A DNA stretch of 64,000 nucleotides. It comes from Fulvia fulva. Its lineage: Eukaryota > Ascomycota > Dothideomycetes > Mycosphaerellales > Mycosphaerellaceae. A program made the position numbers and the translations under genes. The stretch spans positions 3,534,001 to 3,598,000 of the forward strand of contig NC_063017.1 of NCBI RefSeq assembly GCF_020509005.1, in the 5' to 3' direction. Under the pieces are notes generated by a model, which saw only the letters and a program-made list of their open reading frames with translations, was not told the origin of the DNA and did not search any database. Position 1 is the first letter of the stretch. Every line of letters begins with the position of its first letter. Of the stretch, positions 1 to 64,000 are shown piece by piece.

Positions 1-1
1 G

Positions 2-999
2 ATCATTCTCCATGCTGGCGCGATGGACATCCAGACGGAACTCGGTAAGTTGCTGGTCCGACAGAACGAAATTGCAGTCATCCCTAGAGGAACCCGTTAC
101 AGAATCACCCTTCCAACCGGAGCAGCACGAGGTACCATCTGCGAGCTTTTCCAAGGCCACTACCAACTCCCATCCTTGGGCGCCATCGGCTCAACAGGCC
201 TAGCCAACGTCCGCGACTTCCAGATCCCCAAAGCTCACTTCGACGGAGACGTTCGCGACGGCCGAGCAACTCCCCACAATACTGGCGATTGGACCATCAT
301 CTCCCGCCTTTCTGGCCGCCTCTGGTCCTGCACACCAAACCACACCCCCTTCGACGTCGCGGCCTGGCACGGCACCTCCTACCCCTACAAATACGACCTC
401 GCCCGCTTCTGCGTGATGGGTAACATGCTCTTCGACGAGCACGACCCGTCGCTCTACGTAGTCCTCACAGTACCTACCCACGCCGAGCCCGGTACTGCAG
501 TCGTAGACTTTGCGATCGTTCCACCGAGGTGGAACGTTGCGGAGGATACGCTTTGGATTCCGTACTATCATCGGAATACTATGAGTAAGTTCTTCGGCAC
601 GATCGTGAATGCGCAGGAGGAGAGACATCCGTTGAATGCGGCGGGGAGGAAGGGAGATTGGGTTCCTTTTGCGTGTGGGTTGAATGGGGGGGGGTGGTTA
701 CGCATGGGGCGGAAGAGGAGACGTTTCAGAAGGCGAGTAACGGGGAGTTGAGCCCGAAGAAGGTGCAGGATGATGGGTTCAGTATCTTTTTGTTGGAGAC
801 AGAGAAGCCGTTGATGCTGAGTGATTGGGCGGAGGGGATGAGGGCGAAGAGGGAGGGGAGAGGGGTGGAAAGCTGTGATGAGGCTGTGGTGTATCATTAC
901 TCTCGTCATCATGTATTGAAGCATGTGGTCAGCGACATCGAGAGCTCTCTGATCCAGCGTCGTAACAAGTTGTGCCAGCTTCCTGCGAACAGTTCCTAG
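2..999 (+). pseudogene. hmgA: Homogentisate 1,2-dioxygenase-like gene, 5' cut by window edge, frameshifted
   Basis: The family opens the aromatic ring of homogentisate in tyrosine/phenylalanine catabolism using Fe(II). The reading frame is open from the window edge, so the N-terminal part lies upstream. Conserved blocks seen: DIQTELGKLLVRQNEIAVI, a WHGTSYPYKYDLARF block (histidine of the HGN.xPYKY motif), PPRWNVAEDTLWIPYYHRN, and near the end THGAEEETFQKAS. The frame breaks at a run of nine G (686-694); one more G would join frame 2 to the frame ending at 999, which carries the C-terminal blocks. The canonical Fe ligand glutamate of HRNxMSEF is lysine here (HRNTMSKF, about 573-593), a separate loss not explained by the G run. 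Either a decayed paralogue or, less likely, an altered-function protein with a sequencing error. Family call is firm; activity is doubtful. Confidence 0.85.
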
Positions 1000-1154
1000 T
1001 CAGTGTGGCTGTCGGCTGCCAGCTACAGCTCTTTCCCATTTCAAAATCCTGTTCGCACATGTTGCCCGCTACCTCGCTACAACGTGCCGGAGGGCACTAA
1101 TCAAAAGATACATATACATTCAAATTTCACGCTTACTCATCAGCAAGCACGATC

Positions 1155-1205
1155 GTAAGTTCCGCGTCACAATCATGCTTTGAGCATCATCTAACATGTT
1201 TCCAG
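1155..1205 (+). other. Spliceosomal-type intron in acceptor stem of tRNA-His
   Basis: 51 nt, GTAAGT at the 5' end, TCTAAC branch-like site, ends TTTCCAG. It separates GATC from ACG of the 7-bp acceptor strand. Confidence 0.75.
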
Positions 1206-1224
1206 ACGTAGTGTAGTGGTTATC

Positions 1225-1276
1225 GTGAGTTATCTCGTAAGATCGTGTTTCTCGAGCTCGCCTAACAGCAAATCAG
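1225..1276 (+). other. Spliceosomal-type intron in D arm of tRNA-His
   Basis: 52 nt, GTGAGT at the 5' end, CCTAAC branch-like site, ends AAATCAG. Removal joins GGTTATC to ACG and closes the D stem. Confidence 0.75.
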
Positions 1277-1290
1277 ACGTCTCGTTGTGG

Positions 1291-1313
1291 AACGTACATC
1301 GTTATCACAGCCT
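1291..1313 (+). other. Canonical-position tRNA intron (37/38) of tRNA-His
   Basis: About 23 nt between base 37 (G) and base 38 (C) of the anticodon loop. It contains CAC, complementary to anticodon GTG, as expected for a tRNA intron cut by the splicing endonuclease. Confidence 0.7.
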
Positions 1314-1326
1314 CCGAGGAGGTCCC

Positions 1327-1378
1327 GTAAGTTTGCACCTGTGGTCAATGATAAGCCGTCGTACTAACAACACCACAG
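1327..1378 (+). other. Spliceosomal-type intron at the variable loop / T stem of tRNA-His
   Basis: 52 nt, GTAAGT at the 5' end, a perfect TACTAAC branch sequence at 1362-1368, ends CACAG. Removal rebuilds CCCTG of the T stem. Confidence 0.75.
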
Positions 1379-1401
1379 CTGTTCGATCCAGGGTGTGGTC
1401 A

Positions 1402-2354
1402 TTCAAATAACTTTCAATGAACTGCTTAATCTTTTGGTCTGCTGTCGGAAGAGATGTCGGTGTTGGAAGTGGTTGCCCGTCTTTTGGTGAAATCTGAGTA
1501 TTATGGCCGCGGTATCTGACTAAAATTTATCATTGGGAATGCAATGCAATACGAATGGCTTGATCTAATTGACGAGGCTGCAAAGTTTTGTGAAGGTTGT
1601 AACGATTCACGCCGAGATATGTGACGTCGAAGATGGGCGGTATAGCATAGTGGAGATCTTAGTAGCCTTGCTGCCTTCGTTGCTTTCTAGCTTCTACGGC
1701 TCGCTTGAAGTTTTGTACCTCTTTGACATAGACAAGGACATGCTGAACATGTCTGGCCACCATGCTTAGTGCATTGGCTCATAGTGCCAAACAGGTATGG
1801 TGAGATGGTATATCGCAGATCCTGTGCATTAGTAAGGCAGACATCAGCACTCTTTAGCACTGCAGCGTAGCTTCGAACCACAGCATCGAACGCCTACGTT
1901 GCATTAGATGCATACCCCGAAGCACCAACGGTACAGCATCTTGCGATGGGAGCTCGCCATGTCAGTTCGTAGGAAGATCTGTATAAGATGATGTTGAAAC
2001 TTCCCTCCGTTTCGGGATAACAAAGACTTTGGCTTCAACGTTCAAGTCGCAATGTCATTCGCGTCCCGTGAGCTTGGCAATCAGGTGCTTCGGCCACCCT
2101 ACGATGACTTTGACACTCAAACGTGGAGCATTGCAGTCTAGATGGATCGTGAGCGATCTGCACATATCTGTGAAGAACTTACAGATCGATCCTCGCGTAC
2201 ACGGCGACGCACACGAAGACACAGTCATAGGAATGAGTACTGTCCCATCTATACACCTATACCCTGCCATCATCCACACTCAGAGTCCTCCTTTCCAGCT
2301 GAACAAATTCCTCCACCGACCGCCCACGGACCGTACAGGCTTCGAGGGCTTCTC
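1402..2354. other. No gene seen
   Basis: Only short overlapping ORFs on both strands with no recognisable motif. It holds the putative Pol III T run at 1432-1435 and the downstream flank of the minus-strand AIM6-like gene. Confidence 0.6.
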
Positions 2355-3311
2355 CTAATGCCCCTCCCATGCATTCGCCGCCCCCTCCAAATCATCACAA
2401 TTCAACAGATCCGCACCAGCATCCCACAGCAGTCTCCAAATACCATTGCGTGTACCTACCGGCCATAGTGGCTGATCCCAGTACCTGACACCAATGCCCT
2501 TCCCATGCGCAACAGCGATCTGGCTCTCCAACAGCGTCTGCTGCGTAGCATTGAACGTCGCGTTCCTGACAGTCCCAAACTGGCTCGAGAAGCTCACGCT
2601 CGCAATCTGTGACACATCAGAGGTGATGTTGCTGAAAGTACTGTTCAGCGTAGCGAGCGGCGCATCGTAGAAGTAGTCCCGCGGAGAAACGCCTTGGACT
2701 TGATTCAATGGCGTATTCCCCGTCCCGATCACAGTGACAGGACCCGCCGTAACACCTCCAGCAGACCCATTGAACGTCGTAAGATATCTCGCCTCCCTCA
2801 ACGGCTGCAACGCCTTCACAACCTCCGGCCACGTCGTGCTCCCCTCCGTCTTCAAATCCACAGAAAGATACAGTGTCTGCCCCCCCCCACTCGTATCATA
2901 AACCCCATTCCTCGTTCTCTCCCCCGTCACAAAAGATGAATTCGGATTCTGCGCCCTTAGCACCCTCAATATAGGTTGAATGTACAGACTATCCAACGTC
3001 CTCTCCTCCTTCAGCGCGGATTGCTCGTGTCCGATGTACAGGGTTCCATTGTAGAGCCATACGTCTGCTTCGACAGAGATCGCGCCGACGGAGAGGGCGG
3101 AGTAGAAGGGGATGGGTCGCCAGTAGTCGTTGTGGGAGTGGAGGGCTTTGGGGATTATGCCCTGTGTCAGGTCGGTAGGGTAGGTGTATTGCGGGCCGGA
3201 TTGGGCGTTGGAGAGGATTTGCTGGAGAGGTTGGGAGAGGGGGATGTCGGATTGGGCGGTGATCAGGGTTGCCGCGAGGGCTGCTGTTGTTAGGAAGGAG
3301 GTGCTGCGCAT
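2355..3311 (-). CDS. AIM6-like secreted/lumenal PLC-like phosphodiesterase
   Basis: Uninterrupted 318-aa ORF. Residues 1-19 form a typical signal peptide (hydrophobic core ending ITAQS). The block HSHNDYWRPIPFYSALSVGA followed by VEADVWLYNGTLYIGHE is characteristic of the AIM6 (altered inheritance of mitochondria 6) family, which has the TIM-barrel fold of glycerophosphodiester/PI-PLC-like phosphodiesterases; the His-Asn-Asp and Glu-x-Asp sets are the expected metal/catalytic residues. The C-terminus keeps VRYWDQPLWP and the LLNCDDL motif. Length is a little below the usual 350-400 aa. Substrate is unknown. Several NxS/T sites (NSS, NGS, NST, NIT, NAT) fit a secretory route. The family call is firm, the biochemical role is inferred. 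Confidence 0.8.
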   Translation of the reverse strand: MRSTSFLTTAALAATLITAQSDIPLSQPLQQILSNAQSGPQYTYPTDLTQGIIPKALHSHNDYWRPIPFYSALSVGAISVEADVWLYNGTLYIGHEQSALKEERTLDSLYIQPILRVLRAQNPNSSFVTGERTRNGVYDTSGGGQTLYLSVDLKTEGSTTWPEVVKALQPLREARYLTTFNGSAGGVTAGPVTVIGTGNTPLNQVQGVSPRDYFYDAPLATLNSTFSNITSDVSQIASVSFSSQFGTVRNATFNATQQTLLESQIAVAHGKGIGVRYWDQPLWPVGTRNGIWRLLWDAGADLLNCDDLEGAANAWEGH

Positions 3312-3862
3312 TGCAGGGATATGGTGGAGATGGAGAAGTTGGGAGAAGCGGCCTTACCTGCGACTGTGGACTTACATTTTGTAGCAGAAGGATGTGGTGC
3401 CGTTCTACTCTGAGGCGATGACGAATGTTGTTCAGAGGCAGATGGAGAAGGTGCTGCTCTGCCAATGGCTGATATCCGGCAGTATGGAATGTATCGTTAT
3501 ACATTCACGTACCGCTTGTTAGCAAATCGGCCGACTGGCTACTTATCTCTTGACCACTTCTCTTGCTCTGCACATCTATCTTTCGTTTTTACGACAACGA
3601 CATTGATGCTAGGCATCGCACGAAGCGCTTTGCATCATGTTCATAGCCTGACACATGAGTAGTGTCTTGTGAAGCGATTTCTTAGGACATGCTACACCCT
3701 GTCCGCTTAGCGACCTGTTTGCTGGCGAAGGTAGGTACACATGCAGGTGCTGAGGCAGAAGGAAGGAGTGATTCACAAGAAAGAATGACTGGCCACCTTC
3801 TGCTACATCTCCCACTCTTACATTGCTGCTAAGACACCACCTTACATCACCATATCAATACC

Positions 3863-5463
3863 ATGGGCGGGACAGCCTTCACGCAAGCAGCGGCAACAGG
3901 CCAGCCAACACTGCGAACACCACGCATGAGCCCAGAGGATTATGCCCGGCTGAAAACGAAATATGCAGAAGAGCTCCGGCAGTATTTCCCACGTGAGCGA
4001 CACCGCTGAGCATTGCGAAGCATTTTGGCAGCATATGCAGCATGCAGCGCTTCGAAGTAGACTGACATTGCACAGATAGCACCGTCGAGGCACTCAAAGA
4101 AGCTCCTGGAAAGACAGACTTTGGCGATATCGACTTCGTGATTACTGCTCCCGTTGATCAGAAGTTGGATAGTCTGGACCTTGCAAGGAAGCTTGGCGCA
4201 AAAGGTGTGTATACGCGCGTGACAGTACGCTCGGCTCCAAGAATTGACCTTGGGTTGGCCACATGCTGATGCGCTCAACTACTAGGAGTCATCTACTCAA
4301 GCGGAGGCGGATACCGGAGATGTCATCTCGCAGTACCCTTAGATGGAAGTAAGGCCACCGAAGTCATTCCATACAAGCACATTGGAGGGCGTAGCAACCG
4401 ACCAGGCAAAGAGGTGCGCTCCATGCCCAGCACTTCCTGCCAAATCTACAAAGCACAACTGACCAACTCATCCCAGCAGCAACCCTCCGAGACGTTCACA
4501 GAAGAGGCGTATGTCCAGCTGGACATCGAGCTCGTACGTCCAGAACACATGCCGTGGTTCTCTTGGTACGCATCTTACGGCGACCTCGGCGGCATCCTAG
4601 GACGCATGGCACGAAATCTAGGCCTCATCATTGCAGACAGCGGGCTCTTACTCCGTCTTCAAGAACTAGACGACACAAAAAAGCAGGAATACAAACTCCA
4701 AATCGCCGACAAGAATGGACTTCTCTGGCTTTCCGAAGACCCCATCAAAGTAATGGAACTCCTGAACCTCTTCCCATCCCGCTTCTACGCCGGCTTCAAC
4801 ACCGTCGAGGAAATGTACGCATGGCTAGGCCAAAGCCGCCTGGCAGCCGCAGACGTCCTCCGAATCAAACGCAACACCTCCGTAGATCGCATGAAGCAGA
4901 ACAAACGGACCATCTACAGCACATTCATGGACAGCTGGCTACCGGACCACCTCGGGCTGCACGTTGAGATGGAAGAACCAAACGACGAGGAATACCTCGC
5001 AGAAAAGGCCGCTCTCCGCATCAAACGCCAAGAGTACCGTGACGAAGCGCTCGACTACTTCGATAAACGGGCGGAGTACGAAGGCATGCGTGATGCGCTG
5101 GTTCTCTCGATCAACAACCAAATCGCAAAGCACCTCCTCAGACCACTCGTCGCGAAGCATTCTGGGAGTAAGGATCTCAAGCTTAGCGAGATTAATCGTG
5201 CTTTTGGGAGGTGGGTGGGCTGTTCAGACCGCGGTGTGCCGTACGTGAAGGAGGAAGCCCACTCTGATGAGGAGTCGGAGTTGCATAACTTTCTGAACGA
5301 TGAGAAAAAAGGTTTGAGGGATGAGGCGCTGGTGGATGAGTTTGTGGCGAAACATTGGGAGGAGTTGAAGTATCTCGAGCGGGAAAGGGCGAAGGCGCTG
5401 AGGCCGCAGAAGGAAGATGTTGACCCATGCATGAAGGTTTCGTCACCGGTGGCTGATCCGTGA
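3863..5463 (+). CDS. Nucleotidyltransferase-fold-like protein, multi-exon
   Basis: Start ATG 3863 opens MGGTAFTQAAATGQP. Introns 3993-4075 and about 4205-4287 (ending CTACTAG) keep frame; a third possible intron (from GTGCGC at about 4411 to CAG at about 4473, 63 nt) has no stop, so it may be retained or removed. The spliced protein has FGDIDFVIT (the G-D-x-D signature of DNA polymerase beta-type nucleotidyltransferases) and, some 80 residues later, YVQLDIELV, which could supply the third carboxylate. The rest is a mostly helical, charged region (KRQEYRDEALDYFDKRAEY) with an acidic tail. I do not recognise a named family; the nucleotidyltransferase assignment rests on the acidic motif pattern and is inference. 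About 460-480 aa in total. Confidence 0.7.
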
Positions 5464-5770
5464 GGTGCGTCTAATGCATCATGCACACCATAATCGACGA
5501 CAGTATCGATATCACTGCTGTAGCAATAGCGCCAGAGCTGCATATACAAAGGCCGTCTTTCGTATGGGGATCAAGCTGGGCAGACGTTGATCAAGGAAAT
5601 GGAAAATATCAGCAGGTTCAAGGGCAGTCCGGAGCACTTACTCCTTCGCACAATGCACCTCTCACCCAAACATGCTTCCTCCTGAAAGCGAGAGCAAACA
5701 GGTTGTAGCGGTATATTTCCTAGCACCATTCAGTCAGCATGATGATGGTACCCTCAAAGCGCTATCCGTT

Positions 5771-6688
5771 ATGCGACCAGGCACAGTCCGCGCAGTACTG
5801 ATCGGCTTCCAGGACTCCGAGATGATAGAGGACATCAAGATTCTGCAGAAGAAGTGCAAAAAAAATCGGCTGGAACGCCGAAACGCACTGGCTCCCTAGC
5901 ACATCGTCCCTGGAAGCACATCTTGCTTACCAGGACATCTACCACAGTATCAGGCACGATCTGAAGTCCGAGACCGTCGTGTTGTACTATGGAGGTTTCG
6001 CATACTGGGACGATACCCAGCCCACTAATCAAGCGATGTGGAGATGGCATGCGTAAGTTGACCATGACATGCTCTCTTCCTAGGAGCCAAGTACTGATTG
6101 AGATCTGGTAGAGATCCCAAAGAGAAAGTCTGCAGGGACCATGTCGTCAGCGTCGCGCCTTGGAAGCGTTTTCAAGACCTCGTGACGTCTGCATCCGGAC
6201 CTAGGAACATTCTTTTCCTGCTCCACTGTGCCTTTAATCCAGAACTTTTCGCATCGTGGCCGGGGCAGACAGGAGCAATAAGGGTAAATATGCAGCTCAT
6301 TGCGCTTACAGACAGAGAATCCAGAACTGATCTGCCCACCGGGGTACTACCAAACGGAATTGACAATGGGCACTGCACTGTTCAGGACTGTCAGTCGCCG
6401 ACGGTCCTTGGAGTGCCGAGTTTCCAGCACACTGACAGGAAGAATGTCGCCAGTCAAGGCCATCCGGACTATCGAGGCTGGCGTACTATGGTGTTGGCTG
6501 ATTATCTCGAGACCAAGCTCAAGGCTGGCGACCAGACGGTGTGGAGTCTTCTCGCTGGCCTTGACCCCGTGATCGTGCCATTGTTGCATAGGGCTCCGTA
6601 TCGCAGAGAATTGGTTGGGAATGCGCAGGATATGAAGTTCCGTAAGGCGACTTTGCTGAGACGTGTGAAGTCGTGGGTGAGTGGGTAG
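5771..6688 (+). pseudogene. Caspase-like-fold family member of unknown function, broken by an A8 run
   Basis: Closely similar throughout to the minus-strand gene at 45547-46373: VRAVLIGFQDS vs VRALLFGFEDS, IGWNAETHWLPST vs IGWTVNQFWLPTT, VVLYYGGFA vs LFVYYGGYA, WHADPKEKVCRDHVVSV vs WHADNHKPPKDKVCHEHVV, ILFLLHCAFN vs VVVILHCPFN. Start ATG 5771 is chosen because it matches the paralogue N-terminus. The frame is lost at eight A (5858-5865): seven would continue into IGWNAETHW. Intron 6053-6111 (GTAAGT...GGTAG) joins WHA to DPK. The order strand-YYGG then strand-HC recalls the His and Cys positions of caspase-type peptidases, but the GHG histidine is replaced, so proteolysis is unlikely. Fold assignment is inference; paralogy is seen directly. 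Confidence 0.65.
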
Positions 6689-6850
6689 TTAGTGTGAATC
6701 TGATAGCAGCATAGTCTCAGGAGTGGTATCTGGGCACGACCAAATCATGCTTGTCAGTACGCACTTACTATTGGAGTTGTGTACCGTGAACGCGCAAGGT
6801 CGTTTCACTTCCACCAAAACTTTGTTTGTACTGTTTCCATACTGCTCTTT

Positions 6851-7510
6851 CTACATGAAGGCGAGTGCCAATGCTGAGATAACCGATGCTCCCACGACGA
6901 ACCAACCACTCTGTGCAACCTTCTTGTTCGAGATCATCGATGCGGTGTCCCAGACCAAATGTCTGATGCCGTTGAAGCTGTAGCGTGTCAGTCTTGCCAT
7001 CATCACACCCTATTCGCTCTTTCCTCACCTGTGGAAAGTAAAGGGCAGCGCAACGGCCACCTTCGTCAAGACCTGCAAAACCACCGGCCACGCCGCAAAG
7101 CTCGCAGCCAGAACCTGCGTCTCCACATGCCATCCCAGATATGGTGCCACCAGGTATAGCGCTCCATACAGGTAGAAGAGACCGCTCACAGTGCAGCCAG
7201 TGATGCGGTTAAGGGCGGAGAGGTACCAGGTGATCTGTGGCTGGTAGATAGCGAGATGGGGCGCGACGGGTCGGTTCAGGCGCTGGTTGGCGAGGATGTT
7301 GTTCTGCGCCTGCTTCTCGGACATGGAGGCGGCGGCGACGAGTCTGCGCTGGGGAGTGTTGAAGGCGCCCAGGGCGATTGCTGCGGGTGCTGCGAATCGG
7401 TAGACATTGGGCTGGACGGCCACTGCGAGGGTGTTAGATGTGTTGTATCCTTGTCGTATAGTATACGTACACCGCCGCAGCGATTGCTGGGCTACTCTCT
7501 GGGGCAGCAT
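6851..7510 (-). CDS. SDH3: Succinate dehydrogenase cytochrome b560 subunit (complex II, SDHC/Sdh3)
   Basis: Three exons: 7510-7471, 7422-7029, 6977-6851, separated by introns 7423-7470 (48 nt, in frame and stop-free) and 6978-7028. The product is 186 aa. The N-terminus MLPQRVAQQSLRR is a mitochondrial targeting sequence. The SDHC signature is plain: RPVAPHLAIYQPQITWYLSA with the Ser/Arg that line the ubiquinone site (SALNRITG), three membrane segments, and the heme-ligand region FNGIRHLVWDTA in the last exon. It anchors the dehydrogenase in the inner mitochondrial membrane and passes electrons to ubiquinone; changes in this subunit are known to affect SDHI fungicide binding. No unusual residue was noted. 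An upstream in-frame ATG at 7681 is rejected because it precedes the targeting peptide by an unlikely 57 residues. Confidence 0.93.
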
Positions 7511-8794
7511 GGTGATTGTGGTGGTGTTCTGGCAGGTGTGGAAACAGATGAGGTCGACGAGGAGTGTTGCGATCATTCGAGTGCGTCCGGGCCTCGGGAA
7601 TAACGAGCAGCCAATGCCAGCCGGCTGACTATCGCAAGTGGGTCGTGGCACGTGCGCTTGGTACACACTGGGCAGCTGCAATTTTCGCTTTCAATCTCTC
7701 CTTCCTCACCTCAGGAATCTCCAACACCGTCTGGATCTACCAGCTGAAGGCGCGGCGTGCATTCAAAACAGGGCGTTATGCTCTGTCATCGAGTGCGATA
7801 CGATTTCGAGACCGACTGGCCGTAGTTAATCGCTTTGTGAGGCCAATCCTTTGCCTACACAGAGTTTCATATCAGGCCTACACCATCTGCCACAGTCCGC
7901 CTGTGTCATTGAATGATCAGCAATACGATCTTTCCCGGGCCGTTCTTCATGTCGGGACGTGTTGCCTGCAGCTCTTGCGCAATGCGGCATCAGAGATGCG
8001 TACTCACGCGTACTGTCAACAGTCGAGCTGGAAGACTCGACAGCTTGTGCGAAGCACTTTCCTGACGTCTGTACATCAGTCCACTGCTGGTGTTCACGAT
8101 AGGCCGGCGGACATTGCTCAGGTGGCGAGTGTCCATCTTATACGACCTGCGCTGTGTATACCAAAGTCGAAACCATAGCCTACTGCGTCTGGACATCAAG
8201 CTGTCCTCCAGAAACGTTGGAAGCTCGAAGCGGCGATACAAATACCACTTCTAGTACGACAGCTGCTGACTGACCAGACGATTGAGTTTAGGTGCAAGTC
8301 GTGTCCCGCGATCACGGTGACTTTCGAAACATCGCCCAGGATAGCCACGCAGCACGTGCAACACTTTGCAATGTAAACTTGAAACCGCAATGTTCTAATT
8401 CAGCTATAGCACAGGACCTTCGATCCACGAGGCGCTGCTCGAACGTTTGGCTCTCAAGCCAGGCCGAGGATGTTGCTGAGAACGCTGCCTTGATTTAGAT
8501 CCCACTATCTTGGGAATCACCATGCATCGGGACCAACCTGTTGGCACGTCCTTCATAAACAGAGAGAAGATCTGAGTGACAACGGCTCAAATAATAGAGG
8601 CAGCTCTGCTTGCTTCTCACCCATTGCTGGCGACCTTCGTTCTCGTGCTCTTCCACTGAACTGCTTTCGCTAGCAGCTGGACATGGAACAGCAGTCAGGG
8701 CATACTGGGACCAGCAATTCGGTAGATTGAACTCTGCGACTTGATAATGGAGAACGAGAGAGGCTAGAACCTGGCCAAGTCGCCGGATGTTACG
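7511..8794. other. Long gap between SDHC and the regulator; possible half zinc cluster
   Basis: No convincing ORF. On the + strand ATG 7949 begins MSGRVACSSCAMRHQRC (to 7999), which fits the first half (C-x2-C-x6-C) of a Zn2Cys6 cluster. No matching second half was found before the regulator ORF at 8795, so it may be a leftover of that gene's lost DNA-binding domain. A CTAG at 8761-8764 could be a 3' splice site giving an in-frame lead (NLAKSPDVT) into the regulator. Confidence 0.35.
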
Positions 8795-10579
8795 ATGATC
8801 AGCCTTCTGGAAGCTCAAATCAGCGAGCTGGCAGAGCGCCTGTCGAGAGTTGAAGGCCATGTCAGGAGCGGCTCGACAACACAATCAGAGGTCAGCAGAC
8901 AGAGCACCAATTCTTCGATACGCAAGCAGAGCTCTAGCGGAAGTGAGGTGGATCTTTCTGAGATGTCTTTCTCCCCAATCTCAGCACGACCCGCATCAGA
9001 TCGTAGCCTTTCGCTACCCTTCGCCTTGAAGTTTAACATTCGGAGCGACGACCAACAGTATTCAACGCCTGAACGCATGACAGCAATGCGGGACATTCTC
9101 GTCCGTAACATCGACCCATTGTTAAAGATTGTCCATCTGGCATCAATTCAATATCTGTTCGACACCAAATGTTCAGAGGCGAGATCCACGCCATCTGATG
9201 CCAGAGCTTTGAAGTTCGCAATTTGCTTCGCAGCCGCAGCAAGCCAGGAGCCATCGGACAGCAATGTCTTCTCGTCTCCCAGCCACGGGTCACCAGCCAA
9301 GACATACGCGCATAACTTCGAGATATCGTTGTTGAAAGCGCAATTCATGTCCAATCCAACAGTTACCGGGCTTCAAGCCTTGACCATATACCTCATCTGT
9401 GGCGCCCAATTCTTGGACAAGACTTATGTTTGGTCTTTGACAGCAGTTCTGGTCAGACTGGCCATGAAGTTGAAGCTGCATCGCGACCCAGACTCTCAAC
9501 AAGGCCTCGCATATCGAGATGGCGAGTACAGGCGACGGCTGTGGTGGCATATATGCTCACTTGACGCCTCCACGGCTGATGCCAGGAACACAGACCCTAT
9601 GGTCTACGAAAGACAGTGCAGCACTCGCTTTCCAGCTGCCGTGCAAAACAGCACGATCAACCAGACCGTGCCAAAGGGGTCTCCAGAAACACTCTTCGCC
9701 ACTCACTCTCCAGACATGTTTCATCGCCTGATCCGATTCGAGATCACATACTACACCCGCACCATTCTGTTTTCTGACACATGCAACGAAGAAAACGATT
9801 TTCCCGTCTTACCAGCAGACGGCAAATTATCCATCATCGACTCTCTAGAAAAGACTCTGGAAGACAAATACTATCGCCGCTGTCATTACAAATCAGCGAC
9901 CTGCAGAATAGCCATAACCTCCAGCAAGATCACCGTCGCCAAATTGAAGCTCAAAATCAGACAAGCCAGCACTGCCTGCCAGAAATACTTCACCAGCGCC
10001 GGCGCAGAACAGACCATAACAGCATGTATAGAAATCGTAGAAGTAACCCAGACACTTCGCACAGACCCAGCGCTGGCCTCCTGGACCTGGCTCTGGCCTC
10101 GAGACACAGACCTAGACGCCGCCACCACCAGCCTCCAAACTCTCCACCAAGCCCGCACACGACCCGCCATCACCCAGAAGGCATGGACCGCCATCGACGC
10201 CTTCTTCGCCAATATCAAGTCAGACTCTGACCTAATCCGGGACATTCAGTACTCCCGCCTCATCGCGCTCCGCAACAAGGCCCAGAAGGGCAAATGCAAA
10301 CCCAGCACCGTCAGTCCACTGGGTCGCAGTGAGGGGAGGGCGAGACGGAAGAGTATGAGCATTGATGTTAGCGGGGAGGAGGTTGTGAGAAGTTTTTCCA
10401 TGCCTTGTGATGCGTTGGGCACCATGTCGGCGCCGACGAGTGCGAAGCATGGAACTTTTGATTCGGTGAGTAGTAAGACTAGTGGTGGGACTTCTGCTGC
10501 GTGGTCGGCGGAGAGTGCGGGTCCTGCGTGGCCGTTGCCCGGGAAGAGGGGGAGTATGGTGTTAGATTTCATGATCTGA
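8795..10579 (+). CDS. Fungal-specific transcription factor domain protein lacking a visible zinc cluster
   Basis: A 594-aa ORF. The N-terminus MISLLEAQISELAERLSRVE is the coiled-coil linker that normally follows a Zn2Cys6 cluster; then comes a Ser-rich stretch and the fungal_trans middle homology region: DALKFAICFAAAAS-like helix, TGLQALTIYLICGAQF, WSLTAVLVRLAMKLKLHRD and YRRRLWWHICSLDA (about residues 95-260). The C-terminal 100 residues are low-complexity and basic/Ser-rich. Such proteins regulate Pol II genes from the nucleus. No intact zinc cluster precedes it: only a half motif lies about 800 nt upstream. Either an upstream exon with the cluster was missed, or this regulator has lost DNA binding. 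Target genes unknown; the next gene is a P450 in the same orientation. Confidence 0.75.
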   Translation: MISLLEAQISELAERLSRVEGHVRSGSTTQSEVSRQSTNSSIRKQSSSGSEVDLSEMSFSPISARPASDRSLSLPFALKFNIRSDDQQYSTPERMTAMRDILVRNIDPLLKIVHLASIQYLFDTKCSEARSTPSDARALKFAICFAAAASQEPSDSNVFSSPSHGSPAKTYAHNFEISLLKAQFMSNPTVTGLQALTIYLICGAQFLDKTYVWSLTAVLVRLAMKLKLHRDPDSQQGLAYRDGEYRRRLWWHICSLDASTADARNTDPMVYERQCSTRFPAAVQNSTINQTVPKGSPETLFATHSPDMFHRLIRFEITYYTRTILFSDTCNEENDFPVLPADGKLSIIDSLEKTLEDKYYRRCHYKSATCRIAITSSKITVAKLKLKIRQASTACQKYFTSAGAEQTITACIEIVEVTQTLRTDPALASWTWLWPRDTDLDAATTSLQTLHQARTRPAITQKAWTAIDAFFANIKSDSDLIRDIQYSRLIALRNKAQKGKCKPSTVSPLGRSEGRARRKSMSIDVSGEEVVRSFSMPCDALGTMSAPTSAKHGTFDSVSSKTSGGTSAAWSAESAGPAWPLPGKRGSMVLDFMI

Positions 10580-10912
10580 TCTGCGGCTGGTAGTCTTGCC
10601 TGCACGTGCGAAATGTGCGGGCTTTGTACATTGCTGTACATCAATGCTGTATCTGACTGTCCAGTAGTACACCTATAGTATAACATAATGTATACGAATA
10701 TCTGTGCATGGCATAGAGCTTCATCACTAGTGGCCAATGGCACGCCACCACGTCTCGAGAAGTCCACTAAAGAGCTATGCGCTTCACAAGCTGCAGCAGC
10801 AGTACCTGCAGCGGCGGACTGTGGAAGTGATTGCATGTATACCCTTGACGCACGCCTGTGAGGTTCCTGCATGCTTGTGCGACTTCCTCTTTCCCCATGC
10901 CAAGTCACAGCC
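10580..10912. other. Intergenic, regulator to P450
   Basis: No gene. The P450 ORF is open from ATG 10871, but 10913 is preferred as its start. Confidence 0.5.
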
Positions 10913-12533
10913 ATGCTGTACCTCGCCCTCGCCACCCTTCTGGCGTTATGCACCATAACATATCGAACCCTCTACCCATGGCTACGAAGACGCCACGCCC
11001 TCTCCCAAATCCCCACCCACACCTTCACAGACCGCCCTGATACGCAAGAACACTACGTCAAATCCACCCGCGACCTACACTACGCTGGCTATCGCAAATT
11101 CTCCCTCAACGGCCTCCCCTATCGAGTCCGGACCTCAGCAGGGGGCGAACGCATCGTTCTCCCAACGCGGTATCTGAACGAAGTCAAGAACGCCTCGCAA
11201 AGTGTCATCAGCCTCCCAGACGAGATGGAAGATCTCCTGCTCATGAAATATACCGGCGTACCGCAGCGGACTGACTCCGGGACGAAGGTTGTGAGGGTGG
11301 AGTTGACGAGGAACCTGGGGAATTTCGTGGGGGCGATGCAGGAGGAGTGCGAGTACGGGTTTGGGAGGTATATGCCGGTGACGCAGGAGTGGAGTGTTGT
11401 GATGCCGTACCATGTCTTTGCGAAAGTGGTTGCGCTGATTTCGAGTCGTGTGCTTGTTGGGCCGGAGTTGTGTCGCGATGAAGGGTGGCTGCGGTTGTCG
11501 ATTGAGTTTTCGACGCATGCATTTGGAGCGGCGAGGAAGTTGAGGACGGGTAGTAAGTGGCCGTGGTCGATGTGGTTGGCTTCGTGGAATGAACCTGCTG
11601 TGGCTGAGATTAGAGCGAGGAGGAGGCAGGCTGAGGAGTTGTTGAGGCCGATTTGTGAGGAGAGGTTGAAGAGGCAGAAGGATCCGGACTGGAAGAGGCC
11701 TTATGATGGGATTCAGTGGTTACTTGATAGTCATGGGCACAGTGGCGAGTCGACGGAGGAGGTAGTGAAGAGTTTGTTGAGGCTGAATATGGCTGCGATC
11801 CATAATACTACGATGAGTGCGACGAATGTTCTGTTTGATCTGCTGGAGCATTCAAAATACCTGGAGAGTTTGAGGCAGGAGATCAAGAACGTACTTGCTG
11901 AGGAAGGCGGATGGACGAAGCAAGCTCTGACCAAGCTGAGAAAGATGGACAGCCTCATGAAGGAGACTCTGAGGATGAATCCTACCACGCCCAGTAAGTG
12001 TTGGTCTTGGTAACAACAATCTTAGCTGCTAATCATTCAGTCACGGGGAAGCGGAAGGTCCTGCATGACTATCGCCTACATGACGGTCTGCTCTTACCCA
12101 AAGGCTCCCATATCGCGTTCGCATCCGACGCCTTGAATCGTGATCCAGCAATATACAACTCTCCGGACACCTTCGACGGCATGAGGTTCCATGACCTGCG
12201 TGAATGGGATGAGACCAAGTATCAGTTCGTCACGGCGACTTCAGAGTATCTGAATTGGGGTCAAGGTGGTCATGCTTGCCCAGGTACTTTTGCCGTCTCT
12301 TCACGTCTTCGTTAGAAGATCGTGTATGATGTTTTCGGTCCATCGCAAGACTGACGGAGGCAGGACGTTTCTTTGCGAGCAACGAGATCAAGCTGATGCT
12401 CGCGTTCGTGCTCCAGCATTATGAGTTCAAATGGAAGCCAGGCGAAAGTAGGCCGCAGAGCACAAACATTGATTGGAATTTGATTCCAGACCGCGAGAAG
12501 GAAGTCGAGGTGAGAAGAAGGAGCGAAGCATAA
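10913..12533 (+). CDS. Cytochrome P450, ent-kaurene oxidase-like group
   Basis: Three exons with introns 11994-12040 (GTAAGT...TTCAG, branch GCTAAT) and 12284-12363. Start at ATG 10913 gives a classical N-terminal anchor (MLYLALATLLALCTITYRTL) followed by basic residues; an in-frame ATG at 10871 would add 14 residues. Motifs: I helix AAIHNTTMSATN (the HNTT variant of A/GGxDTT), K helix ETLR in KMDSLMKETLRMNP, heme loop WGQGGHACPGRFFAS with the cysteine ligand. The HNTT I helix and HACPGRFFA heme loop are typical of the fungal ent-kaurene oxidase / CYP503-like assemblage, but many members have other substrates. An ER-membrane monooxygenase; substrate unknown. It lies beside an MFS transporter and a regulator, which might suggest a small metabolic group, though no backbone synthase is present. 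Confidence 0.85.
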
Positions 12534-13081
12534 ATGGCAGATTGCTTAGTCATCGAAATCACTCACCCTTCCAGTCTCCATGCCCCTTCGACCACAACTC
12601 AACATCAACGACATCCATTATGCAAGTTCTCATCATCGTCGTGGTATCTCATGCCTCATGCGGGCACCTCAAATACTACCAGCCATGCTTAGTATAAATG
12701 CCGACAGATCCATGAAGCCCTTCTTTCGCATACTCCCAACACAGATACGATCTACTGACGTGCTCGCACACCATCCGCTAAGACGCTCAAGCAGCTCCAA
12801 GACGAGCCAATAACGACTTGGCTCGTTCTCGATGACCCTCATCTCGCATCTGACGTTGTATCCCAGGAACACTTCCTTCTGTCACGGTGGGTAACACTTC
12901 CAGGCGACGTCCCGGTCGTACACACAGCTTTTCCGGCAGAACTGTGCTCAACATGCAGAGGTTGCATGGCGGTCGCGTGGCTCTGACATGGCCTTGACGG
13001 TAGTGAACTTTTCCTTCTTTCCTATCTCGTCTTCTTGCGATCTCACTCTCAGTCTGCCCGTCTCTCCAAGCTACATCCAAG
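12534..13081. other. Promoter region of the MFS gene
   Basis: No coding potential recognised on either strand. A pyrimidine-rich stretch (13010-13070) precedes the MFS start, as is usual for fungal promoters. Confidence 0.4.
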
Positions 13082-14685
13082 ATGGCATTGAAGGAGCTTG
13101 ACCACAGCAATGCGAAAGGGTTTGACATTGAGCCTATACCTGGTACCCCTCAGTTGTCGTCACCTGCGGCCTCAGAGCTCGACGACAACTACGATGTTTA
13201 CAAACAGCATGCTGGCGAAGAGATCGACCCGGCAGAAGCCAAGAAGGTCGTCAGGAAGATCGACGTGCGAGTGATCCCGGTGCTCTTCCTGCTGTACCTG
13301 CTACAATATCTCGACAAGAACGGGATCAACTATGCAAGTGTCTATGGCCTGGAAGAGGGCACTGGGCTGCAGGGACAGGACTATAGCTGGCTGGGATCCA
13401 TCTTTTACTTTGGCTGTGAGTTGGACTGATAGGAACGATCGCTCAGGGACAAAACACTGACATTGGCGCAGACATGGCCGGTCAGTTCCCAGCTTCGTAT
13501 CTGATGCAGAAGCTACCTATCGGCAAGTTCCTGGCTGCAGCAACCATCTGCTGGGGTGTGATCTTGATCACGACACCAGCTTGCTACAACTTCGCCGGCA
13601 TTGCGACGAACCGATTCTTGCTCGGCTTCGTAGAGTCGACGGTCAATCCCGGATTCGTCTTGATCATGAGCATATGGTACACCAATCGAGAGCAACCAGT
13701 CCGACTTGAGTCATACTACTGCACCAACGGTGTTGCGACAATGTTCGGAGGTCTCATCGGATATGCTGTGGGACACATTAACGGCGGTCTTCCTCGATGG
13801 ATGTACGTCTTCATTATCTTCGGATCATGCAGCATTGCAGGTGGCATCTATGCGCTGATCATGCTGCCTGACCTACCCAAGACTGTGAAGTTCCTGAACG
13901 AGCGAGAACGATTTGTTGCGATTGAGCGCGTAGCCAAGAACCGACAAGGGGTAAAGAACAGCAGCTTCTCCAAGCACCAAGCTATTCAGACCCTCTGTGA
14001 TCCGAAGACCTGGATACTCTTCATTATGGCAGTTGGTGCTCAAGTGCCCAACTCAGCCTTGACGAGCTTCACCTCCTTGATCATCAAGTCCTTTGGCTTT
14101 GGAGCATTGGGAACACAATACCTACAAATTCCAGGTGGAGCAGTCCAGTTCCTCTCCCTGCTTGGCGGCGGTATCATATGCTCGAAGTTTCCCAACATTC
14201 GCTGCATATCCATGATTGTCGCCAACCTGATATGTATCGTTGGATCTGGACTTCTGGTCGGGCTCCCCGGTAGCAATAAATGGGGTCGTCTCGTCGCCAT
14301 CTGGCTCTGCTACTTCCAGGGACTAGGCTTCAGCATGTCTCTGACCATTGTCAGCTCCAACGTCGCAGGCTACACCAAGAAGCAGCTTACTGGTGCTATC
14401 CTGTTCACTGGCTACTGCGTAGGCAACATTATCGGACCACAAACCTTCAAGAGTAACGAAGCGCCAGCCTACACCTCTGCGTACATCGCTATGCTGGTAG
14501 GATACTGCGTCAAGCTTACTGCGGTGTGCATGCTATACTTCTACATGTGGGGCGCGAACAAGAAGCGAGACTGGGAAGCAGCGAATCAAGGTATGCTGAG
14601 TGAGGAGGAAGAGAAGGCGGCGATTGAGAATGGAATGCATGATATGACGGAGCTTGATAACAAGGGTTTTAGATATGTCCTCTAG
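13082..14685 (+). CDS. MFS anion:cation symporter, Dal5/allantoate permease-type
   Basis: Two exons with intron 13416-13471; the join reads SWLGSIFYFGYMAGQFPASYL. The product is about 515 aa with twelve predicted membrane segments. The N-terminal cytosolic part ends in KKVVRKIDVRVIPVLFLLYL, then LQYLDKNGINYASVYGL, the classical start of the ACS/Dal5 family; the loop after TM4-5 has the family's NREQPVRLESYYCTNG block and the centre has LPDLPKTVKFLNERERFVAIERV. Members import organic anions such as allantoate, ureidosuccinate, nicotinate or small peptides with protons. The substrate here cannot be read from sequence. The C-terminus (WEAANQGMLSEEEEKAAIENG) is cytosolic and acidic. The 3' end faces the DUF1772 gene only 36 nt away. 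Confidence 0.9.
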
Positions 14686-14721
14686 TACCAGCGCACAACC
14701 AATGGACTATTGCGAATCCTT

Positions 14722-15216
14722 TCACTCCATGACAGCCAACAACCCAGCCACTCCAGCACCCACCCAAATCCCAGGCCTAACATAATTCTGCCCCGTCCAC
14801 GCCTTCAACAACCTCAGCACCTTCCCACTCTCCTCCGCCTTCACCTGCATCGCCGCATCCTTACTAATCGCAATTACCCTCTCAACCCCAGCACCCATCA
14901 CGATTTTCGTCCATGCTCCCACTCCAATGGCGCACATCGCGCCAAATACCAGCAGATTCCGTCTCGACAGTAGGCCTCCACCTGTCTGGGGAGTCGTCCG
15001 GTAAGCGGCGTAGCCATAAGTCGCTGCTGTGAGAATTGCACCGGGAAGGATGATCTTAAAGCCGGAATAGTAGACTTGAGTGAAGAGGGGTGTGGAGACG
15101 AAGACGGGGAGGGAGTGGAGGGTTGGGAGGATGTTTTGGGAGTGGGCGAATTGGTAGCCGCCGAGGAGGAAGGAGATGGGAATGGCGATGTAGGTTGTCA
15201 GAGTGGTGGGGTCCAT
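14722..15216 (-). CDS. DUF1772 (anthrone-oxygenase-like) membrane protein
   Basis: Single-exon 164-aa ORF with four hydrophobic segments: TYIAIPISFLLGGYQFAHS, the VYYSGFKIILPGAILTAATYGY region, LLVFGAMCAIGVGAWTKIVM and a C-terminal GIWVGAGVAGLLAVM. Size and layout fit fungal DUF1772 proteins, some of which (HypC-type) act as anthrone oxygenases in polyketide pathways. There is no polyketide synthase nearby, so a role in secondary metabolism is not indicated. It is convergent with the MFS gene with a 36-nt gap. Family call moderate; function unknown. Confidence 0.7.
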   Translation of the reverse strand: MDPTTLTTYIAIPISFLLGGYQFAHSQNILPTLHSLPVFVSTPLFTQVYYSGFKIILPGAILTAATYGYAAYRTTPQTGGGLLSRRNLLVFGAMCAIGVGAWTKIVMGAGVERVIAISKDAAMQVKAEESGKVLRLLKAWTGQNYVRPGIWVGAGVAGLLAVME

Positions 15217-15765
15217 GAAGATAAGGCCAGACTGTGTGATGTGATGGCTATCTTGTTGCGTGGGTGTGGTGAATGTGGTAGTGTTTTGTCAGATGAGCAA
15301 AGAGATGGGCAGATCGCGGTCTTATTTTGACCATATAATGCATATCAAAGCGAACTGGTTCGGTCATGTTCAATGATCTGGCCGTCGTGCTATCCTCATT
15401 GAGCGGGAAAGGATGGACATGGCGTTCATGGCTTGCCACGGCCGATGGCGCTGGAGTGCGACACGCCGAGCTGAAGCGTGGAGGCCATTGTTTGCGGCCA
15501 AAGCAGCAGTCGCAAGGAGTAGATGATGAAGCACGCTGTGCAATGGAGTGTAAACGATGTTGTGGCGTGGTTGATATCGTAGTTCTAACGGTCGAGAGAA
15601 GCCGATGTTCAGGCAGCACTCAGGCACATAGCGGGGGACGGGACAAGCTTTCTCGCTTAATCAGCTAGATGCAGGGATGCCGTGTTGTTTCATGTGCTTG
15701 GGAGTCACTTGTTCTTTCTTTGGATCGCGGAGAGTGGAACGTCATCTGTACACATTGCACCTTTG
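15217..15765. other. Intergenic between DUF1772 gene and cysteinyl-tRNA synthetase
   Basis: Divergent promoter region. Small ORFs on both strands show no known motif. Confidence 0.4.
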
Positions 15766-18474
15766 ATGCTGCTGACTCCTGTCCTCGCCAGATGTCTGAG
15801 CAACCCGCAGTCACACTCCCGAGTCACCAGCGTCTTCGCAGCGACCACTAGTCCCATTCTTCGGGCATTCCTCGCAGAGCCATCAATACTTTTAGAGCAT
15901 CGCGGACGACGCACGATGGCGACGGCACAGCCTGAATGGCGCGCTCCTCCAGAACCAAGCGAATCAGTACGAGCGCGCTTGCCCAGGCTAAGTGTGTACA
16001 ACTCCCTAACGAGGAGCAAAACACCATTCGTTCCGATCGATCCAGAGGGCAAGAAGGTCGGATGGTATGCTTGCGGTCCAACGGTGTACGATGATGCGGT
16101 ATGTCTTGTTCAGTGGCTTGGAGGTGATTGTTCGACTTGGCGGTTGCGATGCTTGACGATATCGAGAGAAGAGACGAAAGCTTTGGACCTGGCGGACTGG
16201 ACTAATAACTGATAGCACTTAGGTCATGCGCGAAACTATGTCTCGCAAGACATCATCCGCCGTATAATGACAGACTATTTCAAGTTCAAGGTCGACTTTG
16301 TCATGAACATCACAGACGTGGATGACAAGATCATCAAGGCTGCAAGAGAGCAATACCTGTTGAGACAGTTTCTGGCTGAGCACAAAGAGGTCGATGAAGA
16401 GGTCAGACAGACGACGCTTGATGCGTTCTCAGCATACATTAAGAAGAACTTGTCGCTTCTGGATCAGGCAGTGACACCTGAGTCATACGTGCAGGCAGCA
16501 CAGCAAGCCTACGGACATGTCTTGGAGGGCAAAAGTCTGGCCAATGATGGATCTGCACCTGGCGACAAAGAGGCTAAGGTCAAGATGCACCTGAACACGT
16601 CGAGCTCTGGCGCACAAGCACTGCTATTGTCAAGCCCGACGTTGGAAGACTTCGAGGTCAAGGCTTCTGGTGTGTTGCTGCCTTACATAGATTCTCTGTA
16701 CTCCACAACGGTTGGAGGCAAGGATCATGACATCTTCACGACCCTCACACAGCGATATGAAAAGCGATTCTTCAACGACATGGATGCGCTAAACGTACGA
16801 AGACCGAACAAGCTCACTCGCGTGACAGAGTATGGGCCTCAGATTGTCAACTTCGTCAAGCAGATCCAAGACAACGGCTTTGCTTACGACAATGAAGGTT
16901 CCGTCTACTACGATACCAACGCTTGGCAAAAGTCTGGCGGATTCTACGCCAAGCTGAAGCCTGAGAACAAGAACGACGAGGAGCTTCAGGCCGAGGGTGA
17001 GGGTTCTCTCTCGACGAAGAAGACCGGCTTCAAGAAGTCCGGTGCCGACTTTGCTCTTTGGAAGGCATCAAGACCCGGCGAGCCAAGCTGGGAGTCGCCA
17101 TGGGGCGAAGGCCGACCTGGCTGGCACATTGAGTGCAGTGCGATGGCATCTGACATACTAGGCAAGCAATTCGACATACATTCTGGCGGCATCGATCTCG
17201 CGTTTCCTCATCACGACAATGAAATTGCACAATCAGAAGCGTACTGGTCAAAATGCGGCAAGAACCACACACAATGGGTCAACTACTTCATGCACATGGG
17301 TCACCTCAGCATATCTGGTAGTAAGATGAGCAAGAGTCTCAAGAACTTCACTACCATCAAGGAGGCTCTTGGAAAAGGCGACTGGACTCCTCGATCACTG
17401 CGTATAGTGTATCTACTTGGTGCCTGGAAGGAGGGTCTCGAGATCACACCTGACCTGGTCAAGGCCAGCGTATCCTGGGAAGAGAGAATCAACAATTTCT
17501 TCCTGAAGGTGCGCGATCTTCAGAGCAACCCAACAAGCGCCCACTCGAACGGCACGAACGGCACATCGAGTGAGCTCGACCAGCTACTCGCCACCTCGAA
17601 GCAACGATTCCACGATGCAATGTGCGACTCTTTCGATACTCCTGCTGCCATGCGGATCCTTACGGAGCTCATCACAGCATACAACTCCGCGGCCAATGTG
17701 CCAGATACCACAGCGGTTGCCATCGGCAAATGGGTGACGGAAGTCGTCGTTGTCTTTGGTCTGGATGGTAGCTACAGAGAGGGCCAGATGGGTTGGTCTG
17801 GTGTCGATATCCCTGAAAAGGCAAAGGCGTTCATCCACCCACTGTCTGAGCTACGGGATAAGGTCCGTGAGCAGTCAAAAGCTGGTGCTGTGGATCTTGT
17901 GTCACTCGGGCGATTGGTAAGTCGGCGGCATTCAAGGAATACGTTGACATCACTAACGTTGCAGCAGGACGAGAAGGATTCATCGTATGGTGACGACCAG
18001 CCATATATGAAGGCTTACGCCGACTTCCAGCGCAAGGTTTTTGACCTACACAGTAAGAATGCCGCACCCAAGGACTACCTAGCCGCGTGTGACCACCTCC
18101 GTGATACCGTGCTATGGGACCTTGATATCTACCTGGAGGACCGAGAGAACCGACATGCTTTGGTACGACCACTTTCGACGTCGCTACGACAGGAACGCAG
18201 AGATCGTGAAGCGATTGCTGCTTCAAAAGCTGCGGCCAAGGAGAAGGCCAAAGCTGATGCCGAAGCAGCTGAGAAGGAGCGGCTCGAGAAGGGTAAGCTG
18301 TCTCATCTGGAGATGTTCCGCACCAGCGAGTATAGCGAGTGGGATGAGGAGGGTCTTCCGCTGAAGGACGCGGAAGGTAAGGAAGTTGCCAAGTCGAAGT
18401 CGAAAAAGCTGAAGAAGGACTGGGAACGTCAGAAGAAGCTACACGAGGCATGGCAGACTACTCAGGCGAAGTAA
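15766..18474 (+). CDS. CRS1: Cysteinyl-tRNA synthetase, probably dual cytosolic/mitochondrial
   Basis: Charges tRNA-Cys with cysteine. Intron 16099-16215 joins GPTVYDDA to HLGHARNYV; a second intron 17917-17964 (48 nt, CACTAAC branch) is in frame and stop-free. Class I signatures are complete: HLGH (HIGH), KMSKSLKNF (KMSKS), and PGWHIECSAM with GGIDLAFPHHDNEIAQSEA that bind zinc and cysteine. The eukaryotic insert after NITDVDDKI and the Lys-rich C-terminal tail fit the cytosolic enzyme. Two in-frame starts are plausible: 15916 (MATAQPEW) for the cytosol and 15766 (MLLTPVLARCLSNPQSHSR), which begins a 50-residue Arg/Ser-rich, acid-poor leader like a mitochondrial presequence. Fungi commonly make both forms from one gene. 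Intact over 730 residues. Confidence 0.93.
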
Positions 18475-19050
18475 AGGTGTTGACTTCGGCCAGCATGAAT
18501 TGCATTGCTTGATTCGTGGTATAGAGTAGACTGTACGCCATACTCTTGTAGTCATTGCCCATTGCTAGATTCAAGAGCCAGGCAAGCACCTCGAGTTTGC
18601 CTGATCAGCATCTCCGTGATACTTGAACCACTTCTAGATCACCAGGTCCTGGTGGTGTGAGTCACATCTGGCCAGCAAGAAGGTCGCATGATCAATGGTC
18701 TGCTTTGTGGACCGCTTTCTGACATCGTAAGGTGGCCTCACGTGCGCCCTGACGATCACCCATGGAACGTGAGCTCACATAAAGGCTGCAGCCAGTAAGC
18801 ATCGAAGCCGGTGCCGCCAGTTATGCATACCCCAGATGATCCCCGCGAAACGGTAAACTTAGTGGTCTTCAGTCGCAGCTGTCCGGCCGAGGGGTCACGA
18901 GCCAAGGTACCTCCATCGGTGGTCAAAACCTGGCTCTTGCTCAAAACTCGAGGGGCATTCTTCAGCTTCTTCCTCCTCTCCTTGTTCCTTTCATCTCACT
19001 TTGAGACCAGCCCAGACTTACTACACCTTCCATCATACCATACCGGCAAG
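18475..19050. other. Intergenic, CysRS to DJ-1/PfpI gene
   Basis: No gene seen. A pyrimidine-rich tract (18960-19010) precedes the next start, as expected for a fungal 5' UTR/promoter. Confidence 0.4.
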
Positions 19051-20091
19051 ATGAGTGCAATCACTGAGGAGCCTGAGGGCTACGTTGAGCCGCTCAAGGT
19101 CCTCATCACCATGCACGACAAGTGTGACACCCTCGATGTCACCGGCCCGCTTGAGGTCTTCAGCTCTGCCCAGCACGATCCGAAGAACCCAGGTATGCCT
19201 CTCCGCGGGCAATGCTTCACCTGACATTGACGTCTGCTTGTACCGTTCAGCTAATGACGTCTGGCTGCAGAGAGCAAGGCATTCCGCACCATCTTCGCGG
19301 GACCTGACGAGCACGTGATTACACAACAAGGTGCCCAGCTCCGTGCTCACATGAGCTACGACGATGCCATGAAGCGTCTCTCCGAGATTGACGTTCTCGT
19401 CATTGCTGGCGGCAACCACGATGCCATCATCAAGCAGAAGGCCCAGCCTCTGCAGCTCATCAAAGCTTTCTCCGACTTGCAGAAGAAGAACCCAGCCAAA
19501 GAGCGTACCCTCATGACCGTCTGCACGGGTGCCCTCTTCGCCGGCGAAGTCGGCATCCTCAGCGGTTTGACGGCGACCACCCACCCAGACTACGTCACCA
19601 AGTTCGAGATCATCTGCTCCAACGCCGCTCAGCGCGACATGGCCGACCGTGTCGACGTGGTCGAGGAACGCTACGTCGTGAACAACCTCCGCTTCGACCT
19701 CGGCGAGAATGAAGATGAGAACCCATACATCCTCGACCGGAAGCAGATGAAGGAGAATAAGCGCCGCAAGAGCTCTGCTGGAGCCATCTCACCCATTGCT
19801 GAGAACGGTGGCCCGACCAATGGCTTCCCCAACGGTCGTCGTCCATCCAGTGCTCGCAAGGGCAGCATCAGCTTGAAGATGAGCAACAACCGCCGCGAGA
19901 GTGTTCTCAAGCGTGCCAACCTCCGCCTCGGTGGCCTTCGTGTGCTCACCACTAGCGGTGTCACCTCTGGCATCGACGGTTCTCTGTACTTGGTCGGAGC
20001 TTTGGTCTCTGAGGAGGCGGCTGATGAGGTCGCTCGCAAGATGTGCTACACCTGGAAGAAGGGTATGGTCGTCGATGGCATTGATGTCTAG
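19051..20091 (+). CDS. DJ-1/PfpI (class I glutamine amidotransferase-like) protein with basic insert
   Basis: Two exons with intron 19193-19270; the join gives HDPKNPESKAFRTIFAGPD. Family features: LKVLITMHDKCDTLDVTGPLE at the N-terminus, EIDVLVIAGGNHD, the nucleophile elbow MTVCTGALFAGEVGILSG with the cysteine, followed by LTATTHPDY (catalytic His), and VLTTSGVTSGIDGSLYLVG near the C-terminus. This pattern is the AraC-N-like/isonitrile-hydratase branch. A roughly 65-residue Lys/Arg/Ser-rich, disordered insert (about 19713-19920, including RRKSSAGAISP and SSARKGSISLKM) separates the catalytic part from the last strand, which small family members lack; it carries several possible phosphorylation sites. 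Reaction unknown. Confidence 0.85.
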
Positions 20092-20484
20092 GCGTTTTGT
20101 GAGAGTGTTCGGGACGTATTGACTGCGTAACCTGGCTGTGTAACTTTATAAGGACGAGATGCTACCTCGCAGATCAAAGCGCAGATGATGGGTACGAGAG
20201 AAGGACTAGCTACGAATGAAACGAATGACAGAAACCATTGAGCAGATACTTATTCTCATGCTTCCATCTTTCCTCTTACCAGCTCTTGCCTCGCTGTCTT
20301 TTCGGCGACTCCAACGCTCGTATACATGCACATCAGCAGACACGTTTCATAGTCTTGGTAAGAAGGAATTGCAGACGGTTGATAAGCAGACATGGAAACT
20401 GAGACTTTCCCGCTTCTCCGCAATAGCCGCCATCCGGTCGTCTCGCTCTTTCCATCTTCTCTTCGCAACCAACACATCCGAAAC
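20092..20484. other. Intergenic, DJ-1 gene to Zn2Cys6 regulator
   Basis: No gene; the regulator ORF is open from ATG 20392 but a start at 20485 is preferred. Confidence 0.4.
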
Positions 20485-22275
20485 ATGACCGGCGAGAATG
20501 GCAACACAGTGGCCGGCTCCAAAAGGTCATTAAGTCCCGACGACGAAGGAACTCAAGAAGTACATCAAGGCAGACAACGCTCTCGCGCAGCTTGCACGCC
20601 ATGCCGGCAAAGGAAACGAAAATGTGACGGCCGCCTGCCGTGCGCTACTTGCGTACGATATGAATACCAATGCGAATATTCCACCAGCTCGAAACGCTCC
20701 TCAATGGCGCAACATGCCGACGTTGCTCAGGAACCTCCACCGCCTCAGCCCATAGGCAGGACCCATCCGAGCATCATTCAGCTGCAGAAGCATCCGCTCA
20801 CTGCGCCTGGGGCACGATTCCATCATCGGGGTATTTTGGATCCTGTCAAGACGCGGTTCGTTAGAGCTAACTCTGCGGTTGCGTTTCCGAGGATTCTGGG
20901 GATGGATCTGGAGAGTGATAGTATTCCGCGGTTGCATTCTTTTGCGTGGCATTTGGGAATTCGGCCTGAGCCGCAGGAGGAGCCGGTTGGTATTGCTACG
21001 CATTTGACGCTTGCGGATATGCAGAACTATGCGAATGTGTACTTCCAGGTTGTCAAGCCGGAGTTTGGATTGCTGGAGGAGGCAGAGTTCATGGAGCAGG
21101 TGACGGCACGTTGGAATGATCCTGTCGGCATTAGGGATATTGACTCTGTCGCGCTTGGTGTTGCTGCGCTTGGGTCTTTCTTCTCGCCGAAACCGCATCC
21201 TAAGGAGGATGCTATATTCATGGATGCACGTAATGTGCTTGTGGCGAAGAGTATCAGTAATTCACCTACGCCGCATCATGTAGCTGGCTGGATTTTGAGG
21301 ACGATCTATCTCCGTCTGACTTCGAGGCCGCATGGGGCATGGATATCGAGCTGCATTACTATGCACCAGATAGAGGCCAGCGGTCTGCATAAGGAGATAC
21401 AGACCATTGCCGTGGTGTACCCGCCGACGGTCACCGACCACAAACTGGCCAAGAATCGCCGGCGACTGTTCTGGATCTCGAGAGCTCTGAACATCATCTT
21501 ATCTTTCGAGTATGGACGCTCCAGGGTCAATTTCGATGTTGTCACCACCAAGCGTTTTGCGTCCGAAAGTGCAAGTCATGCGCACCATTTCGTGGAGTTG
21601 GCCGACCTGCTGCCGAACGACTTCGTGGACAAGGAACGTGAGCCAGACCCGCCTGGTGCATTGGCTAGAGCGCTGGATAAGATCGAGGCGCTACAGACTG
21701 AGTCGCACTTTATATCCTTGCTCAAGGCAGATCTGGCCTTTGCTATCTACAGACGATTGTGGTTGATGAGTCTGACCGATGCCAAAGACAAAGCAGAAAC
21801 TGTCGTCAGCATTGGTAAATCAGCATTGACAGCCTCTGCGAAGTTGCTCTCAATCAGGACTCCTTGGTGGAACGTCATCTGCACTCCCTTCCAGTTCCTG
21901 TGCGTGGTCATAGCTGTTGGGACGCCTAGCAGTCTCGCACACATACAAGAGGTCATGAACCTTATGCACAACATCGCACAGACGTACGATACACACATGT
22001 GCAGAGAGGCGTACAACCAGGCTACTGCCTTGATTACGATGGCTCGGAAACGCAAGCAGAAGGAGTTGGAAGCACTGAATGCCGTGCCAGAGACACCACC
22101 GTTCACCGACCACCCTTCAGCTGGACCGAGTAGTACGCTCTCGGATGCACCGAACATGGATTGGGCGATGGAAATACCGTTCGAATGGGATATGTTCCTG
22201 AACCCTGAGCTGGTCGTGTCGAGTCAGCAACCCTTGCCCATGGAGAGCGCGTATGCCAATCAGTTCAAGTTCTGA
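20485..22275 (+). CDS. Zn2Cys6 transcription factor
   Basis: Single-exon regulator, about 596 aa from ATG 20485 (MTGENGN); an upstream in-frame ATG at 20392 would add 31 residues without motif. The zinc binuclear cluster is complete: CTPCRQRKRKC, then DGRLPCATCVRYEYQC, giving six cysteines with normal spacing and a basic recognition part. The middle region matches fungal regulators of the XlnR/AflR-unrelated 'middle homology' type: DMQNYANVYFQVVKPEFGLL, HVAGWILRTIYLRLTSRPHG, NRRRLFWISRALNIILSFEYGR. The C-terminus is acidic and Pro/Ser-rich, likely activating. Nuclear DNA-binding regulator; targets unknown. The gene is followed by the secreted nuclease in the same orientation. Confidence 0.88.
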   Translation: MTGENGNTVAGSKRSLSPDDEGTQEVHQGRQRSRAACTPCRQRKRKCDGRLPCATCVRYEYQCEYSTSSKRSSMAQHADVAQEPPPPQPIGRTHPSIIQLQKHPLTAPGARFHHRGILDPVKTRFVRANSAVAFPRILGMDLESDSIPRLHSFAWHLGIRPEPQEEPVGIATHLTLADMQNYANVYFQVVKPEFGLLEEAEFMEQVTARWNDPVGIRDIDSVALGVAALGSFFSPKPHPKEDAIFMDARNVLVAKSISNSPTPHHVAGWILRTIYLRLTSRPHGAWISSCITMHQIEASGLHKEIQTIAVVYPPTVTDHKLAKNRRRLFWISRALNIILSFEYGRSRVNFDVVTTKRFASESASHAHHFVELADLLPNDFVDKEREPDPPGALARALDKIEALQTESHFISLLKADLAFAIYRRLWLMSLTDAKDKAETVVSIGKSALTASAKLLSIRTPWWNVICTPFQFLCVVIAVGTPSSLAHIQEVMNLMHNIAQTYDTHMCREAYNQATALITMARKRKQKELEALNAVPETPPFTDHPSAGPSSTLSDAPNMDWAMEIPFEWDMFLNPELVVSSQQPLPMESAYANQFKF

Positions 22276-22838
22276 GGTCGTGGTTGGATGCGATACGAGT
22301 ACTGATATCCAACCGGGACCAGTAGATATTTAACACGTGCGCTCGGAGGATTGCCACCGGCCTGGAGCACGGTCTTGGCGTGCAGCATGTCCTTACTACA
22401 TTCCGTGCCCCTCCCGTCGGCAGCGGGAACTTCACCAGGCACAACGTGTCGGACTGCATCCTCATCTGGTTTCACTGCCGAAGTGGTGATGATCTCTCGC
22501 CGCTGGAGCGCTACGAGAAACGCAGATCTACAACTTTGAATTGCGCACTTCGCCGACTACAGATTCTGAGAACGAATCATATCTCCACACGAGGGACTTC
22601 CACCTTCCTGATCGACAAACTGCAGGCTTGGCACGACATCGATTGAACAGCAAGCTACAGCTGACCTTCTTGATTAGCTTAGGGCGAAATAGCATATCAA
22701 AAGATATCGCTTCGCTGATACACGTGCTGTGCTTAGCCCAGTGGTCTTTCTGCACGTTTAGCGAAAGCTATGCTACTGTCCCTATGCACAACCCGCAAGG
22801 GCAGACGCTGCCAAGGGAGATACCGCATCTGCGACCAG
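22276..22838. other. Intergenic between regulator and nuclease
   Basis: No gene recognised apart from the nuclease promoter. Confidence 0.4.
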
Positions 22839-22847
22839 TATATATAG
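22839..22847 (+). promoter_or_regulatory. TATA box of the secreted nuclease gene
   Basis: TATATATAG lies 58 nt before the start codon at 22905, in a position that fits a short 5' UTR. A clear TATA box suits a strongly regulated secreted enzyme. Confidence 0.6.
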
Positions 22848-22904
22848 CAAGCAAACATCCTTCAAGATGTAGCAGACATCAGCCACACGACACAAGATCA
22901 CAAC

Positions 22905-23591
22905 ATGGGCCTCAAGACACTCCTGATCGCAGCTGCGGCTGCCAGCGTTGCCATTGCCGCATCAGTTGAAGAACAACTCGCCAAGAGAGGCAACCTGCCC
23001 ACTCCAGTCTCCGCTTCGACTGCACGGACGTACCTCAACTCGATCACGGTCCAGGCAGAGTCGAACAGCCCCGCCTACGACCGCGACCTCTTCAACCACT
23101 GGATCACTATCAGCGGCGCCTGTAACACCCGCGAGACTGTTCTCAAGCGCGACGGCAGCAACGTCCAGACCGACAGCGCTTGCGCTTCGACCTCCGGCTC
23201 TTGGTACAGCGATTACGATGGCGCCACCTGGACTGCTGCCTCCGACGTCGACATCGACCATATTGTGCCTTTGAAGGAAGCTTGGGTTTCTGGTGCACGG
23301 AACTGGGATAATGCTCGTCGTCAGCAGTTTGCTAATGAGCAAGTATCCATCAATCGCCGTCGGCGGGAAATCATGCTGATTTGTTGTAGCCTCACCCGTC
23401 CACAACTCCTGGCTGTCACCGATAATGTCAACCAAGCGAAGGGCGACATGGACCCTGCAGAGTGGCTTCCTTCGCGTACTGCTTACCATTGCACTTACAT
23501 CCGTGCTTGGGTGCAGGTCAAGTACTACTACGGCCTCACCATGGACTCGGCGGAGAAGTCGGCTTGTCAGAGTATTCTTAATGGATGCTAG
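22905..23591 (+). CDS. Secreted DUF1524 / HNH-type nuclease
   Basis: MGLKTLLIAAAAASVAIAAS is a signal peptide, followed by a likely Kex2 site (EEQLAKR). The mature part has the DUF1524 nuclease core: DVDIDHIVPLKEAWVSGA, W-N-NARRQQFAND, LLAVTDNVNQAKGDMDPAEW, and cysteines for two or three disulphides. The His in DHIV and the later Asn fit the beta-beta-alpha metal finger. An intron at 23339-23389 has GC at its 5' end (GA|GCAAGT...TTGTAG|C); removing it restores FANDLTRPQLL. It is 51 nt and has no stop, so the reading frame looks continuous without splicing. Spliced length 211 aa. Role: extracellular nucleic-acid degradation or interaction with hosts/competitors (inferred). Confidence 0.88.
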   Translation: MGLKTLLIAAAAASVAIAASVEEQLAKRGNLPTPVSASTARTYLNSITVQAESNSPAYDRDLFNHWITISGACNTRETVLKRDGSNVQTDSACASTSGSWYSDYDGATWTAASDVDIDHIVPLKEAWVSGARNWDNARRQQFANEQVSINRRRREIMLICCSLTRPQLLAVTDNVNQAKGDMDPAEWLPSRTAYHCTYIRAWVQVKYYYGLTMDSAEKSACQSILNGC

Positions 23592-23758
23592 GCAGATCGT
23601 GCCGAAGGAACTCTGACTATGCTACCTTCACCACAAATCGCTGATGTCTCTCAATGCTCACACTGCAGGTCATCATGCGATACTGCTACGCTCTGCACTT
23701 CCCAAATCAAACGCCATGGCTATGCATCCCACGTCATCACACTCCCACATGCCTTCCA

Positions 23759-24104
23759 TCACAAACCAAGCGGATTGTCCCCAGTCTGCTCCTTCCCACC
23801 TATCCTCTCCCCTCCAGGCAGTTCCTTGTCCGGCTTGCCGTTGTCTTCATTGGTGAAGCCGTGCTCACGCTTCGCTTGCTTCTGAACTTCGAGGAGTGCT
23901 TCGCCGTTCGGGTTGCCGATGGCGCCGGTTACGTGACCGAGAGGCTTCAGCCCGACGCCGAGGACTTTGCCTAAGGGGTCGCCGATGAACGAGAGGGGGC
24001 CTAGACGGAAAGCATGTCAGGCGGTCTGCAAGTAAAGCAAGCAGAGAGAAGGAGAGTTTGGGAAGCATACCTTTCTGATCATCTTGATCGAGGTAGTTTG
24101 GCAT
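23759..24104 (-). CDS. Small conserved-looking fungal protein, 91 aa
   Basis: Two exons, 24104-24071 and 24000-23759, joined by intron 24001-24070 (GTATGC...GTCTAG). The protein begins MPNYLDQDDQKGPLSFIGD and continues with Gly-rich repeats of the type GDPLGKVLG, KPLGHVTGAIGNP, then a charged helix EVQKQAKREHGF and an acidic/Gly tail ending in DNPLGL. The Gly/Pro repeats joined to a charged helix resemble small cytosolic proteins I have no name for. Splice sites, codon use and the way both exons fit one frame support a real gene. Each part is too short to stand out alone. Function unknown. Confidence 0.65.
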
Positions 24105-26291
24105 ATTGATAACAAAAGCTATCTGACCGAATCTGGTTATGTTCTCTGACAGGAGGCGTTTTGGCGATGTGCTTGTATGTGTTCTTGCCCTGGATTGTGG
24201 CTGATCTGTTCGCACACTTGTACTGAATGAGAATCAACAGAGCAAGTATCAAAAACTTGGAACATGCATATGATCAGGTACCACACTGACCTACATGTGA
24301 TGACATAGCTTGTGGAGGTGATCGCCACGCTGCCTGGGCGTGGCACATGGGCTGGGGACGCGTGACGCATCGTGGCACCCACGACATCTTGAGGGAGTTA
24401 TAAGCTATGATGTGTGAGATGAGTCCAGCTGGGAGCAAGGAACGATGCCTGATGAGTTGGAATGAGGTTGATGCTGTGTCCCAGGTGGAAAGAACAGAGG
24501 CAACGGCAACGGCCTCGGGATCGGGTTCGGAGTTCGGAGTTCGGCAGTCTTGTCGCGACGCGAACTTTTGCGTGTTGTTGACAACGATATCATCTGTCAT
24601 CAACATGCCCTCGATATGATCAATTTTTCACGGCTCACGATGGCGATCCAACCTGCGAAGCAACACAGACCAGCGTGGCATCGTAGTAAGAGGAAGCACG
24701 GCAAGTTGCACCAGCACGCGTCTCTCGCGTCATGAAGGAGGACGAAGCCCTGCTCGTGGACGCTTGTGCTACTCTTGTGGCAGTTCTCGCATGGCGCTCA
24801 GCTCTGCCAGATTAGCAATGATCCTGCCCTGGAGCAGCTCTAATCAACGAGTTCTGGCGCAGCACGGAGAGACGGGCCTCGAGTTCCCGCAGAATCCAGA
24901 TTCCAACACGTACCACCATGTTCGAATCTCTTTCCCTTCCACGGCTTAGCGGAGGATACAGTCGATCTTTTGACAGGTGGCGTGAGCGTGGTCGGGCCTC
25001 CGCGTGAAAGGATTGTACAATGTACGTCTGGTTGCCTGTTGCTGGCCGAAGCACGACATCTGATCTGATTTCGCACCGGACAAGGGCTTGTCGAGGGATT
25101 TTCGACACCTCTACCCTTTCTCTTGCGCAGTTGCCGCTGACAGGAATCGTGCTTCTGCCATTGCCCAGACAATTGTCTCTCTCCATCTCTTGCTCGGACC
25201 GGGACCTTGGGCAGCCGAGTGCCGAGCCGATTCAAAACTGGTTTACGAGGGTACGAATCTCGTATTAGTGATCGATGCTGCGAGGTGGATTGACCGTCAA
25301 TTTGTTCCCGGACAATTTGCAGGCGATAAAGAACTCGATCGCCTTGTGCCGAATGGTTGTATGGATGGCAACGATGTGATTGATTCCCTACTCCCAGAAT
25401 CAGGGCTTCATATTGCCACGGACCGCTTGCCGAGGAGCCTAAATTGCCGCCACAGCACGAGATGGAAGTCTCATGATCACGACGGCTCCGCTCAAACTGG
25501 GCTAGCGTGAGGCACACAGTGCACTTTGATATCTGTGATATCACTTTCACTGCTTGACAACGTCGTTTGCTGCAGCGATATCGATGTGACAAGTCCGATC
25601 GCACAGTATAAGGCAGTACTATCGCACGTGCGAGACGTCAGATTCAGTCCATCCACAGACTTACGACTTCAGGAACACTATTTCACTGTTGGTGCCTGAT
25701 GGCCTACCCAGTGACAGCACGATAAGACGGAACCAGATGCGCGGCCGCTTTTCTTTATTCCCGCCACGGTACTGCTCTCAAGGCCATCACGCAGATACAA
25801 CTACTTATCTGGCTACGCCTGTCGGTGCTTTGAGTGCAAGCAGACCTAGGGCTCATCGCACATTGAGCTGTTCTTGTACCCACCGACTGTTACTGAACGC
25901 CATGGCTTGCATCCGTTGCTACGAGAAGCGGCGCGAAGACTGAGACAGGCAGCAGGGTAAGGCTGCCAGTAGTTCATACTCGATAGTGGCTGCCACGTTG
26001 CTGAGACCCTCTAGACGTTGATTGTGAAGAACGGGCGAAAGTCCTTTCCCACCTGTGCCACCATGGCGAATAGAGTTTGGTACCCCAGCTTTGACTTTTC
26101 CTCAATGGATCGGCAACCTCACGGCAAAGCAGCAGAAAGGCGTCAAGCCATCGACTCGACTCACGACAATGCGGGGCCTGGAACGAGCTTGGTGGGGGGC
26201 GGCTGTTCTCCTCACACAATATAGAAGTTCAGTGGTCGTTCCGATGGAAAGAGGGGAGGTCTTCTCGTTCTTGTGACACCTACTCCATACC
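24105..26291. other. Two-kilobase gap without a recognisable gene
   Basis: Overlapping long ORFs exist on both strands at 24840-25604 (254 aa on minus, 140 aa on plus), but neither shows motifs, fungal codon bias or domain-like sequence. The stretch may be promoter DNA of the P450 at 26292 or old degraded sequence. Confidence 0.5.
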
Positions 26292-27985
26292 ATGGCTACA
26301 CCAAACGTGTCGGTGGCATCAGCCAGTCTCACGGCGTTTGCAGTGGGCACTGCTGCCTTCTGGGGATACTTCCACCGCGCTGAGTGTCACATGCACGCAT
26401 TCACATATTTGAACAGCTTCCTGGTGTCGTATGTTGCTTTGGCAGTATACCTCTGCAAAGTCAGTCTTCTGGACATTCCCTCGGCTGCTGCTCTGTCGAC
26501 GTCAGCGGCCGCAGCATTCCTGGCTGGAGCATATGGCAATTGCATGATCTTCCGCCTTTTTCTGAACCCATTGAACAGTTTCCCCGGTCCATATTCCGCA
26601 AGGATCTCTGACTTGTGGTTGTCGACCCAGCTAGGCAATTCGGATGGCTTCTACTGGCTGCAGAAGATGCACAAGAAGCATGGGAAGTTTCTACGCATTG
26701 GCTCGAACAGCTTGTCGATCATCGATCCTGACGCCATGGAGCTGTCCTACGGGGCCAAGTCGAAGGTCACCAAGGCGATCTGGTACGACAATGACAAGCC
26801 TCTGACGAGTATGCACACATCCCGTGACCGAGGCCTCCACGACCGCCGACGACGTGTCTGGGCACCAGCATTCTCCGAGAAAGCACTGCGGGACTATGAG
26901 ACTGAGATTCAGAAGCTCAACACGAAGCTGGTCGATCAAATTGGAAAGCACAATGGCAAGCCGGTTAACGTTACGAAGTGGTTCAACCTATTCTCGTTCG
27001 ACGCAATGGGTCTGCTAGCTTTTGGTCGCGACTATGGCATGCTCGATACAGGCGAGAAGCGACATGAGCTGGAAATGTTGGACGAGGGCATGCAGCCATT
27101 GGCATACCGACTCCCAAGCTGGTTCTTCCGAATGCTCACTAAGATCCCTGGTCTTTCTGCCGGCTACCAGAAGTTCGTAAACTTCTGCATCAACGAGCTG
27201 ACATGGAGGGTGAAGCATGCTGAGGAAAAGAAGCGTGACACAGACATCATGGGCTGGCTCCTGAAGGCTTACAAGGATGTCCCAAACCCAGAAGCCGACA
27301 CTATGCTCCAAGCCGATGCGCGATTGATCATTGTGGCGGGTAGCGACACTACAGCTGCGACGTTGACATATCTCTTCTTCCATCTCGCAAGCAACCCTGA
27401 CCAGGTCAGGAAGCTTCGGGGAGAGGTTGATGCGAAGACTCAAGGAGAATGGCAAGAGAGTGATATCCGTACCTGCAACCATCTCAATGGCTGCATTAAC
27501 GAGGCTCTGCGCTTACATCCTCCCGTTCCATCTGGCGTGAACCGTCTCACACCACCAGAGGGTATGAAAGTCGGTGATACCTGGGTACCTGGCAACGTCA
27601 CTTTCATCACACCACAATATGTCATGGGACGAGGTGAGTACAGTTTCCACAACCCAACATCACTATTCCCCCCAAACTAAAACCACAACTCACAGACGAA
27701 CGCATCTACGCCGAAGCCGACTCCTTCGTCCCCGAACGCTGGTACTCACAAGAAGACAAGATCAAGCACAAGGACGCCTTTGCTCCTTTCAGCATGGGTC
27801 CATACGGCTGTATTGGAAAGAACCTGGCCTTTATGGAGCTGCGAACGCTTACGACACGGTTGATTCAGACATTTGATATCAAGTTGGCGCCGAATGAGGA
27901 TGGGTTCAGGTTGTTGAATAAGACGAAGGATCATTTTACCGTTGATCTGGGGGATGTTGAAATTGTGTTTACGCCGAGGGCTTGA
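26292..27985 (+). CDS. Cytochrome P450 with multi-helix N-terminus
   Basis: Two exons with intron 27634-27695 (GTGAGT...CTCACAG); the join reads YVMGRDERIYAEADSF. The product is about 543 aa. Unlike most P450s it begins with three hydrophobic segments (SLTAFAVGTAAFWGYF, NSFLVSYVALAVYL, ALSTSAAAAFLAGAYGN) before the usual Pro-rich hinge NSFPGPY; this layout is seen in the fungal group that includes tryprostatin B 6-hydroxylase-like enzymes. Motifs: I helix IIVAGSDTTAATL, K helix NEALRLHPP, PERW (SFVPERWYSQ), heme loop FSMGPYGCIGKNLA. Intact. ER monooxygenase, substrate unknown. It stands alone with a 2-kb empty region upstream and a MITE downstream. Confidence 0.88.
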
Positions 27986-28324
27986 GGCGAGTTGACGTGG
28001 GAAATGTGAGGAGGGCATTGGGATAGGTGGATTGGAGGTTGGGGGGGTGGTGACCCGGCATTGAGGGAGTGTCATCGAAACGCCTAGTGCAGCTTACGAC
28101 GATATGTTGTAGTATACTGTCCCGGCTTTGTGCCGATGAACACATTGGTAAGGAGGTAGATATGGCCTTCGCGAAATGGTCAGGACATTAGTTTGGTGTG
28201 ACGTTCTCCGTACCACTCGACTGCCCTTGTACCGTTCCCGTAGGAGCTGGAGCATGGGAAGGGCTCCAGAATTCTCTCGAGACGTGGATGTTTGTCGCTA
28301 AGTATGAGGGACGATCTGTTTGCT
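27986..28324. other. Intergenic, P450 to MITE
   Basis: No gene seen. Confidence 0.4.
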
Positions 28325-28615
28325 TACAGTCCTGGGCATAGTTTTTACAGCCCCTGTTCTTTCACCTTTCCTCATTAGGAAGGATGTATCCACTGCTTGG
28401 CGTAGCTCACCACCTGGTGTGTCCTCCATTGTTGGCTATTACTGCCTCGCAGCGTTCTCGCATACTCTTGCATATACGTTGTATGTCCTCAGGTGTGAGC
28501 TTGACCCATTCTTGATAGTGAGATTGAAGGTAGCAACACCTTCTGAGATGGACATGGATAGCCGGAAGGGGTTAGCGTAAATACAGGGGTTGTAAAAACT
28601 ATGCCCAGGACTGTA
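28325..28615. mobile_element. MITE, Tc1/mariner-type, 287 bp with TA target duplication
   Basis: Terminal inverted repeats of 31 bp (28327-28357 and 28583-28613) begin CAGTCCTGGGCATAGTTTTT and differ at a single position (G/A). The element is flanked by TA on both sides (28325-28326, 28614-28615), the target duplication of Tc1/mariner transposases, and the CAGT terminus fits that superfamily. The 225-bp core codes for nothing, so it must be moved by a transposase elsewhere. Nearly identical arms suggest recent activity. Confidence 0.9.
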
Positions 28616-28719
28616 GATGCCTAGCGACAATCTTGGACTTCGAGATTTATCTGTCTTGTCACAACAGCCACTCGAGACTGACCCGCTTCCAACCACTGTT
28701 GAGCAAGGGTTCACTGACT

Positions 28720-29097
28720 ATGCCCTACCGCATCCTCACCCTCATCATAAACCTCATCAATCTCATCCTCGCCCTCACCCTGACCCTCCTGGCCCACGGC
28801 CTCACCACACTAACCCTCGCCGCCCTCTTCGCAACCGTTCACATGTTCCACAACCCCTTCCAATGCCGCCATCTCCTTGAACAACTCCTACCAAACTTAC
28901 CTCGACAAAACTTTACATCATGGCGCATAACCCTCCTCTCCCTCAACACACCTCTCCTCCTAGCAATGCCATGCTGGAGCAAGCTGACGTACGGGCTATG
29001 GTTCAGCTCGTGGTATGCCCTCACCGTTGGGCTGGTGAGCGTAATCGGGAATGGATTGTGTGCATGGCAGTGGGTCATGTGGGCGGAGGTGATCTGA
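28720..29097 (+). CDS. Small hydrophobic membrane protein, unknown function
   Basis: A 125-aa ORF starting MPYRILTLIINLINLILALT. About four membrane segments: residues 5-25, 27-45 (TTLTLAALFATVHMF), 75-90 (SLNTPLLLAMPCW) and 95-118 (YALTVGLVSVIGNGLCAW). Loops are short. An in-frame ATG at 28633 lies almost against the MITE and would add 29 residues of no clear character. No family recognised. The MITE ends about 100 nt upstream and may affect its promoter. A hairpin follows the stop codon by 18 nt. Confidence 0.5.
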   Translation: MPYRILTLIINLINLILALTLTLLAHGLTTLTLAALFATVHMFHNPFQCRHLLEQLLPNLPRQNFTSWRITLLSLNTPLLLAMPCWSKLTYGLWFSSWYALTVGLVSVIGNGLCAWQWVMWAEVI

Positions 29098-29115
29098 AGG
29101 GTACAAGGGAGCCAA

Positions 29116-29194
29116 CGGTGTCTGAGACTATGATGTGAATGGAGCGCGTCGTGCAGCGCATATCTCACGCCGTACATCATAGTCTGAGACACCG
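29116..29194. repeat. 21-bp inverted repeat between two convergent genes
   Basis: Arms 29116-29136 and 29174-29194 match at 20 of 21 positions with a 37-nt loop; the arm begins CGGTGTCTGAGACTATGATG. It lies 18 nt after the small membrane gene. Before the LINE inserted, it would also have lain about 110 nt downstream of the permease stop, so a shared 3'-end element is possible; a tiny inactive MITE is the alternative. Confidence 0.7.
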
Positions 29195-29292
29195 CCACGT
29201 GGTTCTCGAGTATGGCTAACACCCTTCTGTTTGTAGGTGGCTGGGATGGAGAGGGGGATGGATTGGTGATCGAAGGGGGTTTGGCCTTGAAG

Positions 29293-29306
29293 TATTTACA
29301 TCTACT
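29293..29306. repeat. LINE target-site duplication, 5' copy
   Basis: TATTTACATCTACT, identical to 31582-31595 on the other side of the LINE. Confidence 0.85.
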
Positions 29307-31407
29307 CCCCGAGGCCAAGGCGCGTCTACTGGCTAGCAAGTTCTTCCCACCCCCAGTCGAGGCTGATCTAAGCGACATAAACAGCTCTACTCCCCTAGCC
29401 CCTAGCATCGCGGTCCAACAGGAGGTGTCCGAGGGAGAAGTTACCGCTGTGCTGAGGAAGTTGCCGGCGAAGAAAGCCCCGGGGCCGGATGGGATCCCAA
29501 ACGAGCTACTAAAGAAGTGTAGAGATCAACTAGCCCCAGCAGTTGCAGCGATCTTCAACGCCTGCCTACAGACCGGATACCACCCGATAGCTTTTAAACA
29601 ATCGACGACAGTGGTCCTACGCAAGCCGCAGAAGGAAGACTATACGCAGGTGAAGTCGTACCGCCCAATTGCGCTCCTTAACACTCTTGGGAAGGCGCTT
29701 GAGAAGCTGGTTGCAACGAGACTCTCCGAGGCGGCAGAGGAACACTCCCTACTCCCGGACACCCAGATGGGTGCGCGCCCACAGCGATCGACGCTATCCG
29801 CGATGGAACTTATCACCTCTCAGGTAAAGGCCATCTGGTATAAGAATAGGGACAAGGTGGCTTCCTTACTTAGCCTAGACATATCGGGAGCCTTCGACTA
29901 CGTGTCACACCCGCGGCTTCTCTACATCCTAAGGTCGAAAGGACTCCCTGAGTGGCTTGTCAACTTCGTACGGTCCTACCTCCAAAACCGCAGTACGTCG
30001 ATCCTGGTCGGCCAGTACAGAAGCCCATTTCAAGCAGTCCACACTGGAATCCCGCAAGGCTCAACGCTAGCACCTATTCTGTTCCTCTTCTTTATGGCGA
30101 CGCTGCTCCCAGCCCTAGAATCCCAGAACACCGCTGCGAGCGGCTTCGTAGACGACACAAACATCCTAGCGTGGTCTTCCTCGACTGAGGAGAACTGTAG
30201 GCTACTAGAAGAGAAGCACAAGATCTGCGAGGACTGGGCTAGGAGGCACGGGGCTCGGTTTGCCCCAGAAAAGTACAATCTGATACACTTTACGCGCCGG
30301 CCACGGTTCCACAATATGCAAGCTTCTATCCAGATACAGGGGCACACGACTAACCCGGCAAATCAGCTCAGGATCCTCGGACTATGGGTGGACCCGGCGC
30401 TACGGTGGAGGAAGCACGTACAGGCAATATTACGGAAAGCTGAACAGAATATGGCATCATGCCAGAGGCTCACTGCGTCCACATGGGGGGCGGACTTCCG
30501 GCAGTCACGACTTCTATATACGGCTATTGTACGGCCAGTCCTTACCTATGGCAGCCAAGTGTGGTCCTTAGGCGAGAGGGCCTGCCCATCGAAGGGACTC
30601 GTCGCGCCGCTAGCGAAGATCCAAAACCAATGCCTAAGGAAGGTCACCGGGGCATATAAGTCGACACCAACGAGGATGCTTGAGCACGAGACCGCTATAC
30701 CGCCGATCGACCTATACATCCAGGGACTACGGACCTCCTACTTAGGCAAGTCGGCACAGTACCCAGTACAGAAGGTCATCGCTAGTGCAGTCGCAAGGGC
30801 CCGCGAATCAGTACCAGCGCATAAGGGCATTCGACCCGGAAACGAGCCGAACTACCGGGCAAGGGACGAACAGCTAGCAACACAATGGGAAGGTGAGAAA
30901 TCGTTTGTAGAGCAACTATGGAAAGAGAGGTGGAACAACCAGGTTGTAGGGCATAGTGGACGCCCTCAGCCAGCGGGACAACCTAAGGAATGGTCAGCTA
31001 CAAAATCCGCGGTCAAGCACCCCCCGAAGCTCATCCACTACCGCCTTACGAGGGCACAGAGTAGCATAGCAACCCAACTGCGAAGCGAACACATCGGCCT
31101 CCAGGGGTACCTATCATGGAGGAAGGTCCCAGGATACACGAATACTAGCTGCCCCTGCGGCTATCGCTCCCAGAACGTACGGCACGCACTCCTCGTCTGT
31201 CCGAGGTGGTCGCTAGGAAGGGGGGAGTGGATGGCAAAGGCGAGGAACCGGACGATTGGGGCACTTCTTAACAACGCTGAAGACCTACGGCGCATTACGA
31301 ACTGGATACTAGAGAAGGGCTGGCTAGAACAGTACCGCCTAGTAGGAGCAGTGCAGGAAGAGAGGACACGACGCAGCGCGACGAGACCGGCTAGGAGCGG
31401 GGGCTAA
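29307..31407 (+). CDS. LINE reverse transcriptase, N-terminally truncated, about 699 aa
   Basis: Reverse transcriptase blocks in order: KKAPGPDGIPNELLKKC, SYRPIALLNTLGKALEKL, LSLDISGAFDYVSHPRLLY (catalytic Asp), GIPQGSTLAPILFLFFM, and the catalytic FVDDTNILAW. The thumb region follows (YTAIVRPVLTYGSQVWSLG). The C-terminus has the fungal LINE zinc-like motif CPCGYRSQNVRHALLVCPRW. No TDGS-type RNase H motif is visible between the thumb and this motif, where many Tad-clade elements carry RNase H. The ATG at 29212 belongs to host DNA upstream of the insertion, so any protein begun there would be a host-LINE chimera; the true ORF begins further 5' in a full-length copy. Not mobile by itself. Confidence 0.9.
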
Positions 31408-31581
31408 CGGGGTAGTGACATGGACTACGTACGTTCAGAGGGAAAGCTAATCTAGACAAGGAGTAGTCGGGGGCGGGAAGGGTTTTCACCTATTCGGGTT
31501 TCCCTTTGTACATAACAATAGATATATACCTGCATAGGCCGGATAGGGTCCTAGAACAGGGGAATGACAAATCTATCTATC
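29307..31581 (+). mobile_element. 5'-truncated non-LTR retrotransposon (LINE, Tad-like)
   Basis: The element runs from CCCCGAGG to a tail of ATCT/CTAT repeats and is bordered by a perfect 14-bp target-site duplication. It starts inside the reverse-transcriptase ORF, so ORF1 and the endonuclease are missing: the usual result of incomplete reverse transcription. The remaining 2.1 kb frame is fully open, with no trace of repeat-induced C-to-T decay, so insertion is recent. Part of the former 3' region of the permease is now displaced by 2.3 kb. Confidence 0.93.
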
Positions 31582-31595
31582 TATTTACATCTACT
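31582..31595. repeat. LINE target-site duplication, 3' copy, overlapping the permease stop codon
   Basis: Same 14 bp as 29293-29306. On the minus strand it includes the permease stop TAG (31591-31593) and two bases of its last lysine codon. Confidence 0.85.
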
Positions 31596-33207
31596 TAGTG
31601 TTGATAGGATGGGTCTCAATAGCAGTCTGTTCCATCTCAAGCCGTCGTGCCAGTTCAATTCTCATCGCCGCATCATCGCCTCGTAGGTAAGTTTTTCTTC
31701 CCGTGATGAACCAGAATCCCACGGCAACTACTACCATTACGCCGAATACGACGATGGCGTAGTTCATATCGCCCGCTGCAGGGTTAGGTTCGCTTGGGAA
31801 GAAGAAGAACACTGTCGTGACACTGCAGTATATCACGCTGACCCAGTTGATGAACGGTCCGAGCTTGCCGAGATTGAACTCCCCAGGTGGAAGCTTGTCG
31901 CGACCAACGATGGCTAGTGTGAAGATCGGCATTCCGTAGGATATCGTCAGTGCAATGGTGCTGACGCTGAGAATAGCTTGGAGGACTGTGCTGGCGAAGA
32001 GGTAAAGGATGCCGACGAGGGCGATGAGGAATCCTTGCAGCCAGAGGGCGCGGACTGGGACACGCCAGGTTGTGTCGACGTGCGAGAAGTATTGGCTGAA
32101 AGGTATACCGTTGTCGCGTGCGAATCCCCACGTAAGTCGGCTTCCAGTTGTGGCGATCGAGACGCCTTGCCCGATACCATTGAAGATGAAGAGAGCCAGG
32201 AGAGCTGCGCCGCCTTCGAGACCGATGGTCTGCTCGACGAGTTCCATGAATGGCAATCCGGTCGGACCATCGAGGACCTGTTCCAAGTTCTGAATGCAGA
32301 AGAGGCAGACTAGCATGAAGAGGAACCCCGTGATGGCGCCGCAGACTACGGCCAGCCAGATGACTTTTGGTCCGTTCTTCCTTGGTGCAGGGATCTCTTC
32401 GATGAGGTGGATTACCGAGTCGAAGGCGGTGAGTCCATAAGCGGCCTGTAGGAGCCCAGTGAACCAAACGACACCATCTGGCCAGCCTGTCTGATTGATC
32501 CAGTGGCCGAAGACGAAGGAGGCCGGCTGATATACCAGACCTCGTTTCGTGCCGACAGATATGAGCAACGCCAGCGCGAAGACGAAGAACAAGCCGACGA
32601 ACCATACTCCGACTACATTGTTGAAGATGGGGAGAATCTCGTCTCTTCGACATGCCACGAGGTTGACCACCGTGAACAGCAAGGTGATTCCAATGTACAC
32701 CAGAGACTGCACCCAGCCTTTCGTTGCGCCACTCCACTCGTTGTCAAACATGACTTTCATGCCCAAGATGAAGTTGGTCATGAACGCAATCTGACTGGCC
32801 GTCAGGGTCCACCAGCCAAATGTGTTGATCCAGGCGCACATGTAGCTAGCAAATCTGCCAGTCTTCGTGTCCAGTAGTCGATGCACCCAGTACGCTTGAC
32901 CAAGCGCTGTGGGCATGCTGCTGCAGAGCTCTCCCAGCGACAAAGCAACGCAGACATTGCATGCAAACACAAGACACAGACCCCACAGAATGCTGAACGG
33001 TCCACCATTGCTGAGTCCAGAGGCTAATCCTTGCGCGAACGTCGACCAGGTTCCTAGAACACAGAAGGCCAATGCCAGCATAGACCAGAGTCCAAACTTT
33101 CGGGAGAGTTCTTCCACGTGGCCCAGCTCTGCAAGCGTGTGCGCATCGTCAATGCTCTGTGCAAGCGAGCCCTTGCGCTTCGAGGTCGATCCGGTTTTGG
33201 GGTCCAT
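31591..33207 (-). CDS. Amino-acid/choline/GABA-type permease (APC superfamily)
   Basis: A 538-aa transporter from ATG 33207 (MDPKTGSTSKRKGSLAQ); an in-frame ATG at 33306 would add 33 residues without homology-like character. Twelve membrane segments. Signature of the fungal amino-acid/choline transporter family: LGHVEELSRKFGLWSMLALA, WSTFAQGLASGLSNGGP, SLGELCSSMPTALGQAYWVH, and FDSVIHLIEEIPAPRKNGPKV, which matches the DA..HMsEEi...r..P motif of Hnm1/Uga4 relatives. Proton-coupled uptake at the plasma membrane; substrate could be choline, GABA or another amine. A LINE has landed exactly at the stop codon: the protein is unchanged, but its 3' UTR and polyadenylation region are now LINE DNA. Confidence 0.88.
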   Translation of the reverse strand: MDPKTGSTSKRKGSLAQSIDDAHTLAELGHVEELSRKFGLWSMLALAFCVLGTWSTFAQGLASGLSNGGPFSILWGLCLVFACNVCVALSLGELCSSMPTALGQAYWVHRLLDTKTGRFASYMCAWINTFGWWTLTASQIAFMTNFILGMKVMFDNEWSGATKGWVQSLVYIGITLLFTVVNLVACRRDEILPIFNNVVGVWFVGLFFVFALALLISVGTKRGLVYQPASFVFGHWINQTGWPDGVVWFTGLLQAAYGLTAFDSVIHLIEEIPAPRKNGPKVIWLAVVCGAITGFLFMLVCLFCIQNLEQVLDGPTGLPFMELVEQTIGLEGGAALLALFIFNGIGQGVSIATTGSRLTWGFARDNGIPFSQYFSHVDTTWRVPVRALWLQGFLIALVGILYLFASTVLQAILSVSTIALTISYGMPIFTLAIVGRDKLPPGEFNLGKLGPFINWVSVIYCSVTTVFFFFPSEPNPAAGDMNYAIVVFGVMVVVAVGFWFITGRKTYLRGDDAAMRIELARRLEMEQTAIETHPINTK

Positions 33208-33306
33208 CTTGGTGCTTGGGTAGTCGACGAGGCGTGACGACGCCCGTCTGGACCAAGGGCTCTGGACAAACAAGGTGGCCGCTGTGCTTTCAATGTCGAG
33301 AATCAT

Positions 33307-34065
33307 TAGAACCTATACGAAACGCTCCGAGCACCGTAGGCCTGAGCAGTTTTGTAGGGAGACGCGTCGTACAACGCTTCCGCTTCTATATCTGCAGCGA
33401 TTGCTACGCTGCGAGCGCACTGTCGTAGGTACCTAAAAGTAGCTCTGTAGTTGTGCAAGCGGCCACCTCGTCTGTCAGCGGGAGCCCTCGGGCACTCGTT
33501 ATGGACCTTATAGTGGTATGCGAAGTTTCTGCTTCTCAGCTCGAGATCAGGACATGGAGCAGAGATAAAGCAGTCAGGCGTCAGCGGCGGCCGAACCAAC
33601 ACAGGGTTACACAGCAGTTCGGCCAAGGGCCAAGCACTCTCCGCACGGGGTAGATCCGCTGCGAGGGAGGGTCGGCTGTGACTGCCCAACACAGAAGGTA
33701 CGATAGGGTATCGATCCCATGGTCGTGATGGTGTGCGTAAGCTAATGGTTGACCATGTGCTCCCACGTATCCTTTGTACAGTGAAGTCGCCGTATGCGAA
33801 TGCAGATGCGTCTTGAGGGATGCGACAGACCCTTCGCTGCGGTAGCTTCGAGCTGCAATATCGCGCATGCGGCTTCTCAAGGCGAATGTGATAGGTTCCT
33901 GATGGTGCCTCGCTCGGGTGTGATGGAACGCAACTGTGATAGCTCGTTGCCGTTCGAGTTCGTGAGCCTTCAAGCTGTTCGCCAGTAAAATCAACGTTGC
34001 GCCTCCCTCGCCTGTCCAATACGCAACACTCATCTTCATCCTGCCCATCCTACCCATTTCCTCCC
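33307..34065. other. Intergenic, permease promoter to thioesterase 3' end
   Basis: No gene recognised; the ORFs on the minus strand here have no motif. Confidence 0.45.
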
Positions 34066-34806
34066 TCAGAGCTTCACACCCCTAGGCTCAATGAACAGCG
34101 ATGTCCCCGTCGCACAAACCACAACCTCCCCGTCGTCATCCTCCCCATGGCCCACCTGCTGCCTCACCTCCGCAACAAGCCACTCCTTCCTCCCCTCCTT
34201 CCTCTCCCTTCTCGCAACCACCGCCACAGCCCCCGGCGTCCTCACAGGTCTCAAATACCTCACCGTCAACTCCGCCGTGAACGCCGCACCTCCTGGTGGC
34301 GGCAACTCCCCCTCCGCCTGCCCCAATTTCACCCTTCTCATATGTGCCCTCTCCAGATTCACGCTCTGCAGTATCCCCATGCTCTCATCTATCATAGTCG
34401 CTAGAATTCCGCCGTGGATGATCTCGGGGTGTCCGTTCATCCCGTCGCCGAGGGTCATGACGGTTGTGACTTGCTCGATTTCGGAATCTTCGGAGGTCGG
34501 ACGGGTGTAGAAGGATATGGCGCTGCGGATTGTGCGCGGGGTTTTGAGGATTTCGGCGAAGAGGGAGTCCTCGGTGGTGGACTTGGGGGAGCGGCTGCCG
34601 GGGATGCGGTAGATGGTGCCTGGTTTGGTGATGATGCGGCGGATCCAGGGAATGCGGAGGAAGGGTGCTTTGGTGTCTTGGGGAGCCATCGTGGGGGGGT
34701 GTGACGCTGTGCTGTTTGAGGAGCTGGTTGCGCTGTGTGATGTGAGAGAAGGGTCTGTAGAGCCAGAGGGCACGCGAGGGGTGGAGGGGCTCTTATGAGG
34801 AGGCAT
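34066..34806 (-). CDS. Hotdog-fold thioesterase superfamily protein (PaaI-like)
   Basis: A 246-aa ORF; ATG 34806 or, more likely, ATG 34690 (MAPQDTKAPFLRIPW), because the first 38 residues are Ser/Thr/Pro-rich filler. The hotdog core has GHPEIIHGGILATMIDESMG, the conserved HGG helix and Asp/Glu pair of the acyl-CoA thioesterase family, followed by strand FTAELTVRYLRPVRTPGAVAV and the closing VVVCATGTSLFIEP. Typical fungal members hydrolyse acyl-CoAs in cytosol or mitochondria. Substrate unknown. Uses a high-GC codon bias in its second half. Confidence 0.85.
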   Translation of the reverse strand: MPPHKSPSTPRVPSGSTDPSLTSHSATSSSNSTASHPPTMAPQDTKAPFLRIPWIRRIITKPGTIYRIPGSRSPKSTTEDSLFAEILKTPRTIRSAISFYTRPTSEDSEIEQVTTVMTLGDGMNGHPEIIHGGILATMIDESMGILQSVNLERAHMRRVKLGQAEGELPPPGGAAFTAELTVRYLRPVRTPGAVAVVARRERKEGRKEWLVAEVRQQVGHGEDDDGEVVVCATGTSLFIEPRGVKL

Positions 34807-35467
34807 TGTAATAGTCTGCTGTGTCAGGAGACGTTCGCTGTGGTCAATTCAGCGGTGAAGCACGCGAGCCTGTCTGTGGCCAAGTAGGAAATATGTTCAT
34901 GCAGCCTGGTCCATGGACATGGACATGGAGATGCGCGAGAATGCGGCTGCATGCTGTTCTGATGAGCACAGCATCTCATGATGACCGACATGAAGTCGAT
35001 GTTGCTGTCCGGGAGAGTTTGCAGCGAACAGAAGCATTCAGAGCTGGCCACGCTTCGCTCTGAAAGCCTCCGCCTTTTTCTTCTTTTCCATCACAGCTAG
35101 ACTACAAGACTCAACAACACCACATGATCCATCCATCCAAACTATCGAAGCTATCACTGCTCGTATTGCAGGCATGATTGAACCGTCACTTGATATGCTT
35201 CGATTTCGACTTCATCTCATCAACACCGACCTCTCTGAGCATAACGGCTACAACAACACAGGACCGGCCTAGGTTGCGTCACTGCGATCGCTTTCCCTGG
35301 AGAATGTCTTCGCGCACTCCTTCGATTGCTGTCGTGGCCCGGAGCAGACGACCTGGCCGCTCTCGCCTTGCTCTTCAACAGAGACATATATAAAAACTCA
35401 GGTGGTGCGGCAACGTCTGGCGCCGTGACTCCAAGAACCTCGACTTTCGCGAGCAGCTTCGACACAA
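34807..35467. other. Intergenic
   Basis: No gene recognised. Confidence 0.4.
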
Positions 35468-35881
35468 ATGATGCCCATGGTCGAAAAGCGCCTGCTCGAT
35501 CAAGCTGCCAATGCTACAGTTGCTCTTTTGGAGACAGTAGCTGCAGAGCAATGCAGATTACTCCGAGCGACTGCTGCTACAGCTGCCATCCAGGCTGCTA
35601 GCAAAGCACGAAGAAGGCCTGTCGTGAAGGCAGTGCTGGGCATTGCGGAGCTTCTAGAACGTGTCTTGTTTCATCTACCTGCTCGCCGCCTGTACCAAGC
35701 ACTTTTGCAAAGGGTCGGGGGTTCCAGTTTCAGAGTAGGTCATGGCGGAATCGATCTGGCCGTGTATTTGAGTCGCAAGGTGATAAGAAGTTCTTTTCGA
35801 TTCTTGAGGACCGAAAAGGTTGGGAACAGGAAGGAGCGGTCTCGATCGAAACTGGTATTTCTGTCTGCGTCCTCGGTGTGA
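35468..35881 (+). CDS. F-box-like fragment, uncertain
   Basis: A 137-aa ORF. Residues about 50-77 read VVKAVLGIAELLERVLFHLPARRLYQALLQRV, close to the F-box-like start common in Dothideomycete proteins (AxxELLExILxxLPxxxLxxxQRV). The following part lacks the expected F-x-x-x-I-x-x-S region; another frame downstream (from about 35800) gives MNQWATVWKAYTGSRDMRNR, so a frameshift is possible. No function can be assigned. It may be a remnant like the F-box pseudogene at 58.6 kb. Confidence 0.35.
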   Translation: MMPMVEKRLLDQAANATVALLETVAAEQCRLLRATAATAAIQAASKARRRPVVKAVLGIAELLERVLFHLPARRLYQALLQRVGGSSFRVGHGGIDLAVYLSRKVIRSSFRFLRTEKVGNRKERSRSKLVFLSASSV

Positions 35882-36646
35882 TACTACCAAGCATGAACCA
35901 ATGGGCTACGGTCTGGAAAGCCTACACGGGATCCCGAGACATGCGCAATAGGCGTCTCAGAATTACAAAGGCGAGTCTGGTGGGCTCTCCCACATCTCCT
36001 GGATCTCCTGTGGTGATTTATTTGCCGCAGCTCCGATAGCAAAAACCGCCGTCACGATGTTGAGCACAAGCTCTGGTCCTTCTTCACTACCCAAAGCTTC
36101 AAACACATGCTCGATGGCTGGAATCCGGCTTCGCTGCGCTACGAGGCTTCTGTATACTGGTCAAGATCGGGACAGAAAGTGTTCTACTAGGGCCCCTTAT
36201 GTGTTAGGGTCCGCACGAATCACGACAGCCTTACTTTGAGCGGTCGCTTGACAAGCGATACAATCTTTGAGCGTCTTCACTCCGCTGGCAACTTTTTGAG
36301 CAGTCGTGAGGGAGGAAGCTGGACGTCGTTCCGCTCACATTACCCCAGACTCCGCAGTGGCTGCATTTACAGCTGAAAGAGGAAAGAGTGTCATCCTGAA
36401 CATGCTGCCGGAAGGGTGGCCCAGCTTTCACTGTAGAACAGTAGCAGTCAATGAAACCCATCGACTTCGTGCAAATCTTGCCACACAAACCGACGTCGAC
36501 ATGGCCGAAACCGATGATCACAAGACTACATTACAAAGATGTTCCGACATGAACGAGGACCAGACCAGGGCCATCTCGAGCTCATTACTTTGGGCGACCA
36601 CATTTTTGGCATGCACAGATGTTAGTTTCGAAGCAGCTCAGGTCCG
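35882..36646. other. Intergenic, upstream of the GH88 gene
   Basis: Short ORFs on both strands, none recognisable. Confidence 0.4.
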
Positions 36647-38171
36647 TTGGAAACATTGCCGGAAGCCGTGTCGAGCGGATCAAGTTCTACTTCGCAGATA
36701 TCTGATGACTCGATCGCGGAGAGCTCACTTAGCACTCCACTTTCGGAGTGTGAGAACGTGCAAGACATCAGTCTGCGTCTCTCCTTGGGCTACACGCCTC
36801 CGACGGAAGCGAGCTCTCAAAGCAAAGCGACTCTCGCAGAACTCTTCGCCGAAAACGTGATTGCCAAAGTCATCAGAACAGCGCAAGCAGCGCTTTCCGC
36901 AGTGCCTGAAGCCTTCCCTGAGACCGTTGCGGCTGACTCTGACGGAGCATACTCGCTGCGTGAAGCTGAGTTCTGGACCTGTGGATTCTTCCCAGGCACG
37001 TTATACCTAACGCTGGAACGGCTCACACGTTACCCGCAAAGCGTCACAACTGCCGATCCAAGAGTTACTGTTCGAGCTCTGTACAACGAGCTGAAGCCGC
37101 TCTGTGAAGCTTGGAGCCAGCCACTTCATAGCATGGCTGATCGTGCTGACACTCATGACATTGGATTCATTGTTATGCCTGCCTTGCGTCTGGACTGGGA
37201 GCTCTTCGGCCATCAAGCCAGCCTGGACTCGATCATCCGAGCAGCATACAGTCTGGCCACGAGATACGTACCCGAATCCAGAGCCATCAGGAGCTGGGAC
37301 ATGTTGAACAGAAAGGACATCGAGATCTTGGACCAGAACGACAATTTGATCGTCATCATCGACAGTATGTGCAACCTGAATCTGCTTTCCTACGCAGCAT
37401 GTCATGGTGCGGATGCTCGGCTGGCTGAAATCGCAACCGAACACGCGAAAACGGTGATGCGATCACACCTAAGGCCTGAGCAGACCCGTGCTATGCATAA
37501 AGATGCTTTTTGTAGCCGATGGTTTTCAACGTGTCATGTTGCCAATATTGATCTCAAGACCGGCAGCGTGAAGGCCCGTATGACGGCCCAGCGCTATGCA
37601 GATGAATCAACCTGGTCGAGAGGTCAGGCTTGGGGCATCTTGGGATTCGCCGAGACATATGCGTGGACCAGACACTCAATTTCTCGAGGTATCGTGCGGC
37701 TTGGCGGAATACTTCATATACCGGCTTGAGACCTTGCCACCTTCGATCGAGAGAGGGCGAATGGTGCCTCTATGGGACTTTGATGCGCCGCTTCAAGACA
37801 ACGAAATCCCGCTTCGCGACTCGTCTGCCGGAATGATAGCCGCCAACGGCATGCTGGTTCTCGCGCAAGCACTGGCGAGCATCGATCGGCCTGCTTTATG
37901 TTCAAGATACCAAAACGCTGCATTCGCAATCGTTGAAGATGCAACTGCCTTCGCTGTTGCGCCTGAGAGAGCATACCTGCGGCCAGGCTTGGACCAAGCC
38001 ATCGAAGCAGCAGAGTGCAGTAACGCGGCTCGCTTCGATGCTATACTGAAGTACGGCACAGCGAATAACAATGCCAATGCGAGAAAGCGATACGCTACTC
38101 ATGGACTTGTGTATGGGGACTATTATTTCGCCGAATTTGGCAACCGGCTGCTCCGGTCAGGACGCGTCTAA
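36647..38171 (+). pseudogene. Glycoside hydrolase family 88 (unsaturated glucuronyl hydrolase), frameshifted
   Basis: GH88 enzymes remove unsaturated uronic acids left by polysaccharide lyases. Seen: EFWTCGFFPGTLYLTLERL, the catalytic-region DTHDIGFIVMPALRL, DNLIVIIDSMCNLNLL (second conserved Asp), and ESTWSRGQAWGILGFAETYAWTR. Then frame 2 is lost at about 37668-37675 (ACCAGACACTC): the family has TRD here, and two missing bases (AGAGAC reduced to AGAC) would continue into DTQFLEVSCGLAEYF, which runs open to the stop at 38171 with RDSSAGMIAANGML and GLVYGDYYFAEF. No signal peptide is seen, so it was cytosolic. The neighbouring regulator is also broken, which favours real decay. Total reconstructed length about 508 aa. 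Confidence 0.8.
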
Positions 38172-38271
38172 GGCTGCTGTGTGATGCGCCGGAAGATACA
38201 GCGTAGCCACTCCGCTAGATAGCAGTGAGATCAAGAGGTACCAGAGTGTGGCGACCATGTCTAGCTGGCCT
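38172..38271. other. 100-nt gap between convergent pseudogenes
   Basis: Shared 3' region of the GH88 gene and the regulator. Confidence 0.4.
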
Positions 38272-40462
38272 TCACCCGTGGCCTACCAAACTGTCCAAGG
38301 CTGCCGTGAACATACATCCGTCGTCAAACGCAATGATACGGTCAAGGTCGAAGAAGTCTTGGTCGGCCAATAGCTGAGGCACATCATCGATGGAGCTGAG
38401 GTCAGCCGAGCACCTCGTGCCTGCCCCATTAAGCCCTTCTTGGACCGCAATCAGTTGATCGGTTCCGACTGTTCCGGTACCGGCAAGGCCTTGTGAGCGG
38501 CAAGGGAGGTTGAGATCGCCTATGTAACCATTTACGTCGAGACGATACGTAGCGTCCATGGCATGATAGTTGTACAGATCTTTGAGTGTAGTCGCATGCT
38601 TCGAGAACAGATTGATGGGGTCATTCGTTGCATAGGTCATTGGAAACCTCCATTTCGTTGCCATTTGATCGAGACAGTGTATGATCGTCCAGAATTCTGG
38701 GGCCAGCTGACTGGACAACGTGTAGCGCCAGTGGATAAGCAAGACTCGAGCGGCGATGAACAGGCAGAAGGCGCATTGGCTGCTGACTGGCGAGTCGACT
38801 GGAGACTTGCTTAAATACTTCTGCGATATCAATGCGATCTCCGTGCTCGCGGAGTAGCAAGCTTCCGCGCTGCAAGAGCTCGGAAGTCGACTGCCAAACC
38901 TCCAGGTCGCGGGCGGATACGCGACAACCTGGTGCAGAAGTATCATAGATGCGTTGTGGATAAGATGCGCTGCAGTGAGATTGGGATCCATGAGTGGTAC
39001 CTGACGAGTCATGTTCGGATTCACTTTCCACCTCTGTGGCAGAAGCATCTTCCAATGGACGAGGCGGAGGTCGAGTTCTTCGAAACGGGTAAGCCAGGAG
39101 GTCAAATCATTGTAGTTCTCCAGATCGACCTGAAGGTTGAGAATTGTGTCATGACACGGCTCATGGACTCTGTTGCCTCAATGTTGTATGCAAATGCACC
39201 CACTGTGGACATGTCTGACGGCGTCGCCGATACAGCTTGCGGCTGAGAGATGTCATGCAGCGCATTTCTGCCCACGTTATTGTCTGTAGTGTCTTGCGTG
39301 ACCGGCAGATGCGCAGGATCGTAGTCGTGCCCTCTGGACTTGTCCCAGAGCCCGAATGCTGGTGTCGATACGGCTTCTTGCTTGCGCCAAACATGATCAT
39401 CGCATGGTAGCCGCCGATTTTTCTCAGGCACGAGGCTGGTGCTCCGACCAGTAGTTGTCGTACACAGTCGATCGAGGAGGAAAACGCACCAGAAAACTCT
39501 CCGTCGGTCTTCGTCTTCCGTCCAGTCCAAGCTTCGCCCAAGAGGAGCATAAGGCGCACAGAAGGGTCGAAAATCGGGTCGAGTTTGCTCCTTGGTGAGC
39601 TGCAGGTATTGTACTGCACGAGTTGCAACGCCGATCAGTGTCCAAGCTCTATTGTTGGCGCCACTTCCAAGGTCATCGAATGCGAGAATCACGAGAGCTT
39701 GCAGATTCTCGATCGACAAAGAGCTCATCGCTGTAGCCACGATTCAATCTCGTGTAGCATCATCCCAGACTACAAAGTCGGAAATGTGCCTGCCGGCTGC
39801 AGCTATCATTGCGTAGACTACAAGCAACAGAGGTTGGCCTGCTTCTCTATTCTCCCAGCGTTCAAGAAAGCGTGCCTGATGTAGCATCGGTATCCAAGGA
39901 TGAACATGTGGAAAGTAGGCCGTGAAGATACAATGCAGATTCTTCTGGTCTGGCGATGGCATGACCTGGCCATCACGTGGCCCTTGCCGCTGCTCACAGC
40001 CTTCGTCTTGGATGCGAGGGCGCTTCAAGGAGGGCATGGGCGTTGCAGAAGAAGACCCGCAGAAACGGTCGTCTTTCTGGACCAGCTTTGAGAGCTCGCG
40101 AGCCAAAATATCGAGTACATCGAGTGTGCTCGCCATTCCGGCTGGTAGCTGTGTTCTCAGCTGGAAGAGTCGATTGTTGCTCCACGCGCCGTTCCAGCTC
40201 ATCTACAAAGCATAAGCTAGGGAGTACTGAAGGTAGGCTTGGAAGTACCCAATCTTCGATGGATATTCTCCACGGCGCCTACTTTCAGGCCTGGCTTGAC
40301 CCTTTTGGTTTGATATACACAATCGATGCCTGCATATAACGTCAGGTGCTGTAAAGTCGAGGCTTTGGGTCATTCATACCCGTCCTGCTGCAGTTTGTGC
40401 AGCTTGGACGGACTCGGGTCGGCATCCATCGCAGGCGATCGTTGGCGCTGGCTGCCTCTCAT
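38272..40462 (-). pseudogene. Fungal Zn2Cys6 transcription factor, several inactivating changes
   Basis: Three consecutive ORFs form one regulator: 40202-39744 (IFTAYFPHVHPWIPMLHQ), 39740-39105 (LQALVILAFDDLGSG, RRRVFWCVFLLDRL) and 39105-38272 (TSWLTRFEELDLRLVHWKM). Defects seen: (1) the first and second pieces are in one frame split by TGA at about 39741-39743, where CGA (Arg) is expected; (2) between the second and third, one base is missing in TTCTCAAC; (3) upstream at 40380-40440, IACDGCR and PSCTNCSRTGMN, the two halves of a zinc cluster, lie in different frames and the third cysteine is gone. A fungal_trans regulator of the xylanolytic/sugar-acid type is inferred from its position facing the GH88 gene. 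Not able to give a full protein. Confidence 0.8.
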
Positions 40463-41229
40463 GGTCGCTGACATCTGACTGTCTGTCGTCTGGTGTTTCG
40501 CTGGGCATAGTAGCGCAGAGACGGTCCAAGAACGCCGTACAACATGGTGATCGCGTCGCGTCTTAAGTATTCATAAATTCCGAAGTCCGAGCACGATGGA
40601 GATGTGATGTGTGCATACATCTTGTAGCCTGTACCCCGCATTGGTGCTACGGCTATACAGTTCGACATGGTCGGTGGCTGTACTCAATGCGTAGATAGTA
40701 TCAGATGGGGTGGTAGGACGTTGATGACAGAAGGCAGCACAGATCCGCAGGAAGGCAGAACTGCTCCACGATGCACAGACCACATAAACCATGTGCGGTA
40801 CGGCGGCCTACAAGTGCCATCATCGTCACCATTAATAGCATCAAAATAGCATCAAGCAACCGTCTCTGTCTCGCTCACACAACACAGCCGCTACTGGAAG
40901 TTCGCATTAGGCAAACGCCATCTCTAGACCATTACCATCCTCGCGGTATCTGCAAATGCACCAATCTACCCCTCAGCCAGCCTTAGACACGAAAGAGGCG
41001 AGCTACGCAGCGCTACGCAAGATAGTGCTGTGGCACAGCATTAGCATTTCGCAAGAAGATGGGGAAGTGGTATAGCGTGCTTCGTTCTTCGCGCTTCGGA
41101 CTTTGGGGGCGCGATGGGAGGATTACGTGGAGCGCACCCAATGGTCCTGTGATTCTTTCGTGATATCTACCAGATAATAGACCATGTGATCAGGCCCCCC
41201 CTACTAAGTGGTCATCTACAAGTGGTATG
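40463..41229. other. Intergenic
   Basis: No gene recognised. Confidence 0.45.
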
Positions 41230-42846
41230 TCAATCCTTCTTACTACTCTTGGCACCATATGCAATCGCCTCAGCAGCTGCAGCGGAAGCGCCAGCGCCTA
41301 GATAGTCTTCCTGACCTGTGAACTCTTCACCTGGACTTGGAGTCAGGCTCTTCTCCCATTCTGACAAAAGATGGCTTGCGGTCCGTCGTAGGGAGCCAAT
41401 TCCCGACTTCTTCAGTGCCGGCCATGGCAGTGCCTCTTTCTTCCCAGACAGATCTCTTGACTCTCGATTTGAGATGCTCCCTGATGTTCGCGGACTTCCG
41501 CTGCCTGACACCGTGGATGATAACGTCATGGCTTCTGAAGCAACGCTGGAAGATGACCCAGACTGCTCCGGACTATCCCAAGTATCCCAGCCATCATTTG
41601 ACGCACCGGACAGCCGCTTGGTCGAGTCCGCCGATCGCTTGTGTTGTCGCGAGACTGCTTGCTTCTTTGTCGATGCCTGCTCCTTCGGTTCAATCGTGGT
41701 GCCATGATCGCTCCAGAAAGACGGGTCTGCGAGATCTGGAAGAGGCGCGGACTTCTTCCTCGGAGCCGGCGGTCTCGCAGCATCTCCACGATCTGGTCCT
41801 ATGCCCAAAGTCGACGAGCTGCGCGATGAGCCTTGTAGACTTCCAATGCTGCCCTGCTTCCGCGCTGCCTTGAGCGTTTGTGCAGAACCTCGCCTTGAGA
41901 TCGGTGGTTGTATTGGTCCAGACTCCTCTCCGACTGTGGCTTGCCGAAGATCTTCCCAAAATGTCCAAAGTCCGTCCTTGAAGTCTGTTGCGACCTTCTT
42001 CCCTGCTCGAAGAAGCATCTCTTGGTCGATCACCGACTGAGCTGCAAGCTTGTCTTGGCTCTCAGTATCCGCCCCATTTGGCGGTACAGTGTGTTCTCTT
42101 GCGCTCGGTCTTACGAGGTCCATGCTCTGCCTCGTTGGATTCTTGAGACTGTCCTTTCGAGGTGGTCGCGGCGGAGGCTGCATCATCGGTATTGAGTGGC
42201 TTGCACTATGCCTGACCGACTCTCTTGCTGGTGATAGGAGAGACAGTGCCCGTGTATGTCGCTGGCCGGGGAATACTGTCCGACTGCTGGGCTTACTAGC
42301 CGAAAGCAGAGCCTTGCGACGTTCCATCTCTTGCTGTAGCCATGCACTTGAGCCATCTTCATCATCTCGGTCGGAGGTCAATGTCGGTGAGGTCTGCAGT
42401 GTCTGAGGCCGTGTCAAACGTTTGGCATCGCCTCGTTTCTTGTTCGCTTCATGCTTCGCCCACTCTCTTTTCAGTCTGGTGAGGTCTGCTTCAGCTCGTT
42501 GCAGCTCTTCCTTGAGCTCGAGCACTCGACGCTCTTGCGCTGCGACGAGATGGAGGAAGTTTCCGTCTGAGGGTCCAGCAGTGGGGTCGTCAATGTCTGG
42601 TGTGCCGTTGACGCATTCTCGGGTTGGCGACGCTGCTCGCACAGGATGGAATGGAGCGGTGGGCTGGACGGGGAACTGTAACGAGAAGCGATTCGACCTG
42701 GTGTGGAAGGCGGGCTCTGACGCCATTGATAACGTCTTCCCATGACTCTGAAAGCCAGGCCTGCCCGTTGACGGCGTGCAGAGCGTTGGGCTCGCCAGCG
42801 ATGCCACATAGTCGGTGTTGTCTGGTTCGCTGGGCATTGCAGCCAT
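41230..42846 (-). CDS. DUF4048 domain protein
   Basis: Uninterrupted 538-aa ORF. The N-terminal third matches the fungal DUF4048 layout: GRPGFQSHGKTLSMASE, RFSLQFPVQP, then a coiled coil VAAQERRVLELKEELQRAEA-DLTRLKREWAKHEA (about residues 100-135). The rest is disordered and rich in Ser/Pro/Arg with possible SH3-ligand PPPRPPRK and a short structured piece GLWTFWEDLRQATVGEE. The C-terminus has WEKSLTPSP. Proteins of this group are cytosolic and uncharacterised. No defect seen. Confidence 0.8.
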   Translation of the reverse strand: MAAMPSEPDNTDYVASLASPTLCTPSTGRPGFQSHGKTLSMASEPAFHTRSNRFSLQFPVQPTAPFHPVRAASPTRECVNGTPDIDDPTAGPSDGNFLHLVAAQERRVLELKEELQRAEADLTRLKREWAKHEANKKRGDAKRLTRPQTLQTSPTLTSDRDDEDGSSAWLQQEMERRKALLSASKPSSRTVFPGQRHTRALSLLSPARESVRHSASHSIPMMQPPPRPPRKDSLKNPTRQSMDLVRPSAREHTVPPNGADTESQDKLAAQSVIDQEMLLRAGKKVATDFKDGLWTFWEDLRQATVGEESGPIQPPISRRGSAQTLKAARKQGSIGSLQGSSRSSSTLGIGPDRGDAARPPAPRKKSAPLPDLADPSFWSDHGTTIEPKEQASTKKQAVSRQHKRSADSTKRLSGASNDGWDTWDSPEQSGSSSSVASEAMTLSSTVSGSGSPRTSGSISNRESRDLSGKKEALPWPALKKSGIGSLRRTASHLLSEWEKSLTPSPGEEFTGQEDYLGAGASAAAAEAIAYGAKSSKKD

Positions 42847-44195
42847 CGTGCTCGATCAGGATCTCAATAGGAATATGCGAGGTTTCATGCCATCGTGAAG
42901 CGTGAGAAGTTGTACATCGACACTGCGGGCAAATGGCAAATAAACAAAGAGTCGCGGAGCAAATAACAATGAAACTCCCTACCGGGCAGAGCACATGGTG
43001 GGAGATGGGGAGGGCTACGAATAATAGAGTTCAGGTGTCGAGGGCATCGGTGGTCGTGGCTCCTGCAGCGCCTGCGACATGCAAATCTCAAGCTGACATG
43101 CATCTCAGACCATCTTCTGACCATCCACATGTCACCACAGCACGTCTGCTTCTATCCCGAGGAGCTCGAAGGCGAACATGCTACCGCTGCCTGTATGCAC
43201 ACCAGAAGGTGCTCTCCATCCGTACCACACGCTGACAGGACAACACGTACCATGCCGAAAAGCAAGACGCTGTCGACCAGCATTGGCTAGCGAGAACGAG
43301 TTGAATGCTCGTCATCCTCTCTGATTGCCCTGGCTGTCACCTCACAATTGTCGAGATTATGGCTCAAATCACTGTCGTCGCTCTCAGATCGGTCAAGCTC
43401 TGCCGGGGGAAGACTTGTCAATCCGTGCATCACCAGAGAAAGATGAAGGTGGCCTTTCGCTTGTCGACTCGGGGTCAAGTTACACTCGACGACGATAATG
43501 ATACTATCGGGTTGAGCAGACCGTTCAGTTGAAGAGGCCACAGGCCCTAGCATTCCATAAGATGCCTCTAGGCAAGATCCATTGCATAGCGTCTTGGCCC
43601 GCTTGGACGCTCGAGTTTGCTTCATAACAAAGGCGACAATACCGCTCCTTCGGACTGCCAGGGCCCCACGCACAGTCTACTCGGCCCCATACCTGGCCAA
43701 ACGGAAAGGAAGGCTCTGGCTGTGCTCTGAAAAGCTTACGTTCTTGCGTTGGACGAGCCTGAATACTCAACATGGCTTTCGATCTTGCGCTTGAGGGCCG
43801 ACAGTGGCTCCTGCTCTAACAACATGCATTAGTCACCTTCCGCTGAACAATACAGCATTTCAAGCGTATGTTGACCCTCGAATGCCGCGACTGACGCACA
43901 AAACGTCAAGCTTTGCGAGGTGAGCACCCAATCGTGAAGGTCGAGTAAAGCATGCACATCAGATCTTCGCTATCTGCAGAACACATTCACAGAACAGACA
44001 GTCAGGGGTGGTCGCATCGAAGCACCAGGTAGCAGGTAGGAAAGCTTCCTCTTGGGACTTAAGTGCTATTGGCACACCACGGCCGTCTTTCTGGACAATT
44101 GGAGCATCGTCTTTCGGCCCGCACGTCTGCTGTTCATCTCTATCTCACCAAGAATGTCGCCAGACGACTCCGTTCTCTCTACATTTAACATGCGT
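42847..44195. other. Gap without a recognisable gene
   Basis: A 128-aa minus-strand ORF (43287-43673) has no motif and overlaps a plus ORF of similar quality; I do not call either. The 5' half of the broken P450 that follows should lie here but cannot be recognised. Confidence 0.45.
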
Positions 44196-45130
44196 TAGGG
44201 CATCGGATGGCGGATCGAGATTTGGAAAAGTCGGGATCTTTCCAGAACTACACCTCCCTCTTTTCAGCACCGTTCAAGCTCTTGGTATCAGGAACGCCGG
44301 CACCGTCATCGAGCCTGCCGTCAGGAAAGCACTGGCCAAGTATCGAAACGTCGATTTCGTCGAGAAGGAAAATCGCAAAGCAGACTGTTTCATGAACAAA
44401 TTGATGAAACTGGAGGAAGAAGGAAAAGTCAACCTCGAAAACCAAATGGACTGCATTGGTGGTAACCTAGCCGCCGGAACAGACACGACTGGCATTACCA
44501 TCTCAGCCTGTCTCTATTACCTCTACCACAATCCCCATATTTTGCAGAAACTCCGCGACGAAATCGACGGAGCGACACAAGAGGGAACAGCCTCCGACCC
44601 CATTCCACGAAGAGAATCTCGGTTACCTCCAATGTGTCATAGCAGAAACTCTCCGCATCCACCCTGCAGTAGGCTACATCTTGCCGCGAGAAGTCCCAGC
44701 AGGGGGCATGGAACTCGGCGGAACATTCTTCCCAGCAGGCGTAAGTCCCATCATCCGCCACCTCTTTCCATTGACCTCCCACTAACCCTCCCACTCCTCA
44801 GACCCACGTCGGCGACTCCGCCTGGGCCCTAAACTACAACCCCGCCGTCTACGGTCCCGACGCCCACGTCTTCAACTCAGACCGTACATGGATCAATTCG
44901 GCTCTGCGAAAAACGCCGCAGCGCAAATGGGCAATTCGTTCTCGTTTGGAGGCGGGAGTAGAACTTGTATTGGGAAGAATGTGAGTCTTTTGGAGATGAC
45001 GAAGGTGGTGCCGCAGATTGTGAGGAAGTTTGAGTTTGTGTTTGCGGATGAGGGGAGGGAGTGGAAGGTGTGGAGTTCGTGGTTTGTGTTTCAGGAGTAT
45101 TGGTGTTATGTTAAAGAGAGGGAGGTGTAG
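44196..45130 (+). pseudogene. Cytochrome P450 pseudogene, 5' truncated and frameshifted (pisatin-demethylase-like group)
   Basis: Only the C-terminal half is present, beginning VGIFPELHLPLF. The I helix is intact (GGNLAAGTDTTGITISACLY). The frame slips near 44590-44615, after which another frame continues with ENLGYLQCVIAETLRIHPAVGY (K helix ETLR) and LPREVPAGGMELGGTFFPAG. A GTAAGT at about 44741 to CAG at about 44802 looks like a real intron. A second slip near 44880 (CAACTCAGACCGTAC) precedes YMDQFGSAKNAAAQ and the intact heme loop FSFGGGSRTCIGKN. The first 200 or so residues are missing. Two frame losses plus truncation make a pseudogene the only sensible reading. Confidence 0.8.
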
Positions 45131-45546
45131 AGCGAGGGCTGATGACAGAGTTGATTGCCGCCGAGCGCTTCGACTTCCTGTCAAAGCGTAGGCCGTCGCT
45201 TTAACGCACTGGCATGTATCTGGATAGCGAGGTCCGATTGATGCCGTTGAGGCTACAGCGCGTCGACGTACGTCGAATTTACGGACACGGTCCTCCAGCA
45301 GCTCTCCAGAAGTGAAGTCGACAGATATAGCGGCGGCAACATAATTTTCCACTAGGCTTTGATGTTGAGTGGGGATTGAGCAGGCTTTGTGGCACTCCAG
45401 TGAGCATCCTGCAAGCAGTATCCGTCCGTACGAAGTAATTTTGGCGCATGGAGATGTCGAGATCATGAATTTGGTGCAAGTTTCCAACGTCAATGCAGAT
45501 TACTCGTGACTGTCCTCCCGCTCAACCCATTCCCGCCAGGCTAATC
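45131..45546. other. Intergenic
   Basis: No gene recognised. Confidence 0.4.
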
Positions 45547-46373
45547 CTAATCACCAATTCCCCCTCGCAACACCACATCACTCGCCTTGCCCTTAGGCCC
45601 ATGCCAAAATGGCATCCCTCCCAAGTTTCCCCCACCCTGCACCGTCAGTCTCTGCACGAACTTCTCCACCGTCAGATTCTCACTTTCGTTCCACCCTCCA
45701 ATCATGTTACCCATCAAAGTCGTCGGCAGTCCACTGAACACTTGAGGGACCTCTACGATCTCCCCGGTCCGACAACCTTGTGCGACGCAATCGAAGCCCG
45801 TCCTGCCGAGCTTGACCTCCGTGGCTGGAGCCGGTAGAGCAACGTACTGCATAGTGAAGTTTGGCGGGCTTTCAGTTTTGAACATCTTGTCTGGCCAGTC
45901 TGGGTAGGTGTCGAAGTTGAAGGGACAGTGGAGGATCACGACGACATGCTGACATTTGCTGAAGAGTGGAGTGTCGAAGGCGCTGAATGGACGCACACCA
46001 ACGACGTGCTCGTGGCATACCTTATCTTTTGGAGGTTTGTGATTGTCAGCCATAAGTCGACTCTACTCAGCTGTCGCTGTACTTACGCATGCCACTTCAG
46101 CTTGGCACATGGGTTAGCGAGATTCGTCGGGTCCTGCAACGCATAGCCACCATAGTAGACGAAAAGTGTATCATGGCTATTGTCAGCAGGTAAGTCTTGG
46201 CCCAAAGCACTCTCCACAATCACGTTTGCTTTCTTGTAGTCGGTTGTTGGCAGCCAGAACTGGTTCACTGTCCAGCCGATTGATCTCAGGGTGGCTGCTA
46301 GAGTGTTGATCTCGTCGAGGAGAGGGGAGTCTTCGAAGCCGAAGAGGAGTGCTCTGACTCTTGGGGAAGACAT
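45547..46373 (-). CDS. Caspase-like-fold family protein of unknown function (paralogue of 5771-6688)
   Basis: Two blocks: 46373-46087 (MSSPRVRALLFGFEDSPLLDE ... KLKWHA) and the block ending at 45547 that begins near MADNHKPPKDKVCHEHVVGV. Matching the paralogue requires GC|GTAAGT at 46086 as the 5' splice site, but the only 3' site that keeps frame gives an intron of about 26 nt, so the join is unresolved: a one-base change may hide here too. Conserved points shared by both copies: IGW....xWLP, (D/E)TxxxYYGG(Y/F)A, WHAD, VCxxHVV, F, xILHCxFN. The spacing of YYGG and HC resembles the His and Cys positions of caspase-type peptidases, but the His is Tyr/Phe. If it is of that fold, it would be a pseudo-enzyme. 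Function unknown. Confidence 0.65.
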
Positions 46374-46635
46374 TGGACGAATTTGATACCAGCTTGGATG
46401 AGGCTGTCATTATTGACGGGTCTTGCGCGGATGTATACTGCTTCCTACGGTTTGCTATTGCTTTCGTGCGGACAAAGTACCAGATTTGCTAGACACGATA
46501 GACGTTATGCGAAAAGATGGTCCAGTATGTCCTCGAACTTGCTGTGGCGTGCTTTGTTGCTCTTACGCCTGCGGTGGTCCAAAGCCATCGCTAAGCGCAA
46601 TTCGGTGCGGAGCAGCGTGCAACTCATTGAATCGA

Positions 46636-47697
46636 TCAGTGGTCGAAGACTCCATAGAACGGATCCAACCACCTTCCCATGATCCACACACAGCCATTGT
46701 CCGTACACACTCGGTCCTGCACTTTAGCATTATTTGCCATTCCTCCATCGACGGTGATGTTGAAGCCCGAATCCGACTGGACAACCTTCGAGCCATCTTC
46801 ATATGTTCCCAGCCCGAATGACAGCAAGTACGATGTCGCCTCGTCATTGCTCTGCTGTGTCGCCTTCTCGTCCGCCCCTCCAGGCAGCACTTCGAATGCA
46901 GCGTTGCTAGGTGCCAGATACACAGTCCTTCTGTTGTCCCCTTCTTTCTCCTCAAACAGCGACAACCGTTCCACCAACTCAGGTTCGTCTTCTTCCAACG
47001 TCTTCCTCAAGGTCGAAAGATTTGGGTTCTCTTTCAGCACATCGGCCATAGTGCCAGAGCGTGTCCTCTTCGGTGGCAGAGCATCAGTCTTCTTGTCAAT
47101 GCCAAAGTACGTCTCAAAGAAGGCCAGCACATTGTCGATCCTATAGATCCCACCATTCGAAGCCGGGACATATCCATGCCCACTCAGATCCAGCGTTGCC
47201 TGCGATGCCCTCATCTTCGCAGACTCCGTCAAACCATCGTTCGTAAAGATATCCCCATCCTCAGCAAACGTCACTGTAAAGCCCTCAACCGCTTCCAACG
47301 TCCTGCCACCGGGGTATGTCAGATCGACGAACGAGTAATTGCCCTGAATGACGTGGCTGCGGAGAACAGCGGCGAGGAGTTCATACGCTGGTGGCGCTGT
47401 CAAAATGTCGATAAACCCGTGGGAAAGACCCTCGAATGCGGAGTTGATGGGTGCGAGGATTGTCCAGCGGCGCTTGTCGCGGTTGTCGTTGAAGCGCTCT
47501 TCGAAGGCGGGAGCTGGGATGCCGGAGTCGCCGCCTGTGGAGGCGAAGAGGGAGTAGAAGGTGCTGAGGTCTGGGGTGTTGCGGAGAGTGGTGAGGACGG
47601 GTTGGAGATCATTCTGGCGAGGCGCAATGGTATGCGCATTTGCCATGCACAGGTGCGAGAGCGATGCTAGCAGTATGTAAAGCCTTGGAGCCGCCAT
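46636..47697 (-). CDS. Secreted protein with two fasciclin (FAS1) domains
   Basis: A 353-aa ORF. MAAPRLYILLASLSHLCMANA is a signal peptide. FAS1 domain one (about residues 28-195): LSTFYSLFAS, RRWTILAPINSAFEGL (the FAS1 H1 box, F/APTNxAF), LLAAVLRSHVIQGNYS (the H2 box, YH motif area), GGIYRIDNVL. Domain two (about 215-340): LSTLRKTLEEDE, TVYLAPSNAAFEVLPGG, TSYLLSFGLG, VWIMGRWLDPF. Secreted adhesion-type protein of cell wall or matrix; no GPI signal at the C-terminus. Single exon and intact. Confidence 0.85.
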   Translation of the reverse strand: MAAPRLYILLASLSHLCMANAHTIAPRQNDLQPVLTTLRNTPDLSTFYSLFASTGGDSGIPAPAFEERFNDNRDKRRWTILAPINSAFEGLSHGFIDILTAPPAYELLAAVLRSHVIQGNYSFVDLTYPGGRTLEAVEGFTVTFAEDGDIFTNDGLTESAKMRASQATLDLSGHGYVPASNGGIYRIDNVLAFFETYFGIDKKTDALPPKRTRSGTMADVLKENPNLSTLRKTLEEDEPELVERLSLFEEKEGDNRRTVYLAPSNAAFEVLPGGADEKATQQSNDEATSYLLSFGLGTYEDGSKVVQSDSGFNITVDGGMANNAKVQDRVCTDNGCVWIMGRWLDPFYGVFDH

Positions 47698-48918
47698 CTT
47701 CGATTGTCCCTTCCTAGTCCTTCCTCGTCGTGCTTCTCAAAGTGGAAGAGTCAATGGTGCAGGTCTGGCGATACTTGATGCTGTGCCTATCAGCATGTTA
47801 AGACCAGTCAACGCTGTCATGCAAACACGGCCAATCAAACCTTGGTGAGATACTTTCCTCGCTCAAACATGGACATGAGCTGAGCTTTGGACACTGATAT
47901 GGTCGATGCCGAGTTCCTCAGTTGCTTGGACGATATATTGGTGGGAATTGACGTTCTATGATCTCCGATCGAGAGACCGAGCCAGACATACATGTTTCTT
48001 ATGTATAATGTGAGGCTAGGTTCCAACAGAGCTCCACAACCTCGAACGACTCCGACTGGGGAGTCCTTGCTCTGCGACGAGTCGACGACCGCTTCTGGTT
48101 GAAGTTCTGGGAGACCTCTTGGGCCGGTAGCAGGCATACTGGTCTTTGTTGATCGGGTCCACGACGTTCAGAGCAATGTGCGGCATTCCGAGATCTCGTA
48201 CCATTCTGATCCATGTCTTTTGCTGATCATGTGTTCTTTCGCGCAGGATATGTTCAAGCAGAGTCTAGGATAGCGTTCAAGATAGAGGTTCAATGGCAAG
48301 CGGCGGACTGGATGACCAAGAGAATGCCAACATCTTGACATGGAGATCCTGCCGCCCTCGCGTGCACTCATTGGCTGCGTGTATCAAGCGGCACTTGATG
48401 GTTTCGTCTATTGGCAACAACCTTGCCCATGTTGTGCATTTATCTACTAGTCGGCATGGTAAGTGCAGAAACAGCAGAGGCAGGAGAGGTGGAAGTCACG
48501 TCGCTGTAGCATACATACCGAGCATGTGTTTTTCATACCATCCATCTCCCCTCGGCCACCTTTCATGATGCGACCTGATATCGTGACTGAATCGAATCTG
48601 GCTCATCGAGCAGCAGCTTCACACTGACACCCGCAACCTCAGCAATCCTCGCCTCGAACATGCCACACATCGTCCTCAGCGTCTCCTTCCCGCCCGCGCA
48701 AGCATCAAAAGTCCCCAGCGATCCCCTTTTTGCTGGCCTTTTGATTCGTCATGAAATGTCTGAACGTGTGAAACGTGCGATGGTGCCGCTCACTCAGCTT
48801 GTCCGCTGCTTGTTGAAAATGCATACTGGCCTATCCTCGTGAAGGCAGAATGGCTTCTTGTGCGCAACGTCTCTGCCCCTGATCAGCGGTAGACTTCGCC
48901 TCGCATGCTCAACGAGGC
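47698..48918. other. Gap without a recognisable gene
   Basis: Small ORFs only on both strands. Confidence 0.45.
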
Positions 48919-49410
48919 TCAAGCTGATACGCCGAGTCCCTCTCCTTCCTGCTTCCCAACCTCGAGAGCATCGACCTCGCCATCACCGCCACACATTACC
49001 GGCAGTGACTGAGGTAAACCCTCCTCAAGCTGCCGTAATCCACTCTCAAACTCATCTACCACCCCACAATACTTCTCCTGCTCCTCATCCGTAAGATTAG
49101 TCCTCCCCAGCTCCCACATCGGGTCATTCAACCAATACACCCACTCCCCGCGATCATACCAACCAATCTCCCTACTCGCCCCAACATCGACCAACATTCC
49201 TCCCACATCCAGCAAAATGTCACGATCCAGCTCAGCGTTGTAGCCCTGTGGATCGAGGAGTCGGATTCGCCCGGCGACAGGCTTGTGATATTGCTCGCAT
49301 TCGATTGAGCAACATCCTGCGAGAAATGGGAATCTGGCAGTTTGTGGTTCGTCGCATGGCCTGCCAGTCATGTCGTAGGATTCGCAAGGGGAGAAGGAGA
49401 GGAGGCGCAT
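48919..49410 (-). CDS. Hypothetical acidic cysteine-containing protein, possibly missing a 5' exon
   Basis: A 163-aa ORF. The sequence is of protein-like composition: CDEPQTARFPFLAGCCSIECEQYHK, RIRLLDPQGYNAELDRDILLDVGGM, WYDRGEWVYWLNDPMWELG, NLTDEEQEKYCGVVDEFE, and an acidic end. Six or so cysteines in the first half suggest a small zinc-binding or disulphide module. The start at ATG 49410 is uncertain; an upstream piece beginning MQLKMCHQTV (about 49490) could be the true N-terminus joined by an intron. No family recognised. Confidence 0.5.
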   Translation of the reverse strand: MRLLSFSPCESYDMTGRPCDEPQTARFPFLAGCCSIECEQYHKPVAGRIRLLDPQGYNAELDRDILLDVGGMLVDVGASREIGWYDRGEWVYWLNDPMWELGRTNLTDEEQEKYCGVVDEFESGLRQLEEGLPQSLPVMCGGDGEVDALEVGKQEGEGLGVSA

Positions 49411-49917
49411 TGCACGGCAGGAGGGTGGACCGCCTGGTACGGCGAGGCAGGCGGTTTATATGCCCACGGTTTGGTGGCACATCTTGAGCTGCATGCGGTT
49501 GAGGGTGAATTTTTTCTGGAGGAGGATTTGGTAAAATGAGACCGAGACGGGAGTTGGTGTGCAGCAGAGCGAAAACTTTCAGGTCGAGATTGCCAGCATC
49601 GTAAGCAAAACATGCTCCCAGTCGGAACCCAGCAGGTGCTGGTAGTAGCTCGAGCAAAAGCTGCAGCCCAATCCACGAGTGCTGCAATTGTTGACACAAA
49701 ACATGCGGCTCCTTCGGGGGCTGGGTTTGGTAAGCTGTGCCTGAATCGCCTCGAGGGCGCGAGACTCAGGCATCAAGGCAGACAATCCACTGAACATCTG
49801 TCATGCAAGCGCACATGACGGAAACCGTGGAGCGAGCGATATCAAGGTGCCCGGCTATGCTCAGCCAGCATTTCCAAGGCATATATCATGTCCGCTCCGC
49901 CTCTGTATCAGTGAATG

Positions 49918-50105
49918 GGCTCTGTGGTGCAGTGGTCAGCACACCTAACACATATGAGGGATCGCTATGGGCTCCTTCGCCTTCGGGCATAGAACCTTCG
50001 GGGGAATCGCCTTCGGGCACCACGGGCACTGGCCTTCCCGTTTATATCACTCCCTCTTCGGAGGGCTGTGTTCAGGAGACCTGCGTTCAAATCGCAGTGG
50101 AGTCG
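49918..50105 (+). tRNA. tRNA-like gene with a long hairpin-rich insert; isotype not determined
   Basis: GGCTCTG pairs with TGGAGTC over the full 7-bp acceptor (three wobbles); D arm GTGC-AGTGGTCA-GCAC; T arm CTGCG-TTCAAAT-CGCAG with a 4-nt variable loop AGAC; discriminator G. The 3' half resembles fungal tRNA-Arg. The anticodon region is abnormal: CCTAACACA pairs with TGTGTTCAGG around a bulged C, and about 105 nt lie between, including several UUCG hairpins (GCC-TTCG-GGC three times, CCCTC-TTCG-GAGGG). No U33 followed by a clear anticodon can be fixed. Either an unusual intron-bearing tRNA or a tRNA pseudogene disrupted by a hairpin element. Confidence 0.55.
49963..50075 (+). repeat. Cluster of UUCG-loop hairpins inside the tRNA-like gene
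   Basis: Repeats of CGCCTTCGGGC and related CTTCGG hairpins fill the anticodon-region insert. The arrangement resembles small mobile GC-rich hairpin clusters known from fungal mitochondrial genomes, but here in nuclear DNA (inference). Confidence 0.45.
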
Positions 50106-50332
50106 TCGCCGTATCTCTTTGCCCTCTCGTGCACATAGTCGTGACGAAAGTGAAAGTCCTGAAGATGATTAGCACAACCGTCCTTCACGACCGCTCATGG
50201 CAACATGAGGGAGAAGATATGCGGCAATGAATACTCCATTCGCACCCCATTCTCGATCCCCCTGCCCCCTTGATTGCCATTCGGGAAACCACAACTTGAA
50301 CCCCAAAACCAGCAAAGCAACAAACCACAACG

Positions 50333-50770
50333 ATGTCCCCAAACCCAACCACGAACCACAACATCAACCTCGCCCTCCAACACGCCCTAACTCGCCCCAT
50401 CGCGAACGACGACTGCCACACCGGCACGACCGGCGACTCCATGTCCGAGCTCAGTGACAGCAGTGCAGGCCGTAGCGCAATCGGAAGTGCTCTTGGCAGT
50501 ACACTTCAATTCGGCACACGTACACCGCATTCAGGAGCTCCAGTTGCGGTGCACTCTCGCCGGCGGGAACCGTTGTTCGGACCAGCAGGGTCTAAGGTCT
50601 ATGCTAGAAATGGATCACAGCTAGTCGCTGCAGTCAACCCGGAGGGGAGAGCCAATGGACCTGACATGTTCCATGATGCTGTCGAGTGTGACGAGGAAAA
50701 GGACGATGGACGGAATGCTATGGCGACGCTTTCGGCTGCAGCGCTAGATGCTGGTAGCGGTGAACACTGA
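50333..50770 (+). CDS. Hypothetical small polar protein, 145 aa
   Basis: ORF beginning MSPNPTTNHNINLALQHALT. Polar, Ser/Gly/Ala-rich with SELSDSSAGRSAIGSALGSTL and a more acidic end (VECDEEKDDGRNAMATLSAAA). No transmembrane segment or signal peptide. It is preceded by a short C/A-rich leader typical of fungal 5' UTRs, and codon use is high-GC. No family recognised; might be a lineage-specific gene or chance ORF. Confidence 0.4.
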   Translation: MSPNPTTNHNINLALQHALTRPIANDDCHTGTTGDSMSELSDSSAGRSAIGSALGSTLQFGTRTPHSGAPVAVHSRRREPLFGPAGSKVYARNGSQLVAAVNPEGRANGPDMFHDAVECDEEKDDGRNAMATLSAAALDAGSGEH

Positions 50771-50973
50771 ACGGGAATGGTGTACGAACCGGAGCGTATG
50801 GTGATTGTGCGTCTCCTGTTTCCGTACGAGTAGCGCTGTGGTCAGTATGGCCGATACGTAACTCGCAATCAAGGGAAGCAGCGAATTTGATTAGTCGTTC
50901 AGGGCATTGAAGTGGTGTGTACACTCGCCTCAGGTCTTTGCGATGCGATATGGATCATTCCAGGGTATACCAC

Positions 50974-51005
50974 CCACCATGCCACCATGCCACCATGCCA
51001 CCATG
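50974..51005. repeat. Microsatellite, (CCACCATG)4
   Basis: Four perfect copies of an 8-bp unit followed by partial CCATG copies, just 70 bp past the 3' end of the BAR gene. Confidence 0.9.
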
Positions 51006-51075
51006 CCATGCCATTTTCATCGCCTCATTAAGCCTTCTCTGCACGTCGCATTGCTGCATCACGCATGTAGGTATC

Positions 51076-54021
51076 CTAAACCGTGCCTGCGATGCTGAGT
51101 TCTCTTATCTGTCCCAGTACGTCCTCCACCCGTGCGTCTAGGTCGCCGCTTGCATACTGATCTCTTGTCTCGGCTGCGAGGTACCTAGAAGAGTGTGTAA
51201 GTTCTGTCTCTGCGCCCTCTATTATGGAAGGAATAACATACTGCTGTACTTGCGCCATTCGACTGTATGCTTCAGCGCAGAATCGCAGCTGAATCTTAAC
51301 GAGCGCTTCGAAGGACGGGTCGAGGTATGGTACTCGTAGGTCGATCAGCTGAGGTAGTTCGTTCGTGAGCTGCTCGTTGAGCTGATCGTATGCGACTTTT
51401 GCCTTTTGCAATTCATTAGCCTGTTTCTCTGCGAATTCTTGCTTGAGTGGTTGCATGATATCCTCCAACTCTGAAGGTCGGAAGAAAGTGCTCTTGGATG
51501 GTGGAGAGAAAAGTGGTTCTGGGCACGCCGAGGCCGCAGAGAATGGCCGACCAAACGAAGGTGGGAGGGTAACTGGTGGCGGTGCCTTGAACTTCTTCTC
51601 TGGCTTCTTGGCACTTCCTGGTGGACCTGGTGGGCCTTCCTTGAGGAATGCTATGAACGAGCTGTTGTCTCTGCGCTCGCTCGAAGTGGGCTCCCGCGGT
51701 ATCATCTTGCTCTTGCGGTTGCCAGGAGTAGAGATGCTCAGTTCTTGGATGAAGGTGCCGATGTCCAGATCCGAAGAATCAGCCGTGTCGGAAGTATCAC
51801 TGCTACGCCTCTCTTCGTCGAATGATGCAACGAGCGTACTGTTGCCCTCATCAGACTGTGTGGCACGCTGATCGTACTCGTCATCTGCGAAAGAGTTGTC
51901 GACTTGCGTGAAACCTTCATCGTACTCATTTTCGATGAAGGAATTATTGTTTTGTGTGACAGTCTCATCGCCATCGTCTTCGGCGAAAGACTTGCCATAG
52001 TCCGTATCAGCAATGGACTCACCACAATCTGACTCAACCGTAGGGTTCATGCTACATCTCTCACGGACGGGAGAGATGTCTTCGTCGTTGTAGTTTGGTG
52101 AGGTGAGAGTGGCGAGCGTTGCCGCATCACTGTTCTTGCTGTACGGATCGAGCGAATCCCGTCGTTCATCCTCAGAGACCTCGCTGTCCGTTGTCTGCCA
52201 AGACGCACGAGATTGAATGGTCTCAGGCTCGGAATCTGAGCTCGCGGCGGAAAAACTCGCGAATCGCGGCGGAAGCGAGCGTGATGGTGTAGCGTCCAAT
52301 GTCTTCCTAGCAGGCGTACCACGGAAACGGGTTGGGGTGTCAAGTAGTGACGCCGGACTACCCAATGGCGACTTTTTCTTCGAGATGAATCCAGGCATGG
52401 CTGGAAAGCGTGTCGGGGTAGCATCTGGAGATGGTCTGAAAAGAGGATGCACAGACTCCCCGGAACTGCCGCTCGAAGCCTTGCCCAAGATCTGCCAAGG
52501 CATGCTTGAAAGACGTGTCGGTGTGATATCTGAGGGGCTGCTGCACCCAGAGATGCCGAGACCTTCAGCTGAAGGACTGCTCATTGCCTGGATAGGCATG
52601 CTGGTATTGCGTGTTGGCGTCTCTTTCGACGAGCGTCTGAAGACAGAGAACGAACGAGTGGGCCCTCTCGGCGTGGAGTCTGACGAGTCCTTCGAGACAG
52701 GTACGTGTGTGCTGTGTGGCGAGATCGCTGGGATCAGACCACCGCCCAACATGACTGGGCTGGTTACAGGCGCCAGACTCACAGAAGACTCGTCAACATC
52801 CGGCATAATCGCAATGGGAGAGCGTTGGGACGGTGAGGAGAAGTGGCGAGCTAGAGCCAGAGGACTGAGCGGAGAGTGGCTTTGTTGTCCCGCAACGGTG
52901 ACACGCTTCTGCGCTTCTGTTCGGCCCCAGAAGGCATCATTGACCACGCTGATACGTCTCAACAGACTCGACGTTCGCTCGGGCTTCGGTGAGGTCGGCG
53001 CACCTACACTGTCCAGTGCCATCTTCTCGTCGGTCCGCAGTTTGGCCACGCGTAGCTGGTGGTGCTGGATCGCAGGAAGCGCATCCAGGACTTTGGGCGG
53101 TGAGTGCACCATCAACGACGCATCGTCGTTGAGGTGATGTATGAGATGATCGGTGGAGAGATCAAGAAAGGAAGAGGGGCTCCCTACCATTTCAGTTTCC
53201 TTCTCTGTCCGCGGCAGCTTTGCCGGGTCCTTGTCAGGCTTCTCGGTTAGCTTTTTGACTTTCGATCGCATCGCATCATAGTCGAGCATCTTGTGGTTCC
53301 GCTTCTTGATGCCTGGTATGGAGTCAGTATCGGCCGCATGGTTAGCACACGTCGGATTCCATGCTTACATTCGTTGATGTCGGGAAAGTATGCACAGAAG
53401 CGGTTGATGGGTTCCAGAACGGTCGTCCTGTAGATGACATCAATGAGCTCAACTGACCCCTGGTCGAATGATTGGATCTCATAATGTGTGGTATTTCTGC
53501 TGAATGTTCTCTCCTTGCTCTTCCAATTGAGTTCGGCTTCCACCTCGCTCAAGTAATCGTTGAAGATGTTGAAGTCCTCGTGGGGGAATCGCTTTTCGAA
53601 CTGTTTCCGTAATTTGGGATACTCTCTGGTGACGCACCTGTATGGTCCATCGAGCGCCTTGACAGTCTCGGCATCCAGGTCCTCGACTGCCTGCTTGTAA
53701 CTTCTGCTCACGCCGTCTGTTGCGCCGCTGTCGCCGTAGAACGCATCGATCGTCTCCGCAATGCGCATTTGCGAGGCGGTCATGGCGCGGAGGGAGTCGA
53801 GGTAGCCCTTGGCTTCTTTCTGTAGGCGTAGTGAAGCGGATTCGAGTGTGCGGTATCGTCGCTCTTCGATTTCGTACTCGCGGTCGGACGTCTTCTCGAC
53901 ATGACCCGTCTTCATCATGACCTGCGTTGTCGCGCGGCCGACCTGTCATACTATCAGTGTTGCCCAGTCTCCGGCAGATATGTCCACTTCTTACATTCTT
54001 CTTGAAGCCGCTCCACGACAT
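51076..54021 (-). CDS. hob3: BAR-domain protein of Rvs161/Hob3 type with long stop-free internal insert
   Basis: BAR proteins bend membranes at actin patches during endocytosis. Exon 1 54021-53995 (MSWSGFKKN), intron 53943-53994, then VGRATTQVMMKTGHVEKT. Intron 53428-53637 (210 nt, no stop) joins ALDGPYR to TTVLEP; intron 53313-53368 joins FPDINE to CIKKRNHKML; intron 51185-51241 (57 nt, GTATGT) joins QVQQY to LAAETRDQY. Between TEKETEM and AKVAYDQLNEQL lies a 1,785-nt insert (53187-51403) that begins GTAGGG, has GCTAAT 15 nt before its end and ends AAAAG. If it is spliced out the protein is 261 aa, the normal Rvs161 length; if kept, 856 aa with a 595-residue Ser/Pro-rich region. The C-terminal LRFCAEAYSRMAQVQQY and LSIAGTV are canonical. 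Divergent from KAE1, 384 nt apart. Confidence 0.9.
51403..53187 (-). other. Exitron-like insert in the BAR gene: 595 stop-free codons with GT-AG ends
   Basis: Translated, it is disordered and Ser/Pro/Asp-rich, with repeated TPTR motifs (ITPTRLSSMPWQ, ATPTRFPAMPGF, DTPTRFRGTP) spaced about 45-50 residues apart, an acidic stretch ending in NEYDEGFTQVDNSF, a Pro-rich GPPGPPGSAKKPEK piece, and a final helix QPLKQEFAEKQANELQK that runs into the canonical helix. The 595 open codons cannot be chance, so it is translated in at least some transcripts. Confidence 0.7.
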
Positions 54022-54320
54022 GTTGGCGGTTCGGCGCCTCGATCCAATGGGTGTCGCTAAGGATTAACAAAATGGCGGCGGGGTGATGAGTTGCTGAGGA
54101 TGTTGCGACTGGTATGCACAGTCGGAATGAGGAGGATATGTGCGTGTGAGTGGTAGTGGAGGTCGTTTGGCGAGAGCGTGACTTGGTTTGGTTGCTGCGT
54201 TCCTTCCACAACCAACGTGGCTCAGATGGGTGACGTGCCTTTGGCGCCGCGAGCCGACAAACCAAGCTGGCGGGACACATTTCATGGAGATCAATCAATA
54301 TCACGATTGATATTTGATGG

Positions 54321-54359
54321 CACATGCCAAAGTCATCATCTTCTCACAATTGGCATGTG
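54321..54359. promoter_or_regulatory. Perfect 10-bp inverted repeat in the BAR/KAE1 divergent promoter
   Basis: CACATGCCAA (54321-54330) and TTGGCATGTG (54350-54359), 19 nt apart, 46 nt before the KAE1 start. Each arm contains a CATG/GCCAA core that could bind a dimeric regulator. A weaker palindrome AATATCA-cgat-TGATATT lies just upstream. Confidence 0.45.
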
Positions 54360-54405
54360 AAGACCATCCCACCAGCAACGATCATCACCCACCACCCCCT
54401 CCAAC

Positions 54406-55527
54406 ATGCCCATCGCAATCGGCCTCGAAGGCTCGGCTAACAAACTGGGCGTCGGCGTGATCCTCCACCCAACACCCACCCCTCCCTCACCCCACGATAG
54501 CGCCCACAGCGACGATGAGCACAACCCTTCATCTTCCCAAAAGAGACCCCACCACCAACCAGTCCAAATCCTCAGCAACCTCCGCCACACCTTCAACGCC
54601 CCTCCCGGCTCCGGTTTCCTCCCCAAAGACACAGCAGCCCACCACCGACGATGGGTTGTCCGCCTCACAAAACAAGCCATGAAGCAGGCAAATGTGAAGA
54701 TCGAGGACATCGACTGTATATGCTTCACGCAGGGACCCGGCATGGGAGCGCCACTCTCAGCTGTAGCGATCGCTGCGAGGATGTTGTCACAGCTGTGGGG
54801 TAAGCCGTTAATAGGTGTGAACCATTGCGTTGGCCACATTGAGATGGGGAGGGCGGTTACTGGTGCAGACAATCCCGTTGTGCTATATGTTTCAGGTGGC
54901 AATACACAGGTCATTGCATACTCTGCACAACGCTATCGGATCTTTGGCGAGGCGTTGGATATTGCGGTAGGGAATTGTTTGGATCGCTTTGCGAGAGTGC
55001 TGGCGATACCGAATGATCCGGCCCCGGGGTACAATATTGAGCAGTTGGCGAAGAATGGGAAAGTGTTGGTCGAAATACCGTATGCTGTGAAGGGGATGGA
55101 TGTTTCATTCTCTGGTATCCTAGCGCGGATAGAGGAGTTGGCGCATAAACTTGGTGAGGACTGGAAGGATCCGGAGTCTGGCGAGGTCATCACAAGAGAG
55201 GACCTATGCTTCTCGCTACAAGAAACGGTCTTTGCTATGTTGGTGGAAATCACGGAGAGGGCGATGGCGCATGTTGGGGGTTCGCAGGTCATGATTGTGG
55301 GTGGTGTTGGCTGCAATATCAGGTTACAGGACATGATGGGTATGATGGCCGCGGAACGAGGAGGCAGCGTCTATGCTACAGACGAACGATTCTGTATCGA
55401 TAACGGCATCATGATTGCACATGCTGGACTTTTGGCACATGAGGTGGGCTTCAAGACGAAGATGGAGGAGAGCCAATGCACGCAGCGATTCCGGACAGAT
55501 GAGGTTCTGATTAATTGGCGGGACTGA
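54406..55527 (+). CDS. KAE1: tRNA N6-adenosine threonylcarbamoyltransferase, KEOPS subunit Kae1
   Basis: Transfers threonylcarbamoyl from TC-AMP to A37 of ANN-decoding tRNAs as part of the KEOPS complex. Single 373-aa exon. Family motifs: [14 protein letters not shown], the metal-binding HHRRWV (H-x3-H equivalent), [29 protein letters not shown] (second pair of His), [11 protein letters not shown] (nucleotide-binding), [32 protein letters not shown] and the last [13 protein letters not shown] with the Asp ligand. Complete, with a Ser/His-rich loop after [10 protein letters not shown] as in other fungal members. Divergent with the BAR gene. Confidence 0.95.
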
Positions 55528-56123
55528 GGTGAGCCCGGGAAAACAGGCGGGCCTGGTACATATCATGAGATCAACGATGCACAACAAGATACCCACGACA
55601 CAAGTCGTCACTTGATCAAGATTATCGCTTCTCTCTGGGTTCTCTCTTTGTCACCTGCTCCTGCCTTAGCTCGGCTACTCACTTGACGACGGCCTGACTG
55701 ATGCCTCGTGCCTTCCTCCGCAGCTCGGCTTGATGGTGTTGGCCACGTGCTCCAAGGTATCACAGGCTCGGGGGCCAGCTACTTATAGCTCCTCCTTCTC
55801 TTCTTCCTTTCTCACCACGACATCAACCTTCAGGCTCACTGACGACAAGCTTGGCTGGCCTCCCGGAGCCTTTTGCAGACGCAGGCCAGCCAGGCATCAC
55901 ACCCACCCTCTCACAACCATCCGCGCAACACCACTGCAAAGACAAGAACCACAGGAGTGACACAACAGGTAACGCCATGGCTACTCAGATCACTTCCTAC
56001 CCGCAACCGACCTACGACGACGACTACTACAGGGTCCAGCGAGTGGTCCTCGCCGCTTGAGTACGGTGATGGGGAGTCGTATGCCCTTCAAGCAGGACAT
56101 TTCTGTTTGAACGATGTTTAGCC
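55528..56123. other. Non-coding stretch with a possible truncated gene start
   Basis: A pyrimidine-rich leader at 55780-55970 and ATG 55978 open MATQITSYPQPTYDDDYYR and then stop at 56060. It looks like a promoter and first exon whose continuation has been replaced by the rDNA remnant. Confidence 0.4.
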
Positions 56124-56330
56124 ACGCCGATGCTGCCGATTGATTGGCTCAGTGAGGCCTTCAGGCTGGTCTAAGGAGATCGGCAACGATAACCCATGGC
56201 CTGGTGAGCTGGTCAGACTCGGTCATTTGGAGGAAGTAAAAGTCGTAACAAGGCCTTTGCAGGTGAAACTGCAGAGGGATCATTGCTGAGCGAGGGCTCA
56301 CGCCCGACCTTTAACCATGAGGCTCACTGA
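56124..56330 (+). rRNA. Diverged 18S rRNA 3' end plus ITS1-like start (rDNA remnant)
   Basis: 56141-56286 follows the 3' end of fungal 18S: TTGATTGGCTCAGTGAGGCC, GGTCATTTGGAGGAAGTAAA, AAGTCGTAACAAGG and GGATCATT. The ITS1-like part GCTGAGCGAGGGCTCACGCC continues to CCCGACC at about 56310. Within the most conserved 60 nt there are about a dozen differences from the usual fungal sequence, nearly all transitions in both directions. 5.8S is not found downstream. A dead rDNA fragment, not a functional rRNA. Confidence 0.8.
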
Positions 56331-56727
56331 GTCAAGGGGTTTTTTTTTGGGTGTTGTCACCCCTCAAGCCAAGCTTGGTTCCTGGCTGTTCGACTAGGTC
56401 GGTCACCTCGATCGATAACCTCATAAGCAATTGCTGACAATGGTTCAGCTCGTATCACGACACCGAACACGAATCGGCAGTGACCTGAGCGGGACCATCA
56501 CCTTCGTCCTTATGCAAGCGTGGCTGCCGTTAAAGACGTCTTCCGCGCCACCACTCTCACTGCAACATTCTGGGCTACGTTGTCGCCGGCAACGATGGCT
56601 CACCGAACGCGAGCACAAGACTTGAAGGAAAAAGATCGCTCAGTAAGTGAATCGTCATCCCCAGCCTCTTTCCCAACATCATTTAACAATACTGACCTTC
56701 CTTCGGACCGCCATCACGACCAACGAC
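56331..56727. other. Non-coding after the rDNA remnant
   Basis: No gene recognised; a T8 run at about 56341-56348 may mark an old insertion junction. Confidence 0.35.
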
Positions 56728-57060
56728 ATGGACGAGACCACACACACGACATCTTTCGCTCAGACGAACACCACCCTCGCCTTCACTGCAGACACGCCCA
56801 GCAGTAGCACGAACGAGGGCTTCCGAAGGCTTCCAGCATGGTCTTTTCGGCCAGCCTCGCCGACCAACAATGCCGATCCTTCACCACTCGTGGCCGCACC
56901 AGCAGCCGGTCAGGCAGCACTCGAGCAGGCGACCAGGAACTTGGAGCACTTGGAGCACTAGGAGCAGCCTGGCGCCGAGTACCCGTACAACGGCCTCTTC
57001 GATCCAATCAGCAAAGGTCAGCCTGTCGATTCTCCATCCTCACCGACCAACAAGGTGTAG
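56728..57060 (+). pseudogene. Hypothetical protein with in-frame TAG
   Basis: ATG 56728 opens MDETTHTTSFAQTNTTLAFT; after a Ser/Pro/Ala-rich 77-residue stretch ending LEHLEH, a TAG (about 56959-56961) interrupts, and the same frame continues EQPGAEYPYNGLFDPISKGQ to a second stop at 57060. The continuation looks protein-like, so the TAG (CAG with C-to-T) may be a recent loss. No family recognised. Confidence 0.35.
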
Positions 57061-58614
57061 TGTAAAGTGGTGCTGTGAAAAAGGATCAGCATCAGGGATG
57101 GATACTTGAGGGAAGCGCGTTGGGTTGCTTCTATATGGGTCTTGAAGGCTCGTTCGTGTGGAGGATGAATGGACAGCCTAGAACACGCCCTTTCAGTCGG
57201 AGTTGATGGTGCTGAGGCGCAGGAAGCGGTCATTGCAGCAGGACCGTGACACTTGGGGGCGATATGCTCCTGAACAAGCTAGCCAAGCTTGCTGCAGCGT
57301 CCCGTAGGGCTTCCATAGACCCCTTGCTTATGCCAAGGACTCACACCTGTCATATACGGTCCTAGACTTACACCGCTTCGCGCCTACTCCTTAAGCTTCT
57401 AGGTGGCCGGCTGAGCTGTGGCTTGAGCCTCTGGACCATTATGCAGACATGACTATGTCTGAGTTCACGACGCGCTGGGATGTTCACTTCGCAATCAAGA
57501 CCGTTGCCTGGACATAGAAGCGCTCGAGACTAGCGCTTCGTGCCCTACGCCCCTCGAGGGGTTTGTACAGACCAAGCTGGTCATCTACCCCGTCGCCCTT
57601 CGGTGCCTGCTCTTTCAGCTCGTAGCCCCCGCGCCGCAGCAGGGTCGGGTACATTCTTGGTCCTGACTGCAAGCCGCCAAAGGAGTTTGGGCCACCTACC
57701 GTCCGTCCGCACGCTACCACAACCACAATCATGGCCGGCAGAGTGGCTTTGAGCTGACGAGCGCTTTCCGGTGTCAGCTTGACAGATTGAATGGCCATTC
57801 AAGCTCTCGCTATCGTCAAGCCCCTCGCCGAGGTGCAGTGGGCCTGGCTTGGAAAATTATGGAGACACATACTATGTCAATCATGATGGCTGAAGAAAGA
57901 GCAGGCTGGAGGTTGAAGCGCTTCGCGCTCTCTGTGACCCACCAAGTCCGCTAGTACCACGCTGCTGTTTATTACTCCCGACCTTGGAGCGCTTCATGCA
58001 CGGCCGGTGTGAAGTATGTTGTTTGGGGCGCTCTTCAGGTTGTGTACATTGAGGCGACTTAGGTCGGAAGAGTCTGGATGCTACAATCCTGGACGTCACG
58101 AAGATCTTACCATTCAGATCTAGTGTACCCCTTGTCTTATCACAGCATACTTTCGATGAGTCCCGAGTTGTCGCTTAGGACCTGACTGACGCCCCAGAAT
58201 CAGAAGTTGAGCAATGGGGTACTGGAGAAAAGTGGAGGCTTCGTTACGCTTCATGTCTGCTGCACCTCCCGCTCTTACTATGGGCGATACTTTTAGGCTC
58301 GCCCTCCGGTCGTGAGCGGCGTTCTGATGAATCTGAGTCCAAGCGCGATGCAAGTGTGGTTAGTGCACGGACTTAGCGCGCATGTGATTGCGGGACGTGC
58401 CGAGTCACCAGATATATACTGTATGAGCCACAACCCTCACTCTGGCCTTACACAAACAACACTTCGCAAATTGCTCAGCTTGTTACACTCCCCGAACTTT
58501 GACAAGTATGTGCGACGTTGGCCAGGACTCCACCGCCAAGGTAAGCCATAGTACTGTGTTGCGATCCTATGTGGTTACTGACATTCTGCCCAGATACCGT
58601 CACCCGCAGCGAGG
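57061..58614. other. Gap without a recognisable gene
   Basis: A 104-aa minus-strand ORF (57484-57798) lacks domain features and is not called. Confidence 0.45.
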
Positions 58615-59652
58615 GTGTTCGCTATTCCGGAACTGCTCTAAGCAATACTTTTGAAGCTTGACGACCCGACTGTGCGCGGTGAGAACTGGACCACATCAAT
58701 CGCCGACCTCTTCACCTGTCTCCGAATCAACAAGACCTTCGTCTCCACCATCATGGGCTCGATGAAGCTGAAGCGCGTTATGCTTCTCGAGTTCTCTGAG
58801 GCGCTCGAGATTAAGCCGGAGCTGGAGTCGGGAGAGGAAGGCGAGGAAGAGCAGGATGGAGATGAGGATGAGGACACCGACGATGACCAGTCATTGCCAC
58901 GTTATGGTCTCAACTTCCTGTTTCGCTCCACCTCAGACCGCACTCGGCAAGGCTGCATGCTTTCCAAAGTGTTCTGTCTCCATCCCGCGATGCCAGAATA
59001 CCTGACTGGGCCAAATGCTACCACCTCGTTCTGGTTCGAAGGCACCAGCCTAAGCGGAACATGCGGTGCGGACGACCCTACTTACCTCACGGCAGCTATA
59101 CCTGGCGAGATCACAGCTTACTCTGAGCGCCAACTCGTAGCACACGCTATGAATACCAACGGGATCTTCGAGAATATGTCCTGGAAAGGCTACCTGGCAG
59201 CAGAAGCCTGATGGCGCCGTATGAAGCTGCATCACAGACCTGGTATGACGAAGAGGATCTGTGTCGCCTTGCTCTCTCCAAAGCGACCATATTACATCAC
59301 CCACGAGTACGGCACTATCACATCCTTTGACGATGAGGTGGAGACGCTGGGTGAGCTTTTCGATATCGTGGTGCGCCTGAAGGACCGAAGTGTGGCCAAG
59401 CATCTTGAGCTCATGCAAACATACAAGGAGGTCTCGAAGGTGATGCGCAAGGCCATCAATGAGTGGCGATGGGGAAAGCGCAATGGCAGATGGGCTACAA
59501 GACTGGAGGAGCTGACCATGGAACATGAAACCCCATGTACTGAATCGATGGAGAGGGCTGGCTGCCCATACTGCTATGTTAAGCGATATCAGCATGAGAT
59601 CGAACGCGAGGAAGTGTTCGTCGAGGATAACTTTGGGCGGTACCTCAAGTAG
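58615..59652 (+). pseudogene. F-box-like protein gene with two in-frame stops
   Basis: One reading frame runs from VFAIPELL (58615) to the stop at 59652, broken by TAA at 58639-58641 and TGA at 59209-59211. The first part has the F-box-like start VFAIPELL-x-AILLKLDD and the helix NKTFVSTIMGSMKLKRVMLL, common in Dothideomycete F-box-like families; an acidic EEGEEEQDGDEDEDTDDD tract follows. After the TGA the frame goes on WRRMKLHHRPG, the S-W-x-R-M step of these families, then a charged C-terminal part (KRPYYITHEYGTITSFDDE). The frame being kept over 1 kb indicates recent or mild decay. Function was probably substrate binding for ubiquitin ligase (inferred). Confidence 0.65.
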
Positions 59653-60132
59653 ACCATTGTCGCTGTGGGATACAGTGACTCTGATCAAATCGTAGATATG
59701 CGAAAGCACGCTAGCTCAGGGTGGTATGCGAAATAGCTTTTGTAGCATCGAAGCGACGCGCGCTCTGCCCTCTGACACGATGCAATTCTCTCCGCGTAGG
59801 ACCAGTGCTTTGATGATGTTGACCCTGCCGTTCTCCTCGGAGCGTGATGGCGTTCGCGGGAGTGTGCTCCCTTATAGTGTATCGGCATTTCTGTATGGTG
59901 GATCGCCGCCTGGACTTGTAATATTGTGGGGCGCTAGATCTGTTTAACAGTCGAGCAAACAGTTCGGACCCTTTCGCGGGACACGAATGGAGGGGGCGCA
60001 AGAAGTTTCATGAATACCCAGAATCTGTTGCAACTGCAGCCGACTCTCTCGCCAAGCTTCAACAAATGTAAACGCCGCACAAAACAACCCACCTCTTCAC
60101 AAAGTCACAACAAACCTCCACCATGCGCCACC
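59653..60132. other. Intergenic
   Basis: No gene recognised. Confidence 0.35.
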
Positions 60133-60348
60133 ATGGTCCCCGGAACCTGGTCGTCGGCCGAAGAACAAGCATTATGCGCCGCCGTCAGACACATCATCGA
60201 GCATGACGCCGATACTGACTTCACCAACCACCTGGACTTCTGGAAGCTTGTCTCTACCCGCATCGCAAATCTCGACTCGGTGTACAGAGGTGCATAGGCA
60301 TGCCAGAACAGATATGACAAGATCCGAGTCTCACAAGCTTTCTGCTAA
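60133..60348 (+). pseudogene. Myb/SANT-like small protein with in-frame TAG
   Basis: ATG 60133 opens MVPGTWSSAEEQALCAAVRH, a Myb/SANT-type start (W then EEQ), continues FTNHLDFWKLVSTRIAN (second and third helix region) and DSVYRGA, then TAG at 60295-60297. In the same frame ACQNRYDKIRVSQAFC continues to a second stop. The final C-x-x-R-Y of many fungal Myb-like proteins (RSxxACQxRY) is thus beyond the stop. A small, probably dead DNA-binding protein gene. Confidence 0.5.
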
Positions 60349-61271
60349 ACCCGATGCTCAAAGCGATGGCGCAGAGAGGCGATGTGGACTGGAAGAAGGC
60401 TGTGAGCGACTATGACAACTAGGGCAAGTCAGATGACTGATAGTGGTGTCCTGGCGCTTCGATGACGGCCTGGGGTCGATGCCTTGATGTACTATCTGTC
60501 GAAGGTGATCTGCTGAAGTCAGGAGTTGGGAAGCGCCAGGAAGTGCAACGATTGGAGACAGGCCAACACTATGCAGTCAGCCTGTTCAGAGCGTATGACC
60601 ATGCTTTGATCCATCGTCGCAGTGTATTCACAGGCTGGCATCCTACTGCCACCACTGCTACCAGGCTTCCCCATCGAGGGCATATCGCTGTCGTCTTCCC
60701 CGTCTCTTTCTTGCATCGAGTCTTGATGCGAATGTAACACCGATCTTTCACGCTATCGGGGTGACAATATCTCGACCGTCGAATGTGCGTCCGTTGTGCA
60801 TGTGTAGAGAGAAGTCAAGGACGTGAAAGCCGAAGTCTGAGATCGGTGGGGCCGGGGTCGGGTCGATCTGAAACGGATCTTGACTCGAGATAGACGAGCC
60901 TTGGCGGCGCTAGCGCAGGAACCGGAAGCTGTATCACAACAACAAAACATGGCACAACAGCCCAGCAACAACACTTGCACATATTTGCGGAGCGGCCACA
61001 TCTGGCGGCCAGCTCTTGTGTATTCCTCGGAAGCTTCTTGGACCATCAATCGCGCCATCTCTCCCAATTGCGCTCCGCATCATCTCCTATCGCAGCTCCA
61101 TATTGGCCGGGTTCACCATCTATGATCTGCCAGCACGTCAGCCTAGCAACGACCCACGTCCACCACCTCATCCAACGCTCGACAGTTGCGCTTCCACAAC
61201 AATTGCTATGCGATAACGCGCCGAAGCCCCCATACCCACACGACCTACTCTTGGACCGCCGGCGAGCCAAG
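60349..61271. other. Intergenic, upstream of CYK3
   Basis: No gene recognised; ORFs of 90-100 aa on both strands lack motifs. Confidence 0.4.
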
Positions 61272-64000
61272 ATGGCGGTGCCAGAAGATCTCCCTCGGTT
61301 CCCATGCTGGTGCAAGGCAACGTATTCATGGGGCGGCGAGACGAAGAAGGATCTCGGCTTCATCGAGGGCGACCTGATAGAAGCTCTGAATGCTGGCGAT
61401 GGGTCCTGGTGGATGGGACGTTTACGGCGCGACCCCAGAGCCGTTGGCCTGTTTCCGTCCAACTTCGTGCAGGTGTTGGAGGAGTCCTTTCAGCCTGCGC
61501 CAAACAGTCGCAATGTCACGCCGCTGAGGCAGCCAAAACACTCGGCCGCTGCCAGAAACAAGTCACTGTTCAGGAAACCCTACCAGGCCTACGAAGAGTT
61601 CGATGCGCGCAACAGCTTGGACGGCGGAAAGTCCAAGGAGGGCACACCAGAGAGCGACATGGAGAAGGCGAAGAGAGAGAAGAGCAAGTTCCGCCCATAC
61701 AGTAGCATGAAGACTGCCCAAGCACCTACGGGCACAGTCAGGAAGCAAGGCGGGAAGATTGTTATACCTGAAGACACAGCGCCGCGGATACCTGCTCCAC
61801 CACCTCGAGGAGGAGAAGCGCGTCGCTCTCGCAGTCCACGACCGCCGACAGCACCCTCTGCATCACCAACACCACAACCTCAATATCAACCATATCGTCC
61901 GCCGTCCCCGCAGCCTGTCTATCGCTCAAGATCACCTGCACCGCCTCGAGCACATTCGCCTTTGCCAGCTTCATATCACGATGGATCAGCCTATCCACAG
62001 ATGCTACCTGCGATCTCGCGGCAGCCATCACCTATACCTTATGAACAGCCTCTTTACTACTCAAGAGCGCCTTCACGGGCAGACTTTGAAGATGAAGAAG
62101 AAGATCTCGGGTCATCACCTCCGCCACCTCCACCTCCAGCGCATAGAGTTGCCTATCAGCCAAGTCGAGCGCCGTCCCTGGAAATGGACCAGAATATGGA
62201 CCCTGGATACGACAGGAATGGAACACAGACACCGATACCACCGTCGCCCGGTGGCAGCCACATGACGCCATCTCCACTGCGCGCCGCAATGAACGATGTG
62301 ATGTCGTCGCTGCAAGATATGAGTGTCTTTCAGCCATCTTCACCTGTTAGAGCTGACACGCCTCCGAAGGTGTGGTCACCAGATACGTTCGAAGATGTGC
62401 GGAGCCAGACACGTGCACAATCATCAATGGGATTTGCCTTGCAAGATCGTGCGCAGTCTTCGATGGGATTCGCCATGCCTGATCAAGCACAAGCATACGG
62501 TGGTGCAAGAAGTAAGACTCCATCACTGCCTTCGTCGAGAGATGGGCCAACATCAATTGAGAGCTATGTGCGACGTATGGAGCATCAACTGAAGCAAGCA
62601 CCATCCTTCTCATCAGATCACCCGCCAATGCCACCGCTCAAAGGTGCGCAGTATGCAGCTTCACGACCGACGACATCCAGTAGCAGTGGCAGCAACAGCT
62701 CCGCTGGACGTCAGACGGGTGTCCATCAGCAGCTGCCACAACTCCGGCATCAAAAGTCAGCATTCGAACTCGGTCGCAAGAATTTAGACCGCACATACAC
62801 TACCAAAACGAACGCTACAAACTCGACCGAGAACTCGTCAGCGACACAGAGTAGCAACAGCACTCAGATGACGAGCCGCAGCATCATGTCTGGGTATTCT
62901 GCTGGTGGGTTTAGTGCGACTAGTGCTGGCAGTCTTGCGCGCCGCAAGTTTGGTTTCGGAAGTCAGCGCGAACGCAGGGAGATGGGCATCACCAAGTCCA
63001 CTGGCGACATGAACTCGAGCGCACGAAGCATGGTCGCAAGTGATAGCTCCGGTTCTGGCCCAAGCTACCATGAAAGTCATGCTTCTCAGCATCAACCTCT
63101 TGTTACACCGATCGCCGACTGGGCTAAGGACCCTATGGAAAGTGCAGGTGTGCTTGGAGGGCTGAGCTCGCCACAGGGAGGAAAGCGTAGTGGCTTCTTC
63201 AAGCGGATGATCGAGACAGCCAAAACGACGGCCAAGACTGGAGCTGCCAACGCTAGATCAACCATTGGCAATAGCACAAGTAGACCAGGAAGTCGTGCCG
63301 GCAGCCGAGCTGGAAGTCCGACAAAGATGCTTGGTATGGGACCGACCTCCATATCCGGCGACGGCAATGCCCGACCGCGGACGGTACCAGGTCCAGCAGC
63401 TCGGGACATGGGTCTTGGCGGCGGTAGCGACTGGATGCAAGTCCGGCGTGATATCAACCGATCGAACTCATTGAGCCAGCGAGAGCGTGCCGAGCGTGCT
63501 GAACGTTGCGAGATGCACGACCTGCCTGCACTGCGGCCGATTGACGAGTTGATGGAGATAGTCGAGGGTGACGAGAGCTTGGATGGCTTGCCTATCACTG
63601 AACCCACCGACTTCGACCTCCCCAACCTCGCACTCGTGGACAAGAGCACAAGATTCATACAGAACGTTCCCCCAATGGTCAGCGCTTCATCTCTTGCGCA
63701 AAGCTATGTGTGCCGGCCACACAGAAGCGACGTGCAACGACTGCGAGCCATCTTCACATGGGTCGCAGAACGCATTACCTGGGAAGAGGACTTTGAGGGC
63801 CAGCTCGACACTAGGAGAGTCATTCAGACAAAGCGTGGCTGCAGCGAAGAAATTGCATTACTAGTACGGGATATGTGCATCGCCGTTGGTCTGCATGCAG
63901 AGATCGTCCGCGGCTACCTCAAAGGCCCTGGCGAGATCATCGATGCCGACACACTGGCCCGTCCCAACCATTGGTGGAATACCGTGATCGTGGATGGCGA
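61272..64000 (+). CDS. CYK3: Cyk3-type cytokinesis protein (SH3 plus transglutaminase-like), 3' cut by window edge
   Basis: Reading frame open for 909 residues to the window end. SH3 domain at about residues 12-70: ATYSWGGETKKDLGFIEGDL, WWMGRLRRDPRAVGLFPSNFV. Then a long disordered part with Pro/Arg-rich pieces (RSRSPRPPTAPS, PPPPPPPAHRVAYQP) and a repeated SSMGFALQD/SSMGFAMPD. The C-terminal part starts the inactive transglutaminase-like domain: LRAIFTWVAERITWEED, TKRGCSEEIALLVRDMCIAV, GLHAEIVRGYLKGPGE and NHWWNTVIVDGE, as in Cyk3/Chs-regulating proteins that act with Inn1 and chitin synthase II at the division septum. The C-terminal end of the domain lies beyond the window. No defect. Confidence 0.92.
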   Translation, partial: MAVPEDLPRFPCWCKATYSWGGETKKDLGFIEGDLIEALNAGDGSWWMGRLRRDPRAVGLFPSNFVQVLEESFQPAPNSRNVTPLRQPKHSAAARNKSLFRKPYQAYEEFDARNSLDGGKSKEGTPESDMEKAKREKSKFRPYSSMKTAQAPTGTVRKQGGKIVIPEDTAPRIPAPPPRGGEARRSRSPRPPTAPSASPTPQPQYQPYRPPSPQPVYRSRSPAPPRAHSPLPASYHDGSAYPQMLPAISRQPSPIPYEQPLYYSRAPSRADFEDEEEDLGSSPPPPPPPAHRVAYQPSRAPSLEMDQNMDPGYDRNGTQTPIPPSPGGSHMTPSPLRAAMNDVMSSLQDMSVFQPSSPVRADTPPKVWSPDTFEDVRSQTRAQSSMGFALQDRAQSSMGFAMPDQAQAYGGARSKTPSLPSSRDGPTSIESYVRRMEHQLKQAPSFSSDHPPMPPLKGAQYAASRPTTSSSSGSNSSAGRQTGVHQQLPQLRHQKSAFELGRKNLDRTYTTKTNATNSTENSSATQSSNSTQMTSRSIMSGYSAGGFSATSAGSLARRKFGFGSQRERREMGITKSTGDMNSSARSMVASDSSGSGPSYHESHASQHQPLVTPIADWAKDPMESAGVLGGLSSPQGGKRSGFFKRMIETAKTTAKTGAANARSTIGNSTSRPGSRAGSRAGSPTKMLGMGPTSISGDGNARPRTVPGPAARDMGLGGGSDWMQVRRDINRSNSLSQRERAERAERCEMHDLPALRPIDELMEIVEGDESLDGLPITEPTDFDLPNLALVDKSTRFIQNVPPMVSASSLAQSYVCRPHRSDVQRLRAIFTWVAERITWEEDFEGQLDTRRVIQTKRGCSEEIALLVRDMCIAVGLHAEIVRGYLKGPGEIIDADTLARPNHWWNTVIVDG

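Follow-up and report, generated by a model that had tools for sequence, protein, structure and literature searches.

The split tRNA-His gene and its surroundings

The window, i.e. the whole stretch of DNA that was analysed, comprises 64,000 nucleotides of the genome of Fulvia fulva (Cladosporium fulvum), a leaf-mould fungus (contig NC_063017.1, positions 3,534,001 to 3,598,000). Close to its start lies a sequence that reads as a split gene for tRNA-His(GTG), named copy 1 in the following (Table 1). A 73-nt tRNA-His(GTG) with exon lengths of 4 + 19 + 14 + 13 + 23 nt is obtained after removal of three inserts of 51-52 nt and of a 23-nt intron at 37/38. With an intron allowed in the anticodon loop only, ARAGORN called the joined product tRNA-His(gtg) with all stems paired. 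In the 96 nt that are left once the 51/52-nt inserts are out, it likewise identified tRNA-His(gtg) and placed the 23-nt intron at 37/38. The anticodon loop TTGTGGC contains GTG and T33, and the T-loop TTCGATCC fits TTCRANYC. Within the canonical intron, AACG and CGTT are able to pair, both by eye and in the computed fold. In tRNA-His, G-1 is added post-transcriptionally and the discriminator is A73. A73 is present here, and the base at -1 is C in both copies of the gene that were found, i.e. G-1 is not encoded.

An earlier note had described this locus as a 73-nt tRNA-His with paired stems in five exons, split by three inserts with GTAAGT/GTGAGT starts, CTAAC branch sites and CAG ends. The sequence of the window bears the inserts out, and the product with its stems could be given exact coordinates. 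The number of exons, however, holds only if the tRNA intron at 37/38 is counted as a fourth insert. On the unspliced window, neither ARAGORN nor the Rfam tRNA model reported a tRNA; annotation with such tools would therefore overlook the gene.

Table 1. Coordinates of the two tRNA-His genes and of the elements of copy 1 (positions in the window, except for copy 2).
Feature	Position	Strand	Description
tRNA-His(GTG) gene, copy 1	1151-1401	+	251 bp, five exons
TATA-like ATATA	1112-1116	+	35-39 bp upstream of copy 1
Exon 1	1151-1154	+	GATC, tRNA positions 1-4
Spliceosomal-type intron 1	1155-1205	+	51 nt, GTAAGT..TCTAAC..CAG; absent from the matching site of copy 2
Exon 2	1206-1224	+	ACGTAGTGTAGTGGTTATC; remaining acceptor 5' strand plus the bulk of the D arm, up to 23 (counting back from 37)
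Box A	1209-1219	+	TAGTGTAGTGG; uninterrupted, judged by the commonly known consensus
Spliceosomal-type intron 2	1225-1276	+	52 nt, GTGAGT..CCTAAC..CAG; matching site occupied in copy 2 (53 nt), interior diverged
Exon 3	1277-1290	+	ACGTCTCGTTGTGG; end of D stem, anticodon stem, anticodon GTG, G37
Canonical tRNA intron	1291-1313	+	23 nt, at the 37/38 site; of the kind cut by the tRNA endonuclease
Exon 4	1314-1326	+	CCGAGGAGGTCCC; positions 38-50: anticodon stem 3' strand, variable loop, T stem nt 1-2
Spliceosomal-type intron 3	1327-1378	+	52 nt, GTAAGT..ACTAAC..CAG; absent from the matching site of copy 2
Exon 5	1379-1401	+	CTGTTCGATCCAGGGTGTGGTCA; positions 51-73: remaining T arm, acceptor 3' strand, discriminator A73
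Box B core	1381-1389	+	GTTCGATCC; uninterrupted, judged by the commonly known consensus
First downstream T4 run	1432-1435	+	30 nt past the gene; perhaps a weak terminator for Pol III
tRNA-His gene, copy 2	C6:4922337-4922491	-	sole relative found in a search with the copy 1 gene

Two further features of the window were noted on the forward strand. Positions 56119-56277 match the 3' end of 18S rRNA as a fragment (Rfam, 64.3 bits); by eye it runs into ITS1-like sequence with mismatches and then into a T9 run, and it is perhaps a stray piece of rDNA. An open frame of 731 aa at 29212-31407 resembles, by eye, a LINE-type reverse transcriptase.

A second tRNA-His gene and a class of split tRNA genes

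Copy 2 lies 1.39 Mb from copy 1, and the joined products are identical in 73/73 letters. It lacks the inserts at 4/5 and 50/51 (introns 1 and 3 of copy 1) exactly, and it carries a 53-nt insert GTGAGT..CCCTAAC..ACAG at 23/24, the site of intron 2. Its canonical 37/38 intron measures 29 nt; the AACG..CGTT of copy 1 is extended to AACGGA..TCCGTT, and both canonical introns end in ACAGCCT. Approximately 26 nt of the 3' flank are still alike. The core identity of intron 2 between the copies is 0.41 versus 0.55 (sd 0.06) among unrelated introns, with no residual similarity in the interior. The exons have thus been frozen while the shared intron diverged freely, which points to selection on the spliced tRNA-His product.

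No intact tRNA-His was found in the assembly of 67.17 Mb (67,169,167 bases, 14 contigs) by a non-exhaustive search with the Rfam model, ARAGORN, two patterns and BLAST. The Rfam tRNA model was applied genome-wide to the best 63 of 1234 candidates and gave 28 matches, 22 of them above the cut-off. None of these was called His by ARAGORN, and L025, L026, L030, L031 and L032 gave no unspliced call. A D-arm pattern with three mismatches allowed recovered both known His genes as well as the tRNA-like loci L033 and L036, in which no GTG anticodon was seen. A pattern for the contiguous 5' half of tRNA-His (two mismatches) matched 18 places, compared to 39 with the reversed control, and yielded no intact tRNA-His; the best place showed no tRNA by eye when its surroundings were read, and the other 17 were judged from the matched letters. 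The only match of BLAST with the 73-nt product was the half of copy 2 that is contiguous over 36 nt. With the mature tRNA-Asp as query it gave no match, although three Asp genes are present. BLAST with a mature sequence hence misses genes with short exons, and a blank result is not itself proof that intact genes are absent. Within these limits, the search for another tRNA-His(GTG) gene proposed in the earlier note led to a single one, itself with a spliceosomal-type intron at the shared site.

Further split tRNA genes were found with a finder which removes combinations of GT..branch..AG inserts before ARAGORN tests for a tRNA. Two patterns of a T loop with T5 gave 99 and 78 places (71 and 35 with the reversed-pattern controls). 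All places of the first pattern, ten of approx. 37 new ones from the second, chosen as tRNA-3'-end-like, and the Rfam matches were examined. In total, 25 split tRNA genes with 48 spliceosomal-type inserts were resolved, namely two for His, three each for Thr(AGT), Asp, Arg(ACG) and Lys(CTT), two for Phe, five for Glu(CTC) and one each for Ile(AAT), Val(CAC), Ser(AGA) and Thr(TGT). One of the Glu copies (L120) was entered into this set by hand. The reading of introns in the tRNA-His gene is supported by 23 further tRNA genes of like architecture. One insert is present in 7 genes, two in 13 and three in 5, at positions spread from after tRNA position 4 to after position 60, and 22/25 genes contain the canonical 37/38 intron in addition. 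The joined products are identical within the Thr, Asp, Arg, Phe, Lys and Glu families, except for L120, which is one base off. Paralogues with equal product nevertheless carry unequal numbers of inserts: three and one for His, two and one for Thr, three and two for Phe, two and one for Arg and three, two and two for Lys.

The number of 25 is a lower bound, as loci without a clean resolution were left out. These are Leu(AAG) L109, which has one insert only with a 53-nt loop intron and was not recovered in a later scan, Pro(CGG) L066 (one scan only), Thr(CGT) L090, and L033 (two alternatives), together with L023, L026, L031, L032, L036, L080, L103, L104 and L115, which by eye resemble split tRNAs and gave no clear call. 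Unspliced ARAGORN calls with scores of about 100-109 and loop introns of 51-78 nt were deemed unreliable and not counted; L005 (at 213), L006, L059 and L080 were ambiguous. Twelve genes read as intact (Cys, Val-AAC, Ser-AGA, Arg-CCG, four Ala, Gly-GCC, Leu-TAA, Thr-CGT and Pro-TGG), so not all tRNA genes are split.

Some other loci deserve mention. In the split tRNA candidates L031 (C13, ~188874) and L032 (C6, ~1252016), the T loop itself seems to be interrupted by a GTAAG..AG insert; L031 reads by eye as Thr(TGT) with two inserts, which the finder did not confirm. Three tRNA-like 3' ends lie within 1.4 kb at L105 (C11:1847349-1848740); these may be split genes in a small cluster. L017-L022 (on C1, C2, C4, C5, C9 and C12) are six tRNA-like genes with flanking DNA identical to that of L018 over 398-1274 bases, i.e. 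tRNA-like sequence on a dispersed repeat, which ARAGORN called Trp or Gly depending on the settings.

Character of the inserts and alternative readings

The 48 inserts have a length of 50-62 nt with a median of 53.5 nt, with the finder set to accept 42-110 nt at discovery and, for the final reading, 40-79 nt. The mean intron is given as 80 bp in the accessible part of the genome paper (PMC9453070). G is found at +5 in 47/48 inserts. The 3' ends are CAG (33), TAG (9) and AAG (6), and the branch motifs are CTAAC (31), CTGAC (8), CTAAT (4), CTGAT (2) and three others, all of the form YTRAY. These signals are partly built in, since a donor-like start and a branch motif not more than 36 nt from the end were required at discovery, and GT, AG and YTRAY in the final reading. 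The branch-like A of the last YTRAY is located 10-12 nt from the intron end in 44/48 inserts, and this narrow distance was not a requirement of the finder. As the finder considered GT..AG inserts only, inserts with other borders are missing from the list.

Empty sites are a more independent test because there the exon letters by themselves give the borders. GT..AG was among the 1-4 fitting placements in 8/8 cases of presence and absence between paralogues within this one genome, and in three of them it was the sole placement; these cases were picked by hand, six being placed in one test and the remaining two in another. His introns 1 and 3 each have a single fitting placement, and it is GT..AG. 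By these signals and borders, the inserts read as putative U2-type spliceosomal introns.

At shared sites of paralogues, 8/20 intron pairs exceeded the 95th percentile of core identity between unrelated introns (0.64), with a maximum of 0.90. For introns of unrelated tRNAs, the mean core identity was 0.55 by gapped alignment without a shuffled baseline. On this measure some shared-site introns are recognisably of common descent, and the remainder, including those of His, are not. The site 53/54 beside box B is common to unrelated tRNAs (Arg and Phe; L041, L087, L048, L047 and L112) and is perhaps preferred or selectively tolerated.

The reading of the tRNA-His gene was assembled by eye from raw sequence with freely chosen inserts, and a tRNA-like product might arise by chance in this way. 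The window scan, however, started from 27 T-loop-like sites (16 on the forward and 11 on the reverse strand) and ended with one tRNA, which was copy 1. When the DNA upstream of 23 intron-split loci was dinucleotide-shuffled 40 times each, 0/920 tRNA calls were obtained, while 22 of these 23 loci scored 104 or higher unshuffled (the exception is, by inference, Leu(AAG) L109). Together with the exact empty sites in the paralogue, this rules out a chance reading, the probability of which is practically nil. It is also highly improbable that the inserts are ectopic tRNA introns which the tRNA endonuclease cuts at bulge-helix-bulge motifs, with GT..AG being coincidental. The same tRNA-His gene does contain a canonical endonuclease intron, and the sites 25/26, 30/31 and 53/54 are also among the archaeal non-canonical intron sites in the accessible portion of PMC4090602. 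Yet bulge-helix-bulge pairing was not enriched at the 48 insert junctions: the full 4-bp central helix (shift of at most 2) occurred in 4/48 versus a control mean of 3.0, and 60/200 controls reached or exceeded 4 in this test, which had no positive control. Moreover, GT, G at +5, YTRAY at a nearly fixed distance and AG are no endonuclease signals, and this reading is left unsupported. A decayed pseudogene, with the true tRNA-His missed, unassembled or imported, is very unlikely. A diverged intact tRNA-His could escape the non-exhaustive genome searches, and the blank result with Asp illustrates this. Against it stand the 73/73 exon letters kept by both copies next to a diverged shared intron, the 3' flank that is still alike and the identical joined products of the other families. 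BLAST and the two patterns gave no intact gene, and BLAST was able to pick up a contiguous half.

The split genes might instead be transcribed by RNA polymerase II, so that splicing would take place on a capped RNA, from which the tRNA is excised afterwards; the product and the need for the spliceosome would be unchanged. Recruitment of the spliceosome is normally coupled to Pol II. Introns are found inside box A (after 9, 10, 11, 14, 15 and 18) in Thr, Asp, Phe, Arg, Ile and Val genes, and such introns are awkward for TFIIIC. In addition, depletion of T runs in the introns was not significant: TTTT occurs in 2/46 introns compared to a shuffle mean of 4.0, and 96/500 shuffles were equally low. 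The three introns of copy 1 contain no TTTT, and neither do 13 putative mRNA-type introns of the window. The His genes have T4 runs only downstream, 30 nt (copy 1) and 27 nt (copy 2) past the gene. On the other side, boxes A and B are uninterrupted in both His genes. A TATA-like element at -60..-21 is present in 12/25 genes versus 2/103 control windows further upstream (Fisher p 1.6e-8, for a motif picked after the flanks had been seen). Runs of T5 or longer and then GC follow within 50 nt after 18/25 genes (by eye), as after U6, though this is largely built in, as most genes were found via patterns requiring T5. Introns after position 53 end with AG right before TTCGA; hence, their last letter takes the place of the G in GTTCGA, which leaves box B readable at the DNA level. 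The U6 match and 18 5S matches in the genome contain no intron, so the split pattern is not general among Pol III genes. Overall, transcription of tRNA-His by Pol III is considered likely and a Pol II precursor rather unlikely.

Proposed processing, known systems and meaning

Positions 1151-1401 very probably represent a working nuclear tRNA-His(GUG) gene with three U2-type spliceosomal introns and one tRNA intron, and it would be one of at least 25 such genes. Maturation of their precursors probably depends on both the spliceosome and the tRNA endonuclease. Transcription would be driven by the intact A and B boxes, aided by the upstream TATA-like element, and most likely be carried out by RNA polymerase III. 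The nuclear spliceosome would then take out introns 1-3 and join the acceptor, D and T arms, as suggested by the splice signals and the exact empty sites. The tRNA endonuclease and RNase P require a folded tRNA body. Since the acceptor, D and T arms are not helices until the spliceosomal introns are gone, the spliceosome is expected to act first. After that, the cloverleaf would fold, RNase P and RNase Z would trim the ends, and the endonuclease and a ligase would excise the 23-nt intron at 37/38 in line with their general substrate rules. Finally, G-1 would be added opposite A73, as for other eukaryotic tRNA-His.

The literature searched, which included few subscription papers and no bioRxiv, contained no description of tRNA genes with spliceosomal introns. 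U6 snRNA is transcribed by Pol III and has mRNA-type introns in fission yeast and other fungi. As in U6 snRNA genes, a small structured RNA is interrupted here by a normal spliceosomal intron. In contrast to U6, the host is a tRNA, at least 25 genes are concerned and as many as three introns fall within a single 73-nt RNA; the U6 match of C. fulvum is intronless. Gain of spliceosomal introns is also a feature of introner-like elements, which van der Burgt 2012 reportedly described for fungal protein genes. These elements are linked to C. fulvum and its relatives, and spliceosomal intron gain in fungi, in this very lineage, would be the point in common. Such elements are marked by near-identical intron copies in unrelated genes; the introns of different tRNAs have the average core identity of 0.55 (without a shuffled baseline) given above.

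Fungal U3 snoRNA genes are similar in that a small structured RNA has canonical splice sites and intron presence varies between paralogues, as stated in the accessible part of a study from 2017 (PMC5832005). There, 133/138 U3 introns are located in the 5' half, whereas the tRNA introns of C. fulvum are spread over positions 4 to 60. U6 was named as the nearest precedent in the earlier note, and it keeps this place alongside U3. With canonical eukaryotic tRNA introns, the genes share the 37/38 intron itself; unlike these, copy 1 has three extra inserts elsewhere, with GT, branch and AG signals. Introns outside 37/38, sometimes several per gene and also in the D and T arms, are described for Cyanidioschyzon merolae, nucleomorphs and Crenarchaeota in the accessible parts of PMC3978253 and PMC4090602. 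The introns of C. fulvum are ectopic and multiple as well. According to the same excerpts, however, the endonuclease cuts archaeal and C. merolae introns at bulge-helix-bulge motifs (for many nucleomorph introns no motif is defined), and bulge-helix-bulge pairing is not enriched in C. fulvum. The word tRNA is absent from the accessible main text of the C. fulvum Race 5 genome paper (Zaccaron et al. 2022, PMC9453070). The occurrence of spliceosomal introns in small structured RNAs such as fungal U6 and U3 is known; the novel case would be the spliceosome as an essential maker of tRNA.

A 2026 review treats tRNA splicing and mRNA splicing as separate worlds in its accessible part (PMC13149111). 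If the present reading is true, the spliceosome is able to serve tRNA, and both splicing systems act on one precursor; this would hold for numerous genes, with as many as three spliceosomal introns in a 73-nt RNA. This raises the question of how the spliceosome is recruited to apparent Pol III transcripts. Identical tRNAs with differing intron sets in one genome would also be a natural system for the study of intron gain. As ARAGORN and the Rfam model missed the tRNA-His gene, tRNA numbers may be underestimated in fungi of this kind. For His, Phe and Asp, with one anticodon each, only intron-split genes were found in these non-exhaustive searches. It is reasonable, if less than secure, to suppose that the spliceosome is obligatory for tRNA processing in C. 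fulvum, and perhaps in its relatives, with Pol III pre-tRNAs as routine substrates and at least His, Phe and Asp decoding dependent on splicing. Translation would then be wired directly to splicing activity.
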